Positions 1 to 64,000 of a stretch of 64,000 nt of DNA are shown piece after piece. The notes under the pieces were generated by a model. That model worked only from the letters and a program-made list of their open reading frames with translations. It did no database searches and was not told where the DNA came from. Location: contig NC_015388.1 of assembly GCF_000195295.1 (NCBI RefSeq), positions 1,426,001-1,490,000 of the forward strand. The letters run 5' to 3'. This stretch comes from Desulfobacca acetoxidans DSM 11109 (GTDB lineage: Bacteria; Desulfobacterota; Desulfobaccia; Desulfobaccales; Desulfobaccaceae). Position 1 is the first letter of the stretch. Every line of letters begins with the position of its first letter. The position numbers and the translations under genes were made by a program.

Positions 1-391
1 CTTGTGATAACCGAAGAAATAATACCTGAAACTCATTCTCGAGGCAATGACCGGGAAGCTAGCATAGGTGTGATTCTTGGTTTTATTATTATGATGGTTT
101 TTGATAATATCTTTAGTTAAAAAATAAAATAGCATTAACACGATGCAGGGAACTTCTCATTCGTCAATGAAATAAACAAACGAGTTGATGTTAGATGAAG
201 GCTTTCAAAAATGCTGATTATAAACTTATAGTTGCATAATTGCGGTTAATGAACCAATTTCTTTCAAGAGAATGACATTATTTAATGATCTCAATTCATG
301 CATAAGTGGTGGAAGTGTATTTCGAGAAATTTGGTGATTGCAACCGGCGCTGCCCGGCAGCGCCCATTAAATCAAGACAAGGAGAAAAACC
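1..391. other. AT-rich stretch with no recognised gene
   Basis: I see no convincing coding region here. The stretch is clearly more AT-rich than the rest of the window, and its last 20 bases supply the ribosome binding site of the small ORF starting at 392. It may hold that gene's promoter, but I cannot place consensus boxes with confidence. Confidence 0.5.
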
Positions 392-553
392 ATGGCAGAC
401 AAAGAGATCCTTTTTTCGGACAAGGACCAGCAAGAGATCGAAGCTATTGTCATCGACAGGGATAAAGACGAAGCCCTGCGTTTTCTGAACAAACTGCTGG
501 AATGGATAAAAGGCCATCCCGGCCGTGTCTGCGGCCCGGCGCCCATTCAATAA
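392..553 (+). CDS. small hypothetical protein, 53 aa
   Basis: This is a short complete ORF with a good ribosome binding site (AAGGAG, about 6 bases before the ATG). The product is charged (many D, E, K, R), begins MADKEILFSDKDQQEIEAI, and ends with a Gly/Pro/Cys-containing tail (HPGRVCGPAPIQ). I recognise no family, signal peptide or membrane segment. An amphipathic helix is plausible for the middle (EALRFLNKLLEWI). It stands alone: the next gene is 470 bp away on the other strand. The good RBS and protein-like composition support it as real, but a short ORF can arise by chance. Confidence 0.55.
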   Translation: MADKEILFSDKDQQEIEAIVIDRDKDEALRFLNKLLEWIKGHPGRVCGPAPIQ

Positions 554-1025
554 TTTGCGCCCTTAATGGCTTTCAGAGAGAATCTGGAAAGGCTGGCTCT
601 GGTGGTTGACACTTATGCCTACCAGGTCGGCCTTTCCGTGTTGTAGGCTTTTGCTGAGTACCAGGATATGCGTTATCTGGCCTGCCTGGGGGATTGCTTT
701 TTGGTACCTTTCCAGTCCTAACTCCAGATGGATCAGAGGCACCGGTTGTATAAGGTATTCGACGCGTATGGCCCAGGAATGCCCGAGGCCACAGGGCGCA
801 GTATCGCCTTGAATCTGTCCGATCAGATCTACCTGCCCACACCCCGGCCTTTCTCTGTACTTATTGTCTCTTTCGGGGAATTGAGGAATTTTATATTTTT
901 TGGATTCCCGGACTGCCTCGCTTCCTCAGAATGACGGGTGTGGAGGCTTTGCAGCGCCTTACTGCAATTATCAGTTGTATCCCCCTGTAAAACCTAACCT
1001 GACTGTGCCTGGTGGTCATCGTTCG
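554..1025. other. intergenic region, possibly decayed coding sequence
   Basis: No intact gene is supported. Around 590-850 the plus strand reads as protein-like stretches interrupted by stop codons in one frame (for example near 648-650 and 718-720). This could be an old broken gene, but I cannot name a family. Open frames on both strands here look like shadows. Confidence 0.35.
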
Positions 1026-2429
1026 TTAAGCCTTGGTTTGCCCAGAACGTCGTTTGAAAAGGAAGTAAAGGGCCAGGCCCGCTGCGATGGCGGCCAAGCC
1101 GGTGAGTGAAACATAAGGCTTGTTGATGATGGAAAAAAGGATAATCCAGAGATTGCCTGCCATAAACAAGATGGGGGTGAAAGGATACCCCAGGGTTTTA
1201 TAAGGCAAGTCCGGAGCTGGTTGCCGGTGCCGCAAAACCATGAGCCCCGCCACGGTGATCAGGGAGAACAGCGACAGGGTGAAACCGATAAAGATCAGCA
1301 AATTTTCGAAGGAGGCGGTCAGCACCATACCCAGAGCCAGGCTGCCCTGGAGCCAAATGGCGTTGGCCGGGGTGCCGGAGCGGCTGCTCACCCTGCTGAG
1401 GCCCGAGAAAAACAGCCCGTCTTGCGCCATGGCCAGATAGACCCGAGGGCCGGTCATCATCATGGCGCTGATGAGGGACAGGAGGCTTAAAGCGATAACT
1501 GCGGCAAACGTCCGGCTGACCTCGGGGCCAAACAAGGCCAGGGCGGCCTTTTCTCCTACTTCCAGGACGCCGCTCATCTCCTGGACCGGCAGGCCATAGA
1601 GAAAGATCACATTGATAAGCAGGTATAGGACGGTAACCACCAGGGTGCCGCACACTAAAGCCAGGGGAATATTGCGGGTGGGTTGGGAGATTTCACTGCC
1701 CATATAGGCCGCGGCATTCCAGCCGCTGTAGGCGAAAGTAATGAAAATAAGCGAGGTGGCGAAAGAACTGGAAAAATAAAGACCTACCGGCGGCGCCGCG
1801 CCCAAATGGGTCAGAGAACCGCGGCCATACATGAAGCCCAGGAAAATAAAGGCCAGGATGAGGGTGACCTTAAAGAGGGTGAGCAGGTTCTGGACGCGGC
1901 TGCCTAGAAACAGGCTGTGGCGGTGAATCATGGAGAAGACCACGATTATTGCGGAGGCTAACAGGGTAACCGGTGAAATGGTCAGCACCGTCAGCCCCTG
2001 GATTTTGTAAGTGAAGCCCAGAGCCGCGGGGAACCCGGCGCTTCCCAGAAGATACACCGCAAAGGCCATGGCCCCCGCGGCAATGGGGGCTGAAAAGCCT
2101 ACAATGAGGGAGATCCAGCCGGATAAAAAAGCCACCGATTCACCAAAAATCTCCCGCAAAAAGGCGTATTCCCCGCCGGCTCGAGGATAGCGGGACCCCA
2201 ACTCGCCGTAACACAGGGCACCGGCCAGGGCAAACAACCCGCCGGCAGCCCAGCACGCCAGCAAGGCCCAGGGATTTTGCAATTCCTGGATAGCGAAGCC
2301 TGAGGTGGTGAAGATGCCAGCGCCCACCATGTTGGCCACCACCAGGATGATGGCAGAAAACAGGCTGAGCTCGTGGCGGCTTTGCGGCGCCGAGAGTTCG
2401 GTGGCTACAGCCGGGACAGTGCGGTTCAT
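1026..2429 (-). CDS. APC-superfamily amino acid permease
   Basis: This is an inner-membrane amino acid/polyamine transporter of the APC superfamily, expected to work by proton- or solute-coupled uptake or exchange. About 12 hydrophobic segments span the 467 residues. TM1 carries the family's GAGIF substrate-binding motif (about residues 36-40) and the conserved GGE(Y) element follows TM3. I chose the start at 2429 (MNRTVPAV) because it places TM1 at the usual distance from the N-terminus. Upstream in-frame ATGs at 2471 and 2549 are possible, and 2471 has a GGAG close in front. The substrate cannot be told from sequence. It is last in the leftward series after the receptor and methylase genes, but an 80-bp or larger gap makes co-transcription uncertain. 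Confidence 0.85.
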   Translation of the reverse strand: MNRTVPAVATELSAPQSRHELSLFSAIILVVANMVGAGIFTTSGFAIQELQNPWALLACWAAGGLFALAGALCYGELGSRYPRAGGEYAFLREIFGESVAFLSGWISLIVGFSAPIAAGAMAFAVYLLGSAGFPAALGFTYKIQGLTVLTISPVTLLASAIIVVFSMIHRHSLFLGSRVQNLLTLFKVTLILAFIFLGFMYGRGSLTHLGAAPPVGLYFSSSFATSLIFITFAYSGWNAAAYMGSEISQPTRNIPLALVCGTLVVTVLYLLINVIFLYGLPVQEMSGVLEVGEKAALALFGPEVSRTFAAVIALSLLSLISAMMMTGPRVYLAMAQDGLFFSGLSRVSSRSGTPANAIWLQGSLALGMVLTASFENLLIFIGFTLSLFSLITVAGLMVLRHRQPAPDLPYKTLGYPFTPILFMAGNLWIILFSIINKPYVSLTGLAAIAAGLALYFLFKRRSGQTKA

Positions 2430-2637
2430 TTTTTTCCCAACTTTCAGAGTATTGAAATTATTGAGCGGCATAATCTCCGGGGTCCCTTGGGCGCGGCGGT
2501 TAAACCCCTGCTGGGGCGCACCGACATTGACGCGGGTTTTGCCGGTCATATCGAAACGGAAGCAACATTCGGCGCCGAGAACCTCTTTACCAATTTGCAG
2601 TCGCGCAGAACCGATCTCTTAGACCGCGACGAACCCT

Positions 2638-3579
2638 TTACGGTTGGCCCTTGCTCGGCTTTTCCCCGGAAGACCGCTCCGGCAGGTTCAACACCGACCT
2701 GGGGAAACGGGCCCCATCCAGGCATCGACCCACAATAATCAAGCCCATAAATTCCTCTTTTTCGGCGGCGAGTTTTTCCTGAATGTTTTTCAGGGTTCCT
2801 TTGACTATCTTCTCCTTATCCGGATAGCCGGCGAAAAAGACCACCGCCGCCGGAAGCTCTTCCGGATTATGTTTCTTTAAAGCAGTAAAGATATCATTGG
2901 CTTCTTTTAAACCCGCGTAAACCACCAGGGTGCCGGAAATGCGCGCAAAATCCCGGGCCAGGTCATCCCGGTCGGGCTGGCCGAAGAAGCAATATCCCGC
3001 CGTCTGAGACATAAAGCGGGCTTCCCCGCCGGTGCTCGGGCGCTTTAAAGCAGCCATGCAGGCGGACAAGGCCCCCACTCCGGGGATAATTTCCACCCGG
3101 TCGTCGTTCAGCCCTTCCATGAGCCAATATGCCCGGCTGTAAACCGTGGGGTCGCCGCCGTCCAACAGGGCCACCTTCTTGCCCTGGTCCAGGAGGCCCT
3201 TGACCCGCTGGACAAATTTATCCCGTTGCCGCATCTTTTCCTCCACTAAGGCGCGTCTTTCCTCCGGAGGGAGATTGGGCAACAACATTACCCACATCTT
3301 CCCCTGGTGCCACCACAGCTCCTTCCAGGGGTCTTCCACCTTTTTGCCGTTGAGACATGACTGGAACAGTTTCTGCAGCTCCGGATGACAGAGGATTAGG
3401 TCTGCCTTGTTTATGGTATCCATGGCCTTCAGGGTGGCGTGTTCCGGGCCGGCCGGACCGGTGCCGACGAGGTAAAATTTTCCCGGGGCCGGCGGCGCCG
3501 CCATTCCGGTAAACGCGCCCCCAACCAGGCACAAACCGGTTGCCAGCAACAGTCGCAGCAACTTCCACTTGGTCATCAT
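2638..3579 (-). CDS. exported tetrapyrrole-methylase-like SAM-dependent protein
   Basis: The body of this 313-aa protein matches the tetrapyrrole (corrin/porphyrin) methylase fold. It has an N-terminal glycine-rich loop FYLVGTGPAGPE, a central GGDPTVYS motif and an IIPGVGALSACMA motif, all of which form the SAM and substrate cleft in CbiF/CobA-type enzymes. Unlike cytosolic family members it starts with a clear signal peptide or anchor (KWKLLRLLLATGLCLVGGA, then GMAA), so it is probably exported or membrane-tethered. The start at 3579 follows an AGGAGG-rich site; the tandem ATG at 3576 is equivalent. It lies directly downstream of a TonB-dependent receptor, which suggests a role in handling a tetrapyrrole or metal chelate. 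Whether it still methylates is unknown, since SAM is not expected in the periplasm. Confidence 0.75.
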   Translation of the reverse strand: MMTKWKLLRLLLATGLCLVGGAFTGMAAPPAPGKFYLVGTGPAGPEHATLKAMDTINKADLILCHPELQKLFQSCLNGKKVEDPWKELWWHQGKMWVMLLPNLPPEERRALVEEKMRQRDKFVQRVKGLLDQGKKVALLDGGDPTVYSRAYWLMEGLNDDRVEIIPGVGALSACMAALKRPSTGGEARFMSQTAGYCFFGQPDRDDLARDFARISGTLVVYAGLKEANDIFTALKKHNPEELPAAVVFFAGYPDKEKIVKGTLKNIQEKLAAEKEEFMGLIIVGRCLDGARFPRSVLNLPERSSGEKPSKGQP

Positions 3580-3678
3580 TTCCTCCTCCTCTTCAGGTTG
3601 ATTCTCATTGAATTGTCGTGTGTGCTTACATAAGGTGCAGTAATAACTGGAGTCAATTGAAGACCCCAAAACCTTTTA

Positions 3679-5712
3679 TCAAAATTGATACTTCAATCCC
3701 CCCAGTACCTCCCATTGCGGCAAGGGGACCATTGCTATACCGGTGACGAGATCGCCCGTATAGGCATCCGAAGCATAGCGTCGGGGAGAAAACGTTGCGT
3801 CTAGTGTCGCCGTCCACTTTTTGTAGCCGTAGGTCAATTTCCAGTGATATTGATCAAATTGCGAGGCGATCAGGGTACCGGTCGCATCGATGGGAATCCG
3901 GCTGACGCGCAGATAGTAAAAATCCAGGCCAAACCTTTGATCACGCCAGGGTTTATGGAACTCCAAGCCGACGATGCCTTGGTCCTCGGGGGTACGGGGG
4001 ATATAAACTGCCCCCGGCGTACTCGGATTCTTTAGCCGGGCTCGCGCATCCATCCAACTCCCGTATAAGGTGAGATCCCGAGTCAGGAAGATCCTGGCCT
4101 CGACTTCGAGGCCCGTGCGTTTGGAGGTCCCCAGGTTTTCATACATCTGGGTTGCAGGGTTTAACGCCCCCTCCCCATGATACAAGGTATTAAAATAATC
4201 AAAGCTGACATAGACCCGATTAAACAGGAGGCCGTTGATGCCCACGTCCCAGGACTCCAACTTGGACAGCCCCAGATTGAAGTTCTTTTTTTGGATCGCC
4301 GAGGATGGAGACAGTTCGAAAGCTGCTGGGGAACGGAAGCCCCGCCCTTTGTTGGCGAAGATATTGATATCCTTATAGGGAGTGATAACCACCCCGATCT
4401 TGGGGCTCCACAAATTGGGGCTAGCCTTTCCGGAATTTTGAGGGTACAATTCATTAACTAGGTTAATTGCATATTGGTCGAAACGCCCCCCGCCCATAAA
4501 CTTTATGAAAGAGAAAGGCTTGTACTGAGCCTGGGTAAAAAACCCGGTGCTAAATACATCGAATGCATAATCCTGGGTATGTTTTATTAAGGTATAATAA
4601 TTCAATGTATTCCAGCGGTTCTGACTGACCGCGTCATAACGCAGGTCGTTGCCCACCTCCAAGGAAAGACATTCAAAGGGCCGGTAATCATACAAAAGCT
4701 TCCAGCCGAAGTAGTTTTCAAAGGTGAATGCTCGATATTGAGGTTGAGGCGGATATGTTCCCGAGATATTGTTCTGATGATAGCAATAGTAAAGGGTGCC
4801 GTGGAAGCCTTCCTCACCGCCCCTGGGTTCATAATTCACCACTAGGTTAGCCATTTCGGCATCGCCACGTTCGTTATTATCCACCGCGCTTGTTCGGCTT
4901 AATCCGGACTTCATACTGTTTATATTCAGGAAACCGGGATTTCCGCAGGAACGGGCCACATAATGAATACGGGCCGATAAATCCCCCTGCCATAATGGGA
5001 AAGTGAATTTATTGAAGAATTGCCCCCGATCGTAATTACTATTGTCACGATAGCCGTCCCGGCTATAACCTTCCCATACCAGAAAAGGCGTTATATTCTT
5101 TAATGAGGAACTCCAAGATGGGTCGCTGAGGACCCCCACGCCTTGCACCGTCCCATAGGTGCCCCCATAGAACCCCACACTGGGCTGATCCACCTTTTTG
5201 GTAATGATGTTGATGACTCCACCCAAGGTAAAATCGCCATATAGAGCGGAGAAAGGGCCCTTAATGACTTCGATGCGTTCGACCATTTCCGGAACCAGCC
5301 ATTCAAGGTCCGCATAGCCGGGGACCAAATCGAGCATGTTCATGGGCATGCCGTCGACGAAAACGGCGACTTCCCTGCTGTGGTTACCGGTAAAACCCCG
5401 CATACTGATTCTGTCTCCCATGAACGCCGATGAGTATTTACTGACATAAACTCCCGGTATTTTTCGGAAGATATCCAAATAATTGGTTACGGGTGTCTTT
5501 TCCAGGTCTTCTTTGGTGACGATATTCACATTCGCGGGCAGACCTTCTGGTTTAATGGTTATTTTGTCCTGTTTTTCCACCAGACGTTGGCTTTCCACTA
5601 CCACTTCCGGGATGTCCTCTTCTGCGGCAGCGTCTTTCTCTACGGTGGCAGAAACCGGTGTGGTGCAGAGAGTTAACAAGAAAAGTCCCATTATTAACCA
5701 TCTAATGTTCAT
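3679..5712 (-). CDS. TonB-dependent outer-membrane receptor
   Basis: This is an outer-membrane gated beta-barrel for uptake of a metal chelate, corrinoid or haem, powered by TonB. The 677-aa product has a signal peptide (MNIRWLIMGLFLL...VSA), a TonB box near PEVVVE, a plug domain (about residues 55-165, with the conserved MRGF element), and a long barrel ending in aromatic Phe, as expected for Bam-dependent insertion. The start at 5712 has AAGGAG 7 bases upstream; the longer frame to 5784 lacks support. It follows exbB-exbD-tonB and a structured leader and precedes a tetrapyrrole-methylase-like gene, so a corrinoid or haem-like ligand is the favoured inference. The size does not settle the ligand. 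Confidence 0.92.
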   Translation of the reverse strand: MNIRWLIMGLFLLTLCTTPVSATVEKDAAAEEDIPEVVVESQRLVEKQDKITIKPEGLPANVNIVTKEDLEKTPVTNYLDIFRKIPGVYVSKYSSAFMGDRISMRGFTGNHSREVAVFVDGMPMNMLDLVPGYADLEWLVPEMVERIEVIKGPFSALYGDFTLGGVINIITKKVDQPSVGFYGGTYGTVQGVGVLSDPSWSSSLKNITPFLVWEGYSRDGYRDNSNYDRGQFFNKFTFPLWQGDLSARIHYVARSCGNPGFLNINSMKSGLSRTSAVDNNERGDAEMANLVVNYEPRGGEEGFHGTLYYCYHQNNISGTYPPQPQYRAFTFENYFGWKLLYDYRPFECLSLEVGNDLRYDAVSQNRWNTLNYYTLIKHTQDYAFDVFSTGFFTQAQYKPFSFIKFMGGGRFDQYAINLVNELYPQNSGKASPNLWSPKIGVVITPYKDINIFANKGRGFRSPAAFELSPSSAIQKKNFNLGLSKLESWDVGINGLLFNRVYVSFDYFNTLYHGEGALNPATQMYENLGTSKRTGLEVEARIFLTRDLTLYGSWMDARARLKNPSTPGAVYIPRTPEDQGIVGLEFHKPWRDQRFGLDFYYLRVSRIPIDATGTLIASQFDQYHWKLTYGYKKWTATLDATFSPRRYASDAYTGDLVTGIAMVPLPQWEVLGGLKYQF

Positions 5713-5794
5713 TTTTTTCTCCTTATCCCCTTGCCTTCCTCCCCATTCTTTCGTAATCTGAAAAACAGGGGCTTTGGTGCACACGTGTACGGTT

Positions 5795-6003
5795 AACGGC
5801 CGTCTGTCGCTAGGGTCCTTTCAGGGCAGGGCCACCTTGGCAAAGTCAGCCCCTGCCCTGATTTTTGCCGCCTGTCCTGTAAACGGATCAGGTGGCGGTT
5901 ATGCCGCCGCGGCTTTCTCCATCTTAGTCTTCATGCTACAGCGGTGAGTCTGCGAATGTCCCTGTTCCCTTCCTCTCCGTCAAAAGTGGAAACACCCCGG
6001 TGG
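5795..6003 (-). promoter_or_regulatory. structured leader, candidate cobalamin-type riboswitch
   Basis: Read on the minus strand, the 298-bp gap between tonB and the receptor gene holds elements resembling the cobalamin riboswitch core in the right order: GGTG near the start, AGGGAACAGG, then GCAGACTCACCGCTGTA (compare the GCxGxCxCCGCxRCTGTA core), GCCACCTG, and GGACAGGCGGC. A very stable hairpin follows (arms 5821-5831 and 5851-5861, TCAGGGCAGGG against its complement), which could be the expression platform. The match is degenerate and made by eye. The downstream receptor plus tetrapyrrole-methylase-like gene fits corrinoid control. An unrelated structured leader is the alternative. Confidence 0.42.
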
Positions 6004-6010
6004 TATCTCA

Positions 6011-6736
6011 TTAATATCGCAAAACAAATCTTATCGGCAGCCTGGCGATGCAAGGCGCAGGTTTTCCTTCAATGGTAGCCGGCCGGAAGGTGGAACGTTT
6101 AACCGCTTCCACCGCGGCCTCGTCAAACCCGCCCCCCGCGCTTTTCAAGACCTCGACCTTCTGTAGAGTGCCCCGTTCATCAATGCTCAGCCGCAGTAAC
6201 ACCTTGCCTTCCTGGCCGAGCCGCCGGGCCTGCTCCGGATAGACCGGCGCGGTCCGACTCAGAAAGGCGGGACCGGAGGAACTGCCGAAATCTATGAGGT
6301 GAGGTCCGGTGCCGCTCCCCCCTCCTCGACCCTGCGGCGCAGAAGAGGGTTGTCCTCTGACCGCGGGGGACGATGGGACCGGACCGGGTCGGGCTATAGC
6401 CAGGGAGGGATGCGGCTCCGCCGTTTCCGGGATGATTTGGGGTTTTGGTTTCTGGCGCGGTTTCGGCACGGGTTTCGGGGGGACAGGCTTTACCGGCGCC
6501 TTAAGCTGCCTCAAAGACGCCTGCCGGGGCTGGGTGGAACACATCACCGCATCCTGAATATTGTCCGCCAGAAAGATTCTCTGGATCGTCATCTCTTTCA
6601 GCTTTTTCGGTCTGGGCAGATCTTTTTGAAGCCACAATACGGATGCGCCTAGCAGCCCGTGCAGGGCCATAGAAGTTAGAGCCGCCAGGGTGCAACTATG
6701 CCATTTTGAGTCGGATTTGGGGATTGTCGCATTCAT
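6011..6736 (-). CDS. tonB: TonB energy-transducing protein
   Basis: TonB links the proton motive force harvested by ExbB/ExbD to outer-membrane receptors across the periplasm. The 241-aa protein has one N-terminal membrane anchor (about residues 15-36), a long Pro/Lys-rich periplasmic spacer (PPKPVPKPRQKPKPQ, about 85-105), a Gly/Ser/Pro linker, and a C-terminal TonB domain (about 160-241) with YPEQARRLGQEGKVLLRL and STFRPA motifs. It begins one base after the exbD stop codon, so the three genes form one leftward operon that also feeds the receptor gene. Confidence 0.93.
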   Translation of the reverse strand: MNATIPKSDSKWHSCTLAALTSMALHGLLGASVLWLQKDLPRPKKLKEMTIQRIFLADNIQDAVMCSTQPRQASLRQLKAPVKPVPPKPVPKPRQKPKPQIIPETAEPHPSLAIARPGPVPSSPAVRGQPSSAPQGRGGGSGTGPHLIDFGSSSGPAFLSRTAPVYPEQARRLGQEGKVLLRLSIDERGTLQKVEVLKSAGGGFDEAAVEAVKRSTFRPATIEGKPAPCIARLPIRFVLRY

Positions 6737-6738
6737 GG

Positions 6739-7137
6739 CTATTGACGTTGTTCTACCTCAATACCGATGCGCTCCACTTTCAGGCGCTTCAGATTATCAA
6801 TGACCTCGATGAGGCGGCCATGCCGGATTTCTCTATCTGCGGCAATGACCGCCTGGGGTTCCGGATCCTGTGACTGCGCCCGAAAGACCTGCTCAAACTC
6901 ACCGTAATGGTTCAGCCGTACCCCATTGATGGCGATCTGTCCCTCTGCATTGATAGCGATGATGATGGGGTGTTTCTCGTTTTTTTCCGCTTCGGTGGCC
7001 TTGGGCAGGGCGATGGAAAAGGTGCGGGGTTGCAACAGCGTGGCAGTCAGCATAAAAATGATCAGGATCACGAGCACGATGTCCACAAAAGGGGTCATAT
7101 TGATCTCGGTGATGGGACCTTGAACTTGGTCTTTCAT
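6739..7137 (-). CDS. exbD: ExbD/TolR-type biopolymer transport protein
   Basis: ExbD is the single-spanning partner of ExbB in the proton-driven TonB motor. The 132-aa protein has the usual short cytoplasmic N-terminus (INMTPFVDIVLVILIIFML) with the conserved aspartate in the membrane helix that is needed for proton coupling, followed by a periplasmic domain. Its start overlaps the exbB stop by four bases, indicating translational coupling. The length is normal for the family. Confidence 0.95.
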   Translation of the reverse strand: MKDQVQGPITEINMTPFVDIVLVILIIFMLTATLLQPRTFSIALPKATEAEKNEKHPIIIAINAEGQIAINGVRLNHYGEFEQVFRAQSQDPEPQAVIAADREIRHGRLIEVIDNLKRLKVERIGIEVEQRQ

Positions 7138-7829
7138 ACCAATCTCCCGACCCTCCGGGGGGACTTGGAAAGTTCCACGTCTGGAATGGAAATCTCGGCA
7201 GTCCCGGTTGCCCCATCGAGGTGGGCCAAGAGAAGCTGCTCCAGAACCCGGGAGCGTTCCAGCACTACCTGAAGGCGGTGATGAAAAAGGTTGTACATTA
7301 CCACCGCTGGTATGGCCACCAAGAGACCTACGGCAGTGGCGATCAGGGCCTCGGCGATGCCCGCCATGACCGCCGGGCCACCGCCGCCTTCGGCCAGGGC
7401 TAAGTCTTTGAAGGCATGGATGATTCCTAAGACGGTGCCGAAAAGGCCGATGAAGGGGGCATTGGCTCCCAAGGTTCCTAGAAAACCCAATCTTTTTCCC
7501 AGATAAAGGCCTACCTGCAACCGCTCCCCCTTCATGATGTCCTGTACAGCCGCCTTGCTCCGGGGAATTTCCCGGAGGCCGACTAGCAGTACCCGGGCTT
7601 CCATACTGCGTTCCTGCTCACATCGGGAAATGATCCGGGGCCAGTCTTCTTGCCTCAGGGATGTTTTAATTTCGGCCACAAACCGATCCTGGTTGAAACG
7701 GTGACGATAAAAGATCAGGGTCTTGTCGATCATGATCGCCACCGAGGCGACACTTAACCCGAGGAGCAGCCATAGAACCCAGGTACTGCCGCCGACGGTC
7801 AGGTCAAGCAAGCTTTTGGTCAAATCCAT
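7134..7829 (-). CDS. exbB: ExbB/MotA/TolQ-type proton channel
   Basis: ExbB is the multi-spanning proton-channel subunit of the TonB energising complex in the inner membrane. There are three hydrophobic segments: one N-terminal (about 15-37) and two in the C-terminal half around APFIGLFGTVLGIIHAF and ALIATAVGLLVAIPAVVMYN, which are the family signature regions. I prefer the start at 7829 (GGGGGA 5 bases upstream, giving a typical N-terminus). An ATG at 7865 with AAGG in front is also possible. It is first in the exbB-exbD-tonB operon. The AT-rich 7866-7990 stretch upstream probably carries the promoter, likely under the neighbouring DtxR-type regulator. Confidence 0.93.
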   Translation of the reverse strand: MDLTKSLLDLTVGGSTWVLWLLLGLSVASVAIMIDKTLIFYRHRFNQDRFVAEIKTSLRQEDWPRIISRCEQERSMEARVLLVGLREIPRSKAAVQDIMKGERLQVGLYLGKRLGFLGTLGANAPFIGLFGTVLGIIHAFKDLALAEGGGGPAVMAGIAEALIATAVGLLVAIPAVVMYNLFHHRLQVVLERSRVLEQLLLAHLDGATGTAEISIPDVELSKSPRRVGRLV

Positions 7830-7999
7830 TTTGATCCCCCAAAAATGAAAAAGCCATGAAGTCATTATTACCTTGGAGTCGCCCTAAAGTAACTTGTACT
7901 ATCCCATGTTCTTCGTTTTTATGTTTTATTTATAATACAATGTTTAAATTAACAAACTTATCGCTCAAAAAAAATTAGCTCACCTCGATATTTTGAGCC

Positions 8000-8515
8000 T
8001 TACCCCACCTCAAGACCGTTTTTTGTCACATCTTCCAGGCACAAGCTGAGGCAGTGTTCACAGTTTTTCTGCGTCAGATCCCCGTTGCAGAAGTGCTGAA
8101 AACCGAGAATCCATTTTTTGCCTGTCAGGGGACAAACCTCCAAAAAGTCGCAGAACAGAATCAGTCGATCCCCGATGAGTCGCGGGAGGGCATGTTCCAT
8201 CCGGCAGGCGACTTCTTCGGCTAGATGCTCTTCAATGGTAAGGACCTGAACGAAAAAGTTGAGCAAGGCTTCATGACGCCATACCACATCCTGGGCCAGG
8301 GCAGCACCCTGGGGAGTCAGGGTGACTACGTCATAGGGGGCATAATTAATCAGCTTATTTTCGGCCAAGTTCCGCAAGGCCGCGGTCACTGAGGATTTGT
8401 GCACCCTCAGGCTGGCAGCGATATCCTTCCCTCGGGCAACCCGTTTTTCTGCCACGATATGGAAAATGGCCTCCAGATAATCTTCCATGCTAGCGCTCAG
8501 GGATAGGTTTTCCAT
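8000..8515 (-). CDS. DtxR/MntR-family metal-dependent repressor
   Basis: This is a metal-sensing transcription factor of the DtxR/IdeR/MntR family, expected to repress iron or manganese uptake genes when the metal is plentiful. The 171-aa product has the typical N-terminal opening MEDYLEAIF, a winged helix-turn-helix (about residues 25-65, RGKDIAASLRVHKSSVTAAL), and the metal-binding dimerisation helix EEVACRMEHAL with Cys, Glu and His ligands. The C-terminus has an additional cysteine cluster (FC...CEHCLSLC) that might bind another metal or be redox-active. It lies 134 bp upstream of exbB on the same strand, consistent with control of the uptake operon and of itself. Confidence 0.88.
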   Translation of the reverse strand: MENLSLSASMEDYLEAIFHIVAEKRVARGKDIAASLRVHKSSVTAALRNLAENKLINYAPYDVVTLTPQGAALAQDVVWRHEALLNFFVQVLTIEEHLAEEVACRMEHALPRLIGDRLILFCDFLEVCPLTGKKWILGFQHFCNGDLTQKNCEHCLSLCLEDVTKNGLEVG

Positions 8516-8535
8516 GTTGGAACCCTCTCATTATA

Positions 8536-8550
8536 GTTTAGATAATAAAC
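8536..8550. promoter_or_regulatory. palindrome GTTTA-N5-TAAAC upstream of the DtxR-type gene
   Basis: A perfect 5-bp inverted repeat with a 5-bp centre (GTTTAGATAATAAAC) lies about 21 bp upstream of the regulator's ATG. Its size and AT-richness resemble operators of DtxR/MntR-family repressors, so autoregulation is plausible. A looser GTTTAAATTAAC element at about 7945-7956 lies before exbB and may be a second site. Both were found by eye. Confidence 0.35.
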
Positions 8551-8844
8551 AATATAGAATAAGACAAACATCTGTCAAGCTTTTTTTTAAGGAAGCGTAG
8601 CCGGCAGCATGGCATCCAGACACAGCATGAAAAATTTCCATAGATCTGACATACGCAAAGCCGCCGCCCAACCTCGGTAAGAGATAGATTCTGCCTGTTC
8701 CGGTACGAATTTTATATAATAGGGGCTCAGAACCAGGATCATACCAATCCGCCAGGGGCGTCAGGCCCGCGGCTTTTTTAACTTCGTGTTTAGAGAAAGT
8801 TTTCCATTGACAAATTAGTTAAGATGATTCACCATATCGGTAAT
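8551..8844. promoter_or_regulatory. divergent intergenic region between the two regulators
   Basis: This roughly 290-bp region separates the leftward DtxR-type gene from the rightward MarR-type gene. A TTGACA box lies at 8807-8812, but no good -10 follows at the right distance, so I do not assign a promoter firmly. No coding potential is seen. Confidence 0.35.
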
Positions 8845-9321
8845 ATGGACACTAAGGCCGAATATATCGCCGACATGGGGCGGAAGCTTATGCGGATCCT
8901 CAACAAGCGGGCGCGCCTCGAGGCGTTGCGCATTCGTTTTGATGATGGTGTAGAACTCAATCCCAGAGAGATCCATACCATTCAGGCGATAGGTGAGCAT
9001 AGGCCAATCAACGTTACAGAGTTGGCAGCTTATTTCGGGGTTACCAAAAGTGCGGCTTCGCAGATCGTGTCGAAATTGGCAGAGAAGGGTTTCGTGGAAA
9101 AACAGCATACAGCCAACAATAATAAGGAGTTAGATTTATCCCTTACGGAATTGGGATGGCGGGCGTTTCAGGCTCATGAGCGTTTTCATGGGAAACACTT
9201 TGCCGAACTAGTCAATCGCTTGGGCGCCTTTTCCCTAGCTCAGATCGCCACCGCTTCGGTGATATTGGATGTCATTGAAGATATCGTAGAAGAACGCCTC
9301 GATCTTCTATCCAAGAAGTAA
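8845..9321 (+). CDS. MarR-family transcriptional regulator
   Basis: The 158-aa protein has the MarR layout: a helical N-terminus, a winged helix-turn-helix (INVTELAAYFGVTKSAASQ, then KLAEKGFVEK and the wing TANNNKELDLSLTELG), and a C-terminal helix for dimerisation. It is expected to bind DNA as a dimer and respond to a small ligand that is not predictable here. The start is uncertain: ATG at 8845 (MDTKAEYI) gives a normal length, while ATG at 8824 would add seven residues; neither has a strong ribosome binding site. It is divergent from the DtxR-type gene and has no obvious downstream partner. Confidence 0.85.
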   Translation: MDTKAEYIADMGRKLMRILNKRARLEALRIRFDDGVELNPREIHTIQAIGEHRPINVTELAAYFGVTKSAASQIVSKLAEKGFVEKQHTANNNKELDLSLTELGWRAFQAHERFHGKHFAELVNRLGAFSLAQIATASVILDVIEDIVEERLDLLSKK

Positions 9322-9879
9322 ATTTTTTGGATAGTAATTTAAGGTGCTTTACGTATTAGGATAAGATAGAAGAGGGATGGCGTGAAGCAAAGTTTTGGCG
9401 CATTCCATCAAAACTCACATCAATTTGATAAAAAAACTCTGCCTCTAAAGTCTCCTGCGCAATTCCTTGGGAAAATAAAGTTCTTCCTAACGGCCGAATA
9501 ATCCGCGGCGATATTTTTTAAAACCCTTCCGGAGACTATCAGTAAATCCCAATAATGTCCGGTTAGAAAATTGCATTAAGCAATAAAACTTGTGAAAAAA
9601 TTTCGAGAACTCGCATTTCTTGCTTGATGAAGTTAATTGTGTACATGTGAAGGATTTCTTAATATTCTTTAATACAAGTCCTCATGTTCGCAATAACATA
9701 ACGAAGCATGAAAGAATGATTGGTAGCATAGGCTTCCTGGCCTATGCATCAGCGTGCCGGCTGGAAAGCCTGCATCACCATCATTCATATAGGAAGTTAC
9801 GAAATGGCCTCACATCAGCAAGCCTCAGAGTAGCAGAAAAAAAGTGCCCTCCTGAACTGGATTATGGCAACCAGCCGAG
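9322..9879. other. non-coding stretch with small hairpins and a dispersed motif
   Basis: No gene is supported. At about 9682-9716 there is a copy of a motif seen elsewhere in the window (CATGTTC...ACGAAGCAT; compare 62448 and 62546). At 9725-9746 there is an inverted repeat (GCATAGGC...GCCTATGC), followed by AGGCTGGAAAGCCT. This looks like repeat-rich debris in front of the transposase remnant. Confidence 0.45.
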
Positions 9880-10250
9880 AATATTGATGATACCATTCCT
9901 CCTCTTCTGGGCCGAGGAAATAAACCTTTGAAATTGACTTTTGAACATCAACTTAAATCTCTCGTTGGCTTGTATTTAAAAGAGTACGATTCGACCTGGC
10001 ATCTCCTGCAATTTTTGGAAGAGGATGATTATGCACGTGAATTCATTGCTCCTGCCGATGGCATAAAAAGGAGTAGTTACTGTGAAGCTATCAATACCCG
10101 TGGTCTGGAACAACTCATCTACGTTTACGAAAAGCTGCATGAACAAACTACTCGAACCTTGCCCCTGGAATATCCTGAATTGGGCGATCTAGTTGCTATT
10201 GATGGCTCCTTGATTAACGCTGTGCTGTCCATGACGTCGGCTGACTAACG
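9880..10250 (+). pseudogene. IS4-like transposase, N-terminal remnant
   Basis: The reading frame from about 9880 encodes the N-terminal part of a DDE transposase: NIDDTIPPLLGRGNKPLK, then a conserved EEDDYAREFIAPADGI region and LVAIDGSLI, which carries the first catalytic aspartate. After the sequence VLSMTSAD the frame hits TAA where a Tyr codon (TAC) would be expected. Only scattered bases of the next codons survive, and the second Asp and the Glu are absent. No terminal inverted repeats were recognised. The element is dead. Confidence 0.7.
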
Positions 10251-10345
10251 CAGAGGACAAAAACGGGTATTTTGCAATGGCCTCTATACATATATATCAA
10301 AATATATTATATTTTCTGCTTGGGGAATTGGAGTACAGATTCATT

Positions 10346-11044
10346 ATGCTCGTTTTAGCCTTTGATACCAGCACTAGCCGCGGTGGCCTGGCCCTCATGC
10401 AGGGCGGGCGGCTGCTGGCGGAATATACCTTGGAAAGTCCGGCCTCGTATTTAAACCGTCTCCTGCCCGGCATTGACCGGCTGCTTCAAGACGCTGGCAG
10501 GTCGATTCAGGAGGTCAAGCTCATCGTGGTCAGCCGCGGACCGGGCAATTTTACCGGCCTGCGGCTGGGGCTCTCTGCCGCCAAAGGATTGGCCCTGGTC
10601 CTGGGATGCCCGGTTATTGCAGTAAATACCCTGGATGTCCTGGCCGCCAATTTTCCTTTTGCTTCTTTGCCCGTTTGCACGGTGATCGACGCCAAGAAGC
10701 ACGAAGTCTACGCCGGGATTTACTGTCAGGGGGGGGGCGGCCTGAATCTGGCCGGCGATTACCTCTTGCTTTCGCCTGCAGCATTGGCGGAGCGGATTAC
10801 CGAGCCGACGCTCATTACCGGTCCCGGTTTGGAGCGTTACGGCGTCCTGTGGCAGGAGCTTTTGGGGAACCTGGCCATCCTGCCGCCGCCGGAGCTGCGC
10901 TACATCCGGGCGGCGGTGCTGGCCCGCTTAGGCCTCCAGCAGTATGACGCCGGGTTAATTCCCAACCTGGAGAAGTTGACGCCCTTTTATCTCCGCCCTG
11001 CCGATGCCGAATTAAAAAGGCCGGCGTCTGCCGCAATGCCATAA
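10346..11044 (+). CDS. tsaB: tRNA threonylcarbamoyladenosine biosynthesis protein TsaB
   Basis: TsaB (YeaZ) is the scaffold partner of TsaD in making the universal t6A37 modification of ANN-decoding tRNAs. The 232-aa product starts with the ASKHA-fold opening LVLAFDTSTSRGGLALM and has the TsaB signature SRGPGNFTGLRLGLSAAKGLA (about residues 68-88). The ATG at 10346 is preferred because it starts the conserved first strand; the frame is open back to 10277. It sits 15 bp before livH and may be co-transcribed with the liv genes, though the functions are unrelated. Confidence 0.92.
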   Translation: MLVLAFDTSTSRGGLALMQGGRLLAEYTLESPASYLNRLLPGIDRLLQDAGRSIQEVKLIVVSRGPGNFTGLRLGLSAAKGLALVLGCPVIAVNTLDVLAANFPFASLPVCTVIDAKKHEVYAGIYCQGGGGLNLAGDYLLLSPAALAERITEPTLITGPGLERYGVLWQELLGNLAILPPPELRYIRAAVLARLGLQQYDAGLIPNLEKLTPFYLRPADAELKRPASAAMP

Positions 11045-11059
11045 TCGGGGGCGAAGAGC

Positions 11060-11956
11060 ATGACCGGTTCCGTCCTGTTACAGCAGCTTATCAACGGTGT
11101 CTCCCTCGGCAGCCTCTATGCCCTGATCGCTATCGGCTATACTATGGTGTATGGCGTCCTGCGGCTGATTAATTTCGCTCATGGCGATTTTTTGATGGTT
11201 GCCGCTTATCTCGGACTTTTCGGCCTTTCTCTCTTTTCCCTGCCCTGGCCGCTGGCTTTTGGGCTGGCCCTGATCCTCACCGGACTCATGGGGGCGATGT
11301 TGGAGCGGGGGGCCTATCGGCCCCTGCGCCGGGCGCCGCGGTTGTCTCTCTTGATTTCGGCCATCGGGGTCTCTTTCCTGTTGGAAAACCTGGTCCTGGT
11401 GTTCATTGGCGGACGGCCTCTGTCTTTTCCCACACCGGCTTTTTTTGGGGGGGCCTGGCGCTTTGGGGAACTCTATCTTCCCCGACTCAGTGTGTACATT
11501 CCACTGATCACCCTCATCGTCCTGGCCGGATTGTTTGTCCTGATCTACTCTACCCGCGTGGGCATGGCTCTGCGGGCCCTGGCCTTTGATTGGGAGACTA
11601 CCCAGATCATGGGTGTCAACGTCAATCGGCTCATTAGCCTGACCTTTATCCTGGGATCTACCCTGGCGGGGGTCGGTGGGTTATTGTGGGCCATGAAGTA
11701 TCCCCAGGTGAATCCTTTCCTGGGGATTCTTCCCGGTTTGAAGGCCTTTGTGGCGGCGGTGCTGGGAGGAATCGGCAGCCTGCCGGGGGCCGTCGTGGGG
11801 GGGGTGCTTTTGGGTCTCCTGGAGATTACCGTCGTGGCCGTCTTCCCTTCCTGGGCCGGATATCGGGATGCCCTGGCCTTCGGGCTGCTCATCGTGGTAT
11901 TGCTGGTGCGACCCACTGGTATCATGGGAGAGATTATGCTGGCGGAGAAGCTCTAA
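11060..11956 (+). CDS. livH: branched-chain amino acid ABC transporter permease LivH
   Basis: This is an inner-membrane permease of a HAAT-type ABC importer (Leu/Ile/Val or related substrates). The 298-aa protein has about eight hydrophobic segments and the LivH-type signatures GVSLGSLYALIAIGYTMVYG, RLINFAHGDFLM and, near the end, AVLGGIGSLPGAVVGG. It is followed without a gap by livM. Short hydrophobic amino acids, amides or urea are all transported by this family, so the substrate is open. Confidence 0.93.
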   Translation: MTGSVLLQQLINGVSLGSLYALIAIGYTMVYGVLRLINFAHGDFLMVAAYLGLFGLSLFSLPWPLAFGLALILTGLMGAMLERGAYRPLRRAPRLSLLISAIGVSFLLENLVLVFIGGRPLSFPTPAFFGGAWRFGELYLPRLSVYIPLITLIVLAGLFVLIYSTRVGMALRALAFDWETTQIMGVNVNRLISLTFILGSTLAGVGGLLWAMKYPQVNPFLGILPGLKAFVAAVLGGIGSLPGAVVGGVLLGLLEITVVAVFPSWAGYRDALAFGLLIVVLLVRPTGIMGEIMLAEKL

Positions 11957-12997
11957 ATGGGATCGAACCCACGGCGCCGCAATCTCTTCCTCACCTCTGG
12001 GACAGCCATCCTGTTGTTTCTGCTGCTGGCAGGAGCCCAGACCTGGGCCAACGATTATCACATCCGGATCTTGAACAACATTGCCATCTTTATTACCATG
12101 GCAGTGAGTTATAATCTGATCAACGGCGTCTGCGGCCAACTCCATCTGGGACCCAATGCCTTTGTCACTCTGGGGGCCTACACCGCCGCCCTACTGACCC
12201 TCAGTCCGGCGGAAAAACAGCTCTCTTTTCTGCTCAGCCCCCTCATCTGGCCGCTCAATCAGTTTTCCACCTCTTTTCCTGTCGCCCTGATGGCCGGGGG
12301 ACTGGTGGCGGTGGTCTTCGCCTTCCTGACCGGCTTTCCGGTGCTGCGGGTACGCGGTGATTATCTGGCTATCGTTACCCTGGGCTTTGGCGAAGTAGTG
12401 CGCGTTCTGGCCAATAACCTGCAGTCGGTCACCAATGGCCCCTTGGGACTCAAGGGTCTGCCGCCATTCACCAATCTGTGGTGGACCTGGGGAACGGCAG
12501 TCATGGCGCTGGTGGTGATCACCGGCATCATTCATTCGGGCTATGGGCGGGCCATGCAGGCTATTCGGGAGGATGAGACCGCCGCCCGAGCCATGGGGAT
12601 CGACCCTTTCCGCCACCTCCTGCTGGCCTTTTTGGTCAGCGCCTTTTTTTTGGGGGTGGCTGGCGGCCTGTTAGCCCACCTGATCACGACGATTTCACCA
12701 ACTTTATTCACCTTTTTTCTGACCTTTAATCTATTGATCATTATTGTCTTTGGCGGTCTGGGGAGTACTACCGGCGCAGTGCTGGCGGCGATAGTACTGA
12801 CCTGGGGCGGGGAGTGGCTGCGGGTAGTAGAAGAACCGATCCTGATCGGGTGTATACATCTGCCCGGTATTCCAGGCCTGCGGGCGGTAATATTCTCATT
12901 TCTGCTTCTGGTGATGATCCTCTTTTTCCGCCGGGGTCTGCTGGGGCGGCAGGAATTTTCCTGGAATTGGCTGCTAGGGCGTCTAAAAATTAAATAA
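11957..12997 (+). CDS. livM: branched-chain amino acid ABC transporter permease LivM
   Basis: This is the second permease subunit of the same importer. The 346-aa protein carries LivM signatures: YNLINGVCGQLHLG near the N-terminus, RVRGDYLAIVTLGFGEVVR, and the cytoplasmic coupling loop AIREDETAARAMGID, with about ten membrane segments. The ATG follows the livH stop codon immediately, so the two permeases are translationally coupled. A 220-bp gap with a dispersed repeat separates it from livG. Confidence 0.93.
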   Translation: MGSNPRRRNLFLTSGTAILLFLLLAGAQTWANDYHIRILNNIAIFITMAVSYNLINGVCGQLHLGPNAFVTLGAYTAALLTLSPAEKQLSFLLSPLIWPLNQFSTSFPVALMAGGLVAVVFAFLTGFPVLRVRGDYLAIVTLGFGEVVRVLANNLQSVTNGPLGLKGLPPFTNLWWTWGTAVMALVVITGIIHSGYGRAMQAIREDETAARAMGIDPFRHLLLAFLVSAFFLGVAGGLLAHLITTISPTLFTFFLTFNLLIIIVFGGLGSTTGAVLAAIVLTWGGEWLRVVEEPILIGCIHLPGIPGLRAVIFSFLLLVMILFFRRGLLGRQEFSWNWLLGRLKIK

Positions 12998-13004
12998 CTG
13001 GTCA

Positions 13005-13040
13005 AGAGGCGGGAGGCGCTGCGCTTTGCCGCCCTACGAC
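13005..13040 (-). repeat. dispersed GC-rich repeat, family C
   Basis: This intergenic element reads on the minus strand as GTAGGGCGGCAAAGCGCAGC followed by GCCTCCCGCC. Related copies occur at about 16306-16346 (minus), 29236-29276, 35824-35862 and 57630-57660. It interrupts the otherwise tight liv operon. Confidence 0.6.
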
Positions 13041-13217
13041 ACTGCAGCAGTTGAGGGGGTAATGGTCTAGAGGAGTATGGATGAGAATTACTTGGGGGAC
13101 GCAACAATCAGCCTCCCTGCACAGGTTATTTCCATGGTTGGCGGTCGTTTCGCCGATAATGAAAATTACGGAAGTTTTTAACCGGCAACCGGAAAGTTGA
13201 AACCGGAAACCTTACCA

Positions 13218-13988
13218 GTGTCTATTCTGGAGATCAAAGACCTGCAGATGCGCTTTGGCGGGCTGATGGCCCTGGCCGATTTCACCCTTAAGTTGCCGCC
13301 GGGGGAACTGCATGGCCTCATCGGTCCCAACGGTGCTGGCAAGACCACGGTTTTCAACCTTCTCAGCGGTTTTTACCGGCCTACCGCCGGGGAGATCATT
13401 TTCCAGGGTGCGTCGATCCTCGGTCTGCCGCCGCAGGTCGTAGTGCGACGGGGCATCGCCCGCACCTTCCAGAATATCAAGCTTTTTCAAGAACTTTCGG
13501 TACTGGACAACGTCCGGATAGCCTTTCACTGTCGCCGTCGGACTCATCTCTGGCAAGCGGTGCTGCGCCTCCCGTGTTTTCTGGCGGAAGAGAGGTCTTT
13601 CCGAGGTCAGTCCATGGAGGTCTTAACGGCATTACAATTAGCTGATGTTGCTGAAGATAAAGCTGGCCAGCTACCTTATGGCCGCCAGCGCCGCCTGGAA
13701 ATTGCCCGGGCCCTGGCGACGGCTCCCAAATTGCTGCTGTTGGATGAACCGGCGGCGGGGTTGAACCCCCATGAATCTGCCGAGCTCATGGGGCTCCTGC
13801 TTGATCTGCAGCAGCGTTATAACCTGTCCATTCTGTTGATTGAACACGACATGAAGTTTTTGATGCCTATCTGCCAACGGCTGACGGTGCTGGACCATGG
13901 TTTGATCATTGCTCAGGGTCCGCCAGCCGCGGTGCGGTCCGACCGGCGTGTCATTCAGGCCTATCTGGGGGAGGATGCGGGTGCTTGA
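13218..13988 (+). CDS. livG: branched-chain amino acid ABC transporter ATPase LivG
   Basis: This is an ATP-hydrolysing subunit of the importer. It has a Walker A (GPNGAGKTT), a Q-loop region (RTFQNIKLF), an ABC signature variant (LPYGRQRRLEIARAL) and a Walker B (LLLLDEPAAGLNP), with the switch histidine in LLIEHDM. No ATG is available at the N-terminus. GTG at 13218 gives the typical opening (M)SILEIKDLQMRFGG, while TTG at 13197 would add seven residues. Its 3' end overlaps livF by 14 bases. Confidence 0.92.
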   Translation: MSILEIKDLQMRFGGLMALADFTLKLPPGELHGLIGPNGAGKTTVFNLLSGFYRPTAGEIIFQGASILGLPPQVVVRRGIARTFQNIKLFQELSVLDNVRIAFHCRRRTHLWQAVLRLPCFLAEERSFRGQSMEVLTALQLADVAEDKAGQLPYGRQRRLEIARALATAPKLLLLDEPAAGLNPHESAELMGLLLDLQQRYNLSILLIEHDMKFLMPICQRLTVLDHGLIIAQGPPAAVRSDRRVIQAYLGEDAGA

Positions 13989-14682
13989 GATTGCCAACCT
14001 CTCTGTGGCTTACGGTCCTATTCCGGCCCTGGATAATGTCACCCTGGCGGTGGGCACCGGCCGGATTGTGGCTCTCATCGGGGCCAACGGGGCCGGTAAG
14101 TCAACGCTGATGCGGACCGTCAGCGGATTGCAGCGCCCGCAGGCGGGGACCATTCTCTTTGCCGGCCAATATATACAAGGGGCCGCGCCGCATGACATCG
14201 TGCGTCGGGGGGTGGCTCTCTGTCCGGAGGGACGACGCGTCTTTCCGCACCTGACGGTGAGGGAAAACCTCGTTTTAGGGGGATATCACCGTCCGAAGCG
14301 GGAGTTGGAGGGCGATTTAGTTAGGGTCTATCAGCTCTTTCCCCGCCTTGGGGAGCGCCTGAGGCAGAGGGCGGGGGGCCTGAGCGGCGGCGAACAACAG
14401 ATGCTGGCCTTGGGGCGGGCGCTGATGTCCCGTCCTCGACTACTGTTGTTGGATGAGCCTTCCCTCGGGTTGGCACCGCTCCTCGTGCAGGAAGTTTTTA
14501 AAATGCTGGCGCAGATTAACCGCGAGGGAACAACTATGCTGCTGGTAGAGCAGAACGCCGTGGCGGCCCTGCGTCTGGCCCACTATGGCTATCTGCTGGA
14601 GAACGGGCGCATTATCTTGGAGGGGCCGAGCAACCGCCTCCTGAATGACCCGATGGTGCAGGCTGCTTATCTGGGTGGTTAA
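13975..14682 (+). CDS. livF: branched-chain amino acid ABC transporter ATPase LivF
   Basis: This is the second ATPase of the importer, about 235 aa. It has a Walker A (GANGAGKST), a signature loop (LSGGEQQMLALGRAL) and a Walker B (LLLLDEPSLGLAP), and it ends with the family's usual PMVQAAYLGG. The start at 13975 has GGGGGAGG immediately upstream and overlaps livG, which indicates translational coupling. No livK/livJ binding-protein gene is in the window, so the complete importer must use one encoded elsewhere. Confidence 0.92.
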   Translation: MRVLEIANLSVAYGPIPALDNVTLAVGTGRIVALIGANGAGKSTLMRTVSGLQRPQAGTILFAGQYIQGAAPHDIVRRGVALCPEGRRVFPHLTVRENLVLGGYHRPKRELEGDLVRVYQLFPRLGERLRQRAGGLSGGEQQMLALGRALMSRPRLLLLDEPSLGLAPLLVQEVFKMLAQINREGTTMLLVEQNAVAALRLAHYGYLLENGRIILEGPSNRLLNDPMVQAAYLGG

Positions 14683-14762
14683 TCTCTGGTTCGAAATACT
14701 GAACAAGATGAGCCTCTTCCTGACCCTCTTCCCATAAGCTAATCATTACCCACAAATCAGGG

Positions 14763-14851
14763 TTATAGGGCGGGCCGTGCCCGCCGTCATCAAAGGCCTG
14801 CACTTGGAAATATCATCAAGAAGTTATAGGGCGAGCCGTGCCCGCCGTTAT
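14763..14851. repeat. two copies of a short GC-rich repeat
   Basis: The motif TTATAGGGCGGGCCGTGCCC, then GCCGT, occurs at 14763-14787 and, with one change, at 14824-14848. The second copy lies inside the 3' end of the phosphatase/YkgJ gene and encodes its last residues (ITAGTARPITS). This is one of several dispersed repeat families in the window. Confidence 0.7.
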
Positions 14852-15898
14852 CTGATGAAAGAAGATCTGGGCGAACCTGCCTGAGACCACCTCAAGTAAC
14901 AGAAAAGATAAGGGCTTGGCCTCGGGAAAGCAGGAGGTGAAGGCAAAATAGACCTGGCGGGAGAGATTGTCCAAGGCCTCAGACAGGCCACTCAGGAGAA
15001 CACCCTGTTTCTCGGGGGGCAGGTCGAAGAGCCGACAGGCCAGGGGGCGGTGCGGGAAGATCAGGCAGCGCTGGCGTTCGTTCAGCGGACATAAGAGGTT
15101 AGCTCTCGTGTAGGCCTCAGCCAACCGGTCATCGCCACAATCCTCCATCGTTGACTGCATCTCCTTGGCCATCCGCCTCGCTTCGGCGGCGCGGTGAACG
15201 GCATTCTGGCGCTCCACCCGACTCAAAGTGGCGTTGATCATGTGGTTGAGGTAGACCGCTTCAATAAACGGTACAACCACCGGGTTGTAACAGCAGGCTA
15301 TATGCTCCCGACCGCACCGGGAATGACAGTCTGCCTCAAGCAGATGACGGTCCACTTCTTGCGCGAGCCTCTCGTAGTCGGCAAAAAACGGGAAGAGATC
15401 CACCAAATGTTTGGTTTCCAGAGAAGGCTCGCGGATGGTCAGCGGCTTTTCTTTTTTGCCATACTTCCGGATAAACCACCACTGATCAAAATTCGCCGGT
15501 TTGGATTTCAGGCCTTTGAGTCTCTTGCCTGCCAGTTTGTGTCCCAGGCCTTTGCGGAGCAGAAAGGCATTTACTACCGTACCGGTGCGGCCGATGCCAA
15601 AGCGGCAGTGGATCAATACCTTTTTCCCTAAATAGAGGCACTCATCCAGCCAGTCCAGGGCTTTTTCCAGTTCTTGCAGGTCTGGCGTTTCTTCATCGGG
15701 GATAGGAAAATAATATACCTCAAATCCGGCATTGGCCTCAATCCAGTGCAGATCACAGAACTCGGCGCAGAGGTTCATGATGGCGCCGATGCCCTGCCCT
15801 TTAAGCTGTTCTAAGGCCTCGTACGACATAGGGGCCTGCCCCACGGCCAGGCTGTTGGTCACCCAATCAATCAGATACGGTTTTACGCTCATAGCCAT
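14816..15898 (-). CDS. dual-specificity phosphatase fused to YkgJ-like Cys domain
   Basis: The N-terminal half (about residues 5-150 of 360) is a cysteine-dependent phosphatase: the P-loop HCRFGIGRTG matches HCx5R(T/S)G with catalytic Cys and Arg, and an upstream IPDEETPD provides a plausible general-acid Asp. The C-terminal half has spaced cysteines (CHSRCGREHIACC, then LCPLNERQRCLIFPHRPLACRLF) typical of the YkgJ family of putative Zn/Fe-binding proteins. I see both in one continuous frame. ATG at 15898 is chosen; the frame extends back to a TTG at 15943 without a better ribosome site. The final 11 residues come from a dispersed repeat, so the ancestral stop was probably earlier. The substrate is unknown. 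Confidence 0.78.
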   Translation of the reverse strand: MAMSVKPYLIDWVTNSLAVGQAPMSYEALEQLKGQGIGAIMNLCAEFCDLHWIEANAGFEVYYFPIPDEETPDLQELEKALDWLDECLYLGKKVLIHCRFGIGRTGTVVNAFLLRKGLGHKLAGKRLKGLKSKPANFDQWWFIRKYGKKEKPLTIREPSLETKHLVDLFPFFADYERLAQEVDRHLLEADCHSRCGREHIACCYNPVVVPFIEAVYLNHMINATLSRVERQNAVHRAAEARRMAKEMQSTMEDCGDDRLAEAYTRANLLCPLNERQRCLIFPHRPLACRLFDLPPEKQGVLLSGLSEALDNLSRQVYFAFTSCFPEAKPLSFLLLEVVSGRFAQIFFHQITAGTARPITS

Positions 15899-16061
15899 AT
15901 GGTAAGTTGGAAAATAAGTTTCTGGTTTTCGGTTTCCGGCCAAAAATTAAGTTCTGCACTGGCGAGAGAATCATATCGTTTTGCCATGCAGCGGCTGTTT
16001 TATCAGAAGATCGGTAGCGCAGACCTCCGGGTCTACGCTAAGAGAAATCAGAGGCGTTTAT

Positions 16062-16253
16062 CTACTCCCAGTCGATGCAGTGGACCGGGCAGATGTCGAT
16101 GGCCTCCTGAATCTTTTCCTCCGACGCCCCTTCCGGATGCATGACCATGGCCCAACCGAGGGATTCGTTGAGGACGAAGACCCCTGGACAGACCTCGGCG
16201 CAGGCGCCGCAAAAAATGCAGTCTTCCTCGTGAATGACGGGTGTGCGAGACAT
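16062..16253 (-). CDS. single-cluster [4Fe-4S] ferredoxin
   Basis: This 63-aa protein is a small acidic electron carrier. It has CIFCGACAEVCPGVF near the N-terminus and CPVHCIDW at the C-terminus, the layout of Desulfovibrio-type monocluster ferredoxins: three ligands in CxxCxxC plus a distal Cys. Two further cysteines (in VCP and VHC) could form a disulfide. It is cytosolic and lacks a signal peptide. It is followed upstream on the same strand by a methyltransferase-like gene, with no evidence of functional linkage. The redox partner is unknown. Confidence 0.9.
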   Translation of the reverse strand: MSRTPVIHEEDCIFCGACAEVCPGVFVLNESLGWAMVMHPEGASEEKIQEAIDICPVHCIDWE

Positions 16254-16257
16254 ATTG

Positions 16258-17094
16258 TCATCTCTCTGACGCCATAATAGTTTGGGGCATCTTGTCGTGC
16301 AGATCCGAGAGGCGGGAGACGCTCTGTCTTCTCGCCCTACGATCTCTTATTTCTGCAATTTTCCTAAAAATCTGGCTGGCGGCGCCGAAAAACACCGTCA
16401 CGTCCTGGCGTTGGCGTCCCGAGCGTCCCACCCCGAAGCGGGACAGAAAAGGGGTCGAGCGATGCCGGAAGCGATGCCAATCTGCCGGATCGCCGGTGCA
16501 GCCGCCGCCCGCCTCTCCGATGAACACGACATACCGCACCGAGGCGCAATGACAGAAGGGAGCGATAGATTGGCCAGGCGGCGGCCAGGCAGACAATACC
16601 AGGTCCGGCCAAAAGGCCTCAACCTCGGCAAAGGCGTCTCCGGTCACTACCACAGGATGGCGCGGCAGGCCGCTCTCGAATTCTCCCTGGGCGCAATCGA
16701 TAGCCTGAAAGTCGATCCCCTGTCGGGATAACCACGGTGCTAAGACTGCTGCCAGGTAGCCCCGGCCGGCCCCGGCCTCCAGGACGCGCCGGACCCGCAA
16801 GAGCTGCACAAAACGGCAAAAGGTGCCAACCCATTCCCGCGAGGGGAAAAAATAAATTCCCGTCGTCTGGGACAGGGCAGTTAGGACTGTTTCTTCCTGT
16901 TCACCGGGTGGTGCCAGGCGGCGCCAGGTCTCCTCGGTCAACAGACAATCCCACGGGTCCACGCCTGATTCGGGGAGGCGGATGAGGGTGTGGGCGGTCT
17001 CTTGAAACCGGCGGCGCTCCCGCCAGGTAGCTTGGGCGGAGCACCATCGGGGGTCCAGAACACTCTGAACCGATGGCATCGGGACTGGTAGCAT
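16258..17094 (-). CDS. SAM-dependent methyltransferase-like protein
   Basis: The central part contains VRRVLEAGAGRGYLAAVLA, a class I methyltransferase motif I (SAM-binding glycine loop), followed by an acidic residue at the end of strand 2 (FQAIDCAQGEFE) and LVLSAWPPPG in the position of motif IV. The rest is not conserved enough for me to name a substrate. The frame extends to a TTG at 17121; ATG at 17094 is used here, though ATG at 17079 is also possible. The last residues (RRARRQSVSRLSD and beyond) are encoded by a dispersed family C repeat, so the C-terminus is likely extended beyond the ancestral stop. Confidence 0.68.
   Translation of the reverse strand: MLPVPMPSVQSVLDPRWCSAQATWRERRRFQETAHTLIRLPESGVDPWDCLLTEETWRRLAPPGEQEETVLTALSQTTGIYFFPSREWVGTFCRFVQLLRVRRVLEAGAGRGYLAAVLAPWLSRQGIDFQAIDCAQGEFESGLPRHPVVVTGDAFAEVEAFWPDLVLSAWPPPGQSIAPFCHCASVRYVVFIGEAGGGCTGDPADWHRFRHRSTPFLSRFGVGRSGRQRQDVTVFFGAASQIFRKIAEIRDRRARRQSVSRLSDLHDKMPQTIMASER
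16306..16346 (-). repeat. dispersed GC-rich repeat, family C, inside a gene end
   Basis: On the minus strand this reads CGTAGGGCGAGAAGACAGAG followed by CGTCTCCCGCCTCTC, a diverged copy of the repeat at 13005-13040. It lies within the 3' end of the methyltransferase-like gene and codes for part of its tail. Confidence 0.55.
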
Positions 17095-17206
17095 AGTTAA
17101 TTTTCGCGTCTGGTGGATCAAATCACAAAAGAAAAATTTTTTCCGGCAGAATATTTCTTTTTAGTCCCGAATGCTGTGTGCTGAGGAGAGACGTTTCATA
17201 CCTTCC

Positions 17207-17472
17207 CTGAGAATGCCTTCTTTGACAGGCCGCTCTCCTAGTTCATATCCCGTAGACGGCGGGCGCGGCCCGCCCTATTAAGTAAGTTGCCCGTAGACGG
17301 CGGGCGCGGCCGGCCCTATTAAGTAAATTGCCCGTAGACGGCGGGCGCGGCCCGCCCTATTGAGTAAATTGCCAGTAAAATATCGATAATGGGATAGGGC
17401 GGCCCATGGCCGCCGCTGATGTTTAACTACCACGGTTCTGTTTTCATATTTCGTGGTGTTCCTCAGAACATG
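17207..17472 (+). repeat. dispersed repeat family B with three tandem 41-bp units
   Basis: This intergenic element is shared with 29173-29406 and in part with 43161-43229. Its left end reads CTGAGAATGCCTTCTTTGAC. The middle is a palindromic GC-rich unit (GACGGCGGGCGCGGCCCGCC) repeated three times at a 41-bp period (17249-17371). The right end includes GATAATGGGATAGGGCGGCC and CATATTTCGTGGTGTTCCTC. There is no coding potential. The palindromic units resemble a REP-type or MITE-like element. Confidence 0.75.
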
Positions 17473-17491
17473 CCGATTTTTATAAAAATAG

Positions 17492-17547
17492 GGTAAGAGG
17501 TAAGAGGTAAGAGGTAAGAGGTGAGAGGTGAGAGGTGAGAGGTGAGG
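17492..17547 (+). repeat. 7-bp tandem repeat (GTAAGAG/GTGAGAG)n
   Basis: About eight consecutive 7-bp units occur, the first four GTAAGAG and the later ones GTGAGAG. The complementary motif (CCTCTAACCTCTTACC) occurs at about 62500-62520 in the CRISPR leader region. It is probably prone to slippage. No gene overlaps it. Confidence 0.75.
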
Positions 17548-17815
17548 ACAATCCCGTGAAAATCGATTGTTTTTATGCTCCGTGGTGATTTTTAAACCTG
17601 AAAACTAATATTCTGAGAGCGCGTCGGGCGATGTTGCAGGCGGCCGCGGCGCCCAAGAGATAAAAAAGGCAGGTTGAGGAAATATCGGATAATCTGAGAT
17701 AAGCAATCAGCCGCAGAACCGAAAATTCCGGCATAAAAAACTATCAACCCGTGCAAGCGGCATGTTATGATTATCAAGTATAATAGATAATTGCCCAAAC
17801 GAGGAAAGCAACGCC

Positions 17816-19537
17816 ATGACTGAGACATTCCTGCTGCAAGACTGCTATAAACAGTACTCTTATGATCTGGACAAGGTCTGTCCTCCGGAAGAAACTGTGG
17901 CCCGGGTGAAGTATCGGTTCAAGCAGCTTAACCTGGACCTGTTGAAAAATACGCTGCGCATCGACAGCGGCCGTTTGGGTATTCCAGTCTACGTCAGCCT
18001 CTGTGGCGTCGACGCCGTGCGCACGATCGGAACCCAGAAACAGATGGGCAAAGGTTCCACGCCGGAGCAGGCTGAAGCCAGCGCCCTGATGGAATTAGTG
18101 GAGCGCTTCAGCTTTTTTTCTTTCATGCATCAGGCTGATTTCCTCTATGCCACTCCTAACAGTTTAGGACCGGAGTCGGTTTCCTTCAAAACCTTGGCCA
18201 GGTCATTGTTTGATGTCAGTGAAGAAGCCGAACAGGTTAAAGCTATCTACCGGGACTGGCCCCTGCATTTTACTTCTGCCGTCAGTCTGACGTATGGCCA
18301 TCCGGTGTTGCTGCCAATCCACTGGTTTTATCTCATCAATGAATACAACGGTCCGGCGGCTGGAAATACCCTGGAGGAGGCCGTGCTCCAGGGTTTATGT
18401 GAAGTGGTGGAGCGGCACGTCGGTTCGGTGATCAGCCATGGGCGGTTGTTTACGCCGGTCATTGATCCGGCCTCGGTACAGGACCCGGCAGCGGTGGAAT
18501 TGCTGGAAAAATTCCGGCGTCAGGGAATCGTGATACACCTCAGGGATTTTTCCCTCGATACCGGCATCCCCACCGTAGGGGTGCTGGCCTACGATCCGGC
18601 TACCTTTCCCGAAGCCAGTGAGATTATCTTTACCGCCGGGACCACGCCTGATCCGGAAAAATCTCTCGTTCGGGCCTTAACCGAAGTGGCGCAATTGGCC
18701 GGGGATTTTAACAAACGCACCTCCTACCGCCCGACGCTGCCCAAGTATGAGAATCTCACCGAGGCCTCTTATCTTACGGCGCCGGGGCCGATGCGTCCTA
18801 TCCGCTCCCTGCCGCAGTTGGCAGATGACAATATCAAAGTTGAGATTGAACGCTGTGTCGCCACTTTGACCAGGCTCGGATTGGAAGTCCTGGTGGTGGA
18901 CGTCACCCACCCGCAGATTCGCATCCCGGTGGTGTATGTCATTGCGCCCGGAGCTCATTTCCTGGAGCGCACCCGTCAGACCAATGTCATCTTTCATCTG
19001 GCCAAATTGGCCAGCCGCTACGCTGAGCCTGAGGATGCGATGCAGGCTCTGACCCGCTTGCACGAGCGGTTTCCAGGGCGTTTTGACGTGCTGTTCTTCC
19101 TCGGTCTGACCATGGATACTTTGGGTCGGACCGCAGAGGCGCTGTCATATTTTGCAGCATCGCTCCAGGCGTACCCGCCCGCCCACGAGATTGCCAGCAT
19201 CTACGTTCATATCGGTTCCTGCCGCAAGGATCTCGGAGACTATTCCGGGGCCGTTACTGCCTTAAAACAGGCCCAGGCGGCCAATGATCAACTGAAGGAA
19301 GTCTACCACCTGTTGGGATTTTGCTATTTCAAGCTGAAGGAGCACCAAAGGGCGGTAGAGTGTTTTGAAAAGGCGATCGAACTAGACCCCGGCTCCGGCA
19401 TCGACTATGCCAATCTAGGCATCAACCTGCGGGAACTGGGATTCCGCCAGGAGGCGGCCCACCTGCTGCAAATGGCCTTGGATCTCGATCCTTCCCTGGA
19501 TTTCGCCCGTCTGGCTTTGGAAAAGCTGGCGGAATGA
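17816..19537 (+). CDS. YcaO-domain protein with C-terminal TPR repeats
   Basis: YcaO enzymes use ATP to activate amide backbones, giving azolines, thioamides or amidines. Residues about 50-390 of this 573-aa protein are a YcaO domain: GKGSTPEQAEASALMELVERFS (about 79-99) and EAVLQGLCEVVERH supply the Glu-rich ATP/Mg site. The C-terminal part (about 400-573) consists of TPR-like helices (ALSYFAASLQ, AVTALKQAQ, KEHQRAVECFEKAIELDPGS, EAAHLLQMALDLDPS). TPRs may recruit a peptide or protein substrate. No TfuA partner, precursor peptide or dehydrogenase is visible nearby. The start has GAGGAAA upstream. A membrane-protein gene follows 283 bp downstream, across a repeat. Confidence 0.88.
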   Translation: MTETFLLQDCYKQYSYDLDKVCPPEETVARVKYRFKQLNLDLLKNTLRIDSGRLGIPVYVSLCGVDAVRTIGTQKQMGKGSTPEQAEASALMELVERFSFFSFMHQADFLYATPNSLGPESVSFKTLARSLFDVSEEAEQVKAIYRDWPLHFTSAVSLTYGHPVLLPIHWFYLINEYNGPAAGNTLEEAVLQGLCEVVERHVGSVISHGRLFTPVIDPASVQDPAAVELLEKFRRQGIVIHLRDFSLDTGIPTVGVLAYDPATFPEASEIIFTAGTTPDPEKSLVRALTEVAQLAGDFNKRTSYRPTLPKYENLTEASYLTAPGPMRPIRSLPQLADDNIKVEIERCVATLTRLGLEVLVVDVTHPQIRIPVVYVIAPGAHFLERTRQTNVIFHLAKLASRYAEPEDAMQALTRLHERFPGRFDVLFFLGLTMDTLGRTAEALSYFAASLQAYPPAHEIASIYVHIGSCRKDLGDYSGAVTALKQAQAANDQLKEVYHLLGFCYFKLKEHQRAVECFEKAIELDPGSGIDYANLGINLRELGFRQEAAHLLQMALDLDPSLDFARLALEKLAE

Positions 19538-19671
19538 GCCGCCAGGAAGATCCGGTCCGGCTCAGCCCTGGTTTCCACTATTTCTCTGGTAATTGCCATT
19601 GCCTAGCGGCCACCCGGGAACCACGGAAATGGTTTCCTGGCGTGCAGGCGTCCAGCCGGAATAAAAAAATT

Positions 19672-19793
19672 CGTAATACTTCAGCTATCTGAGATAATAG
19701 ATCAGGAACATGGTTGGCGGTGCCCACCCTACAGCACCACAGCATCGACAGACCCGTCTGTAGGGGCGAATCTGGTATTCGCCCCAAGCAACT
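19672..19793 (+). repeat. 122-bp dispersed repeat family A, copy 1
   Basis: This intergenic segment is nearly identical over 122 bp to 43919-44040, with only a few differences. It contains ATCAGGAACATGGTTG, CCCACCCTACAGCACCACAG and the inverted element AGGGGCGAAT...ATTCGCCCC. A shorter relative is at 20858-20932. Such close identity over 24 kb suggests recent copying or gene conversion. No transposase is encoded. Confidence 0.85.
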
Positions 19794-19820
19794 CGAAGCT
19801 TATTTTCTTGGTAACGATAT

Positions 19821-20849
19821 ATGTCCGAACACTGGTTGTGGTTGCTCATAGGGGGCGTGGTCTGCTTGTGGTTGGGGTCGCTGCTGGCAGTGCGCGCCTG
19901 GACCAAAAAGAGGCTCCTGCAGACCCTGGCAATGGAAGAGGTAGAGAAGGATGACGTTTCCCTGCCGTTTGCCGCTGATCGCCCCGAAGACCGAGAAGCG
20001 AGGGAAGTTGTCCGTCGTTATCGCCGTCGCTATTTCCTTAATATCTGGCCCGATACCGAGTTTTCCTTCAAGAGTATCACCGGTATGGCGTTGGAACTGG
20101 TCCAGGAGATTGCCCAGGTCTATCATCCTGAGGACGAGCGGCCGGAACTCCACGCCTCTTTGGATGACCTCATCGGCTTGCAGAGCCGCATTGCCAACCG
20201 GCTTCGATCTCTGCTAGACACCCTTCCCCTCAGGGCCATGAAAGGCGTAGAACTGCAGACCATCCTGTTTTATCACGGTCTCTACAAAAAGATGGCGAGC
20301 CATCCGGGATATGTCTTCTTAAAACGCCATCATTTGGACAAGGTGGCCCGCTATGCCTGGATGCTGAAAAACATTGCCAGTCCCTGGTATTGGGGCCGGC
20401 GGGCGGCCTACGCCAGCGGCAAGGAGGTCCTGGCCCGATTTTTTCTGGCCCGTATGGCAACCATTATCGGGGTAGAGGCCATCCGCCTCTACAGCGGCCG
20501 GACTCCGGGGGCCGAAAAATGGCGGCCGTATCAATTAGCTATGCACGAGATGGTGCATCTGGCGTCGGCAAACGGACACGCGGGCGCCGAGGCCATGAGA
20601 TTTATCCTCCGGTTTATCCTGAGCAGCCGGGACCTGCCGGAGCCGGTGAAACTGGCCCTGGTGGAAGAATTAAGCCGTGCAGAAACCAAAAAACCGGTGG
20701 ATTTGGCGGGTCTGACGGTGTCGGAGCGGACTCAGGTCAAGCGCTGGCTGAAGAAGTTTATTGTGAGGGTGCTGCCGGGTAGTAGGCAGAAACAGGCTCT
20801 TCAGGAAATCCACCACCGCCTGGAACAGGCCGGCAACGATTCCGGGTGA
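19821..20849 (+). CDS. hypothetical membrane-anchored protein, 342 aa
   Basis: I do not recognise a family. The product has one clear N-terminal transmembrane segment (about residues 5-25, LWLLIGGVVCLWLGSLLAV) followed by a basic, helix-rich cytoplasmic or periplasmic region. Arginine-rich stretches occur (VVRRYRRRYFLNIWPDTEF), and the helical segments contain HEMVHLA (about residues 240-246). That short HExxH-like string lacks the exact zincin pattern, so I do not call it a protease. It follows the YcaO-TPR gene on the same strand, but a 122-bp repeat sits between them, so co-transcription is uncertain. Confidence 0.7.
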   Translation: MSEHWLWLLIGGVVCLWLGSLLAVRAWTKKRLLQTLAMEEVEKDDVSLPFAADRPEDREAREVVRRYRRRYFLNIWPDTEFSFKSITGMALELVQEIAQVYHPEDERPELHASLDDLIGLQSRIANRLRSLLDTLPLRAMKGVELQTILFYHGLYKKMASHPGYVFLKRHHLDKVARYAWMLKNIASPWYWGRRAAYASGKEVLARFFLARMATIIGVEAIRLYSGRTPGAEKWRPYQLAMHEMVHLASANGHAGAEAMRFILRFILSSRDLPEPVKLALVEELSRAETKKPVDLAGLTVSERTQVKRWLKKFIVRVLPGSRQKQALQEIHHRLEQAGNDSG

Positions 20850-20857
20850 CTTAAGGA

Positions 20858-20932
20858 ATGGTGGGCAGTGCCCACCCTACGCGCCGACAGGCCCATCCGC
20901 AGGGGCGAATCGTGTATTCGCCCCAAACAACT
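20858..20932 (+). repeat. dispersed repeat family A, short copy
   Basis: This short relative of the 122-bp repeat contains GTGGGCAGTGCCCACCCTAC and AGGGGCGAATCGTGTATTCG. It lies between two convergent genes and overlaps the last codons of the Clp1-like gene on the minus strand, where it encodes ANTRFAPADGPVGA. Confidence 0.75.
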
Positions 20933-22001
20933 CCTGGCCGTCCGGAGATAAGCGCATCTTACCCAAACGACAGAACTTTACTTGGGAGAGACGGTCGGCC
21001 GGTAGAGGGGTTACTATTCCCAAGAACTGGTGATTCCAGGGGGATGGCGGGAGCAGTCCCAAAGCCAGGGTCAGCAGGTGGCGATCCAGCAGCCCGACCA
21101 GGCGATATTCCAACTGCCGCCACTGGGCCCAATAAATCTTTTTCTGGCCCAGTTCTGCTTCGGTCGCAGCCAGATCCGACTCGGTTAACCTCCGGTCCAC
21201 AAGCACTATGAAACCCTGGGCGACCTCCTCGGCGCGGAGCACCGGGGTATGATTGAGAATCTGGCCGAGCCATTGCTGAGATGCGGCTGGCAGGAGGCGT
21301 CCCTGGCCGAAAGGAAAACCCAGCCAGGCCAGGTGCTCAAGCGGGAAGTGGCGGAGGCGGGCGGTTTGGAAGTATGCCGCAAATCGTTCCTGGCGGTAGA
21401 GACGCCGCTGCTGAAAGGGCTTCGGCTGCGCCTGGGCGGAGACCGGCAGGGTTAGTACCGCCTCTGGCCGGAAACGCTGTAGGGGAGCCAGGATAGATGC
21501 CAACTCCTGTTCCTGTTGCAGACCTATGACCAGACGGGGTGTCAGGGACTCTGCCTTGGCCAACTTCAGCCGATGGGCCGCCGGACCGCCAATGAAACCG
21601 CTGGTGTTGACAATGATGCGATACTGCCCGCGCCGGCGGGCGATGTCGGCCAAGTGGCGCAGACCAACGACTAGTTCCATCATTCTACCAGGCGGAGAGG
21701 TCTGACCGATAAAATAGAGAACATCGGGAAAAAGACCCGAGTCATCAGGGGGGCGGGGAGGATAAAAGTTGAGGCCCAGAGTGGCGGGGGGACCTAAATG
21801 AGACTGGCCCAGATCGCCGTCAATAAAGGCCGCCGGTCTGCTTTCCGCCCGGGCCCGGCCGAGGAGATAGCGGCAGAAGGTGCTCTTGCCCCGGTCCGGG
21901 CCTCCCAAGATCATGATGACGCCGTCAATTGCCAAGGCCCGGTCGGCGGCCGTTTCCCAGCCCGAGGGCAGATCGATGGCGAGGGTCGAACTCGTGTTCA
22001 A
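20877..22001 (-). CDS. Clp1/Grc3-like P-loop polynucleotide kinase candidate
   Basis: The N-terminal region matches the Clp1/Grc3-type P-loop domain: a Walker A with the characteristic Asp (GGPDRGKST, about residues 33-41), a Walker B-like AFIDGDLGQSHLG and an NTSGFI strand. In eukaryotes and archaea these proteins phosphorylate the 5'-OH of RNA or DNA, so an RNA 5'-kinase role is plausible but unproven here. The C-terminal 150 residues are not recognised. The only start at the expected place is TTG at 22001 with a weak ribosome site. The final residues (GANTRFAPADGPVGA) are repeat-encoded, so the ancestral stop was probably near 20930. It lies 11 bp after the nitroreductase gene on the same strand, probably in one operon. 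Confidence 0.72.
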   Translation of the reverse strand: MNTSSTLAIDLPSGWETAADRALAIDGVIMILGGPDRGKSTFCRYLLGRARAESRPAAFIDGDLGQSHLGPPATLGLNFYPPRPPDDSGLFPDVLYFIGQTSPPGRMMELVVGLRHLADIARRRGQYRIIVNTSGFIGGPAAHRLKLAKAESLTPRLVIGLQQEQELASILAPLQRFRPEAVLTLPVSAQAQPKPFQQRRLYRQERFAAYFQTARLRHFPLEHLAWLGFPFGQGRLLPAASQQWLGQILNHTPVLRAEEVAQGFIVLVDRRLTESDLAATEAELGQKKIYWAQWRQLEYRLVGLLDRHLLTLALGLLPPSPWNHQFLGIVTPLPADRLSQVKFCRLGKMRLSPDGQELFGANTRFAPADGPVGA

Positions 22002-22012
22002 GGAAGGACGCC

Positions 22013-22657
22013 CTAATCGATCCAGGTGAGAAATTCGGCTGCGTCTTCCCGGCTGGCGGAGTGGTCAAATAAAGGACTCGTACGGTCCGGAATCCCCAAG
22101 GCTATGGTTGTTATGAGATTGACGCTCTCGGGCAATTGCAGTTCCTGCCGGATCAGGTCCTGATACCACAGCACGAGGCCGATGACACAGGTGCTCAGCC
22201 CCTGCGCCTCGGCCATTAAGAGAAGATTTTGCGCCGCCGCCCCTACGTCAAACAAACGATCCGGCGACAGCCGGCGATCCAGAGCAAGCAAGATGACTGC
22301 CGGAGCGCCATAAAAATTAAGACTGCCGCGTATCAGATCGAAAGTCGGCTCATGCACGGCGGCAGGTGCCAAGGACTCAGTAAAGCGGCGCGCCCGAGCC
22401 TGGTAAGGCTCCGGAAGCTCGATGGCCGGAAGCTGTCTCCCCTGAGCCAGGTCCTGCTCGTATCGGGTCAGCAGACTGTGGGCCAGGCGGGCGCGGGCCT
22501 TGCCGGTAACTACGATGAACTGCCAGGGCTGGATATTGCGCGCCGAAGGGGCCTGAATGGCGGCGCCAATAAGCTGCATCAGCGTCTTTTTGGGAATCGG
22601 CGCCGGGGTGAAGGCCCGAATGCTGCGGCGGCGGTAGATTACCTCCTTCACTTCCAT
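22013..22657 (-). CDS. nitroreductase-family flavoprotein
   Basis: The 214-aa protein has the nitroreductase fold signatures: an N-terminal RRRSIRAFTPAPIPK with FMN-phosphate-binding arginines, PSARNIQPWQFIVVTG, and a C-terminal GLSTCVIGLV region. It is expected to be an FMN-dependent NAD(P)H oxidoreductase acting as a homodimer. The true substrate is not predictable, since the family covers nitroaromatics, quinones and flavin-linked biosynthesis. It is upstream of the Clp1-like gene on the same strand. Confidence 0.9.
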   Translation of the reverse strand: MEVKEVIYRRRSIRAFTPAPIPKKTLMQLIGAAIQAPSARNIQPWQFIVVTGKARARLAHSLLTRYEQDLAQGRQLPAIELPEPYQARARRFTESLAPAAVHEPTFDLIRGSLNFYGAPAVILLALDRRLSPDRLFDVGAAAQNLLLMAEAQGLSTCVIGLVLWYQDLIRQELQLPESVNLITTIALGIPDRTSPLFDHSASREDAAEFLTWID

Positions 22658-23082
22658 GCTGTACCTCCTCGTTTCACGAAATCAGCACCATAACCGGGGT
22701 GTTGGGTTTTCACCCGAGCAATAGGATATACGAGACTTCCGAGTTTGGGGTTTTGAGAGAAAATCATGATAGCCGCATCTATTGGACCAAGGAGAAAAAT
22801 ATTACCTTTCAATCTCGTAACTTAAAACCTAGAGCTTGAGACTTGAGACTTGAAACTCGGAACTCTACTAAGATACAGTAACATTTTACTTTTTAAAAGG
22901 GGGCGCGGGAGGAATTTTGCTAACCAAGTTCTGACTCAAAAACAATCCGCTGTTCACCTTCCGAATTATACCATATTCGGAGGTGGGTCATTGTTATCCA
23001 GACGGATGCGAAATATATTGACACACCTGAGAAATCGTGGGATAAATCCGGCAAATAGACCAGCATGTGAGGTATGGAAGCT
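22658..23082. other. divergent intergenic region
   Basis: This 425-bp stretch lies between divergent genes and should hold both promoters. An 83-codon frame (22850-23101) has no ribosome site and no family resemblance, so I do not call it. A short tract (GAGACTTGAGACTTGAAACT, about 22836-22855) is locally repetitive. Confidence 0.4.
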
Positions 23083-23487
23083 ATGGCGAAACGATGCTTA
23101 AAAGGGATTGTGGGGTTAATACTCGGTCTGGGGCTTTTGGTCGGCTGCGTTGAGACCGCTCTGCTTGGGGTTGGAGCTTCGGCCGCTCTGGGTGGCTATA
23201 AATGGATTGAAGGCACGATGGTGCGGGACTACCCCCGGTCATTGCCGGAGATGTGGCAGGCTTGTCAAACTGCCGTACAACACTTTCGGATGAAGTTGAC
23301 TGAAAAAAAATACTCCCCCATGACGGCGGATATCAGCGCCGTGGAGCAGGATGGGACCGAGGTGAAGATTAACCTCACGGCCCAGCCCAATAATATCACC
23401 ACCGTCGGCGTCCGTTTCGGCATGATGGGCAATGCCGAAGCCTCGCAGATGTTTCATACCCAACTAGCCAAAGAACTCGGCCTCTAA
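23083..23487 (+). CDS. DUF3568-type lipoprotein
   Basis: This is a small envelope protein with a lipoprotein signal peptide: a basic N-terminus, a hydrophobic core (GIVGLILGLGLLVGC) and a lipobox cysteine at about residue 21. The mature part (about 110 aa) matches the DUF3568 pattern: YKWIEGTMVRDYPRSLPEMWQACQTAV, then alternating beta strands (KINLTAQPNNITTVGVRFG). It is expected to sit on the outer or inner membrane; the function is unknown. ATG at 23083 gives a compact signal peptide, while ATG at 23074 would add three residues. A Gfo/Idh oxidoreductase gene follows 45 bp downstream. Confidence 0.8.
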   Translation: MAKRCLKGIVGLILGLGLLVGCVETALLGVGASAALGGYKWIEGTMVRDYPRSLPEMWQACQTAVQHFRMKLTEKKYSPMTADISAVEQDGTEVKINLTAQPNNITTVGVRFGMMGNAEASQMFHTQLAKELGL

Positions 23488-23532
23488 GACCGTCACTCAA
23501 AGAAAACTCAGACTTGGGCGGTGTTTCTGGAA

Positions 23533-24477
23533 ATGGGAAAGATTAAGGCGGGCGTAATCGGCGTCGGGTATTTAGGCCGTTTTCACGCCCAAAAATATGC
23601 AGCTCTGGAAGATGCCGAGCTAATCGGGGTCGTTGACCTCGATGCTCGACGGGCCTGGCAGGTGGCTGACGAATGCCAGACGCAGGCATTCACGGACTTT
23701 CGGGAGTTATTGCCTCTAGTGCAGGTGGTAAGCGTGGCGGCGCCGACGATCAGGCACTACGAGCTAGTGCAGGAGTGTTTGCGTCATAACATCGATGTCT
23801 TGGCGGAGAAGCCGCTGGCCACTACCGTTGCCGAAGCCGAAGAATTGGTCCAACTAGCCAGACAAAAGGGGAGAATCCTCCAGGTGGGCCACCTGGAGCG
23901 GTTTAATCCGGCCACGGAGGAACTGACCCGGCGGGTGCGCGACCCCAGGTTTATCGAAATCCACCGGCTGGCCTTTTTCAAGGAGCGGGGGACGGATGTG
24001 GACGTGGTCCGGGATCTGATGATTCATGATCTCGACCTGATTCTCTCCCTGGTCCCCGGGAAAGTCAGAGAAATCCGGGCGGCGGGGGTTTCGGTGCTGA
24101 CCGATTCCATCGATCTGGCCAACGCCCGGCTGGAGTTTGACTCCGGCTGTATCGCCAATCTTACGGCTAGTCGTATCTCTGTCAAGAGTATGCGGAAATT
24201 CCGCCTTTTTCAGCCGCATACCTATCTATCGGTAGATTTTGAGACTCGGGAGCTGATGGTGGTGGAACAGACCGGTCAACCCGGCGGAATCTTGCCGGGT
24301 ATCCATCTGGAGACGCTGAAATTTCCGCCGGCAGATCCACTCATGAAGGAGATAGCGGCCTTTCTGGAGGCGGTGGTGACGCGCCGGGAACCGGTGGTCA
24401 GCGGTGAGGCCGGGAAAGAGGCCCTGGCCCTGGCTCTGGACATCAATACAGCAATGCGTCAGGCGCATCTGCGATGA
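23533..24477 (+). CDS. Gfo/Idh/MocA-family oxidoreductase
   Basis: This is an NAD(P)-dependent sugar or sugar-nucleotide dehydrogenase. The N-terminus has the Rossmann motif VIGVGYLGRFHAQKYA, then ADE and the conserved EKPL (AEKPLATT, Lys for catalysis), followed by the GFO_IDH C-terminal domain (ERFNPA, DLMIHDLDLI with a catalytic His). Its stop overlaps the lpxB start (ATGA), so it is translationally coupled to lipid A synthesis. In related bacteria a Gfo/Idh gene in this position is common and may act on UDP-GlcNAc derivatives. ATG at 23533 is preferred over the in-frame GTG at 23521. Confidence 0.9.
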   Translation: MGKIKAGVIGVGYLGRFHAQKYAALEDAELIGVVDLDARRAWQVADECQTQAFTDFRELLPLVQVVSVAAPTIRHYELVQECLRHNIDVLAEKPLATTVAEAEELVQLARQKGRILQVGHLERFNPATEELTRRVRDPRFIEIHRLAFFKERGTDVDVVRDLMIHDLDLILSLVPGKVREIRAAGVSVLTDSIDLANARLEFDSGCIANLTASRISVKSMRKFRLFQPHTYLSVDFETRELMVVEQTGQPGGILPGIHLETLKFPPADPLMKEIAAFLEAVVTRREPVVSGEAGKEALALALDINTAMRQAHLR

Positions 24478-25613
24478 CTGCTCCGAAGATCATGGTCGTG
24501 GCCGGGGAGGCGTCGGGAGACAGCCATGCCGCCCGCCTGGTGCAGGCGATCCGGGAACGCTGCCCCGAAGCCGAGTTCTATGGCATCGGTGGCGAGGCTT
24601 TGGCGGGACAGGGAATGCAACTGGCCTGCCGGGCCGAAACCCTGGCAGTTATCGGTCTGACCGAGGTCTTTGAGAAGATTCCGGCTGTTTGGCAGGCTCT
24701 CAGAACCCTGTGGCGCTATCTCCGGCAGGAGCGGCCCCAGTTAGTTATTCTGGTAGATTTTCCGGATTTCAATTTTCTGGTGGCCCGCCTGGCCAAGTGG
24801 TGCCGGGTGCCGGTGATGTATTACATCAGCCCCCAGGTCTGGGCCTGGCGGCAATCTCGAGTGCGCACCATTTCCCGGTTGGTCTCCCGGATGGTGGTGA
24901 TCTTTCCTTTTGAAGAAGAGTTTTACCGCCTGCACGGGGTATCGGTGAGTTATGTCGGACACCCCTTGGTTGAAACTTTGCCGAAGCTCCCCCCTCGGGC
25001 GGAGTGTCGGCGGCTGCTCGGCCTCAATCCCCAGGACCTGGCCGTGGCGCTGCTGCCGGGAAGCCGGGCCGGAGAAATCGCCCAGTTGCTGCCTGACATG
25101 CTGAGCAGCGCTTTCCAGCTTCAAGAAAAACTGCCCCGCTGTCGATTCCTCCTGCCGCTGGCGCCTACCGTGCCGCCGGCCTTGGTGCAGCAACCGCTCT
25201 GTCATGCCCAGATACCGGTAGATCTGCACGAGGGGAGGACCTTCGAAGTACTGGCTGCGGCTGATATTGCCCTGGTCGCCTCGGGTACGGCCACCCTCGA
25301 GACGGCCCTCTCGGGGACTCCCATGGTCATCGTGTACCGCTTGGCTCCACTGACCTATTATGTCGGCCGTCTCCTGATCCGGGTGCCCCATATCGGCATA
25401 GTGAATCTATTAGCCGCAGAGGGACTGTTCCCGGAATTAATCCAACACGAGGTTACCCCGGCAAATATAACCGCTGCGGCTTTGAAGCTTATCTGCGAAC
25501 CGGAGCAGATAACCCGGATCAGCACCGGTATTAGAAAAATCTGGCACCGCCTCGGCGGTCCGGGCGCCTCGGGGCGGGCTGCCGCAGTGGCCTTGGAATT
25601 ACTAAGAAAATAA
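24474..25613 (+). CDS. lpxB: lipid-A-disaccharide synthase
   Basis: LpxB condenses UDP-2,3-diacylglucosamine with lipid X to form the lipid A disaccharide at the inner membrane, showing that the host makes lipopolysaccharide. The 379-aa protein begins VVAGEASGDSHAARL (the family's first motif) and contains VDFPDFNF, YYISPQVWAW, LLPGSRAGEI and ASGTATLETAL, all typical LpxB elements. The length is normal. It is the last gene of the operon with the Gfo/Idh gene. Confidence 0.97.
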   Translation: MTAPKIMVVAGEASGDSHAARLVQAIRERCPEAEFYGIGGEALAGQGMQLACRAETLAVIGLTEVFEKIPAVWQALRTLWRYLRQERPQLVILVDFPDFNFLVARLAKWCRVPVMYYISPQVWAWRQSRVRTISRLVSRMVVIFPFEEEFYRLHGVSVSYVGHPLVETLPKLPPRAECRRLLGLNPQDLAVALLPGSRAGEIAQLLPDMLSSAFQLQEKLPRCRFLLPLAPTVPPALVQQPLCHAQIPVDLHEGRTFEVLAAADIALVASGTATLETALSGTPMVIVYRLAPLTYYVGRLLIRVPHIGIVNLLAAEGLFPELIQHEVTPANITAAALKLICEPEQITRISTGIRKIWHRLGGPGASGRAAAVALELLRK

Positions 25614-25893
25614 GTTTTGAGTTTTTGAGCTAATCAGAAAATATCTTCTGCTCAGGCTGGAAACCGGTGCCACCGGCATCGGATATTCAAAAAGTATTGT
25701 AAAATAAACCTTCCCGGTTTTGCCTCTCCGCCGATTCTCTGGTATATACAGGTAGAATAACTAGTATGTCCTTGACCTAAAAGAATCATTGGAAGCGGGG
25801 CTCAGATCCGTTACCGAAAAAATTTCTGCCACTAACCACACATTCTCTCCCTGGCCGCCAGTTTCGGTCGGGCTGATATCTCAGGAGGTTCCT

Positions 25894-26946
25894 ATGATAA
25901 AAAAAATCCACAGTTTATTAGGCAACGAGGCGGAATCTCTGTTAACCTATACCTGTAAGGGTTTTCCCAAGGAGACCTTGCACCTGCCCGGACCGGATTT
26001 TATCGAGCGGGTGATGGTTCCGACGGATCGTCCGGTCAAAGCCTTGCGCTCTTTAGCGGCGTTGTTTAACCACGGACGGTTGGCGGGTACGGGCTACCTT
26101 TCCATTTTACCGGTGGACCAGGGCATCGAACATTCGGCCGGGGCATCATTTGCGCCCAATCCCATCTACTTCGATCCGGAAAATATCATCAAGTTAGCGA
26201 TCGAAGGCGGCTGCAACGCCGTGGCCTCGACCCTCGGGGTGCTGGCGGCAGTAGCCCGGCGCTATGCCTACCGAATTCCCTTTATCGTCAAGATCAACCA
26301 CAATGAACTGCTCACCTATCCGGCTATCCACGACCAGACGCTCTTTGCTCAGGTGGAGCAGGCCTTCAATATGGGCGCCACCGCCATCGGGGCCACCATT
26401 TATTATGGGTCTGCCGAGAGCCGGCGCCAGATTCTGGAAATAAGCGACGCCTTTGAACAGGCCCACGAGTTGGGGCTGGCTACCATCTTGTGGTGCTATC
26501 TGAGGAACCCGGCTTTTAAGACAAAGGAGAAGGATTATCACGTAGCCGCAGACCTGACCGGTCAGGCCAATTATCTCGGTGCCACCATCAAAGCCGATAT
26601 CATCAAACAGAAATTGCCGGAAAATAACGGCGGCTATACTGCCCTGAAGTTTGGCAAGACCCACGCCAGGGTATATTCCGATCTGGCACCCGATCATCCG
26701 ATTGAACTGACCCGTTATCAGGTGGCCAACTGCTTCATGGGACGCGTCGGCCTGATCAACTCCGGCGGGGCCAGCGGGGAAAATGACCTGGCCCAGGCCG
26801 CCCGCACTGCCGTCATCAACAAACGGGCCGGGGGCACGGGGCTCATCTCCGGGCGCAAGGCCTTCCAACGGCCGATGGCAGAAGGCGCGGAGCTGCTGCA
26901 CACCATTCAGGATGTCTATCTATGTCCGGAGGTGACAGTGGCCTGA
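25894..26946 (+). CDS. fbaB: class I fructose-bisphosphate aldolase (FbaB/DhnA type)
   Basis: This enzyme cleaves or forms fructose-1,6-bisphosphate through a Schiff base. The 350-aa product matches the FbaB type: [19 protein letters not shown] near residue 75, [13 protein letters not shown], and [11 protein letters not shown] with a candidate active-site region. The start at 25894 has an AGGAGG site 5 bases upstream; the frame open to 25789 lacks an ATG with a ribosome site. It is monocistronic, convergent with the CoA ligase gene over a shared hairpin. In a non-sugar-using anaerobe it probably serves gluconeogenesis. Confidence 0.93.
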
Positions 26947-26963
26947 GGAAGACGCCAAAAATG

Positions 26964-26990
26964 CCGAAGGCGGCACCAGGCCGCCTTCGG
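26964..26990. terminator. bidirectional hairpin between convergent genes
   Basis: A perfect 11-bp stem (CCGAAGGCGGC against its complement) with a 5-base loop lies 18 bp after the aldolase stop and 28 bp after the CoA-ligase stop. It lacks a long T-run on either side, but its position between convergent genes supports a shared transcription terminator. Confidence 0.7.
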
Positions 26991-27017
26991 TTCAACGATA
27001 ACTATCGAACAATCGGG

Positions 27018-28697
27018 TTAAAGCAGCTTGAACTTATCCTTATATTCGGGATAGCTCTTCCGCATCTCTTTTTTGATCATCTTGCCGGTAGGAGTACGCG
27101 GAATGGAGGGCAGGAATACCACTTCCCGAGGCAGTTTGTATTTGGCCAGCAGATCGGTGGTGGAATTAATGATATCTTTGGCCAAATCCAATGACGGGGT
27201 GTGGTGCGGCTCCAGCTCCACCATGGCTACCACCTTCTGGCCCAGGATTTCATCAGGAATGCCGACCACGGCGGTATCACGGACCATAGGATGGCGGACG
27301 ATGGCGTCTTCGATCTCGGAGGGAGCCAACCGGAAGCCGGAAGACTTGATCATGTCGTCTTCCCGGGCCTGGAAGAAGATGAAGCCGTCTTTATCCATGA
27401 GGACAGCGTCGCCCATCATGTTATAGCCGTCTTTCATGCCCTTCTTCTGGGTCTTGAGAAGTTTCGAATCCTGGACGTACGGTTTCCAGTAGACCGTGCC
27501 GGTGGGGCCTTTGACCAACATGGAACCGACTTCGCCCGCCGCAGCCGTAGAGCCGTCTTCTTTTACGACCTTAACCTCGAAACCCGGCAAGGCCTTGCCG
27601 ATGGAATCGGGCATGGGCACGTCGCTCATGGTGTTTGAGGTCACCAAGTGGACCATTTCGGTGCCGCCCAGACCTTCCCAGATGGGCTTGCCGGTTTTGG
27701 CCTGCCACAGGGCCAGAGTCTTGCCGGTGAGGGCATCGCCGCCGGAAGTGTACATCCGCACGGTGCTGATGTCGTAGTCGCCAAAGTTGGGCATTTCGAG
27801 CAACTTCCGGTAAGCGGTGGGCAGACCGGTGACAACGTTGACCTTGTGTTTGCCGATGATGCTCATCATATCGTCGGGAGAAAACTTGGGCAACAGAGAG
27901 ATGGTAGCCCCGGCGGCGAAGGGAACGAGACAGAAGGTGCCGTAGCCGGCGGCGAAGGAGACAGGGGCAGAACCGCCCAGAACTTCGCCAGGTTTGAGCT
28001 TCCAGACGTATTTGTTGACCAGGTTCGCTTCGATGATCACTTCTTTGACAAAGTGGACGCAACCCTTGGGCTGGCCGGTGGTGCCAGAGGTATAGAGGAT
28101 AACGCCGATATCATCCGGGCTTAGTTTGACGTTTTCGAAGGTGTCCGCAGCTTCGGACAACAGTTCGGCATAATCATAGTCGCCCTTGGCCTTGACTTCG
28201 TCGACCTTGCCGCCCACAACGATGATCTTGGTCGGGAACTGAAAATCCTTCCTGCCCGCGTCTACCGCCGCCATAAGGGGGGCGCTGACGAAAAAGGCGG
28301 CAAATTCGGCATTGTTTAAAGTAAATTCGATCTCTTCTTTGGCCCACAGGGGAGAAACCGGCACCGGGATGGCACCTAACTTTTGCAGACCGAAGTTGAT
28401 AGCTACGGCATCGGGGGTGTTGGTCAGGCGCATGCCCACCCGGTCTTGAGGCTCAATCCCGAGGATTTTCAGGGCATTAGCAACCTTGTTGGCGGTCTTC
28501 ATAAGCTGTTCAAAGGAGATCTTCTGGTCGCCGAAAAGAATGGCGGGTTCAGCGCCTCTGCCAGCTTTGACCCACTTGTCAAGAAATTCCTCGGCGATGT
28601 TCACCGGACCGGCTACTAAACTTTTGAACTCATCCGGCACGATCAGATCGGGCCAAAGTTCTTTGGGGGGTAGATAATCAGCGGGAATCTTGCCCAT
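27018..28697 (-). CDS. AMP-forming acyl-CoA synthetase (benzoate-CoA ligase-like)
   Basis: This is an ANL-superfamily enzyme that adenylates a carboxylic acid and transfers it to CoA. The 559-aa protein has the AMP-binding P-loop YTSGTTGQPKGCVHF, the GGT-containing motif EGLGGTEMVH, the GYNMMGD region with the ribose-binding Asp, and the C-terminal catalytic lysine in PRTPTGKMIKK. Overall it resembles the benzoate/2-aminobenzoate-CoA ligase group, but the acid cannot be assigned safely. It is monocistronic with a good promoter candidate upstream. The terminal sequence is complete. Confidence 0.9.
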   Translation of the reverse strand: MGKIPADYLPPKELWPDLIVPDEFKSLVAGPVNIAEEFLDKWVKAGRGAEPAILFGDQKISFEQLMKTANKVANALKILGIEPQDRVGMRLTNTPDAVAINFGLQKLGAIPVPVSPLWAKEEIEFTLNNAEFAAFFVSAPLMAAVDAGRKDFQFPTKIIVVGGKVDEVKAKGDYDYAELLSEAADTFENVKLSPDDIGVILYTSGTTGQPKGCVHFVKEVIIEANLVNKYVWKLKPGEVLGGSAPVSFAAGYGTFCLVPFAAGATISLLPKFSPDDMMSIIGKHKVNVVTGLPTAYRKLLEMPNFGDYDISTVRMYTSGGDALTGKTLALWQAKTGKPIWEGLGGTEMVHLVTSNTMSDVPMPDSIGKALPGFEVKVVKEDGSTAAAGEVGSMLVKGPTGTVYWKPYVQDSKLLKTQKKGMKDGYNMMGDAVLMDKDGFIFFQAREDDMIKSSGFRLAPSEIEDAIVRHPMVRDTAVVGIPDEILGQKVVAMVELEPHHTPSLDLAKDIINSTTDLLAKYKLPREVVFLPSIPRTPTGKMIKKEMRKSYPEYKDKFKLL

Positions 28698-28788
28698 ACA
28701 ACCTGTACCTCCTGCAATGTTTTATTGGTTGATCTTTGCTGCTAGAAAAATTATGTACATTACTCTTTCTGCCCTATGTCTTGTGAAT

Positions 28789-28816
28789 GGTATAACAATG
28801 TCAAGACATTTGTCAA
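28789..28816 (-). promoter_or_regulatory. sigma-70-type promoter of the CoA ligase gene
   Basis: On the minus strand TTGACA (28816-28811) is followed after 16 bases by TATACC (28794-28789), about 90 bp upstream of the ligase ATG. The spacer contains a second CTTGACA, giving a directly repeated TTGACA...TTGACA that might also be bound by a regulator. Confidence 0.5.
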
Positions 28817-29466
28817 GAGCTTTGCGCGTCCGGCTGAGTTTTCTTAGATATCTTCCTGGCCGCCAGTCTTTTTGTTGAAACCGATACCACTTCCTAATAT
28901 TGAAAAATCGTAAGCGCTTAGCTACAAACCATTGGCTTTTAATTGAGATAATGAAGTGGTGGTTCCCGCGGGTTCTAACGCAAATAATTCGTCAAAATCC
29001 CATATACCCAGTAGCACAGGCTTTCCAGCCTGTGCGAAAACAGTCTGATTTTCTAATATGTTTTTAATCTAAGGCATTTCAATAAGTTAGCTTTATTTTT
29101 CCAAAGGTTATGAATAAAGCAGGCTAAGATTGAGGCTGGAAGGATGGGTGGAGAATTTTTCAGTGATTGTGTCTGAGAATGCCTTCTTTGACAGGTCGAT
29201 CTCCTAGTTCAGATCCCGTAGCGGGAATCGCAGATCGGCGTAAGCCAAAGCGCAGCGCATCCCGCCTTAATGGGCTTAAAGACGGCGGGCGCGGCCCGCC
29301 CGAGTAAATTGCCGATAAATAATCGATAATGGGATAGGGAGGCCCATGGCCGCCGCTTCTCTACCATGGCTCTGTTTTCATATTTCGTTGTGTTCTTGAG
29401 GACATGTGAACTTGTAATATTTTTTTCGTTATTCTCGGGTCTTATGATTTGGGAGGAATGATTGCT
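28817..29466. other. intergenic region carrying repeats
   Basis: No gene is supported. It contains a short hairpin (GCACAGGCTTTCCAGCCTGT, 29014-29035) and a full-length copy of dispersed repeat family B (29173-29406), itself interrupted by a family C repeat. Confidence 0.55.
29173..29406 (+). repeat. dispersed repeat family B, copy 2
   Basis: This matches 17207-17472 at both ends (CTGAGAATGCCTTCTTTGAC at the left, TTTTCATATTTCGTTGTGTT at the right) but has only one palindromic GC unit (GACGGCGGGCGCGGCCCGCC). A family C segment (about 29236-29276, AAAGCGCAGCGCATCCCGCC) is inserted after CCCGTAG. Confidence 0.75.
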
Positions 29467-32061
29467 TTACCCGCTGGCCATGACCACGCGGTTGCGGCCG
29501 CTATTTTTTGCCCGATAGAGCGCTTCATCTGCCTTTGCCAGCAGCTTCTCGCCGGTATTTCCGTGCTCCGGGTAGAAGGAGAGACCCATAGAGATGGTGA
29601 TAGTTCCTAAAACCCGGCCTTGGTGATGAACGACCAGATCTTTGGTTCCCTCTCTGATTGCTTCGGCCCGCTCCAGGAGGAAGGACGAAGTTATTTCCGG
29701 GATTATCAGGGTGAACTCCTCGCCGCCGTAGCGGCAGGCGATATCTTCCGCCCTGATTGAATTTTTAAGGTATCTTCCAAAGACAGCCAATAGCTTATCC
29801 CCTGCCTCGTGTCCATTCAGGTCGTTAAACTGCTTGAAATGATCTATATCCAACATGACCACTCCCAAGTTGGCATTTTTACGTTGGGCCCGATGGATTT
29901 CCCGGTCCAGGGTTTCCTGCAGATAGCGACGGTTGAACAGGCCGGTGAGGGGATCCCGAATAGCTTGATGTCGCAGGGTCTCCCGCAGCTTCAAGTTCGC
30001 CAGTGATAAGGATATCTGTTCCGCCAGGGAGCTGGCCAACCGTTGCTGTGGCTTGCTGAAGTTAAGGTTTTGATCCTTCCCTCCTTCCGAAGCCTTTCCC
30101 GAGTCGGTTCTGACTTTTTCTAGATAAAGCAGACCCAAGGTTTCTCCCTGACCCGTAAGCGGCAGACAGAAGTGACTGCCCTCCTCTCTACCGGCGATGT
30201 GAGGGCACTTCAAGTTGAAGCCGGGTGACTGCCCGGTCCCGCTCAGATATTGTTTCCCCTGGCGTAAGGCCCAGCAGTCTGCGGGACTAAATATTTGTTC
30301 CCCAGCCAGTGTCTCTCCCCAGTGACTTACCGGTGTCAGCAGGTTACTGGAAGAATTTATAAGATACAATGCCCCGGAAACCTCGGGGAAAAGTCGGTGG
30401 ACAAATTGTCCGACAATAGGAAAGGCCTCCTCCAGATTCGAACAGACTTGCAACATTTCCACCATCTGACTGATAAGATTGATTTCATTGTTGGTCTGAC
30501 GGACTTCGACAATCATTGCCTGCAGTTTCGTGTTGGCCTTAGTCAGGGCAAGTTCCGCCCGGCGCTGGTCGGTAAGGTCGACAAAGCTTTCGAGTAAATA
30601 AAGTGTACCGCCGATCTCCAAAGGTGCGGACACCTTCCAGATAGGGATCAGTTTTCCGCTTGCGGTAATTAATTGACCTTCCGAACGTCTGGTACGCGCC
30701 TTTTTATTGTCGCCAGGCGTCATCTGCTCCTCATCCTCAACAAAGAACCGCAGGTGCTGTTGGCCCAAAAGCTGCTCCCGTTTATAGCCCAACATGGATA
30801 ACGCCTGGGGATTGACTTCTGCGATCTTGCCATCGGCTTGGTCGGTCAGCACCACTCCGACGCCTACCGCTTTTAGCAACGTTTTCCAGAAGCGCTCGCT
30901 TTCTATCAGTGATTGTTCCATCTCTTTCTGGAGAGAGATATCAAACATCACCCCGCTGACAAAGTCGATCTTCCCAAGGGAGTCGCAGACAATCTGACTT
31001 CTCTCCGCCACCCAGAGGATGTTGCCGTCTTTTTTCCGGAGACGGTATTCCCGACGGTAGAAACGGTCGCTCTTTAATGCCTCAATAAGTATCCGTTTGC
31101 ATTCCTCCCGGTCCTCCGGCAGGATGATTTCCGGCCACTTAATTTGACCGCTAGAGAATTGCTCCTGGGTGTAACCCGTCAATTTTTCCACTTTGTCGTC
31201 GACAAAATCCACCCTGCCGTCGGCATAACCGCGATAGACCAAGGCCGGAATGTTTCCCACCAGAATCCGGTAATTCAGCTCGCTCTGGCGTAGTGCGGTT
31301 TCGACCTCCTGCTTGGCCCGAATCCTTGTGTGCATCTTTTGGGCTCCCACCGAGATGCCGACCACACCCAGGAACCAGAGGAAGCCATGGGCCAAAAGAA
31401 TGGCCGAGCGGTTTTTTTCCCAGGTCCCCACCAAGGAATCCATGAGCAGGCTGGCGCTGATACCACCGACGACCGCGCCCTGGACAAAGGTATCCTGATT
31501 ATGGCATAAAAGACATCTAGCCGTTGCTCGTAACGGTCTCATGAGCCGGAAACAGAGTTTCCCATTCAGGTTGAACATCCCCCCCACTTCGTCTTTTCCC
31601 TGCTGCAATTGCCTCAGCGCCTGCTTTTCCCAGGGGTCGGGGGCGTTTTCCGGTCTGAGAGGCGTCAAACTAGTAAGGCGGCTGCGATAGGCTGACTTTT
31701 CGGGCGCCGAGTCATAAATCTGTCTGAACATTGAGGCGGAATTCATTGCGGTCAAGGTCTTGCCTGAGGGGGTGACGATATCCCTTTCCGGCAGATTCAG
31801 CAACTGATTCGGCGGGTTGGTTGGCGTCACCGGGGTGTAAATCCAGCCGTGCCGGATGTTCCATTCGCGTAAAACCAGGTCTTGTTCCACATGTGACCGG
31901 GCTATTTCTTCAGCCAGACTCACTTTTTCTTGGGTAATCTGGTTTAACCGCCAGACAATGGAGCCCAGCACTATCAGAGTCCAGCAGCAGATTAGCAAGA
32001 TGGCATAAAAACCCAGACTCAGCTCTTTTTCAAATATCCAACGGGTTTTTTTCCTTCCCAT
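29467..32061 (-). CDS. DUF3365 haem-sensor / PAS / GAF / GGDEF diguanylate cyclase
   Basis: This is a membrane sensor predicted to make c-di-GMP. Domain order in the 864-aa protein: TM1 (about 17-38), a periplasmic DUF3365/Tll0287-like domain (about 45-215) containing CLLCH, a CxxCH site for covalent c-type haem, TM2 (about 225-245), two PAS/PAC domains (about 265-510), a GAF-like region (about 545-695), and GGDEF (about 705-864) with the active motif CRYGGEEFTLI and DIDHFKQFND. GGEEF is an active-site variant compatible with cyclase activity. A redox or NO/CO signal through the haem is plausible. The gene is monocistronic. Confidence 0.9.
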   Translation of the reverse strand: MGRKKTRWIFEKELSLGFYAILLICCWTLIVLGSIVWRLNQITQEKVSLAEEIARSHVEQDLVLREWNIRHGWIYTPVTPTNPPNQLLNLPERDIVTPSGKTLTAMNSASMFRQIYDSAPEKSAYRSRLTSLTPLRPENAPDPWEKQALRQLQQGKDEVGGMFNLNGKLCFRLMRPLRATARCLLCHNQDTFVQGAVVGGISASLLMDSLVGTWEKNRSAILLAHGFLWFLGVVGISVGAQKMHTRIRAKQEVETALRQSELNYRILVGNIPALVYRGYADGRVDFVDDKVEKLTGYTQEQFSSGQIKWPEIILPEDREECKRILIEALKSDRFYRREYRLRKKDGNILWVAERSQIVCDSLGKIDFVSGVMFDISLQKEMEQSLIESERFWKTLLKAVGVGVVLTDQADGKIAEVNPQALSMLGYKREQLLGQQHLRFFVEDEEQMTPGDNKKARTRRSEGQLITASGKLIPIWKVSAPLEIGGTLYLLESFVDLTDQRRAELALTKANTKLQAMIVEVRQTNNEINLISQMVEMLQVCSNLEEAFPIVGQFVHRLFPEVSGALYLINSSSNLLTPVSHWGETLAGEQIFSPADCWALRQGKQYLSGTGQSPGFNLKCPHIAGREEGSHFCLPLTGQGETLGLLYLEKVRTDSGKASEGGKDQNLNFSKPQQRLASSLAEQISLSLANLKLRETLRHQAIRDPLTGLFNRRYLQETLDREIHRAQRKNANLGVVMLDIDHFKQFNDLNGHEAGDKLLAVFGRYLKNSIRAEDIACRYGGEEFTLIIPEITSSFLLERAEAIREGTKDLVVHHQGRVLGTITISMGLSFYPEHGNTGEKLLAKADEALYRAKNSGRNRVVMASG

Positions 32062-32203
32062 CTCTGTACACCCTTCCTAACCGAATCAATGTATTATCTA
32101 TTCGGAACAATGAGTCATAATCTTAAAAATAGAAAAACCTTGACAAGAAATCCGCTTATGTGTAAAAATTCACAACATTATTCTGGAGGAGGTAGGCGCG
32201 AGG

Positions 32204-33139
32204 ATGGAGATTTATCTCCCCATTGCGGGTATGAGCATTAATTTTTTTCTGGTCATCGGCTTAGGCGTCTTGGTCGGATTTCTCTCCGGCATGTTCGGCG
32301 TCGGCGGGGGTTTTTTGTTAACTCCACTCATGATGATGGTAGGCATTCCGCCAGCGGTGGCGGCGGCGTCTGATTCCAATCAGATCGTAGCGGCAGCTAG
32401 TTCCGGGGCTTTTGCGCACTGGCGCCTGGGGAATGTTGACTTCAAACTGGGCCTGATCATTCTTATCGGCGGCATAACCGGCGGCACTATCGGCGTCCAA
32501 TTGGTCAAGGTGTTGCGCAGTCTGGGGAACTTCGAGTTTGTGATGAAGGTGGTCTACGTCCTGATGCTGGGTTTGGTGGGCGGCGCCATGTTCATCGAGA
32601 GCCTGAACACCATCCGGCGCAGCAAAGCCAAGACCGTAGAGCCGGTCACTTCGGCCCAGCCCAAGCTCACCAAGGTCTTTAGCAAACTGCCCTTTAAGAT
32701 GCACTTCCATCGCTCCGGGCTGCATACTTCGGCGATTTTCCCCTTTGGCATCGGCGCCGTTGTTGGGGTGTTGGCGGCGTTATTAGGGGTGGGCGGCGGC
32801 TTTATCATGGTGCCGGCCATGATCTATATCATCGGCATGCCGACCATTGTGGCTATCGGCACCGACCTGTTTCAGATCGTCCTGACCTCTGCCAACGTCA
32901 CGTTGCAGCAGGCCTTTGTCAATAAGACAGTTGATATTCTCTTGGCCCTAATCCTCCTGGCCGGTTCTACCATCGGCGCCCAGTTCGGCGCCCTGGTGGG
33001 CAAACGCCTCAAGGGTGAACAGATCCGCATCCTGTTGGCCGTCATCGTCCTGGCCATGACGGCGAAGCTGTTCCTGGATCTGGTCATCGAGCCGGATTAT
33101 CTTGTCAGCCTGGCGCCGGCTAAGGGAGGAGGACATTAA
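32204..33139 (+). CDS. TauE/SafE-family membrane permease
   Basis: The 311-aa protein has about eight transmembrane segments in two halves, each carrying the TauE/SafE glycine motif (SGMFGVGGGFLLTPLMMMVGI near residue 29 and LLGVGGGFIMVPAMIYIIG near residue 200). The family exports or imports sulfite, sulfoacetate or other small anions. The start has GGAGGAGG upstream. Its stop overlaps the start of the following TIGR02186 gene, so the two are translationally coupled; such pairs recur in other genomes. In a sulfur-metabolising anaerobe a sulfur oxyanion is the likely cargo. Confidence 0.9.
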   Translation: MEIYLPIAGMSINFFLVIGLGVLVGFLSGMFGVGGGFLLTPLMMMVGIPPAVAAASDSNQIVAAASSGAFAHWRLGNVDFKLGLIILIGGITGGTIGVQLVKVLRSLGNFEFVMKVVYVLMLGLVGGAMFIESLNTIRRSKAKTVEPVTSAQPKLTKVFSKLPFKMHFHRSGLHTSAIFPFGIGAVVGVLAALLGVGGGFIMVPAMIYIIGMPTIVAIGTDLFQIVLTSANVTLQQAFVNKTVDILLALILLAGSTIGAQFGALVGKRLKGEQIRILLAVIVLAMTAKLFLDLVIEPDYLVSLAPAKGGGH

Positions 33140-33960
33140 TGATGAAACGTATCTTGATCATACTGATTGCCGTAGGCTGGATGGCTATGGCGGGTATCCC
33201 GGCCTGGGCCGTTTCCACGGAAGGCTCCGAAAAGGTTCTTACTGCCGCTTCCAAACGGGATATCGATATCAGCCTGTTTTATAAAGGTGATCGGGTCTAT
33301 TTTTTCGGGGTCAACCCGGTTGCCGGAAGTGACCTGGTGGTCCGGCTGACGGCCGAAAAGGCCGAAGAGATTAAGCTCTCCATGAAGGGCAAGGTAGGTC
33401 CTTTCTGGATGACAGTCAAACAATACGAAGTCACCAATGCCCCGTTTATCTATAAAATCCACGCCTCTAAGCCTTTAGAGCAGATTATCTCGGAGGATCA
33501 GGCTAAGGAACTGGGTCTAGGCTACGACGCTGTCAAGAGCAAGATGAAGATGCACCTGGTGCGGGGAGACGCCGCCCCGGAGGATGGGGAGGAGTTATTC
33601 AAGGGGCTTTTGAAAATTAAGCAGGACGCCAATCTGTATAGAATCGTCGAAGATGATCCTCAGAGTACGAAAGAGGCACCCCGCCTGGAAATCACCGAAG
33701 GGAAGCTGTTCAAACATTATTTTACCTTTCCGCCGGCAGCTACCGAAGGTAAATATCAGGTGGAGTCCTTTTCTTTCCAAAACGGCGAAATGGTGGGCTA
33801 TGGCAAGGATGTCATTGAGATCCGCAAGGTGGGACTGGAGGGCTGGATTACTCACGCCTCCCAGGAGTATGCGGTATTCTACGGCATCGGGGCCGTCCTC
33901 ATTGCCTTGGGCGCCGGTCTTTTGGTGGGCATGATCTTTAAGAAAGGAGGGCACCATTAA
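33139..33960 (+). CDS. TIGR02186/Alph_Pro_TM-family envelope protein
   Basis: The 273-aa protein has a signal peptide (MKRILIILIAVGWMAMAGIPAWA), a large extracytoplasmic domain of beta character (DIDISLFYKGDRVYFFGVNP opening, typical of TIGR02186), and one C-terminal transmembrane helix (about residues 247-266) with a basic tail, so it is anchored with its bulk in the periplasm. The function is unknown, but it is a regular partner of TauE/SafE permeases, as seen here with one-base overlaps on both sides. It may act as an extracytoplasmic subunit or chaperone of the permease. Confidence 0.83.
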   Translation: MMKRILIILIAVGWMAMAGIPAWAVSTEGSEKVLTAASKRDIDISLFYKGDRVYFFGVNPVAGSDLVVRLTAEKAEEIKLSMKGKVGPFWMTVKQYEVTNAPFIYKIHASKPLEQIISEDQAKELGLGYDAVKSKMKMHLVRGDAAPEDGEELFKGLLKIKQDANLYRIVEDDPQSTKEAPRLEITEGKLFKHYFTFPPAATEGKYQVESFSFQNGEMVGYGKDVIEIRKVGLEGWITHASQEYAVFYGIGAVLIALGAGLLVGMIFKKGGHH

Positions 33961-34451
33961 TGGAGACCCTGTATAAGGAAGCAGCTAAGTCGATCGCCGT
34001 TGCGGTGGACGGCTCCGAACCCAGCTGGGAAGCCATGGGTCGGGCCTTGAATATGGCCCGCCTGCTCGACCTGCCCCTGGATGTCCTGCATGTGGTGCAA
34101 CTCCAGAAAATGGGTTATTTTGCCTTTATTGATCGGCACTTGCAGGAAGATAAAGAGTCTGCCGCCCAAAAGGTTTTTGAAGAGGCCAAGCGCCGGGCTG
34201 AAAAGGCCGGGGTATCCATTCGCACCCATCTTTTGGAAAGCAGTATCAATCCGGCTGAAGCAGTTATTGCTTTTGTGGAGGAATCCCGCGGCGTTAAATT
34301 CCTGGTCCTTGGAAGTTACGGCCACGGATTCCATAACCGGGCTATCCTCGGCTCCACCACCGAACGGGTGATCCGGGAAATCGCCCGCCGACGGATCCCG
34401 GTGCCGGTACTCGTTGTGCCGGCCTACAAATCAATTCCTGAAGAAGAATAA
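33960..34451 (+). CDS. UspA-family universal stress protein
   Basis: This 163-aa single-domain Usp has an N-terminal AVDGSEPSWEAMGRALNMA strand-helix and the C-terminal ATP-binding motif GSYGHGFHNRAILGSTTERV (Gx2Gx9GS/T type). It is predicted to bind ATP and form dimers in the cytosol. It is the third gene of the TauE-TIGR02186-usp cassette, its ATG overlapping the previous stop codon. The tight coupling suggests a regulatory role for the permease rather than a general stress function. Confidence 0.9.
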   Translation: METLYKEAAKSIAVAVDGSEPSWEAMGRALNMARLLDLPLDVLHVVQLQKMGYFAFIDRHLQEDKESAAQKVFEEAKRRAEKAGVSIRTHLLESSINPAEAVIAFVEESRGVKFLVLGSYGHGFHNRAILGSTTERVIREIARRRIPVPVLVVPAYKSIPEEE

Positions 34452-34597
34452 TTATTCTTATAATGGGGGTACGAGACTTCGTGCCCCCACGCATACAACG
34501 TTTTCCTATAACCTGTGCCTGCCGGTTTCTCTCTTGACCAGCCCACCGAGGGCGGATACAATCTTAATGTGTAACTAATTGAAGACCGTCCTGATTC

Positions 34598-34915
34598 ATG
34601 GATCTTGCAAAAGCCCGCCAACTATTGGAACTAGGCCTGGAGGCCAGCCGGCAGGAAATACGCGCCGCCTATCGCCGGGCCGCCCGGCGCTGGCACCCGG
34701 ACGCCGCACCAGCCGAGACCGACCGTCATACCCGCATGCAGGAAATCAACGAAGCCTACCGCTATATTCTTGCCTTTTTGGAAACCTATCGCTATCGCCT
34801 GGAAGAAACGCCGGAGGCCAAGGAAGATTACGAGCATTGGTGGCAGACGCATTTTGGCCAGAGCATGGGGTGGGAGAACCGGCCCAGGCGGCCGCGGCGC
34901 CAGAAAAAATCCTGA
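34598..34915 (+). CDS. J-domain (DnaJ-like) protein, 105 aa
   Basis: The N-terminal 60 residues form a J domain with the HPD motif in RWHPDAAP and flanking helices (ASRQEIRAAYRRAARR, MQEINEAYRYILAFLETY). It therefore should stimulate an Hsp70 (DnaK) ATPase. It lacks the Gly/Phe-rich and zinc-finger parts of DnaJ and ends with a basic tail (RPRRPRRQKKS). It is followed 3 bp later by a DUF3108 gene, probably co-transcribed. The client is unknown. Confidence 0.85.
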   Translation: MDLAKARQLLELGLEASRQEIRAAYRRAARRWHPDAAPAETDRHTRMQEINEAYRYILAFLETYRYRLEETPEAKEDYEHWWQTHFGQSMGWENRPRRPRRQKKS

Positions 34916-34918
34916 TTC

Positions 34919-35674
34919 ATGATCCGCCTCTCGGTTGTTTATCGGCTGTTAAGATGGATATTGCTGGTGTTCTTCGTGTTGCCGCCCGCTTCCGGTCTGG
35001 CCACACCACCTCAGCCAACGACCTGGTCCTACACCGTAGATGCTCTATGGTTTAAAGATGCCGGTCGAGCCGCGATCTCCCTGCGCCAGATAGACCAGGA
35101 GCATTTTGAGGGCGAGATCGAAGGGGAAACTGCCGGGGTTATTGCCTTTTTCACTGCCCACCGTCGCGATCGCTATCGCACCACTATGCGTTTTCACCAG
35201 GGTAAACTACAGCCTCTCATTTATATTGAGGAATCCTGGCGCAAGCGGCGGCATCACTATAAAGAATACCGCTTTGATTATGAGGAACACCGACTAGAAC
35301 TCTGGCAGCAGGAGGAGAACGGTGCCCTGGCCAAAAAATGGCAGACCGGGTTGACAGAGCCGTTCTACGATCCTATCAGCGCCTTCTTCAATTTCCGCCT
35401 TGGCGCCCTGGGGGAGATTAAAGGCGGCGACACTATTACCGTGGCCGGTGTTCCTTACCCCGAGCCCGAAGAGATTGTCATCCGCCTCGGCCCGCAGGAG
35501 GCCGGTAATCGCAAGGCCACCGTCGCTATCCGCAACCGAGCTTTTGAGAATGAGAGCGGCCTGGTTCACATCGTCTTCGATGATCACCTGACGCCTCTGT
35601 CGGCCTGGACCAGGGTGCTGAAGTTCGGCAAACTCGTGGGGCGATTGGTGGAAGTCAAAGCCCCCACCCCTTAA
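34919..35674 (+). CDS. DUF3108-family exported protein
   Basis: The 251-aa product has an N-terminal signal peptide (RWILLVFFVLPPASGLA) and a beta-rich mature part matching DUF3108: WSYTVDALWFKDAGRAAISL, TAHRRDRYRTTMRFH, and DPISAFFNFRLGALGEIKGGD in the centre. The family is periplasmic or outer-membrane-linked with unknown function and a probable barrel-like lipid-binding fold. It directly follows the J-domain gene and ends a rightward unit facing the terminase genes. Confidence 0.82.
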   Translation: MIRLSVVYRLLRWILLVFFVLPPASGLATPPQPTTWSYTVDALWFKDAGRAAISLRQIDQEHFEGEIEGETAGVIAFFTAHRRDRYRTTMRFHQGKLQPLIYIEESWRKRRHHYKEYRFDYEEHRLELWQQEENGALAKKWQTGLTEPFYDPISAFFNFRLGALGEIKGGDTITVAGVPYPEPEEIVIRLGPQEAGNRKATVAIRNRAFENESGLVHIVFDDHLTPLSAWTRVLKFGKLVGRLVEVKAPTP

Positions 35675-36047
35675 CCCTCAATACTGTTGAGTTAAGATGG
35701 TCATTCTAAACGGAGCGAGGCGGCCTGAAGAATCTAACCTGCCACATTCCATTGCTTGGGGCGAGTACAAGCGCGGAGAATACAAGAATCGCCCCTCCGG
35801 GTGAGCCTGCTGGTGCTGCAGTAATGTAGGACGCGAAAGCGGAGCGCATCCCGCCTTCTGCATTTCTCCGATGCTGCCGGGAAATGATTTTAATGGTGCG
35901 CGGGCGCCCCACAGGTACTGGCAATTATCGAGAAATCGAGGTTTTTCAATGTAGAGTGGGGACCGCCCACGCTTCTTTGATCTAATCTCTCGGCTAGCTG
36001 AAGTATGACGAGACCAAAAAACGATAATCAGAAACCTCATGGGGGTG
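35675..36047. other. convergent intergenic region with repeats
   Basis: No gene is supported. It holds a diverged family A segment (TTGGGGCGAGTACAAGCGCG, AATCGCCCCTCC, about 35757-35800) and a family C copy (GTAGGACGCGAAAGCGGAGC, then GCATCCCGCC, 35824-35856). A long minus-strand frame covering this region has no family resemblance. Confidence 0.5.
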
Positions 36048-37448
36048 TCAGTAGGCGCCAGGCGAGTGGAGGCGGCGGCGGTAGACTGATGTGTAATCGC
36101 AGCCGGTATCGGCGCATAGATTTTTTGCCCCCCAGAGGGCCAGGGCGAGGCTAAAGACCAGGTCGTCGTGAGGGCCGTCTGGCCCGGCGGCATAGCGCTC
36201 CCGACCCGAGGCGCTGATGGTTAGGTGGAAGTTTTCCAATTCGTGGATGAGGAGAGGGAGTTGAGGGAGAGCCGGGGCCAGTTTAAGACTGCCGGTCTGT
36301 AGGGCTACCTGGAGGTTGGCGATCAGGTCTCGTTGGGGAAGACGGAGGTCTCGGCCGTTCTGAGAAACCGCTTCGCCGCCGTGAATAGTAACGGCATAAG
36401 GATTCATTCCGGCCTGAGTGAGCATATCCACGACTGGCGCACCAACGCCGGTCTTATCAACTATGAGGAGGGGGTTGGGTCCAATCTGCGGTTGTTGGAG
36501 AAGTTCCCGAACCTGACGGACAATATCCGGGTAGGGGGTTCGCAAAGGGAATCGTTGTAGATGGCGCAGATGGCAGGGGGGATCAGGAAGCGCTGGAGAT
36601 CGGTGGATAATGGTCAGAGCGGAATAATCTTGTGACTGGCCCAGATCCAGGCCGATAAAAAAGGTCCCCGTCGGTGGGCTGGGAGTGATTTCGGCAAAGA
36701 GGGGAGAAACCTGGCTGCACTGGGCGGTCTGGAGTAGGTGGGCTGGGAAGAGTTGATTGGCAGCCTCACCGAATTCGCAAAAATACTCGGCCCGAAACCA
36801 GGCTGCGGGAAGGGAGCGTTGTTCAGCGGCGAGGAAATCTGCCGAAATACGAGGGCACTGGGTAGCGGGAATGGTATAGCGTTGCCATTGATCCCCGCCT
36901 TCGGTATAGCAATGATAAAACCAGCCACGTTTACCGGCGGGAGTGGATAGGGCGGTTAATCGCCCCCGGCTCACTGCCAGCATGGGGCGTACGGCGTAAT
37001 AGAGCTCATCGGGTACCAAGGCGGCCTCATCAATGACCAGGAGGCGTACTTCAGAAAAACCGCGTATAGTTTCTTCCTGGCCAGGGAGTGAAATGATACG
37101 ACTGCCGTGGTCAAATTCGAGACGCAGGGCGCTGGTTCGGCAGGCGGCCGGAGCGTGAGGCAGCCTCTGATAGAGCCCGGCTGCTTTGCGAAAGAGTTCC
37201 TGCGACTGGCGCAGGCTGGGGCTGAGAAGCAGGATCAAGGCGCCGGGATGAAAGAGGGCCTCATGTAGGGCCAGGGCCGCCGCGGAGGTGGATTTGCCAG
37301 ACTGCCTGGAGCAGAGTAAAAGGGCTTGCTCCGGCCGAGAGACCAGGAAGTCCTGCTGCCAGGGATCGGGGGTGAGGCCGCAAAGCTGGAGAAGGAGGTC
37401 CGGTCGGAGGGCTAGTTCTAAATCATTTATGTAGGGATTGGAGGGCAT
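36048..37448 (-). CDS. phage-type terminase large subunit (orphan)
   Basis: The 466-aa protein is a complete terminase motor. The ATPase half has a Walker A (CSRQSGKST, about residues 47-55) and a Walker B (LLVIDEAA); the RNase H-like nuclease half has FIGLDLGQSQDYSAL, LIVDKTGVG and GPDGPHDDLVFSLALA with spaced acidic residues. In phages it packages DNA into the capsid. The only phage-like neighbour is the small-subunit-like gene, which overlaps its 5' end by 26 bp. No portal, capsid or tail gene is within reach, so the pair is either a prophage relic or domesticated. No frameshift is seen. Confidence 0.85.
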   Translation of the reverse strand: MPSNPYINDLELALRPDLLLQLCGLTPDPWQQDFLVSRPEQALLLCSRQSGKSTSAAALALHEALFHPGALILLLSPSLRQSQELFRKAAGLYQRLPHAPAACRTSALRLEFDHGSRIISLPGQEETIRGFSEVRLLVIDEAALVPDELYYAVRPMLAVSRGRLTALSTPAGKRGWFYHCYTEGGDQWQRYTIPATQCPRISADFLAAEQRSLPAAWFRAEYFCEFGEAANQLFPAHLLQTAQCSQVSPLFAEITPSPPTGTFFIGLDLGQSQDYSALTIIHRSPALPDPPCHLRHLQRFPLRTPYPDIVRQVRELLQQPQIGPNPLLIVDKTGVGAPVVDMLTQAGMNPYAVTIHGGEAVSQNGRDLRLPQRDLIANLQVALQTGSLKLAPALPQLPLLIHELENFHLTISASGRERYAAGPDGPHDDLVFSLALALWGAKNLCADTGCDYTSVYRRRLHSPGAY

Positions 37449-37914
37449 GGATCACCGCCAGTCGGCTTTCGGGGTAGGGTTCCAAAGCGGCAAGGATAGC
37501 AGTGCGCAGTTCCCGCCAGGTAGAGGAGTGGAGGAAATCGTTTTCCCGAGTCTGAGCGCCGCCCTCGGGCAGTTTGGCCAGCAATGTGGTGAGGCGGACA
37601 AACTCCCGGATACCGGCCAGGGCTGCGGCCGGGTCTTTCCCTTTTTTAGCCTTTTTGATAATCTCCAGGGCTAGATTCTGGAGGTCGCACAAACATTGGC
37701 GCTGAGATTGAACTGCATCATGCGCCGGGGATGTATGAATTCGTTGCTGGTACTGATCCATATGTTTTTTATGTCGGGTGAGGGTCCAAGGGCTTATGCC
37801 GTAGCTTTGTGATATTGATTTACGGGTCTCGCCTTGTAAAAGAGCAGCCTCGATAGCCTCCCGGGCAGGATGGCGGCAGACGGAGCAGAGGATTTTTGAG
37901 GTGGTTTTAGGCAT
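37423..37914 (-). CDS. terminase small-subunit-like DNA-binding protein
   Basis: The 163-aa protein has an N-terminal Cys pair (CSVCRHPAREAIEAALLQG) followed by a helix-turn-helix (TRKSISQSYGISPWTLTRH), then helical segments. This matches small terminase-like or homeodomain-like DNA-binding proteins that recognise the packaging site. The start at 37914 has AAGGAG 8 bases upstream. The gene overlaps the large-subunit gene, a typical phage arrangement. The assignment rests mainly on context. Confidence 0.65.
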   Translation of the reverse strand: MPKTTSKILCSVCRHPAREAIEAALLQGETRKSISQSYGISPWTLTRHKKHMDQYQQRIHTSPAHDAVQSQRQCLCDLQNLALEIIKKAKKGKDPAAALAGIREFVRLTTLLAKLPEGGAQTRENDFLHSSTWRELRTAILAALEPYPESRLAVIHALQSLHK

Positions 37915-38543
37915 ATAGCAGACTCCTTGTCCAAGACAGGTTAGGGAACTTATTTCCAGTGAAAATCCCTCCAACTTTTTTTATTCTGGCACCACGCCTC
38001 CCTTTTTCTGTACAATAACAACTCATGGAAATCTCATCAAACCGATTTAGCCCCAGTGGTGGGTTTGGAGATAAGTTTAGTAAATGCAGTATTTTATTCC
38101 AGCACAGCGAGGACACATGCAGTATATGACAAACAAGGGGGCTAATCGCTAGCTGCTGCTAAGACTTTTTGTTTTGCTAGGCTTAAGATCAGACCTGGGT
38201 TTCGGGATGGCAGAGGGTTTCTTGACAAGAGGCTTTCCGAAGCAAGCAGCGTTCTGTCCCCGTATATCGTGGACAACAGCTATCGCCAAGGCGCCACTTC
38301 GAGCTAATAGGGGTAATCAGACGATCCGTTACTGCCGTAGACCGTTAATTCAAGTATTCAGCCTGATCTTCCGAACACTAATGAAAGAACTTTCATAAAA
38401 CTGGATTTGGGTCAGCAGCAGGACAAGTGTAAAGATTACCTGATTTCTTTATGATCGGTTCTATATCAGTAGGGATTATCTATTTGCTGCTGGCTACGTC
38501 CAATAAGGATTTTTGACTCGGAATATGGGGGAGATCGATTCAA
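37915..38543. other. 600-bp intergenic region, nothing recognised
   Basis: No gene, RNA or repeat is recognised with confidence. The stretch separates divergent transcription units. Two copies of a GCTGCTG-containing motif (about 38151-38160 and 38489-38496) flank it, but I cannot assign them meaning. Confidence 0.4.
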
Positions 38544-39722
38544 ATGGAAGTAGAACGGAGGCGGGAAGCCATAAAGCATGTGAAAGAATTGTTGGCAGAA
38601 CCGGTGGAAATATTGGTGGTGGATGATTGCCCGGTCCAGGCTGAACTCCTCCGATATATCCTTGAAAACCAGAAATACCTGGTCTCCATAGCCAGAAACG
38701 GCCAGGAAGCTCTGGATAAACTCGAAGAGCGTCGGCCAACCCTCGTAATCAGTGATATCGCCATGCCCGAAATGGACGGGTTCGAACTCTGCCGGCGAAT
38801 CAAAGCTGTTGATCGGTTTAAAGATCTGCCGGTAATTATCCTTACGTCTTTAAACGATCTAAGTCATGTTATGCAGGGTTTGAAGTGTGGTACCGATAAT
38901 TTTATCAGCAAACCCTATAGTGCGGAGTTCCTGTTGTCTCGGATCAGACACGTCCTGATGAATCAAGGTCTAAGGAAGACCCGACCCCATCAGATGGGCA
39001 TGGAAATCTTTTTCGACGGTCAGAAACATTTTATCAAATCGGATCGGGTGCAGATTTTGGACCTATTAATCTCAACCTTTGAAGGCGCCGTCGAAAAAAA
39101 CAAGGCACTGGAGGAGGCGAACCGAGAATTGATCAAGGCCAGGGACCTGTTGCAGAGACAGACTGAAGAACTAATGGCTCTCTCACTACGCGACGGACTT
39201 ACCGGACTTTATAACCGCCGGGCCTTTATGACTTTGGCGGAGCATCAACTCAAGGTAGCCGAGCGCACCGAGACCTCGCTGCTACTCATGTTTATTGACC
39301 TGGATGATTTAAAAGCTGTCAATGATCTTTATGGTCACGCCATGGGGGATCGGGTCTTGGTCGCCACCGCCAACATCTTGGGAACGGTATTTCGCCAATC
39401 AGACCTGGTCGCCCGCCTCGGGGGAGATGAATTTGTTGTCCTTTATCTCTGCAGTAATGCCGATGCCCCGGAAGCAGTAGTTGAGCGGCTGCAAAAGCGA
39501 CTGCGGCAATACAATGCCTGTCCCAAAGAGCATCCCAATAATCTTTCCCTCAGTATCGGATTTGCCTGGTATAATCCGGGCTGCCCCGTACCTCTGGAAG
39601 AGCTTTTACAGGAAGCCGATGATATGATGTATGCTCAAAAGAAAGCTAAAAAGCAAGGTGTGGGTTATCCATCGCCTTCCGATCTGGCGACGCCTCCCTC
39701 AGGGAAGGGAATGTTGCATTAA
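38544..39722 (+). CDS. response regulator with GGDEF output (PleD-like)
   Basis: The N-terminal receiver domain (about residues 18-140) has the acidic pair VVDD, the phospho-acceptor Asp in LVISDIAMPEMDG and the conserved Lys in FISKPY. A helical linker (about 160-220) leads to a GGDEF domain (about 225-380) with RLGGDEFVVLY, so phosphorylation should drive c-di-GMP synthesis. No histidine kinase gene is adjacent. GGGGGAG lies about 9 bases before the ATG. The gene is monocistronic. Confidence 0.92.
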   Translation: MEVERRREAIKHVKELLAEPVEILVVDDCPVQAELLRYILENQKYLVSIARNGQEALDKLEERRPTLVISDIAMPEMDGFELCRRIKAVDRFKDLPVIILTSLNDLSHVMQGLKCGTDNFISKPYSAEFLLSRIRHVLMNQGLRKTRPHQMGMEIFFDGQKHFIKSDRVQILDLLISTFEGAVEKNKALEEANRELIKARDLLQRQTEELMALSLRDGLTGLYNRRAFMTLAEHQLKVAERTETSLLLMFIDLDDLKAVNDLYGHAMGDRVLVATANILGTVFRQSDLVARLGGDEFVVLYLCSNADAPEAVVERLQKRLRQYNACPKEHPNNLSLSIGFAWYNPGCPVPLEELLQEADDMMYAQKKAKKQGVGYPSPSDLATPPSGKGMLH

Positions 39723-39809
39723 GCAGGTTCCAGGGGGAACGTTTCTGAAATGTTATCGTTCCTAATTGGGTCAGCAGCCCATGAATAATTGCTTTGAAGG
39801 AGATTCAGC

Positions 39810-41864
39810 ATGATTCCGGAGAACTCGCAATGCCTCCGTCCGGCTTCGGCCATAGACGAACTTTGCATTAATACCATTCGATTCCTGGCGGTGGATGCCG
39901 TGCAGCAGGCGCGTTCAGGACATCCCGGCATGCCGATGGGGGCGGCCGCTATGGCCTTTGCTCTCTGGGACCGCTTTCTCAAGTTCAACCCCCTCAACCC
40001 GCAATGGCCCGATCGGGACCGGTTTGTCCTTTCCGCCGGGCACGGCTGTGCTATGCTGTACGCCCTGCTGCACCTCTATGGCTTCGAATTGTCTCTGACG
40101 GAAATCAAAAGCTTCCGTCAGTGGGGTGCCCTGACGCCAGGACATCCCGAGTATGGCAGGACCCCGGGGGTGGAAGCTACCACCGGCCCCTTGGGACAAG
40201 GGATTGCCAATGCCGTCGGCATGGCCATTGCCGAGGCGGCCCTGGCGGCTCGCTTCAATCGACCCGAACACGCCATCATCGATCATTTTACCTATGTTCT
40301 GGCCGGGGACGGAGATCTGATGGAAGGGGTTGCCGCCGAGGCTATCTCTCTGGCCGGTCACCTCGGTCTCGGAAAACTCATCGTTCTCTATGACGATAAT
40401 CACATCTCCATCGAAGGCGACACCACCATCGCCTTCACTGAGGACGTCAAAGGGCGTTTTGCGGCCTGCGGCTGGCACGTTCTCAGTGTCCAGGACGGCA
40501 ATGAGGTCCGGGAAGTGGCGGCGGCAATTGCCGCAGCCCAACAGGAAAGCGGCCGCCCCTCTCTCATCGCCATCCGCAGCCACATCGGCTACGGCAGTCC
40601 CCACAAACAAGACACGCCCGAGGCCCACGGCGAACCGCTGGGGGAAAAGGAAGTGGCCCTGACCAAAGAACGGCTGGGGTGGCCAAGGGAGCCGACTTTT
40701 CATGTTCCGGCAGAGGCCTTGGAGCATTTTCGGCCGGCCGTAGCGCGAGGTGCAGCTTGGCAGGCTGAGTGGGAACGGCGTTTTCAGTCCTATGAACGGG
40801 AATATCCGGAGCTGGCGGCAGAGCTTAGGCGCCGGATAAACCGGGAGTTGCCCACGGGTTGGGACCAGGAAACGCCCGTTTTCAGTCCAGCCCAGGGGCC
40901 TGTGGCCACCCGGAGCGCCTCGGGCAAAATCCTCAATGCCCTGGCCCCCAAGCTCCCCGAGTTGATGGGCGGCTCGGCCGATCTGGCGCCCAGCACCAAG
41001 ACCATCATTGCCGGAGCCGGGTCGTTTCAGGCCGGGTGCCGAGAGGGCCGCAATCTGCATTTCGGCGTCCGGGAGCACGGTATGGGGGCCATTTTGAACG
41101 GGTTAGCCTACCACGGCGGGTTTATCCCGTATGGCGCTACCTTCCTGATATTTAGCGATTACATGATTCCTGCCATACGCCTGGCGGCCATGGGCGGTCT
41201 TAAGGTGATCTATGTGTTCACCCATGACAGCATCGGCCTGGGTGAAGACGGCCCTACCCACCAGGCGGTGGAGCAGCTCTTGAGCCTGCGGGCTATCCCC
41301 AATCTTTCCGTTATCCGCCCCGCCGACGCCAATGAAACCGCTGCGGCCTGGCGGATTGCCCTGAGCCGCCAGGATGGACCGACAGCCCTGGCGCTGTCCC
41401 GACAGAATCTGCCGGTGCTGGATCTCCAGAAGTACCCGTATATCCAGGAGGGAGTAGGGCGCGGCGGCTATATTCTGGCGGAGCCGCCCGGCGGTGCCAT
41501 TCCCGAGCTTATCCTGGTCGCCACCGGCTCGGAAGTACACCTGGCCCTTGAGGCTCAGGGGGCTTTGGCTGCCGCCGGAGTGGCAGCGCGCGTGGTGAGT
41601 CTGCCATGCGGGCAACTGTTTCAGGCGCAGCCGCCAACCTACCGCGAACAGGTGCTCCCACCCGGCAAACCGCTGGTTACCCTTGAAACCGGGGTTTCTT
41701 TAGGCTGGCGGCCCTATGTAACTACGGGCGGGCCGCTCGAGGTCATCGGCATAGATCGCTTTGGCGCCTCCGCCCCCGGCAACGTAGTGATGCGGGAGTA
41801 TGGTTTTAGCGTCGAAAATGTCTGCCAGCGGGCATTAAATTTATTAGGGCGGGAGGGAAGGTAA
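39810..41864 (+). CDS. tkt: transketolase
   Basis: Transketolase moves two-carbon units between sugar phosphates using thiamine diphosphate and Mg2+. The 684-aa protein is full length: [11 protein letters not shown] near the N-terminus, [14 protein letters not shown], the ThDP/Mg motif [13 protein letters not shown] (GDG...N-type), and the pyrimidine-domain motifs [10 protein letters not shown] and [20 protein letters not shown] precedes the ATG. It is monocistronic. With the class I aldolase and Prs it supports pentose formation by the non-oxidative route. Confidence 0.96.
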
Positions 41865-41916
41865 GAGAGGATGATCTCATTACAGGAATCTTTATGATTC
41901 AAGATGGCATCCATCA

Positions 41917-42206
41917 GTCCTCAAACAGTATCGGCAACTGACCTATGAGGAGTTAGCCTTTCATCCGGAGGATTCGGCCTCCTTCCGTGTTTTTTCCAGG
42001 TTGAAGATGGGGCAGCATCCCAGCGACACCACCTTGCAAGAAAACATTAAGCCCATCAGTCCATTGACCAGGGAAGTGGTGAACCTGGTTCTCGTCCAGC
42101 ATGCGGCCTGCCAGGATGCCGAGAAGGGTCGCACCGTCCGTTTCGATTCCATCGCTGTTGACGCCAATATTCATTATCCCACCGATTCGACCTTGCTGCA
42201 GGGAGG
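41917..42206 (+). pseudogene. DDE transposase N-terminal remnant
   Basis: One frame reads VLKQYRQLTYEELAFHPEDS, then FRVFSRLK, an NIKPISPLTREVVN segment and FDSIAVDANIHYPTDSTLLQ, which is the region around the first catalytic Asp of ISNCY/IS5-like DDE transposases. No start codon, downstream catalytic residues or inverted repeats are present. The frame runs directly into the ribosome site of the truncated cusC-like gene, so an IS-mediated rearrangement is likely. Confidence 0.65.
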
Positions 42207-42211
42207 ATATC

Positions 42212-42520
42212 GTGCTGGTGCGCAGACTTGTTTTTTTCCTGATTATATGGGTATTGTTGACCCTCCAGGCGGCTGCGGCGCCCGGGCGGGTCTATACCCT
42301 CAAGGAATTGGAGGAGATTGCCCTCCAAGTCCATCCGTCACTGAAGGCTGCATTTGAAGCCACGCGTCAGGCTGACGCCGACTGGCGGATCACCCGACAG
42401 TATCCTAATCCGGAATTAGATATTGGAGTAAGTTCCCAGAAGACCAAGGGCGGGGAAGGGCCTTTAACCGGCACCGGTTACAATCTTACGGTCACCCAGC
42501 CCATCGAGTGGGTGGGAAGG
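42212..42520 (+). pseudogene. CusC/TolC-like outer-membrane efflux protein, N-terminal remnant
   Basis: GTG at 42212 follows GGAGG by 5 bases. The frame encodes a signal peptide (RRLVFFLIIWVLLTLQAAAA) and the start of an outer-membrane efflux protein: YTLKELEEIALQVHPSLKAA, QYPNPELDIGVSS and TQPIEWVGRR, as in CusC/CzcC. After about 100 residues the similarity stops and sequence from a different gene (cusA-like C-terminus) follows in another frame. The original protein should be over 400 aa. Confidence 0.75.
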
Positions 42521-42947
42521 CGGGCTAAAAGGCGCCCTGATCATTCTGAACCTCCCCCTGGCCCTCATCGGCGGCATCCTGGGTCTGCTTATCTCCGGCC
42601 TCTACTTAAGTGTGCCGGCCTCGGTGGGGTTTATTGCCCTGTTTGGGGTGGCAGTGCTCAACGGGGTAGTCCTGGTTTCACAGATAAATCTGCTCCGGCG
42701 GGAGGGACTGGAAGTGGAGGAGGCGGTGCGGCAGGGATGCGAGCGGCGGCTGCAGCCGGTCTTGATGACTGCCCTGGTTGCCATTCTGGGGCTGGTCCCC
42801 TTGCTCTTTGCCACCGGACCCGGGTCGGAGGTGCAGCGGCCCCTGGCGGTGGTGGTGGTGAGCGGTCTTTTCACCTCCACCCTGCTGACCTTGATTGTTT
42901 TGCCGGTGCTGTATGGCAGGTTCGCCGAACGCCTGCCGGAGCATTAG
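42521..42947 (+). pseudogene. CusA/CzcA-type RND efflux pump, C-terminal remnant
   Basis: This frame encodes only the last 140 or so residues of a heavy-metal RND pump: ALIILNLPLALIGGILGLL, then SVPASVGFIALFGVAVLNGV, a GLVPLLFATGPGSEVQRPLA element and LPVLYGRFAERLPEH ending at a stop. The full pump is over 1000 aa. The joint with the cusC-like remnant at about 42520 implies one deletion that removed the rest of cusC, a membrane-fusion protein gene and most of cusA. Confidence 0.78.
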
Positions 42948-42954
42948 GAGGGAT

Positions 42955-43065
42955 ATGTTTGAAATGCGTCACCTGACCGAAGAGGAAGGGGGTGGCTTTC
43001 TTATTACATTGCTGCCAAGATTGGGTTGGTATAAATGTGAAACTACCTCGTCTTTTTCTCGGTAA
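42955..43065 (+). pseudogene. possible HicB-like antitoxin, N-terminal fragment
   Basis: A 36-codon frame begins at an ATG with an AGGAGG site and reads MFEMRHLTEEEGGGFLITLL. This opening resembles HicB-type antitoxins (RPLTEEEGGGYLI...), but the sequence loses similarity and ends at TAA. It may be a frameshifted remnant. No HicA partner is seen. Confidence 0.35.
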
Positions 43066-43160
43066 TCAGGGAATGGGCAAGTATCATCAAAATAACCTTT
43101 AGGGTATTCATCTTCTGGTTTCCAGATATCATCCGCTCTTATGGTGTGAATGCTGCCATA

Positions 43161-43229
43161 GGACGGCGGGCGCGGCCCGCCCTATGAGTAAATTATCGAT
43201 AATGGGATAGAGCGGCCCATGGCCGCCGG
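43161..43229 (+). repeat. dispersed repeat family B, partial copy 3
   Basis: It contains GGACGGCGGGCGCGGCCCGC followed by CCTATGAGTAAATTATCGAT and AATGGGATAGAGCGGCCCAT, corresponding to the central part of the copies at 17207 and 29173. Both outer flanks are missing. Confidence 0.7.
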
Positions 43230-43365
43230 TTTCATTTAGTTCCGCCGCATCCCCTTGGGGATGCCCCGGACCTCCCGGTCGAACATACTGAAGTTCCAGA
43301 AGCTCCAATTGGCAATTCAAGGCTAATGTATTATATCGGCCGCAAGCCGGATGATGCGGTCTTCT

Positions 43366-43869
43366 TTACTCTTTAGTGAGATGGCCGGCCTGCCAGTTAA
43401 TATCGTTCTGCTGTTCCTGAACCATGGGGTCCTTTCGCCGCCGGGAAGCTTTTTTAAAGGTGGCAATAGGCGCCAAGGCCTCTGCGCTGGCGTAATCCTG
43501 CGGCAGCCCGAATTCCTCATAAGCGGAAAGTTCCGCGCCGAATACATCTGTAAGCCTGTGTTTTATAAGTGAGATAGCCAGATGGGTTCGGAAGGCTTGG
43601 ACGAGGTCCGCCACCTTCTTTGAGCCAAAGGTAACCACCTCGCGATAAGCTTTTTCTGCCTCCAGGTTCCAGTGCCAGGTGTCTTCAAAGGCGGTTATTT
43701 GGGCCGCTGCTAGTTCCCCACTTTTTTCAGCAAAGAGAATATTATAGGTTGCTTGACTGTTGAAGGGAGGGTCCAGGTAAATTAAATCCACACTAGCAGT
43801 GTCGATCTGATTGCGCAAGATATCGAGATTGTCCCCGAAAAAAAGTTTGTTTTTCCAGGCTGGACTCAT
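43366..43869 (-). pseudogene. DNA adenine/cytosine-N4 methyltransferase remnant
   Basis: The N-terminus is convincing for a site-specific DNA methyltransferase: KNKLFFGDNLDILR, then DLIYLDPPFNS (catalytic DPPF motif), AEKSG and FEDTWHW. Then the frame jumps to a segment that normally lies far downstream (LTDVFGAELSAYEEFGLPQD, SAEALA) and ends in unrelated sequence. The total of 167 aa is much shorter than the 300-500 aa expected, and the SAM-binding FxGxG region is missing. An internal deletion is likely. Confidence 0.6.
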
Positions 43870-44279
43870 GGCGCTTCCTCCAAGCTAAAGGTAATGCCTC
43901 CGGGGATAAAATAAAAATCGTAATACTTCGGCTATCTGAGATAATAGATCAGGAACATGGTTGACGGTGCCCACCCTACAGCACCACAGCATCGACAGAC
44001 CCGTCTGTAGGGGCGAATCTGGTATTCGCCCCAAACAACTGAAGTGTTACTAAAGATCAATGTTCGGCTGGCCTAAGTTGGCTATGGCAACTATCTCACG
44101 ATATAAAAAATATGGCAATGATCAAGAGCAGAACAGAAGCTATAAGATATTTTTCACAAGTTTATTGACAAGAGGTTGCGGGGATAATAAAATAACTTTT
44201 TAAATTTTAGAATAGCCGAGGCTTACCATTTCCCCGCGTCGTGGGGCCAAAATACACTTTTTAAAGGAAAATAAGTAAG
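43870..44279. other. intergenic region with family A repeat
   Basis: It holds repeat family A (43919-44040) and an AT-rich stretch (44080-44279) that probably carries the promoter of the aminotransferase-serA operon. No gene is seen. Confidence 0.5.
43919..44040 (+). repeat. 122-bp dispersed repeat family A, copy 2
   Basis: It is nearly identical to 19672-19793 over the full 122 bp, in the same orientation, including CCCACCCTACAGCACCACAG and CGTCTGTAGGGGCGAATCTG. It is non-coding. Confidence 0.85.
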
Positions 44280-45425
44280 ATGAAGAAACATTATCTCTTA
44301 GCGCCCGGGCCCACTCCGGTGTCTCCGGAAACCCTGCTTGCCATGGCCACGCCCATCATTCACCACCGTTCGCCGCAGTTTGCCGAGGTAGTGGCGGAAT
44401 GCCGGGTGGGTCTGAAGTATTTATTTCAGACAAAACAGGAAGTCTTAATCTTGGCCTCTACCGGTACCGGGGCTATGGAAGGAGCTATTACCAACACCCT
44501 TTCTCCGGGTGATACCGCCTTAGTGGTGCGGGGCGGCAAGTTTGGCGAGCGTTGGGGCGAGATCTGCGCCGCCTATGGGGTCAATTTCGAGGCCATCGAT
44601 GTGGAGTGGGGCAGGGCGGTGCAGGTGGCTGACGTCGCTGCCAAACTGAAGGCCAACCCGGCTATTAAGGCCGTCTGCATTCAGGCCCATGAAACCTCCA
44701 CCGGCGTTAATCATCCGGTAAAGGAGCTGGCTGAGCTTACCAAGTCCTTGCCTGGCACCCTGCTCCTGGTGGATGCCATCAGTGCTTTAGGAGCTTTTGA
44801 GCTGCCGATGGACGCCTGGGGGATAGACATCATGGTGGCCGGGTCGCAGAAGGCTATGATGCTGCCTCCGGGATTGGCCTTTGCCTGTCTGTCCGAAAAG
44901 GCCTGGGAATTTACCAAGACCGCCACGTGCAACAAATATTATTTCAATTTCTCCAAGGAACTGAAGAACATCCAGAAAAACACCGGCGCCTATACCTCGG
45001 CGGTCTCGTTGGTTATGGGTTTGCGCGATGTCTTACGGTATTTCAAGGAAGCCACTCTCGAGAAGATCTTTGCCGAACATCAACTGATGTCCAAGGCTAC
45101 CAAAGCTGCCGTCAAGGCTCTGGGGTTGGAACTGTTCAGTCAGGAAGGTGCTTCCGACGCCCTGACCGCGGTCAGGGCGCCGGCCGGCGTCGACGGTCAG
45201 GACGTCGTAAAATTGCTGCGGGATAAATATGGCATTATGATTGCCGGCGGGCAGGCCGAAGCCAAGGGCAAGATTTTCCGGATTGCCCATATGGGGTATA
45301 TCGGCAATTTTGATATCGTCATGATTATTGCCGCCCTGGAAGTGGTATTGAATGAATTAGGGTATAAAGCTCCTTACGGCGCCGGGGTTAAGGCGGCGGA
45401 GGAAGTATTGTTCGGGGGAGCCTAA
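44280..45425 (+). CDS. class V aminotransferase (alanine-glyoxylate / serine-pyruvate type)
   Basis: This PLP-dependent aminotransferase of class V has 381 aa. It begins with the family's LLAPGPTPVSPETL, has STGTGAMEGAI for cofactor phosphate binding, and the PLP lysine in VAGSQKAMMLPPG. Being 3 bp upstream of serA, it most likely supplies the serine pathway: in organisms lacking serC, such enzymes can convert phosphohydroxypyruvate or hydroxypyruvate to the amino acid. That role is inferred from context. Confidence 0.92.
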   Translation: MKKHYLLAPGPTPVSPETLLAMATPIIHHRSPQFAEVVAECRVGLKYLFQTKQEVLILASTGTGAMEGAITNTLSPGDTALVVRGGKFGERWGEICAAYGVNFEAIDVEWGRAVQVADVAAKLKANPAIKAVCIQAHETSTGVNHPVKELAELTKSLPGTLLLVDAISALGAFELPMDAWGIDIMVAGSQKAMMLPPGLAFACLSEKAWEFTKTATCNKYYFNFSKELKNIQKNTGAYTSAVSLVMGLRDVLRYFKEATLEKIFAEHQLMSKATKAAVKALGLELFSQEGASDALTAVRAPAGVDGQDVVKLLRDKYGIMIAGGQAEAKGKIFRIAHMGYIGNFDIVMIIAALEVVLNELGYKAPYGAGVKAAEEVLFGGA

Positions 45426-45428
45426 GCC

Positions 45429-47009
45429 ATGAAAGTTCTGATCAGCGACAACCTTCATGCTCATGGGGTGGCCATCTTCGAGCAGGCTCCCAATATCGAA
45501 GTTATCAATCGTCCGGGTATGCCACCGGAAGAGTTCATGGAAGTAGTTCAGGATGTGGACGGCCTGGTCATCCGCAGCGCCACCAAAGTGACCGATAAGG
45601 TATTGGAGGTTGCCAGTCGCCTCAAAGTGGTGGGGCGGGCCGGCACCGGTCTGGACAATGTCAATATTCCCGAAGCCACCAAACGGGGTATCGTGGTCAT
45701 GAACACCCCCGGCGGCAACACCGTTACCACCGGTGAACATGCCATCTCCATGATGCTGGCCCTGGCGCGCAATATCCCCCAGGCCGCCCATTCCATGCGG
45801 GAGGGGCGTTGGGAAAAGAAGCGGTTTCAGGGTCGGGAGGTGTATAATAAAACTCTCGGCATTATCGGTTTGGGCCGGATCGGCACGGTGGTGGCTGGCC
45901 GGGCGCAGGGACTGAAGATGCGCATCCTGGGGTATGATCCTTTCGTCAAGAAAGAGATGGTGACCTCGTGCGGGGTAGAGTTGGTTACTCTGGATGAGCT
46001 TTTTGCCCGGTCTGATTTTATCACCCTGCACACCCCGAAAACCAAGGACACCGCCCACATTATCAGCCGGGAGGCCTTCCGCAAGATGAAACGGGGGGTG
46101 ATGCTTATCAACTGCGCCCGAGGTGGGCTGATTGATGAGGAAGCCCTCAAAGAGGCCCTCGAGGAAGGCATCGTCGCCGGGGCGGCGTTGGACGTCTTCG
46201 AACAGGAACCGCCGGTGGGTTCACCGCTGCTGTTGATGGGCAACGTTGTCTGTACCCCGCATCTGGGCGCCTCCACCGAAGAGGCTCAGGAAAACGTGGC
46301 GGTGGCCATTGCCGAGCAGATGGTGGATTATCTGCTCAACGGTACGGTCAAAAATGCGGTCAATGCCCCTTCGGTGAGCGGAGAGGTATTGAATCAACTC
46401 CGGCCCTACCTAACGTTGGCGGAGGCGTTAGGCGCCTTTCAGGCCCAGATCGCCGAGGGCCCGATCGACAGCGTCAATATCGAGTACATCGGTGAAATAT
46501 CGAAGCTGGACACCACCCCGCTCATGCACTCCATCATGAAGGGGTTGCTCTATCCGGTGATGCGGGACGAAGTGAATTACGTCAATGCTCCTGCCATCGC
46601 CAAAGATCGGGGAATCCATCTGACCGAAACCAAAGTGGAGTCGGCGGAGGATTTTACCACCCTGATACGTCTGACCGTACGGGCTGCTCAGAAGGAAAAC
46701 ATTTTGGCAGGCACCATTTTCGGCCGCTACGAACCCCGGTTAGTCCGCATTAATGCCTTCCGCTTAGAAGCCGTGCCCGAAGGCCACATGCTGTTTATTT
46801 ACAATACCGACAGGCCGGGGGTCATCGGCGCCATCGGTACCACCATCGGCAACCACAAGATCAATATCGCCCGGATGACCGTGGGTCAGGAAAAAGAGCG
46901 GGGGCAGAACATTATCCTGCTGACTACCGACACGTCGGTTACTCCCGAATGTCTGGCTGATGTGCGGGCCCTGCCGCACGTGGCCTCGGCTCATCCACTT
47001 GAACTGTAA
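45429..47009 (+). CDS. serA: D-3-phosphoglycerate dehydrogenase
   Basis: SerA oxidises 3-phosphoglycerate with NAD+, the first step of serine synthesis. The 526-aa protein is the long form: a substrate-binding half, NAD-binding GLGRIGTVVAGRA (about 147-159), catalytic Arg in NCARGGLIDEEAL, Glu in FEQEPP and His in PHLGAST, an intervening ASB domain (about 320-450), and a C-terminal ACT domain (about 453-526) for serine feedback. It is the second gene of the aminotransferase operon and is followed by the DUF1844-ispE-prs set. Confidence 0.97.
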   Translation: MKVLISDNLHAHGVAIFEQAPNIEVINRPGMPPEEFMEVVQDVDGLVIRSATKVTDKVLEVASRLKVVGRAGTGLDNVNIPEATKRGIVVMNTPGGNTVTTGEHAISMMLALARNIPQAAHSMREGRWEKKRFQGREVYNKTLGIIGLGRIGTVVAGRAQGLKMRILGYDPFVKKEMVTSCGVELVTLDELFARSDFITLHTPKTKDTAHIISREAFRKMKRGVMLINCARGGLIDEEALKEALEEGIVAGAALDVFEQEPPVGSPLLLMGNVVCTPHLGASTEEAQENVAVAIAEQMVDYLLNGTVKNAVNAPSVSGEVLNQLRPYLTLAEALGAFQAQIAEGPIDSVNIEYIGEISKLDTTPLMHSIMKGLLYPVMRDEVNYVNAPAIAKDRGIHLTETKVESAEDFTTLIRLTVRAAQKENILAGTIFGRYEPRLVRINAFRLEAVPEGHMLFIYNTDRPGVIGAIGTTIGNHKINIARMTVGQEKERGQNIILLTTDTSVTPECLADVRALPHVASAHPLEL

Positions 47010-47069
47010 TCCAAAGGAGGAGGACGCCGTGGCTCCTCCTCTTCCCATCCCTTGGCATTGGAGGGTGTC

Positions 47070-47507
47070 ATGACCGATACCGAGGAAAAAGGCTTTACCG
47101 TCAAGGACCGCCGTTTTTTCCAGCAGTCGGAAGAAGAAAAAGAGCGTTTGCGGGAGGAATCCCGCCAGCGGGAGGAGGCGCGCGCCACGTACGAAGCCGA
47201 GGCTGCCAAGCCCGCGGATGCTGCCAAATCTCAAACCGGGACGCCCCTGCCGGAGATCAATTTCGCCTCGTTTATCATGTCTCTGGGAACGTCGGTGTTT
47301 ATCCACCTGGGTGACGCGCCCCATCCCGAAACCGGCAAGAGCGATAAGGATATGTCCCTGGCCAAGCAGACCATCGATCTTTTAGGTCTTTTGAGGGAAA
47401 AAACCAGAAATAATCTAACTTCCGAAGAAGAAAACCTCTTTGACAATCTCTTGTACGATCTGCGGATGCGGTACGTGAGGGAAGTGACCAAATCCGGCGG
47501 GGCCTGA
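47070..47507 (+). CDS. DUF1844-family protein
   Basis: This is a small soluble protein of about 145 aa. A charged, coiled-coil-prone N-terminal half (FFQQSEEEKERLREESRQRE) precedes the conserved DUF1844 domain: INFASFIMSLGTSVFIHLGD and AKQTIDLLGLLREKTRNNLT, ending with LFDNLLYDLRMRYV. The function is unknown. GGAGGG lies 4 bases before the ATG at 47070. Its stop overlaps the ispE start, and this gene order is common in deltaproteobacteria. Confidence 0.9.
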   Translation: MTDTEEKGFTVKDRRFFQQSEEEKERLREESRQREEARATYEAEAAKPADAAKSQTGTPLPEINFASFIMSLGTSVFIHLGDAPHPETGKSDKDMSLAKQTIDLLGLLREKTRNNLTSEEENLFDNLLYDLRMRYVREVTKSGGA

Positions 47508-48379
47508 TGCGGCATCTGACACTGCACTGCCCGGCCAAGGTCAATCTCTATCTCAAAGTCATCGGCCGGAGATCGGATGGTTATCATGATCTGATCACCC
47601 TGATGCAGCCCGTCACCTTAACAGATGAGCTGGCCATCAGCCATGCTGCAGCAGGGATTGGGTTAGAGTGCGACCATCCCGATTTACCTGTGGATGAAAG
47701 GAACCTGGCCGTGCGGGCGGCGATGGCTTTTCAAGCAGCCGTCTCGCGCCGATTCGGGGTTCGGATCCGGTTAAAAAAAAACATTCCTCTTGCTGCCGGG
47801 CTGGGAGGTGGCAGCAGCGATGCCGCCGGTGTCTTAAAGGGGTTGAATGCCATCAGCGGCAAACCTTTGACTGCTAGTCAGCTCCATCAACTGGCCCGCC
47901 GCCTGGGAGCGGACGTACCTTTTTTTTTACTGGACGGACCGGCTTGGGGGCGCGGTATCGGCGATGTCTTGACTCCGGTTGTCCTGCCCACCTATTGCTA
48001 TGTTTTGGTGAATCCCGGCTATCAGATATCGACCGCCTGGGCGTATTCCCGGCTGCAACCGCCGTTTGTGGCGCCGGCGGAGGCCCGGTGGGATTGCTGG
48101 CCCGAGCAGCCTCCCGCTGCTTGGTTACACAACGATTTAGAGGCAGTTGCCATGGCAAGCTACCCTGATCTGCTTGCCCTGAAGCAGGCCTTGTGGCAGG
48201 AGGGGGCGGAAGGGGTATTGATGTCCGGCAGCGGTCCCACGGTTTTTGGCATCTTTGCTGATCAGGCGGCGGCTTCTGAGGCTGCCGAACGTCTGCGGAC
48301 CGCCACCGGTTTTTGGACTGCTGCGGCGCTGGGGCTCTCTCCCACCTCATCGTCTCTCTTTTTAAAGGACTTGGGCTGA
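47507..48379 (+). CDS. ispE: 4-diphosphocytidyl-2-C-methyl-D-erythritol kinase
   Basis: IspE phosphorylates CDP-methylerythritol in the MEP isoprenoid pathway. The 290-aa GHMP kinase has [10 protein letters not shown] at the N-terminus, the ATP loop [15 protein letters not shown] (about 96-110) and a C-terminal [12 protein letters not shown]. The start overlaps the DUF1844 stop, and its own stop overlaps the prs ATG, giving three tightly coupled genes. Confidence 0.96.
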
Positions 48380-49314
48380 TGAACGAGATCAGTATTTTTG
48401 CGGGCAATGCCAACCGCCCTTTAGCGGGGAAAATCTGCAGCTATCTGAATCTGCCTCTGGGGGAAGCCCTCGTGGGTCGTTTTTCTGATGGAGAAATTAT
48501 CGTCGAAATCAAGGAAAATGTCCGAGGTAAAGATGTTTTCGTCGTCCAGCCCACCTGTACGCCGATTAATGAGAATCTGATGGAGCTGCTGATCATGGTG
48601 GATGCCCTGAAGCGGGCCTCGGCCGGCTGCATTACGGCGGTGACGCCGTATTACGCCTATGCCCGCCAGGATCGGAAGACGGCGCCCCGGATGCCGATCT
48701 CGGCCAAGTTGGTGGCCGATCTCTTTACCGTGGCCGGGACCCAGAGGCTTCTCACTATGGACCTCCATACCGGTCAGATCCAAGGATTTTTCAATATTCC
48801 GGTGGATCATCTGTTCGCGATGCCGGTGTTATTGGAATATATCAAGAATAATTTTGCTCCCGATCTGGCTATTGTCTCGCCCGACACCGGCGGGGTCGAG
48901 CGTGCCCGCGCCTTTGCCCGACGTCTGAAAAGCAGCCTGGCGATTATCGACAAACGCCGGGAAGGACCCGCCATTTCCGCTATGACGCTTATCGGCAATG
49001 TCTGGGGCAAAGAAACCGTCATTATTGATGATATGGTCAATACGGGGGGAACGTTGCATATGGCGGCGGAAATCCTGGTGCGGCACGGCGCCCGCTCTGT
49101 CCACGCCTGCGTCACGCATCCCGTGCTGGCGCGAGATTCCATCTCCACGATCAAAAACTCCCTTCTGCGCAGCCTCATTGTTACCGATACCATACCCCTA
49201 TCAGCCGAAGCCGAGGCCTGCGAAAAGATCCAAGTCCTTTCCGTGGCCCCGCTCCTGGGAGAAGCCATCAGGCGGATTCACGCCCAAGATTCAGTAAGCT
49301 CTTTATTTATTTAG
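48379..49314 (+). CDS. prs: ribose-phosphate pyrophosphokinase
   Basis: Prs makes PRPP from ribose-5-phosphate and ATP for nucleotide, His and Trp synthesis. The 311-aa protein carries NANRPLA and GRFSDGE near the N-terminus, [10 protein letters not shown], the divalent-cation site [13 protein letters not shown], and the PRPP-binding loop [15 protein letters not shown] at 48379 overlaps the ispE stop; the longer open frame is not needed. In many relatives ribosomal protein L25 (ctc/rplY) follows; here it does not. Confidence 0.97.
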
Positions 49315-49575
49315 TGACGTAGAGAATGTTCATTGCGACCGGTTGGCAGTGGTCATCGATAAGCTGGCAATATTCACCTTGAAACGAAACTAACCAGATG
49401 GGTGGAGTGGACCTCCGGGCCCGCCATCTTCGAAAGTTTGCTGCTTCTCAAAGTGAACCCGGTGTTAGAGCAACTCACTGTCAAACGATGATTCGGGCTG
49501 TAGCCGTAGGGGCGAATCTTGTATTCGGCCTGAACCGGGTGCGGCAAGACCCTAGGCAGTTAAGGAAGGTTGATT

Positions 49576-50175
49576 TTGCAACTCTTCATTGGATTAGGAA
49601 ATCCGGGATTTCGATATAAAAGAACCCGCCACAACGTCGGTTTTCAAATAATTGACGTCCTCAGCCAGAGATGGGGTATATCTCTCAACCGTCATACTTG
49701 TTCAGCCCAATGGGGTCGGGGGGGCTGGGCCGGCCAGGAGGTCGTTTTGGCTCAGCCGGAAACTTATATGAACCTCAGCGGCCGGGCCGTCTTTCGCTTG
49801 TTGGCTTTTTTTCAGTTGAGCGCCGCGGACTTGCTGATTATCCATGATGATCTGGATCTGCCACTCGGCAGGCTCAAGTTTGTCCTCAGGGGAGGCGCTG
49901 GCGGTCACCGGGGGGTTGCCTCGATTATCAACACCATCCATACCACCGAATTTTTACGCCTCAAAGTCGGCATAGGCCGTCCGCAATACGGTGAAACGGT
50001 GGAAAACTATGTGCTCAGTCCCTGTTATCCGGCCGAAATTGATACCTATGCCAGTATGATAGATCGAACGGCTGACGCTCTCGAAGCAGTCTTAAAAGTC
50101 GGCCTCAACCAGGCTATGAGTCTTTTCCATGGTTGGATGCCGCCGGCCGAAAACCGCTCGGCGACTAGCTCGTAG
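49576..50175 (+). CDS. pth: peptidyl-tRNA hydrolase
   Basis: Pth frees tRNA from dropped peptidyl-tRNAs. The roughly 199-aa protein has LFIGLGNPGFRYKRTRHNVGF (catalytic His in the RHNVGF motif), the Asp in IIHDDLDLPLG, and GGHRGVASI. No ATG is available; TTG at 49576 gives MQLFIGLGNPG with AGGAAGG 6 bases upstream, and TTG at 49570 is the alternative. A 255-bp gap to prs holds a family A-like fragment instead of rplY. Confidence 0.94.
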   Translation: MQLFIGLGNPGFRYKRTRHNVGFQIIDVLSQRWGISLNRHTCSAQWGRGGWAGQEVVLAQPETYMNLSGRAVFRLLAFFQLSAADLLIIHDDLDLPLGRLKFVLRGGAGGHRGVASIINTIHTTEFLRLKVGIGRPQYGETVENYVLSPCYPAEIDTYASMIDRTADALEAVLKVGLNQAMSLFHGWMPPAENRSATSS

Positions 50176-50223
50176 CCATCCGGAAAGTCATGGTATTGCC
50201 TCACCCCGCTTACTGGGAAGTTA

Positions 50224-50270
50224 ATTATCCCCTCGCCCCGCTTGCGGGGAGAGGATAAGGGAGCGGGGTG
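50224..50270. repeat. short GC-rich hairpin repeat after pth
   Basis: CCCTCGCCCCGCTTGCGGGG followed by AGAGG forms a strong inverted repeat 50 bp downstream of the pth stop. It resembles a widespread type of intergenic palindrome and may also act as a terminator. Confidence 0.5.
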
Positions 50271-50367
50271 AAAACATCATTATTCCATTTAGTTGCAATA
50301 TTACCGGAGACCAGCCATAGTTTCCGGATGGGACTTAATTACAAAATCTTTACAGAAGAGGCACGAT

Positions 50368-50856
50368 ATGATTTCTGGCAGAAATGATGATGACCGGGAA
50401 CGGCCTGATTGGCGGGCCATTGATCGAATACGGGATCGTTCCCGGCATCGGCGGGTAGAGCCAAAGCCGCCGGGAGGTCGGAAGCAGGAGGAGAAAATCA
50501 GGCGGGAAGTCCTCAAACAGGCGGAAGCGCTTTTCGGAGGCAAACAGCAGCGGCCGGAATACAAAAAGGCAGCAGCTGAACTAGCAGACCACCGGGCCAC
50601 GCCGCACTTTTCGGCATTGGCAGCAAAGTTTCTGGCGGCCTATGGGTTGCCGGAAGACTGGCGAGCCCTGATGTTATTTTTAGATTATCCGGAGTCTACC
50701 GTGATTGTCGAAGCCGTGCATCGCCTGCAGCAATTGGCGCCGACCCAGACCATGACCGAGATACAAGGGTTTAAAGGCAAGCTGCGTACGCTCTCTCTGA
50801 TATCCCCCTTTCCGGAGGTAAGGGAGCAGGCGGAAGCAACGCTGGCGAAACTCTAG
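50368..50856 (+). CDS. hypothetical protein, about 162 aa
   Basis: I do not recognise a family. The product has a very basic, disordered N-terminal third (NDDDRERPDWRAIDRIRDRS and a following Lys/Arg/Glu stretch) and a helical C-terminal two-thirds (AKFLAAYGLPEDWRALMLFL, VEAVHRLQQLAPTQTM). The latter could be a small HEAT-like helical bundle. There is no signal peptide or membrane segment. ATG at 50368 with AGAGG in front is chosen over the frame open to 50293. It sits between pth and the kup riboswitch. Confidence 0.7.
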   Translation: MISGRNDDDRERPDWRAIDRIRDRSRHRRVEPKPPGGRKQEEKIRREVLKQAEALFGGKQQRPEYKKAAAELADHRATPHFSALAAKFLAAYGLPEDWRALMLFLDYPESTVIVEAVHRLQQLAPTQTMTEIQGFKGKLRTLSLISPFPEVREQAEATLAKL

Positions 50857-50919
50857 GCTTCTGTCCCCTTCAAGCGACTCTCCGGTCTCTTCTTAACCGA
50901 AATGTTATTCAAATGCTGC

Positions 50920-50947
50920 TTGACAAAACTGCAGCCTGGCTTATAGT
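50920..50947 (+). promoter_or_regulatory. sigma-70-type promoter for the potassium operon
   Basis: TTGACA (50920-50925) and TATAGT (50942-50947) are separated by 16 bases. The predicted transcription start near 50954 lies just before the riboswitch, so the aptamer is at the very 5' end of the mRNA, as expected. Confidence 0.72.
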
Positions 50948-50960
50948 AAAAGCTATACTA

Positions 50961-51118
50961 ACAGCCGAAATCCATGGTCAAACTATGGGTGCGGGGGAAC
51001 CGGGTATTAGGGGCGTATCGCCGTCCGGCGTAGGACAACCTCATCGGTCCAAGCCCTGCAGCTAACCTCGTAGGCGTCGATGGGGAGAGACCTTCCGGAC
51101 TGGATGCCCGGAGGCGTG
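50961..51118 (+). promoter_or_regulatory. c-di-AMP riboswitch (ydaO/yuaA class)
   Basis: The leader contains the hallmark conserved blocks of the ydaO class in order: GCGGGGGAACC, ATTAGGGGCGTAT, and CAGCTAACCTCGTAGGCGTC with GGGGAGAGACC. These match the known consensus closely. A following inverted repeat (CCGGAGG...CCTCCCGG, about 51108-51127) just before the kup ribosome site may be the expression platform. The class usually turns off potassium uptake or osmolyte genes when c-di-AMP is high, which fits the three potassium genes downstream. Read by eye; a covariance-model hit would settle it. Confidence 0.85.
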
Positions 51119-51149
51119 ACCTCCCGGAAAAATAGTTTGGAGAGTTCTC

Positions 51150-53120
51150 ATGAGTTTGGCTTCCGCTTCAGGAGCGGAGCAGACGTTTCAATCCGCATCA
51201 GAACCAGCCGCCGATTTCCCCTCCGGCCATAACAGCCCTAAAGCTCGCTTAGATAAAAAGAAAAATCTGCTTCTGGCGCTGGGGGCTATGGGAGTGGTAT
51301 ATGGCGATATCGGCACCAGTCCGCTCTACACCGTCAAGGAATGCTTCCACGGCAAGCACGCCATGGCCATCTCCCCGGATAACATTCTAGGGGTTATGTC
51401 CCTAATTTTCTGGTCGCTGACGATGGTAGTGACCGTAAAATATGTCATGTTCATTTTGAGGGCCGACAACCATGGTGAGGGCGGGATTTATGCCCTGGCC
51501 GCCCTGTTTCTCGGAAAAGGAAAGCAGAGTGTGTCGCCCGGTACGGTAAACCGGCTAGTGCTCCTGGCAATTTTTGGCGCCGCCCTGTTGTGCGGTGAAG
51601 GCCTGATTACGCCGGTCATCTCGGTACTCTCTGCCATGGAGGGCCTAAACGTAGCTACCAAGGCGGCCGAACCTTTTGTCCTGCCACTTTCTTGTGGGGT
51701 CTTGTTCGGCCTGTTTCTAGTACAGAGCCAGGGGACGGAGCGGATCGGCAAGATCTTCGGTCCCATAATGATCTTCTGGTTCATTTCTCTGGGCCTCTTG
51801 GGAATCATGCAGGTTTTTCGGACGCCGGGGATTTTGGCGGCCCTGGATCCACGTTACGCCGTAAACTTCTTTCTGGTCAATCGCCTGCATGGCGCCATAG
51901 TACTAGGTGCCGTCGTGCTCTGTATTACTGGATGTGAGGCGCTGTATGCCGACATGGGTCATTTCGGGCGCGGTCCTATCCGCCTTTCCTGGATCGCCTT
52001 AGTGTTTCCAGCCCTCCTGCTCAATTATTTCGGCCAAACTGCCCTCCTGCTGGAAAATCCCCTTGCCGCCGTTCATCCCTTTTATGAACTGGTGCCTAAA
52101 GTGCTTTTGTATCCTATGGTTGGGCTAGCCACCACTGCCACCGTGATTGCCTCCCAGGCCATGATCTCCGGCGTCTTTTCGCTGATGCAGCAAGCCATTC
52201 AGATCGGCTACGCCCCCCGGTTACGCATTGTCCACACCTCGGGAGAAACCAAGGGGCAGATTTACATGCCTTGGGTCAACTCGGTGATGATGATCGGCTG
52301 CCTCGGTTTGGCCCTGGCTTTTAAGGAATCCAGCAACTTAGCTGCCGCTTACGGTATTGCCGTGACCGGTACCATGTGTATCAGCACCGTTATTTATTAT
52401 TACATCACCCGCTTTAACTGGGGTTGGCCGCTCTGGCAGTCCTTGCCGTTGGCTGCCCTCTTCCTATGCTTCGATTTCTCCTTTTTTAGTGCCAATCTGC
52501 TCAAGTTCCTGGATGGTGGTTGGTTTGCGGTAAGCGTTGCGGTTTTGCTCTTTACGGTCATGGTCACCTGGCGGGACGGGCGAGCCGCCCTCCGAAAACG
52601 TTTTGAAGAGGCCCAGGTCCCTTTTGATGTCTTAATGTACGATATTACTACCTATAGGTTGGTGCGTACCCCCGGCACCGCTTTTTTTCTGGCCTTATCG
52701 CCAACCGGAACTCCCATTGTCTTGCTCCACCTTTTGAAGCATACCGAAGCCCTGCCTGAAAGAGTTTTTATTCTCTCAATCCTTTCTACTGATATTCCCT
52801 ACGTCTTGCCGGAACAAAGACTGGAAATAACCGACAAGGGTCATGGTTTCTATCGCATTGTAGCTTCCTACGGCTTTATGGAAACCCCCAACGTTCCTGA
52901 AATCATTGACTTGGCGAACGAGCGGGGTCTGGATATTGACATCTTCGCCACATCCTTCTATTTAGGCAGGGAATCATTGCTTACCACCGGCTTCAGCAAG
53001 ATGGCCCGCTGGCGCAAGGGCCTGTTCGCTTTCTTGTCCCGCAACGCCTGGAACGTCTCCACCTTTTTCGGCATTCCTCCCGGTCGGGTCGTAGAATTGG
53101 GCAGCCAGGTGGAAATTTAG
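51150..53120 (+). CDS. kup: Kup-family potassium transporter
   Basis: This is an inner-membrane K+/H+ symporter of the KUP/HAK/KT family. The 656-aa protein has the family opening GVVYGDIGTSPLYT (about residues 48-61), about 12 transmembrane segments in the first 460 residues, GEGGIYALAAL, and a C-terminal cytoplasmic domain. The start is preceded by GGAG. It follows the c-di-AMP riboswitch and precedes a TrkH/KtrB-like gene by 7 bp, so all three uptake genes probably share one riboswitch-controlled transcript. Confidence 0.96.
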   Translation: MSLASASGAEQTFQSASEPAADFPSGHNSPKARLDKKKNLLLALGAMGVVYGDIGTSPLYTVKECFHGKHAMAISPDNILGVMSLIFWSLTMVVTVKYVMFILRADNHGEGGIYALAALFLGKGKQSVSPGTVNRLVLLAIFGAALLCGEGLITPVISVLSAMEGLNVATKAAEPFVLPLSCGVLFGLFLVQSQGTERIGKIFGPIMIFWFISLGLLGIMQVFRTPGILAALDPRYAVNFFLVNRLHGAIVLGAVVLCITGCEALYADMGHFGRGPIRLSWIALVFPALLLNYFGQTALLLENPLAAVHPFYELVPKVLLYPMVGLATTATVIASQAMISGVFSLMQQAIQIGYAPRLRIVHTSGETKGQIYMPWVNSVMMIGCLGLALAFKESSNLAAAYGIAVTGTMCISTVIYYYITRFNWGWPLWQSLPLAALFLCFDFSFFSANLLKFLDGGWFAVSVAVLLFTVMVTWRDGRAALRKRFEEAQVPFDVLMYDITTYRLVRTPGTAFFLALSPTGTPIVLLHLLKHTEALPERVFILSILSTDIPYVLPEQRLEITDKGHGFYRIVASYGFMETPNVPEIIDLANERGLDIDIFATSFYLGRESLLTTGFSKMARWRKGLFAFLSRNAWNVSTFFGIPPGRVVELGSQVEI

Positions 53121-53127
53121 TATTATC

Positions 53128-54531
53128 ATGAGCAGTGGATTTTTTCGAAATGCCGCATTCTACCTACTCATCAATAGGTTTGCGCCCTTCCTGCGATCGC
53201 CCCAGTTTTTGTTGATCAGTGGTTTTAGCGCGGTTATCTGGGTGGGAGCGGTGTTCCTCTGGCTGCCCTGGAGCCACCAACCGGGGAAGGTAAGTTTTTT
53301 AAATGCCCTGTTCACTTCTACGTCGTCAGTCTGCGTCACCGGCCTGATCGTGGTGGATACGAGCACGGTCTACACCACCTTTGGTCAGGTGGTGATCCTC
53401 CTGCTCATTCAAACCGGCGGGCTGGGGGTCATGACCTTTGCGGCGCTGACCTTTCAGATGCTAGGGCGGCGCTTGTCACTCCAATCCCAGATGGTCTTGC
53501 ACGATTCTTTCTTTCAGCAGGATATTGGCTCTGATTTCCGTCACCTGTTTTTCCGCATCTTAATGACAACTGTTGCCATTGAGGCCGTGGGGATGATGGT
53601 TATCGGCCTGGCGTTGTTTGTGCGGACCGGCAATTGGGGGCAATCATGCTACAGTGCCCTCTTTCACTCAATCTCGGCCTTTTGCAACGCCGGTTTTTCC
53701 ATTTATAAAGATAGCCTGGTCGATCTCAGAGATAATCAGATTATCCTGGCGGCGATAATGCTGCTGATCATTGCCGGTGGGCTGGGACATGCGGTTTTAT
53801 TGGAGTTCTGGAGGAGGTTGCGGCCTGTTTGGAATCAAGGCCATGACCAGACCCCGTCGCGGTTCTGGTCGACCCATGCCAGGGTGGTCTGGCGCATGAC
53901 CTGTTGTCTTATTGTTATCGGAACATTGGGGATATTGTTTTTCGGTTTAACCAAAGATGAGGTGGGATGGGTGGAAAGGGTTTCCGGGGCCCTATTCCAG
54001 TCGGTTACCGCCCGGACGGCAGGTTTCAACACGGTGAATTGCGGGGCCCTGCCGTTGAGTTCCCTCATGTTGATTATCATGTTGATGTTTATCGGCGGCT
54101 CGCCTGGTTCGTGCGCCGGAGGTATCAAGACAACCTCTTTCGCCATCTGGCTGGCCGAGATGCGCTCCAAACTGCGGGGCTCTCAAGAGGTAAAAATTTT
54201 AGACCGGCAGGTGCCCCCCGAGATCTTATGGCGCAATACCATCCTCATCCGCCTGGCTGCGGCCTGGAATATCTTCGGCATCTTTTTATTGTTGTATACC
54301 GAAACCGCGCCGGGGGTAGGTATGCATGACGTGGTCTTCGAACAGATTTCAGCTTTTGGCACGGTGGGGTTGTCGACCGGATTGACCGAAAAACTCTCCG
54401 TGGTCGGCCGCCTGTGGATTATTTTGACTATGTTTATCGGCCGGGTCGGGCCTCTCACCGTCGCGATGTGGATCATTCCCGAACGGCATGTAATGATTCG
54501 TTATCCTCGCGGCAGGATTATGATCGGATGA
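53128..54531 (+). CDS. ktrB: TrkH/KtrB-family potassium channel subunit
   Basis: The 467-aa membrane protein has the four-fold pore repeats of the Trk/Ktr/HKT family with selectivity-filter glycines in FTSTSSVCVTGL, FHSISAFCNAGFS, FQSVTARTAGFN and FEQISAFGTVGLSTG. The length and partner (a single-RCK KtrA-size protein) favour KtrB over TrkH. It conducts K+ when gated by the KtrA ring. Its stop overlaps the ktrA start (ATGA). Confidence 0.93.
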   Translation: MSSGFFRNAAFYLLINRFAPFLRSPQFLLISGFSAVIWVGAVFLWLPWSHQPGKVSFLNALFTSTSSVCVTGLIVVDTSTVYTTFGQVVILLLIQTGGLGVMTFAALTFQMLGRRLSLQSQMVLHDSFFQQDIGSDFRHLFFRILMTTVAIEAVGMMVIGLALFVRTGNWGQSCYSALFHSISAFCNAGFSIYKDSLVDLRDNQIILAAIMLLIIAGGLGHAVLLEFWRRLRPVWNQGHDQTPSRFWSTHARVVWRMTCCLIVIGTLGILFFGLTKDEVGWVERVSGALFQSVTARTAGFNTVNCGALPLSSLMLIIMLMFIGGSPGSCAGGIKTTSFAIWLAEMRSKLRGSQEVKILDRQVPPEILWRNTILIRLAAAWNIFGIFLLLYTETAPGVGMHDVVFEQISAFGTVGLSTGLTEKLSVVGRLWIILTMFIGRVGPLTVAMWIIPERHVMIRYPRGRIMIG

Positions 54532-55193
54532 AGTGGAAAAAACATATCTGCGTTATCGGGTTGGGGCAGTTCGGTATGGAGCTGGCCCGGGAGCTGTCGA
54601 AAAGCTGTGAAGTGCTGGCTTTGGATGTAAATGAAGACTTGGTCTATGCCATTGCCGACGATGTGCAACGGGCCATGGCGGTGGACGCGCGGGATTATGC
54701 CAGTCTGAAGCAGGTGGTGACGGCGGATTTTGATGAGGTTATCGTCAGTTTGGGTGAGAGCCTCGAAGCCAGTATCCTCTGCACCCTGCACCTCAAAAAG
54801 ATCGGCGTCAAGATGATCCGCGCCAAGGTGATGAGCGAAGACCACGCCGCGATCTTGCATTCCCTGGGGGTGCAGGAAGTCATCTTCCCGGAGCGGGAGA
54901 CCGCCTGGCGGCTGGCGGTCCAGATCATGAATCCCAATTTATTGGATTATATCCCGTTGGAGGCAGGGTACCGGGTGATGGACGTGGCGCCGCCGAACAG
55001 CTTCTACGGCCGCAGCCTGATGGAATTGGGTCTCCGGAAGCAATACGGCGTCTTCGTCATTGCCGTCAAGGAACTGGTGCCGCAGCGCTTTGTCTTCCTG
55101 CCGGAACCTAGTTTCGTGGTAAAGCCCAGCGATATTCTGGTCATGATCGGCCGCGAGGAACAACTGGCGCTCCTGCAGGAAAAAGCCGCCTAG
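54528..55193 (+). CDS. ktrA: TrkA/KtrA-family RCK gating subunit
   Basis: The 221-aa cytosolic protein has an N-terminal Rossmann RCK_N domain (VIGLGQFGMELARELS, then an acidic VLALDVNED strand end) that binds ATP/ADP or NAD(H), and a C-terminal RCK_C domain (about 140-221). In Gram-positive KtrA this C-terminal domain can bind c-di-AMP directly, so control at both RNA and protein level is possible here. That is an inference. It overlaps ktrB by four bases. Confidence 0.93.
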   Translation: MKWKKHICVIGLGQFGMELARELSKSCEVLALDVNEDLVYAIADDVQRAMAVDARDYASLKQVVTADFDEVIVSLGESLEASILCTLHLKKIGVKMIRAKVMSEDHAAILHSLGVQEVIFPERETAWRLAVQIMNPNLLDYIPLEAGYRVMDVAPPNSFYGRSLMELGLRKQYGVFVIAVKELVPQRFVFLPEPSFVVKPSDILVMIGREEQLALLQEKAA

Positions 55194-55347
55194 CGGTAAG
55201 CCTAAGGAAGTTCGACATAGGTAGGTTCGCACGGACTTTCCCTGTTACACCACCGCGACCCGGGGGCGCCGCCGCGTGACCCCAAGGTTTTCGATTCTGC
55301 AACCAACAGGGGAGGAGTGGCATACTTTTATCCGGTCCAGAAACCCA

Positions 55348-55377
55348 AAGGGGCTGGCCAGTTACGGCTAACCCCTT
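55348..55377 (-). terminator. terminator-like hairpin after tRNA-Val
   Basis: AAGGGGTTAGCC and GGCCAGCCCCTT form an imperfect stem with a short loop, starting about 10 bases after the encoded CCA of the tRNA (minus strand). It also lies downstream of ktrA on the plus strand and may serve both. Confidence 0.5.
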
Positions 55378-55386
55378 GATTTTGCG

Positions 55387-55461
55387 TGGTAGGCACGAAG
55401 GGATTTGAACCCTTGACCTCTACCGTGTCAGGGTAGCGCTCTCCCCCTGAGCTACGTGCCT
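55387..55461 (-). tRNA. tRNA-Val (anticodon GAC)
   Basis: The minus strand folds into a complete cloverleaf: acceptor AGGCACG paired with CGTGCCT, D arm GCTC...GAGC, anticodon stem CTACC/GGTAG with loop CTGACAC giving anticodon GAC (reads GUC/GUU), variable loop AGGTC, and T arm AAGGG-TTCAAAT-CCCTT. The discriminator A and an encoded 3' CCA are present. It is a single tRNA gene between ktrA and the CRISPR locus. Confidence 0.95.
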
Positions 55462-55960
55462 TGATGTATGTTGTCTTTGTATCCTGTTTCCTCCACGGCG
55501 TCAAGATTTTTTGCCATCTTTTTCGGTCCTCAGGATTCGGCCAACCGCTCTGAATCTATTCCTAACTGAATTAAACCACATTACATATGGCAGATTGGGC
55601 TGCATACCTACAAGGGGCAGGAGAAATATTGCGTCCCGGCGAAGTCAGCAAACCATTCGTTGCTATGATCAGAAACCTTCAAAAACTGTCATCATTGGTA
55701 CCCCGGCCCGACTAGAGTTGGCGGCACACGGATTATAATTGCTGCATCATAATATTATCATGCAATAACAATTAATTAAGGCATATTTGCAGCTTGTTCC
55801 GATTGTCTCTGCTTATTATAAAAAACCGCCAAAAATGCGGTTTTTGAAAATGCCGGTTTTTTTTAGGTGGTATTCGAATCATAAATTCTCTTGCATAAGT
55901 TTATCTGGTTCTATTATGATGAAAAATACATAATGAACTGAGGTCCCGATCGGATAACAA
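55462..55960. other. boundary region between tRNA-Val and the CRISPR locus
   Basis: No gene is supported; a 75-codon frame at 55511-55738 has no family resemblance and no ribosome site. From about 55740 the sequence becomes AT-rich and contains a terminator-like hairpin (55821-55845). This probably marks the edge of the CRISPR-associated segment. Confidence 0.45.
55821..55845. terminator. intrinsic terminator-like hairpin
   Basis: AAAAACCGC and GCGGTTTTT form a 9-bp stem with a 7-base loop, with an A-run and a T-run on either side, so it could work in both directions. A second short GCCGGTTTTTTTT follows. It would insulate the CRISPR locus from upstream reading. Confidence 0.6.
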
Positions 55961-56950
55961 ATGATGGCAGATTCCGCCTTTCCACCCTGGCGTTTTGCCC
56001 GGTTTCGTTTTCTGGTACGTTTCAGGGACAATGCCATTCTTCCCCCGTATAAAGGAGCCATTTTTCGGGGCGTCTTTGGAAAGACGTTACGGAAGCTGGT
56101 CTGCATCGCCCCCCAGGCGGAATGCCGGGAGTGCGCCTTTGCCGCCAAGTGTTTATACGTTGCCATTTTTGAGCCGTCGCCGCCGCCGGGCGCGCCTGAG
56201 GCCCGGAAATACCTAAAGGCCCCCCGGCCCTTCGTTCTGAACCCGCCGTTAACCAACCGGCAATCCTTTCATGCCGGCGACAGCCTGAATTTCGACCTGG
56301 TGTTGATCGGACCGGCCATCGAGGCCCTCCCCTATTTTATCTATATTTTTCAGGAGGTGGGCAAGAAGGGGTTGGGGCGGGAGCGGAGCCGGTATGACCT
56401 CATGCGGGTGGAGTCGGTCCGGGAGGGGCAAAGGGCGGTGATCTATGAGAAGGAGACAATCTTCGCCGACCGGCTGCACGCGGAGACCGGGCCGGTGACG
56501 CGGCCGGGGGATGCTGCGGTGCGGGAGGTTACCCTGGAATTGCTGACGCCGCTGCGGTTGAAGGTTCGGGGGGACCTGGCCACGGATTTAAGCTTTGGCT
56601 TGTGGTGGGAGAACCTGAGCCGACGTCTGGGGCTGCTGGCGGCGTTTTACGGGGAGGGCCGGGAGCCGGATTGGGACGGCCTGTCAGACAAGGCCGCGGG
56701 TATAACAACCAGGGAGAGCCGGCTGCACTGGTACGACTGGGAGCGCTATTCCTTCAGCCAGAAAGAACTGATGAAGCTGGGGGGCCTGAAAGGGACGATC
56801 ACCTTTGCCGGGGAGTTGGGGCCGTTCATGCCCTACCTACGCTTGGGGGAGCAGGTGAACCTGGGCCAGGGAACAACGTTCGGGTTGGGGAGGTATGGGT
56901 TGGGCCGGGGAAATACAATTTCCCGGGGGTGTGATGGGAGACAGGAATGA
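55961..56950 (+). CDS. cas6: Cas6-like CRISPR RNA-processing endoribonuclease
   Basis: Cas6 cuts the CRISPR precursor within each repeat. The 329-aa RAMP protein is the long PF10040-type form: an RFRFLVRFRDNAILPPYKGA ferredoxin-fold strand and substrate loop, a probable zinc knuckle (C48, C55, C58, C64 in VCIAPQAECRECAFAAKC), and the C-terminal glycine-rich loop GQGTTFGLGRY that packs on RNA. A catalytic His is not obvious by eye. Its 3' end overlaps the next gene by four bases. With the 37-bp array downstream it is the likely processing enzyme of this locus. Confidence 0.83.
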   Translation: MMADSAFPPWRFARFRFLVRFRDNAILPPYKGAIFRGVFGKTLRKLVCIAPQAECRECAFAAKCLYVAIFEPSPPPGAPEARKYLKAPRPFVLNPPLTNRQSFHAGDSLNFDLVLIGPAIEALPYFIYIFQEVGKKGLGRERSRYDLMRVESVREGQRAVIYEKETIFADRLHAETGPVTRPGDAAVREVTLELLTPLRLKVRGDLATDLSFGLWWENLSRRLGLLAAFYGEGREPDWDGLSDKAAGITTRESRLHWYDWERYSFSQKELMKLGGLKGTITFAGELGPFMPYLRLGEQVNLGQGTTFGLGRYGLGRGNTISRGCDGRQE

Positions 56951-57279
56951 AGCTTCCAAACCGAGATGGGGCGTACATTCCTCGGGATAAAATTATTGCA
57001 TACCTCCTATCGCCTACTCATCCAGTGGGGAGATTAAAGGCCCACTTTTTTCGGTCCATAGGTTTCGATACCAGTGATATAACTGAATTGGAGGGACAAT
57101 TTTTAAAAATCGCCCATAACGAAGATGTTATAGCTCAAATAATCTCTCCTTACGGGATAAAATTTATCGTGGACGGTGTACTGGAGAGAAAGGGGGAGGC
57201 GGTGGCCCAGATCCGGACTATTTGGATAATCGATGCAGGCGGGAATTATCCCCGTTTTGTCACCGCCTACCCCTTATAA
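56947..57279 (+). CDS. DUF6883-like protein
   Basis: The 110-aa product matches the DUF6883 pattern: MKLPNRDGAYIPRDKIIAYL, then SPTHPVGRLKAHFFRSIGFD, and ends with IRTIWIIDAGGNYPRFVTAYP. This family is often paired with a DUF4926 protein, as here (20 bp downstream), and the pair behaves like a possible toxin-antitoxin module in many genomes. Function is unproven. The start overlaps the cas6 stop by four bases, so it is translationally coupled to the CRISPR gene. It is more AT-rich than its neighbours. Confidence 0.72.
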   Translation: MKLPNRDGAYIPRDKIIAYLLSPTHPVGRLKAHFFRSIGFDTSDITELEGQFLKIAHNEDVIAQIISPYGIKFIVDGVLERKGEAVAQIRTIWIIDAGGNYPRFVTAYPL

Positions 57280-57299
57280 GAGAGGAGCAGGAGATCAAC

Positions 57300-57536
57300 A
57301 TGTTTAAAGAATTGGACATTGCCGTGCTTAGGCGGGACGTGCCGGAACACGACCTCAAATCAGGAGATATTGGTGCCATAGTACACTGCTATGACGTCGG
57401 GGAGATGTATGAGGTTGAATTTGTGGACGCCGGGGGAAAAACTGTGGCCTTGTTGACATTGGGCGCGGCCGATATCAGAGCTATGGATGGTTCAGAGATT
57501 TTACACGTCCGGGGTTTGGAGAAGGCGGCGGCTTGA
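57300..57536 (+). CDS. DUF4926-like protein
   Basis: This 78-aa acidic, beta-rich protein reads LDIAVLRRDVPEHDLKSGDI, then GAIVHCYDVGEMYEVEFVDA and TLGAADIRAM, matching DUF4926. It pairs with the DUF6883 gene before it and may be its antitoxin or partner. The start at 57300 has AGGAG 8 bases upstream. It is the last gene of the cas6 operon segment before a repeat and a transposase remnant. Confidence 0.75.
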   Translation: MFKELDIAVLRRDVPEHDLKSGDIGAIVHCYDVGEMYEVEFVDAGGKTVALLTLGAADIRAMDGSEILHVRGLEKAAA

Positions 57537-57629
57537 GGGAAGGGATGTTCAATAGAAACACTTGAACGTTTCCGGGTTGTCAGGGATAACGGCATGATCG
57601 ATTTTCAAGATGCGGAAAAAGATGACCCG

Positions 57630-57660
57630 TAGGGTGGAAAAGCGGAGCGCCTCCCGCCTT
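57630..57660 (+). repeat. dispersed GC-rich repeat, family C
   Basis: GTAGGGTGGAAAAGCGGAGC followed by GCCTCCCGCC is a copy of the element at 13005 (minus), 16306 (minus), 29236 and 35824. It separates the cas6 segment from the rest of the CRISPR locus. Confidence 0.65.
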
Positions 57661-57759
57661 TGGGAGGGGCAAAAAAAGGTCAGAGGGCAAGGTCGAGCAG
57701 ATTGGGCACTCCCCATAATCATGTCCCTGCTGTTCCCCTTTTGAGCGGCCTCGGTTCTT

Positions 57760-58182
57760 TTGTCTTTCCCTGGGGAGAGCCGGCTGCACTGGATGGACGA
57801 ATATTGTGAAACCCCCATGCGTTATCTGGGAACCACCGACACCGGGCACGAGTTTGGCTGTGACGCCCAGACTAACGAATGTTTTCGGGCTCCGCTTTGC
57901 CCCCAATGCCGAGAAATACCTTTTGATTCCGGACAATTTGGCCAACTTCCGGATATGTTAGAGGAAGTCGACAAAATCTGTAAGCTTCGCAAGAATATGG
58001 AAAGATCGTACAATCTGTTCAAGCATGTCGCTGGCTTAGAACGCTTACGTCTGAAATCGCAGCAGAGTGTGATGGCTGCCGTAACTTTTGCGCAATTGGC
58101 CACCGGACTCATGGAAATTGCCAGGCACCACCAATCGTCAGAAAAGGAGCATCGACCCAAGCAATTGCAGTTGGCGGCCTAA
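57760..58182 (+). pseudogene. transposase C-terminal remnant
   Basis: A frame without a clear start encodes a basic helical tail, NMERSYNLFKHVAGLERLRL and AAVTFAQLATGLMEIARHHQ, which resembles the C-terminal end of DDE transposases (R-x-x-VER...LKH...L-RL...V-A-VTFA-LA). It also has cysteines (CFRAPLCPQC). The catalytic core is missing. Similarity is by eye only, so an unknown small protein is the alternative. Confidence 0.5.
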
Positions 58183-58520
58183 GACGCCAAACCAATCAAA
58201 ATAAAGCATTCAAAAGAGCTGGCATGACCTCTTGGTGGAAACCTATATTCTTGGGCTTTGATAACCTGATAAAAAAAGCCATGAAAAATTTAAGTCTGGG
58301 TTTTTTCATACCAAAAGATTGATGCCAACTCGTTGAGTTGCCAAAATTTGCTTTAAAAAACACGCCGCTCAATTTTGAACCTTATTTCTGGAGATACTTT
58401 TTAACAGGCTTTATAAATCAAAAGGTTGTGGCAGAGTAAAGATTGAGGTGGAAGAAAAAAATCAGGAAAAAAAGGAGAAATAACTCCATCTCCTGATTGA
58501 TATAATTTTGAGGTCAAACT
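58183..58520. other. AT-rich intergenic region before the RT operon
   Basis: About 340 bp with no gene. It is clearly AT-rich and likely holds the promoter for the membrane-protein/RT operon. A GAGG ribosome site for the next gene is at its right end. Confidence 0.45.
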
Positions 58521-59555
58521 ATGCCTGACGCCAGATTAGGCCAGGGTCTGGAAAGGCTGCGGCAGCGCCGACTTTTTCTGGACGATTTGCTTCTCGTCGC
58601 CATAGGGATAGGTCTTCTTGTTAACCTCTTTGCCAGCGCCCTCTTCGTGTATATAACTGATAGTTATAAAAAAAGCTCTTGGGGTGAAGGTTGGGGGTGG
58701 ACATTAGTATTTCTTTCTTGGCTTCTTTTTGCCATTCTATTGGTGACTTATAAAATACGCTGTCAGAAAGATATTGAGTCCAGCTATTTTACACTGGTTT
58801 TGCCCATATTAATCGATCCGGGGAATAACAACGTCGAGATTCTGCATCATGATCATTACAAACCCGCCAAGCAGGCCCGCCAGTTTTCTGAGAGTGTCAA
58901 AAACTCTTGGAAAACCCAATTTCTTCAAGACTGGCCGGGATGTAAGTTCATAAGACCCCAAGTTTTCGGCCCGGCCAATTATTGCTGGGGCGTCCTGGCG
59001 CACATCGTTCAGGCTTTACTTTTCCAGGAATTGAAGAAATATGGAGAACTGACCCTTACTCAACAAGTACGCTATCATACACGATTTCTGCGACTGGCCG
59101 TTGGCGGTCTGACGAGAGGTACGCTGGAACGGACCCAATGGCCCCAAGCACTTCAGGAAAATAAGTTTATTACCGCGGAAAAACTTTTCCTTCCCGTAGG
59201 AGCGCTTCTTACTTCGACGGAACCTTCGGTTCATCCTAATGAACCACCAGGCCGCCGGGACCTGACGGTAAGTATTAAACACGGTTCTCTGACGTTTTCC
59301 ATCTCCCCCTACTGGATTACCCTGCGCGAGATCGAACCGGCCATAAAAATCTTTGATCCTCAGGAACCTGAAAAAATCTGTTTTTTGGCCATACCCATCG
59401 AGACGCGTCTGATTTTCCAAGGGAGTTTATTGAAGCGCCAGGCAATCACAATTTACCACTATCTCTGGCTTAAAAAACTGCGCGACGCCGCCTGCCATTA
59501 TTTTAGTTGGGGAAATTTTTTAGGGATTAATCGGGAATGTGGCAATGATCTCTGA
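58521..59555 (+). CDS. unrecognised two-helix membrane protein overlapping the RT gene
   Basis: I do not recognise a family for this 344-aa protein. Two hydrophobic helices (about residues 22-46, LLVAIGIGLLVNLFASALFV, and 59-78) form a hairpin near the N-terminus, leaving a large cytosolic domain of about 265 residues, beta/alpha in character, with PEDR-free, Trp- and His-rich stretches (WYW-like GPANYCWGVLAHIVQALLF, KHGSLTFSISPYW). GAGG lies 7 bases before the ATG. Its stop codon lies 11 bp inside the reverse-transcriptase gene, so the two are translationally coupled. It may anchor the RT or sense infection at the membrane; no catalytic motif is evident. Confidence 0.8.
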   Translation: MPDARLGQGLERLRQRRLFLDDLLLVAIGIGLLVNLFASALFVYITDSYKKSSWGEGWGWTLVFLSWLLFAILLVTYKIRCQKDIESSYFTLVLPILIDPGNNNVEILHHDHYKPAKQARQFSESVKNSWKTQFLQDWPGCKFIRPQVFGPANYCWGVLAHIVQALLFQELKKYGELTLTQQVRYHTRFLRLAVGGLTRGTLERTQWPQALQENKFITAEKLFLPVGALLTSTEPSVHPNEPPGRRDLTVSIKHGSLTFSISPYWITLREIEPAIKIFDPQEPEKICFLAIPIETRLIFQGSLLKRQAITIYHYLWLKKLRDAACHYFSWGNFLGINRECGNDL

Positions 59556-60504
59556 AATAACAGTCACCTCCAACCTCCATCACGCCTTCACCCGGGTCGA
59601 GGCCTCCCAGGGCATGCCCGGGGTGGATGGGGTGAGTTTGGGGGGATTTAAGGAGGATTTGGCGGTTAATCTGGCGATATTGGGGGAGGAGCTGAGAAGC
59701 GGGGAGTATGCGCCCCTGCCGCTGTTGCGCTTTCTGGTGGCCAAGCGGGATGGGTCCCCTCGGCCTTTGTCTGTCCCTACCGTGCGGGACCGGGTGGCCC
59801 AGGCGGCGGTATTGAATAGTATTGAGCCGATTTTCGAGGCTCAATTTGAGGAGGTCAGCTTCGCCTACCGGAAAGGTCGGTCGGTGAGGCAGGCGGCGTA
59901 TCGAATCAAAGAATTGCGGGACCAGGGGTATCGGTTTGTGGTGGATGCCGATCTGGACGCCTTTTTCGACAACATTAACCATGAACTGTTGCTGGCCAAG
60001 GTTGCCAACATAATAACAGATCCGGACATCCTGAGATTGATCGGTCTCTGGGTCCAGGCCGAGGTGTATGACGGCGAGAAGATATATATGATGGAAAAAG
60101 GCATACCCCAGGGGGCGGTCATCTCTCCGGTTTTGGCAAATCTGTTTCTGGATGAACTGGATGAGGGGCTCATCCGAAAAGGCTACGCACTGGTGCGGTA
60201 TGCGGACGACTTCGTGATTTTGGCCCGGACCCGGCCGGAGGCCGAAGCGGCCATGGCGTTTACCGAAGAAATCCTGGAGAAGATGAATCTGGCCCTGGAT
60301 ATGGAGGATACGGAGATTACAGATTTTAAGCGGGGATTTACGTATCTGGGGCTGATTTTCGCGGGGGAGGCGATTCTGGCTCCCTTTGACCGGCCAAAGA
60401 GGGAGCGGAAGGTTTTGTATATGCCGCCGCCTTTTGATTTGGAGAAGTATTTTGCGGGGAGGGAGAAATTAAAGGTAAAGGGTAATGATAACATTGATGT
60501 ATAA
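59545..60504 (+). CDS. CRISPR-associated group II-intron-like reverse transcriptase
   Basis: The 319-aa protein contains all RT palm and finger motifs: LLRFLVAKRDGSPRPLSVPT, DRVAQAAVLNSIEPIFEAQF, motif A VVDADLDAFFDNI, motif B GIPQGAVISPVLANLFLDEL, motif C YADD (about residues 219-222), and FTYLGLIF. It is a single RT domain lacking the maturase and HNH parts of intron RTs, and it is not fused to Cas1 or Cas6, unlike many CRISPR RTs. ATG at 59545 (or GTG 59539) overlaps the previous gene. A toxin-antitoxin pair separates it from cas1. By analogy with RT-Cas1 systems it may copy RNA into DNA for spacer acquisition. Confidence 0.92.
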   Translation: MISEITVTSNLHHAFTRVEASQGMPGVDGVSLGGFKEDLAVNLAILGEELRSGEYAPLPLLRFLVAKRDGSPRPLSVPTVRDRVAQAAVLNSIEPIFEAQFEEVSFAYRKGRSVRQAAYRIKELRDQGYRFVVDADLDAFFDNINHELLLAKVANIITDPDILRLIGLWVQAEVYDGEKIYMMEKGIPQGAVISPVLANLFLDELDEGLIRKGYALVRYADDFVILARTRPEAEAAMAFTEEILEKMNLALDMEDTEITDFKRGFTYLGLIFAGEAILAPFDRPKRERKVLYMPPPFDLEKYFAGREKLKVKGNDNIDV

Positions 60505-60514
60505 TAGAAAAATT

Positions 60515-60543
60515 GGAGATTTTCATGCATGGGAAAAATCTCC
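60515..60543 (+). terminator. hairpin after the RT gene
   Basis: GGAGATTTT and AAAAATCTCC form a near-perfect stem around a short loop, 11 bp after the RT stop. It could stop or stabilise the RT transcript before the toxin-antitoxin genes. There is no T-run after it, so termination is uncertain. Confidence 0.45.
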
Positions 60544-60580
60544 TGGGCAACAAAGCCGCGGGTCCTTAGAGGAGGAAGCA

Positions 60581-60781
60581 ATGATAAAAACAGAGGATTT
60601 ACAGCCACAGTATATTATCAATGAAGCAGGAGAGAAAACCTCGGTTATCCTGTCTCTAGCCGCCTTTCAGGAACTCATGGAGGATATCGAAGATCTGGCC
60701 ATTGTAGCGGAAAGACGCGATGAGCCAACGATTCCTCATGAGCAATTATTAACCGAGTTGAAGGAAGATGGCCTTATATAA
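60581..60781 (+). CDS. antitoxin-like protein of a type II TA pair
   Basis: The 66-aa acidic protein (QYIINEAGEKTSVILSLAAF, then QELMEDIEDLAIVAERRDEP) has the layout of RelB/Phd-type antitoxins: a short N-terminal DNA-binding strand segment and a long helix that wraps the toxin. AGGAGG lies 6 bases before the ATG. The stop overlaps the toxin gene by 14 bp, a standard antitoxin-toxin arrangement. It sits between the RT and cas1 genes. Confidence 0.83.
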   Translation: MIKTEDLQPQYIINEAGEKTSVILSLAAFQELMEDIEDLAIVAERRDEPTIPHEQLLTELKEDGLI

Positions 60782-61028
60782 GATCGAGTGGAAAAGTTCG
60801 GCGATCAGGGAACTTAGAGGGCTCGAAAAGAGTATTATTAGAAAAATTCTGGCAGAAGTGGAGAAGCTTGCGAATAACCCCCATCCTATCGGGAGTAAAA
60901 AGCTCAGGGGCAGTAAATATAGTTACAGGCTCAAGATGGGAAATTATCGGGTAGTATATAAGGTAAGTTCTTCTGTTCTTACCATTGAGATAATCAGGGT
61001 TGGACACCGTCGGGAAGTCTATAACTAG
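60768..61028 (+). CDS. RelE/ParE-type toxin
   Basis: The 86-aa basic protein has the RelE fold signature: YKIEWKSSAIRELRGLEKSI near the start, IGSKKLRGSKYSYRLKMGNY and RVVYKVSSSVLTIEIIRVGH, ending in RREVYN. RelE-type toxins cleave mRNA in the ribosome. The conserved Lys/Arg residues in K-RELRGL and YRLKMGNYRVVYK suggest an active toxin. It is overlapped with the antitoxin gene and lies 114 bp before cas1. Confidence 0.88.
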   Translation: MALYKIEWKSSAIRELRGLEKSIIRKILAEVEKLANNPHPIGSKKLRGSKYSYRLKMGNYRVVYKVSSSVLTIEIIRVGHRREVYN

Positions 61029-61142
61029 ACGGGGGCCGGGAGAAAAGACAGGACTGAGTGCTGAGGACTGAGGTAAAAACAGACCGGAGACGGGGGACCG
61101 GGAAAGAGATAAAACCGGCAAATGGTCATATGAAGGAAAATC

Positions 61143-62144
61143 ATGGCTTTTCTTTACTTGAGTGAACAGGGCGCCTGTCTGCAGAAGACGGGGGAGCGGC
61201 TGGTGGTGGCCAAGGAGGGGGAGACTCTCCTGGACCTGCCGGTGGGCAAGGTTGAGGCGGTGCTGATTTTCGGCAATGTGCAGTTTACTACCCAGGCAGC
61301 ACACCTGCTGCTGCAGCAGGGCGTGGAGATGGCCCTGTTTACCCGGCGGGGCCGACTGGTGGGGCAGCTGACGTCGCCGTTTACCAAGAATGTTACTTTG
61401 CGCCAGGCCCAGTATGATCGGGCCGCGGATCCGGAATTCGCCCTGGACCTGGCAAAAATAATCGTCGGCGCCAAACTCACCAACAGCCGGGGGCTGCTGC
61501 AGGAGTTTGCCCGCAACCACCCGGAGAGCGGACTCAAGGGAGAGATTGAGCGATTAACCGAGCTTATCCTCCAGATCGGCGGGAGCCCCAACCTAGCGGC
61601 CCTTCTGGGTCTGGAGGGCGCGGCAGCCCACACGTATTTCCAGGGATTGGCCCGGATGGTGCGGCACGGTTTCGGTTTTAGCGGGCGGCAGCATCACCCG
61701 GCCCCGGACCCGGTGAACGCTTTGCTCTCCCTAGGATATACCCTGGTGTATAATGAAATTTCCTCTCTGCTGGACGGCATGGGGTTTGATCCCTATATGG
61801 GCTTTTACCATCAGCCGCGCTACGGCCATGCCACTCTGGCCTCTGACCTGCTGGAAGAATTTCGAGCTTTATTGGTGGACCGCCTTACCCTGAGTCTGAT
61901 TAACAATCGGGTGTTTGGGGAACAGGATTTTTTCCGCCATGAACCCTCCGGCGGGATGTATCTTGGGGATGAGCCCCGCAAGCGTTATTTCCAGGAATAT
62001 GAACGGTATCTCACCAACGTGCATCACTGCCCCGAGAACGGGGGAGAAACTGATTTCCGGCGGCTTTTCCGGCGGCAGGCGGAACGGCTCATGCGGGCTG
62101 TGCTGCTTAAAGGAACCTACCAACCCTATACATTTTTCTGGTAA
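61143..62144 (+). CDS. cas1: CRISPR-associated integrase Cas1
   Basis: Cas1 with Cas2 inserts new spacers at the leader end of the array. The 333-aa protein has the N-terminal beta domain (LYLSEQGACLQKTGERLVVA) and the alpha catalytic domain with metal ligands E158 (LLGLEGAAA), H223 (GFYHQPRYGH) and E238 (SDLLEEFRALLVD). It ends typically with MRAVLLKGTYQPYTFFW. AAGGA precedes the ATG. It is a stand-alone Cas1, next to a separate RT gene. Its sequence type matches Cas1 of RT-associated type III loci, an inference by eye. Confidence 0.95.
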   Translation: MAFLYLSEQGACLQKTGERLVVAKEGETLLDLPVGKVEAVLIFGNVQFTTQAAHLLLQQGVEMALFTRRGRLVGQLTSPFTKNVTLRQAQYDRAADPEFALDLAKIIVGAKLTNSRGLLQEFARNHPESGLKGEIERLTELILQIGGSPNLAALLGLEGAAAHTYFQGLARMVRHGFGFSGRQHHPAPDPVNALLSLGYTLVYNEISSLLDGMGFDPYMGFYHQPRYGHATLASDLLEEFRALLVDRLTLSLINNRVFGEQDFFRHEPSGGMYLGDEPRKRYFQEYERYLTNVHHCPENGGETDFRRLFRRQAERLMRAVLLKGTYQPYTFFW

Positions 62145-62147
62145 ACG

Positions 62148-62426
62148 ATGATGTTTTATGCTATCAGTTATGATATCCGCGACAACCGGAGGCGTTTGCG
62201 GGTTGCCAAGATTCTGAAGGATTACGGCGAGCGGGTGCAGCTCTCGGTGTTCGAGGCCGATCTGGATGAAAAATCTTTGGCCAGGTTGAAAAAGCGGTTG
62301 GAGAAATGCCTGGACTTAACGGCAGACGGCCTCAGGCTGTATCCCCTCTGCGGCGCCTGTCGGCCCCGGATAGAGATAATGGGACAGGGAGTGGTTTCGC
62401 AAGATCCTGATTATATTATTTTATAA
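62148..62426 (+). CDS. cas2: CRISPR-associated protein Cas2
   Basis: Cas2 is the dimeric core of the Cas1-Cas2 integration complex. The 92-aa protein has the ferredoxin-like opening FYAISYDIRDNRRRLRVAKI with the conserved Asp at the end of strand 1, then YGERVQLSVFEADLD, and a LRLYPLCGACRPR segment. It begins 3 bp after cas1, directly followed by the leader and array. Confidence 0.95.
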   Translation: MMFYAISYDIRDNRRRLRVAKILKDYGERVQLSVFEADLDEKSLARLKKRLEKCLDLTADGLRLYPLCGACRPRIEIMGQGVVSQDPDYIIL

Positions 62427-62839
62427 GTTCCCATGTTCTCCCGAACACAACGAAGCATAAAAACAGTCGACTTCCAACGGATTGCCAGGAGTCATTACCT
62501 CTAACCTCTTACCCCTTACCTATAACCTGTTTTTATATAAGTGCACATGTTCTGCCGAACACAACGAAGCATAAAAACAGAATCGGTGCGGCTGCTCACA
62601 ATAATGTTTTTGCTGTTCACGGCTCACGGCTCACTGTTTTTATATAAGCAGTAGACTATACCTGGGGAGAAAAATAACGGGGAGGTTACACGGAATTTGG
62701 AACATAGTGGTTTTTCTCATATTTCGAGATGGAAAAGGGGTTTGGCAGGATAGGCGGGGAGCAGCAAAGCTGGAAAAAACAGGGGTTACACGCAGGGGAG
62801 TTCTATCCTATCGATAATTCACAGGAAATATAAGGGTGC
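62427..62839 (+). promoter_or_regulatory. CRISPR leader region
   Basis: This 413-bp non-coding stretch lies between cas2 and the first repeat. Its first part holds two copies of a dispersed motif (CATGTTCTCCCGAACACAAC and CATGTTCTGCCGAACACAAC, at 62448 and 62546), each followed by GAAGCATAAAAACAG. The part near the array has two direct GGTTACACG-type elements (about 62684 and 62786), perhaps leader anchor sites. TATAAG at 62829-62834 could be part of a -10 box. It is likely the transcription start and spacer-integration region for the array. Confidence 0.6.
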
Positions 62840-64000
62840 CTTACAACGATAAGAAGAGTCTTCGGACGATTGCGACTAATTTATAAAGGCTTCGTAGAAT
62901 TCTATAGGTCTTTGCTTACAACGATAAGAAGAGTCTTCGGACGATTGCGACGGTTCCGGCTTCACACAGACCAACTACGATCTCTTGCCTTACAACGATA
63001 AGAAGAGTCTTCGGACGATTGCGACTTGGCAAGATTCCTCACATATCTTTCATCGAAATCGCCTTACAACGATAAGAAGAGTCTTCGGACGATTGCGACT
63101 CATATAAGATCGAAAGGCTTGTCTTTGTTCCTCAGACTTACAACGATAAGAAGAGTCTTCGGACGATTGCGACTTCTTTGTGTCGTTCCTTGAACGCTTT
63201 AAGATTTTTTACTTACAACGATAAGAAGAGTCTTCGGACGATTGCGACTAAGCGAATTACCCACTCCTGGATTAGCTAAAGATATTCTTACAACGATAAG
63301 AAGAGTCTTCGGACGATTGCGACCTTCCAGCTGGGGCAAGGCCTTCAAAAGATTGTTAATCAATCTTACAACGATAAGAAGAGTCTTCGGACGATTGCGA
63401 CCCAACTTGCATATGACAGAGGAAAGCTTTTCATCAATCTTACAACGATAAGAAGAGTCTTCGGACGATTGCGACTGTTCCGCTACAGCTCGGCACATGC
63501 CCAGGCCATGCTCCTTACAACGATAAGAAGAGTCTTCGGACGATTGCGACAGAGGTCCTGCGGGCGCACCACCGTGGCGTTGCCGCCTTACAACGATAAG
63601 AAGAGTCTTCGGACGATTGCGACAGCTTCATTACCCATTCAATATCGCCGGCGAGAGCGAAAACTTACAACGATAAGAAGAGTCTTCGGACGATTGCGAC
63701 TACAAGACATGTTTGTAACTTCTGATGTATTCAACGTCGCCTTACAACGATAAGAAGAGTCTTCGGACGATTGCGACCTAATCGATATCTGAGTCTCCAT
63801 GTCAAATGCGTTGACTTACAACGATAAGAAGAGTCTTCGGACGATTGCGACCTTGATCAGATTGGAAGAGGCTGTAGAAGGCAACATTCTTACAACGATA
63901 AGAAGAGTCTTCGGACGATTGCGACTCCTGGTCGGCGTTATCCAGTAAGTCAAGGACTTCATCCTTACAACGATAAGAAGAGTCTTCGGACGATTGCGAC
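62840..64000 (+). CRISPR. CRISPR array, 16 identical 37-bp repeats, 15 spacers (runs off the window)
   Basis: Sixteen copies of one 37-bp repeat start at 62840, 62915, 62989, 63063, 63137, 63212, 63287, 63365, 63439, 63514, 63587, 63664, 63741, 63815, 63889 and 63964; I see no differences between copies. The repeat begins CTTACAACGATAAG, contains GTC-TTCG-GAC (a UUCG tetraloop hairpin in RNA) and ends GATTGCGAC, so a Cas6 cut just after the hairpin would leave an 8-base 5' handle ATTGCGAC. Spacers are 36 to 41 bp. The last copy ends exactly at base 64000, so the array continues. The leader side is next to cas2. Interference genes lie outside the window if present. Confidence 0.98.

Follow-up and report, generated by a model that had tools for sequence, protein, structure and literature searches.

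The CRISPR locus of the window

The window, a 64,000 nt stretch of the complete genome (3,282,536 bp) of Desulfobacca acetoxidans DSM 11109, carries a CRISPR locus with the gene order cas6, DUF6883, DUF4926, a 140-aa ORF, a membrane protein gene, a reverse transcriptase (RT) gene, a RelB/ParE-like pair, cas1, cas2 and the repeat array (Table 1). No effector genes were found in this locus, and it has no Cas10. The 344-aa ORF described in an earlier note was confirmed in its coordinates, start codon and length, and its TGA stop (nt 59553–59555) lies, as claimed there, within the RT gene. The overlap is 11 nt if the RT starts at ATG 59545, which comparison with relatives makes more likely than GTG 59539 (17-nt overlap).

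Table 1. Coordinates of the membrane protein gene and neighbouring CRISPR features in the window.
Feature	Position (nt)	Strand	Details and basis
cas6, upstream end of the putative former operon	55961–56950	+	PF10040; first gene in G002 too
C-terminal remnant of a III-F-like cas7 (putative)	58379–58483	+	in-frame, 34 codons and stop, 37 nt before the membrane gene
RT-linked two-TM membrane protein gene	58521–59555	+	ATG start, 344 aa
TM helix 1, about residues 20–41	58578–58643	+	hydropathy; helix H4-48 in model
TM helix 2, about residues 58–80	58692–58760	+	hydropathy; helix H56-80 in model
Soluble alpha/beta domain, residues 81–344, predicted cytoplasmic	58761–59552	+	predicted models
CRISPR reverse transcriptase (YADD), about 319 aa	59545–60504	+	PF00078, PADLOC RT, YADD, tree
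cas1	61143–62144	+	PF01867, E = 4e-90
cas2	62148–62426	+	PF09827, E = 2.6e-23
CRISPR array	62840–64000	+	16 identical 37-nt repeats in the window and one degenerate repeat just beyond (17 total)

Several other elements lie between these genes. The DUF6883 and DUF4926 genes (nt 56947–57536) occupy the expected start of an effector operon, after cas6. The pair between RT and cas1 (nt 60485–61028) specifies a RelB-like antitoxin and a ParE-like toxin; RT and cas1 are directly adjacent in two related loci described below (G005 and G002), while the corresponding junction in a third (G073) holds another ORF (167 aa as called, L043:2739-3242). The interval between cas2 and the array includes two 51-nt copies (nt 62416–62580) that are 90% alike and carry TATATAAG-like motifs, perhaps a duplicated leader.

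The short in-frame sequence upstream of the membrane gene reads TLFLEILFNRLYKSKGCGRVKIEVEEKNQEKKEK-stop and aligns to the C-terminus of the Cas7 of a type III-F locus (G133), GGYKSKGCGRVEITV, with a local score of 59, whereas none of 500 dinucleotide shuffles scored above 43. A PADLOC hmmscan of the isolated 34-aa peptide gave no match, so the cas7 assignment rests on alignment and position. Between cas6 and the membrane gene, no effector remnant was found besides this tail. From these sequences we infer that effector genes once lay upstream of the membrane gene and were deleted, while the segment from the membrane gene through RT, cas1 and cas2 to the array survived intact.

Elsewhere in the host genome are two more type III loci that encode a Cas10 (L062:7805-16666 and L063). 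One of them, at 1.92 Mb, includes a cas6 of its own, and the 20 kb of sequence read there showed neither a cas1 match nor an array; speculatively, the window array might therefore serve that locus in trans.

Predicted topology and structure of the membrane protein

Comparison of the window gene with its G005 homolog gave identities of 0.51/0.65/0.34 at the three codon positions, indicating a coding sequence under amino-acid constraint. This pattern, together with an architecture common to five homologs of 340–354 aa, shows that the ORF did not arise by chance. The protein has two hydrophobic segments (residues 23–41 and 61–79; Kyte-Doolittle means 2.48 and 2.07), and hydropathy and predicted models agree with the earlier description of a two-helix hairpin followed by a soluble domain. 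An Arg-rich sequence (RLRQRR) precedes TM helix 1, which by the positive-inside rule suggests a cytoplasmic N-terminus, and a K/R-rich sequence (YKIRCQK) directly follows TM helix 2. Positive residues on both outer sides of the hairpin suggest that both ends of the protein are cytoplasmic.

Searches of Pfam, NCBIfam, PADLOC, PHROGs and PDB sequences returned no credible match, consistent with the earlier note, which knew of no family that it matches. In the family alignment, P, W, L and Y make up most of the invariant positions, along with one E, and no obvious catalytic set is among them. As no conserved catalytic-type motif was seen, a binding or scaffold protein is more likely than an enzyme.

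AlphaFold2 models were obtained for the window protein (pLDDT 74.9, pTM 0.71) and for the distant homolog of G168 (pLDDT 70.3, pTM 0.65). They agree in showing two TM helices followed by a strand, helices, a sheet and a long C-terminal helix, although the two are not independent because they were built on the same five sequences. Foldseek searches with both models gave no match with E below 0.001, and none was found in a viral fold library at E ≤ 0.001. Comparison with the PDB returned mostly helix-grip proteins (START, StARkin, PR-10 and CoxG-like), with Z values (≤5.7 and ≤6.4) that are compatible with a mere common arrangement and lie below the level separating true relatives from such arrangements. 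The predicted order of strands and helices, and most structural matches of the two models, are those of START/SRPBCC proteins; unlike these, the present protein has additional helices inserted after strand 1 and before the sheet, and it shows no sequence match to them. The soluble domain, as modelled, thus weakly resembles the helix-grip (START/SRPBCC) fold.

Homologs, sister loci and linkage to the RT

Protein and profile searches for homologs covered the family and the order, 395 genomes sampled from the phylum, and also the class and orders to which the distant members belong (at most 395 genomes per search). The resulting family has five members including the window protein, with identities of 18–37%; the other four, with their identities, are from G005 (36–37%), G002 (33–35%), G133 (24%) and G168 (25%). 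In all five, the gene lies immediately 5′ of a CRISPR RT gene, overlapping it by 8 nt in G005, 7 in G133 and 14 in G168, and separated from it by a 2-nt gap in G002. Wherever the contig is long enough (4/4 loci), cas1 follows the RT; the G133 contig ends within the RT gene.

The phylum, order and class searches revealed no homolog away from an RT. Neither genome nor viral contig collections yielded a homolog when scanned with a single protein, and a search with a three-sequence alignment recovered only the G002 locus. Plasmids and phages gave no homolog by tblastn, and a scan of the viral collection with an RT alignment was empty; at the sensitivity used, no family member was found in the plasmid, phage and viral collections. 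Eight weak profile matches (G060, G072, G211, G287, G352, G363, G395 and G554; E values of 5e-4 to 0.009) were taken as chance: they cover short stretches, mostly of TM sequence, and the surroundings were read for G287.

The earlier note had proposed a functional link between the two genes, and had set beforehand that homologs lying mostly away from the RT, or a match to an unrelated family, would speak against it. The RT adjoins the gene in 5/5 homologs, beside different effector types, and no unrelated family was matched, which supports the link. The argument from translational coupling fared less well: the overlap is present, but is weak evidence taken alone, since genes are packed closely throughout the operon and the membrane gene of G002 shares 4 nt with the RAMP gene upstream of it as well. 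The weight lies instead on the pairing conserved in all five loci. The membrane protein represents a new ancillary protein family, which is rare and linked exclusively to one RT clade.

The effector genes beside the family differ from locus to locus. In G168, the locus (L046:6469-16977) is of type III-C, with Csx11 (TIGR02682, E = 5e-102), Cmr4, Cmr3 and Cmr6 followed by the membrane gene, RT and cas1. The G168 RT is present as two overlapping frames (L046:9270-10317) and is thus frameshifted in the assembly, by mutation or assembly error. The G133 locus carries Cas10f, Cas5f and Cas7f (III-F), the membrane gene and an RT running off the contig, while G005 is represented by a 4.2-kb contig with the membrane gene, RT and cas1. 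The order in G002 is a split cas6, a 1043-aa Cas10-like protein, a 184-aa protein, two RAMPs, the membrane gene, RT and cas1, and the effector module is a divergent type III. Its Cas10-like protein (L050:1823-4954) has an HD motif at residue 22, lacks GGDD, and shows weak PADLOC Cas10 matches and no NCBIfam match; the locus is possibly an undescribed type III variant. The GGDD motif is likewise missing from the Cas10-like proteins of G168 and G133, and was seen in both other Cas10s of the host, which served as a positive control. Consistent with this, types III-C and III-F are reported to have no cyclase motif and no known effectors (PMC11229360). With three Cas10-like proteins of the sister loci lacking GGDD, an effector driven by cOA is unlikely.

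The membrane gene therefore stays with the adaptation genes across III-C, III-F and divergent type III loci and in the effector-less locus of the window. Because the effector types vary, and because the effector operon of the window appears to have been deleted with the module left intact, the membrane protein tracks the adaptation module rather than the effector.

In phylogenetic trees, the RTs of the five family loci and of G073 form one supported clade (96/97), and the Cas1 of G073 groups with that of G168 (100/99), nested among the family-bearing loci. G073 has no family protein: the slot of the membrane gene is taken by a 310-aa CARF-domain protein that has two TM helices, in a locus that carries a Cmr6 remnant (III-B or III-C). 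On these trees, the simplest reading would be that G073 replaced the membrane gene once; a possible alternative is that the gene was gained twice, independently.

The membrane protein diverges faster than its neighbours, with identities of 33–37% compared to 66–71% for RT and 63–69% for Cas1, and in all five genomes its gene is lower in GC than the RT gene (two of the RT values are from fragments).

Possible roles of the membrane protein

RT-Cas1/Cas2 modules have been described (PMC5513706, PMC5541045), and the family loci share with them a group II-like RT by cas1 and cas2, an array, and optional or varied effectors; they differ in adding a membrane protein fixed directly upstream of the RT. 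The RT module has been characterised as an autonomous, effector-promiscuous unit, effector genes being absent in about half of RT loci (PMC5513706). The same study named III-C as the possible exception, and the RT and cas1 of G168 sit in a III-C locus. In the literature searched, we met no family of membrane proteins fixed to an RT; an earlier description is possible in the accessory type III survey of Shah et al. RT adaptation modules and membrane effectors are each already known, and the RT-fixed membrane family is new to that literature.

Our preferred reading, held tentatively and at slightly less than even chance, is that the protein anchors RT-Cas1-Cas2 at the inner membrane or regulates it. 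With a short periplasmic loop between its two N-terminal TM helices, the protein would hold the domain of ~260 residues in the cytoplasm, where it may dock on the RT-Cas1-Cas2 complex, presumably by contact with RT or Cas1, or regulate it. Acquisition of RNA-derived spacers could thereby be anchored at, or gated by, the membrane. Somewhat less likely is the specific form in which the protein, by tethering or gating the complex at the inner membrane, would let spacers be captured at the site of nucleic acid entry. We know of no protein with a dedicated membrane role in CRISPR adaptation. An adaptation role is preferred on two grounds: the protein accompanies RT-Cas1-Cas2 beside three different effector types and in one locus that lost its effector, and a route by way of cOA seems closed, the missing GGDD motifs and the report on III-C and III-F being concordant. 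Counting against it, the exchange in the G073 slot looks like one membrane effector for another; upstream RAMP genes are packed tightly with the gene too, so that RT is not the only candidate for coupling; loss of the effector genes is seen in one genome and may be recent; and the degree of divergence relative to RT and Cas1 is unusual for a core scaffold.

The most serious rival, although a less likely one, is that the protein is a membrane effector of cyclase-dead type III systems, disrupting the membrane upon infection in the manner of Cam1 or Csx23 but independently of cOA. The trigger might be the effector complex, or a small hydrophobic ligand bound in a helix-grip pocket, for which the weak resemblance of the two models offers some encouragement. 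Like Cam1 and other TM-CARF proteins of type III loci (PMC10808066), the family has N-terminal TM sequence and a cytoplasmic, sensor-like domain (in the orientation predicted here), and a 2-TM CARF protein fills the family's slot in G073, where the RT and Cas1 trees imply a swap. The lack of GGDD in all three readable effector modules beside the family also fits an effector that needs no cOA. It is this swap and the architecture that keep the rival in contention. The two differ in that Cam1 has one TM helix per chain (PMC10808066) and the family protein two, and in that the family is linked to RT, not to a cOA-producing effector. On the other side, PADLOC profiles at E ≤ 0.1 detected no CARF domain in the window, G005 and G168 proteins and matched only the TM part of the G133 protein (E = 0.054), whereas the G073 protein matched 17 families in the same scan. 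Nor did the TM hairpin show significant similarity to those of TM-CARF proteins in a comparison for common ancestry, the observed score being reached in 4–140 of 300 segment shuffles. Csx23 is another parallel in being a type III membrane protein with an N-terminal TM region, a soluble domain and no CARF, but it binds cA4 (PMC11014256), while no cOA-capable Cas10 was found in the family loci. That the window kept the gene when its effector operon was apparently lost also argues against an effector and favours the adaptation role, while the TM-CARF swap in G073 keeps the effector role serious.

Retron Ec48 consists of an RT plus a two-TM effector. By analogy, the RT and membrane protein could form a toxin-like module that answers inhibition of RT or Cas1 by killing the cell, which would explain the strict RT pairing and overlap as well as the two-TM architecture; this is improbable, as the RT, encoded beside cas1 and cas2, belongs to the CRISPR/group II type and not to the retron RTs. 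Least probable is that the gene plays no part in CRISPR and is a passenger that chance fixed in a single mobile adaptation cassette: the family is very rare (five members), fast evolving and of lower GC than the RT, but the gene is intact and under coding constraint in five loci, down to 18–26% identity and beside different effectors, always occupying one slot, with effector genes on one side and the RT on the other.

Overall, the evidence suggests that the membrane protein helps to acquire immune memory or guards the adaptation machinery at the membrane. The type III membrane proteins Cam1, Csx23 and CorA are effectors driven by nucleotide messengers; the present family follows the RT, beside Cas10-like proteins apparently unable to make such messengers. 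If the adaptation role is true, RNA spacer capture would be localised at the membrane, and if the protein is an effector, it would provide a messenger-independent membrane effector for types III-C and III-F, which have no known effectors (PMC11229360).
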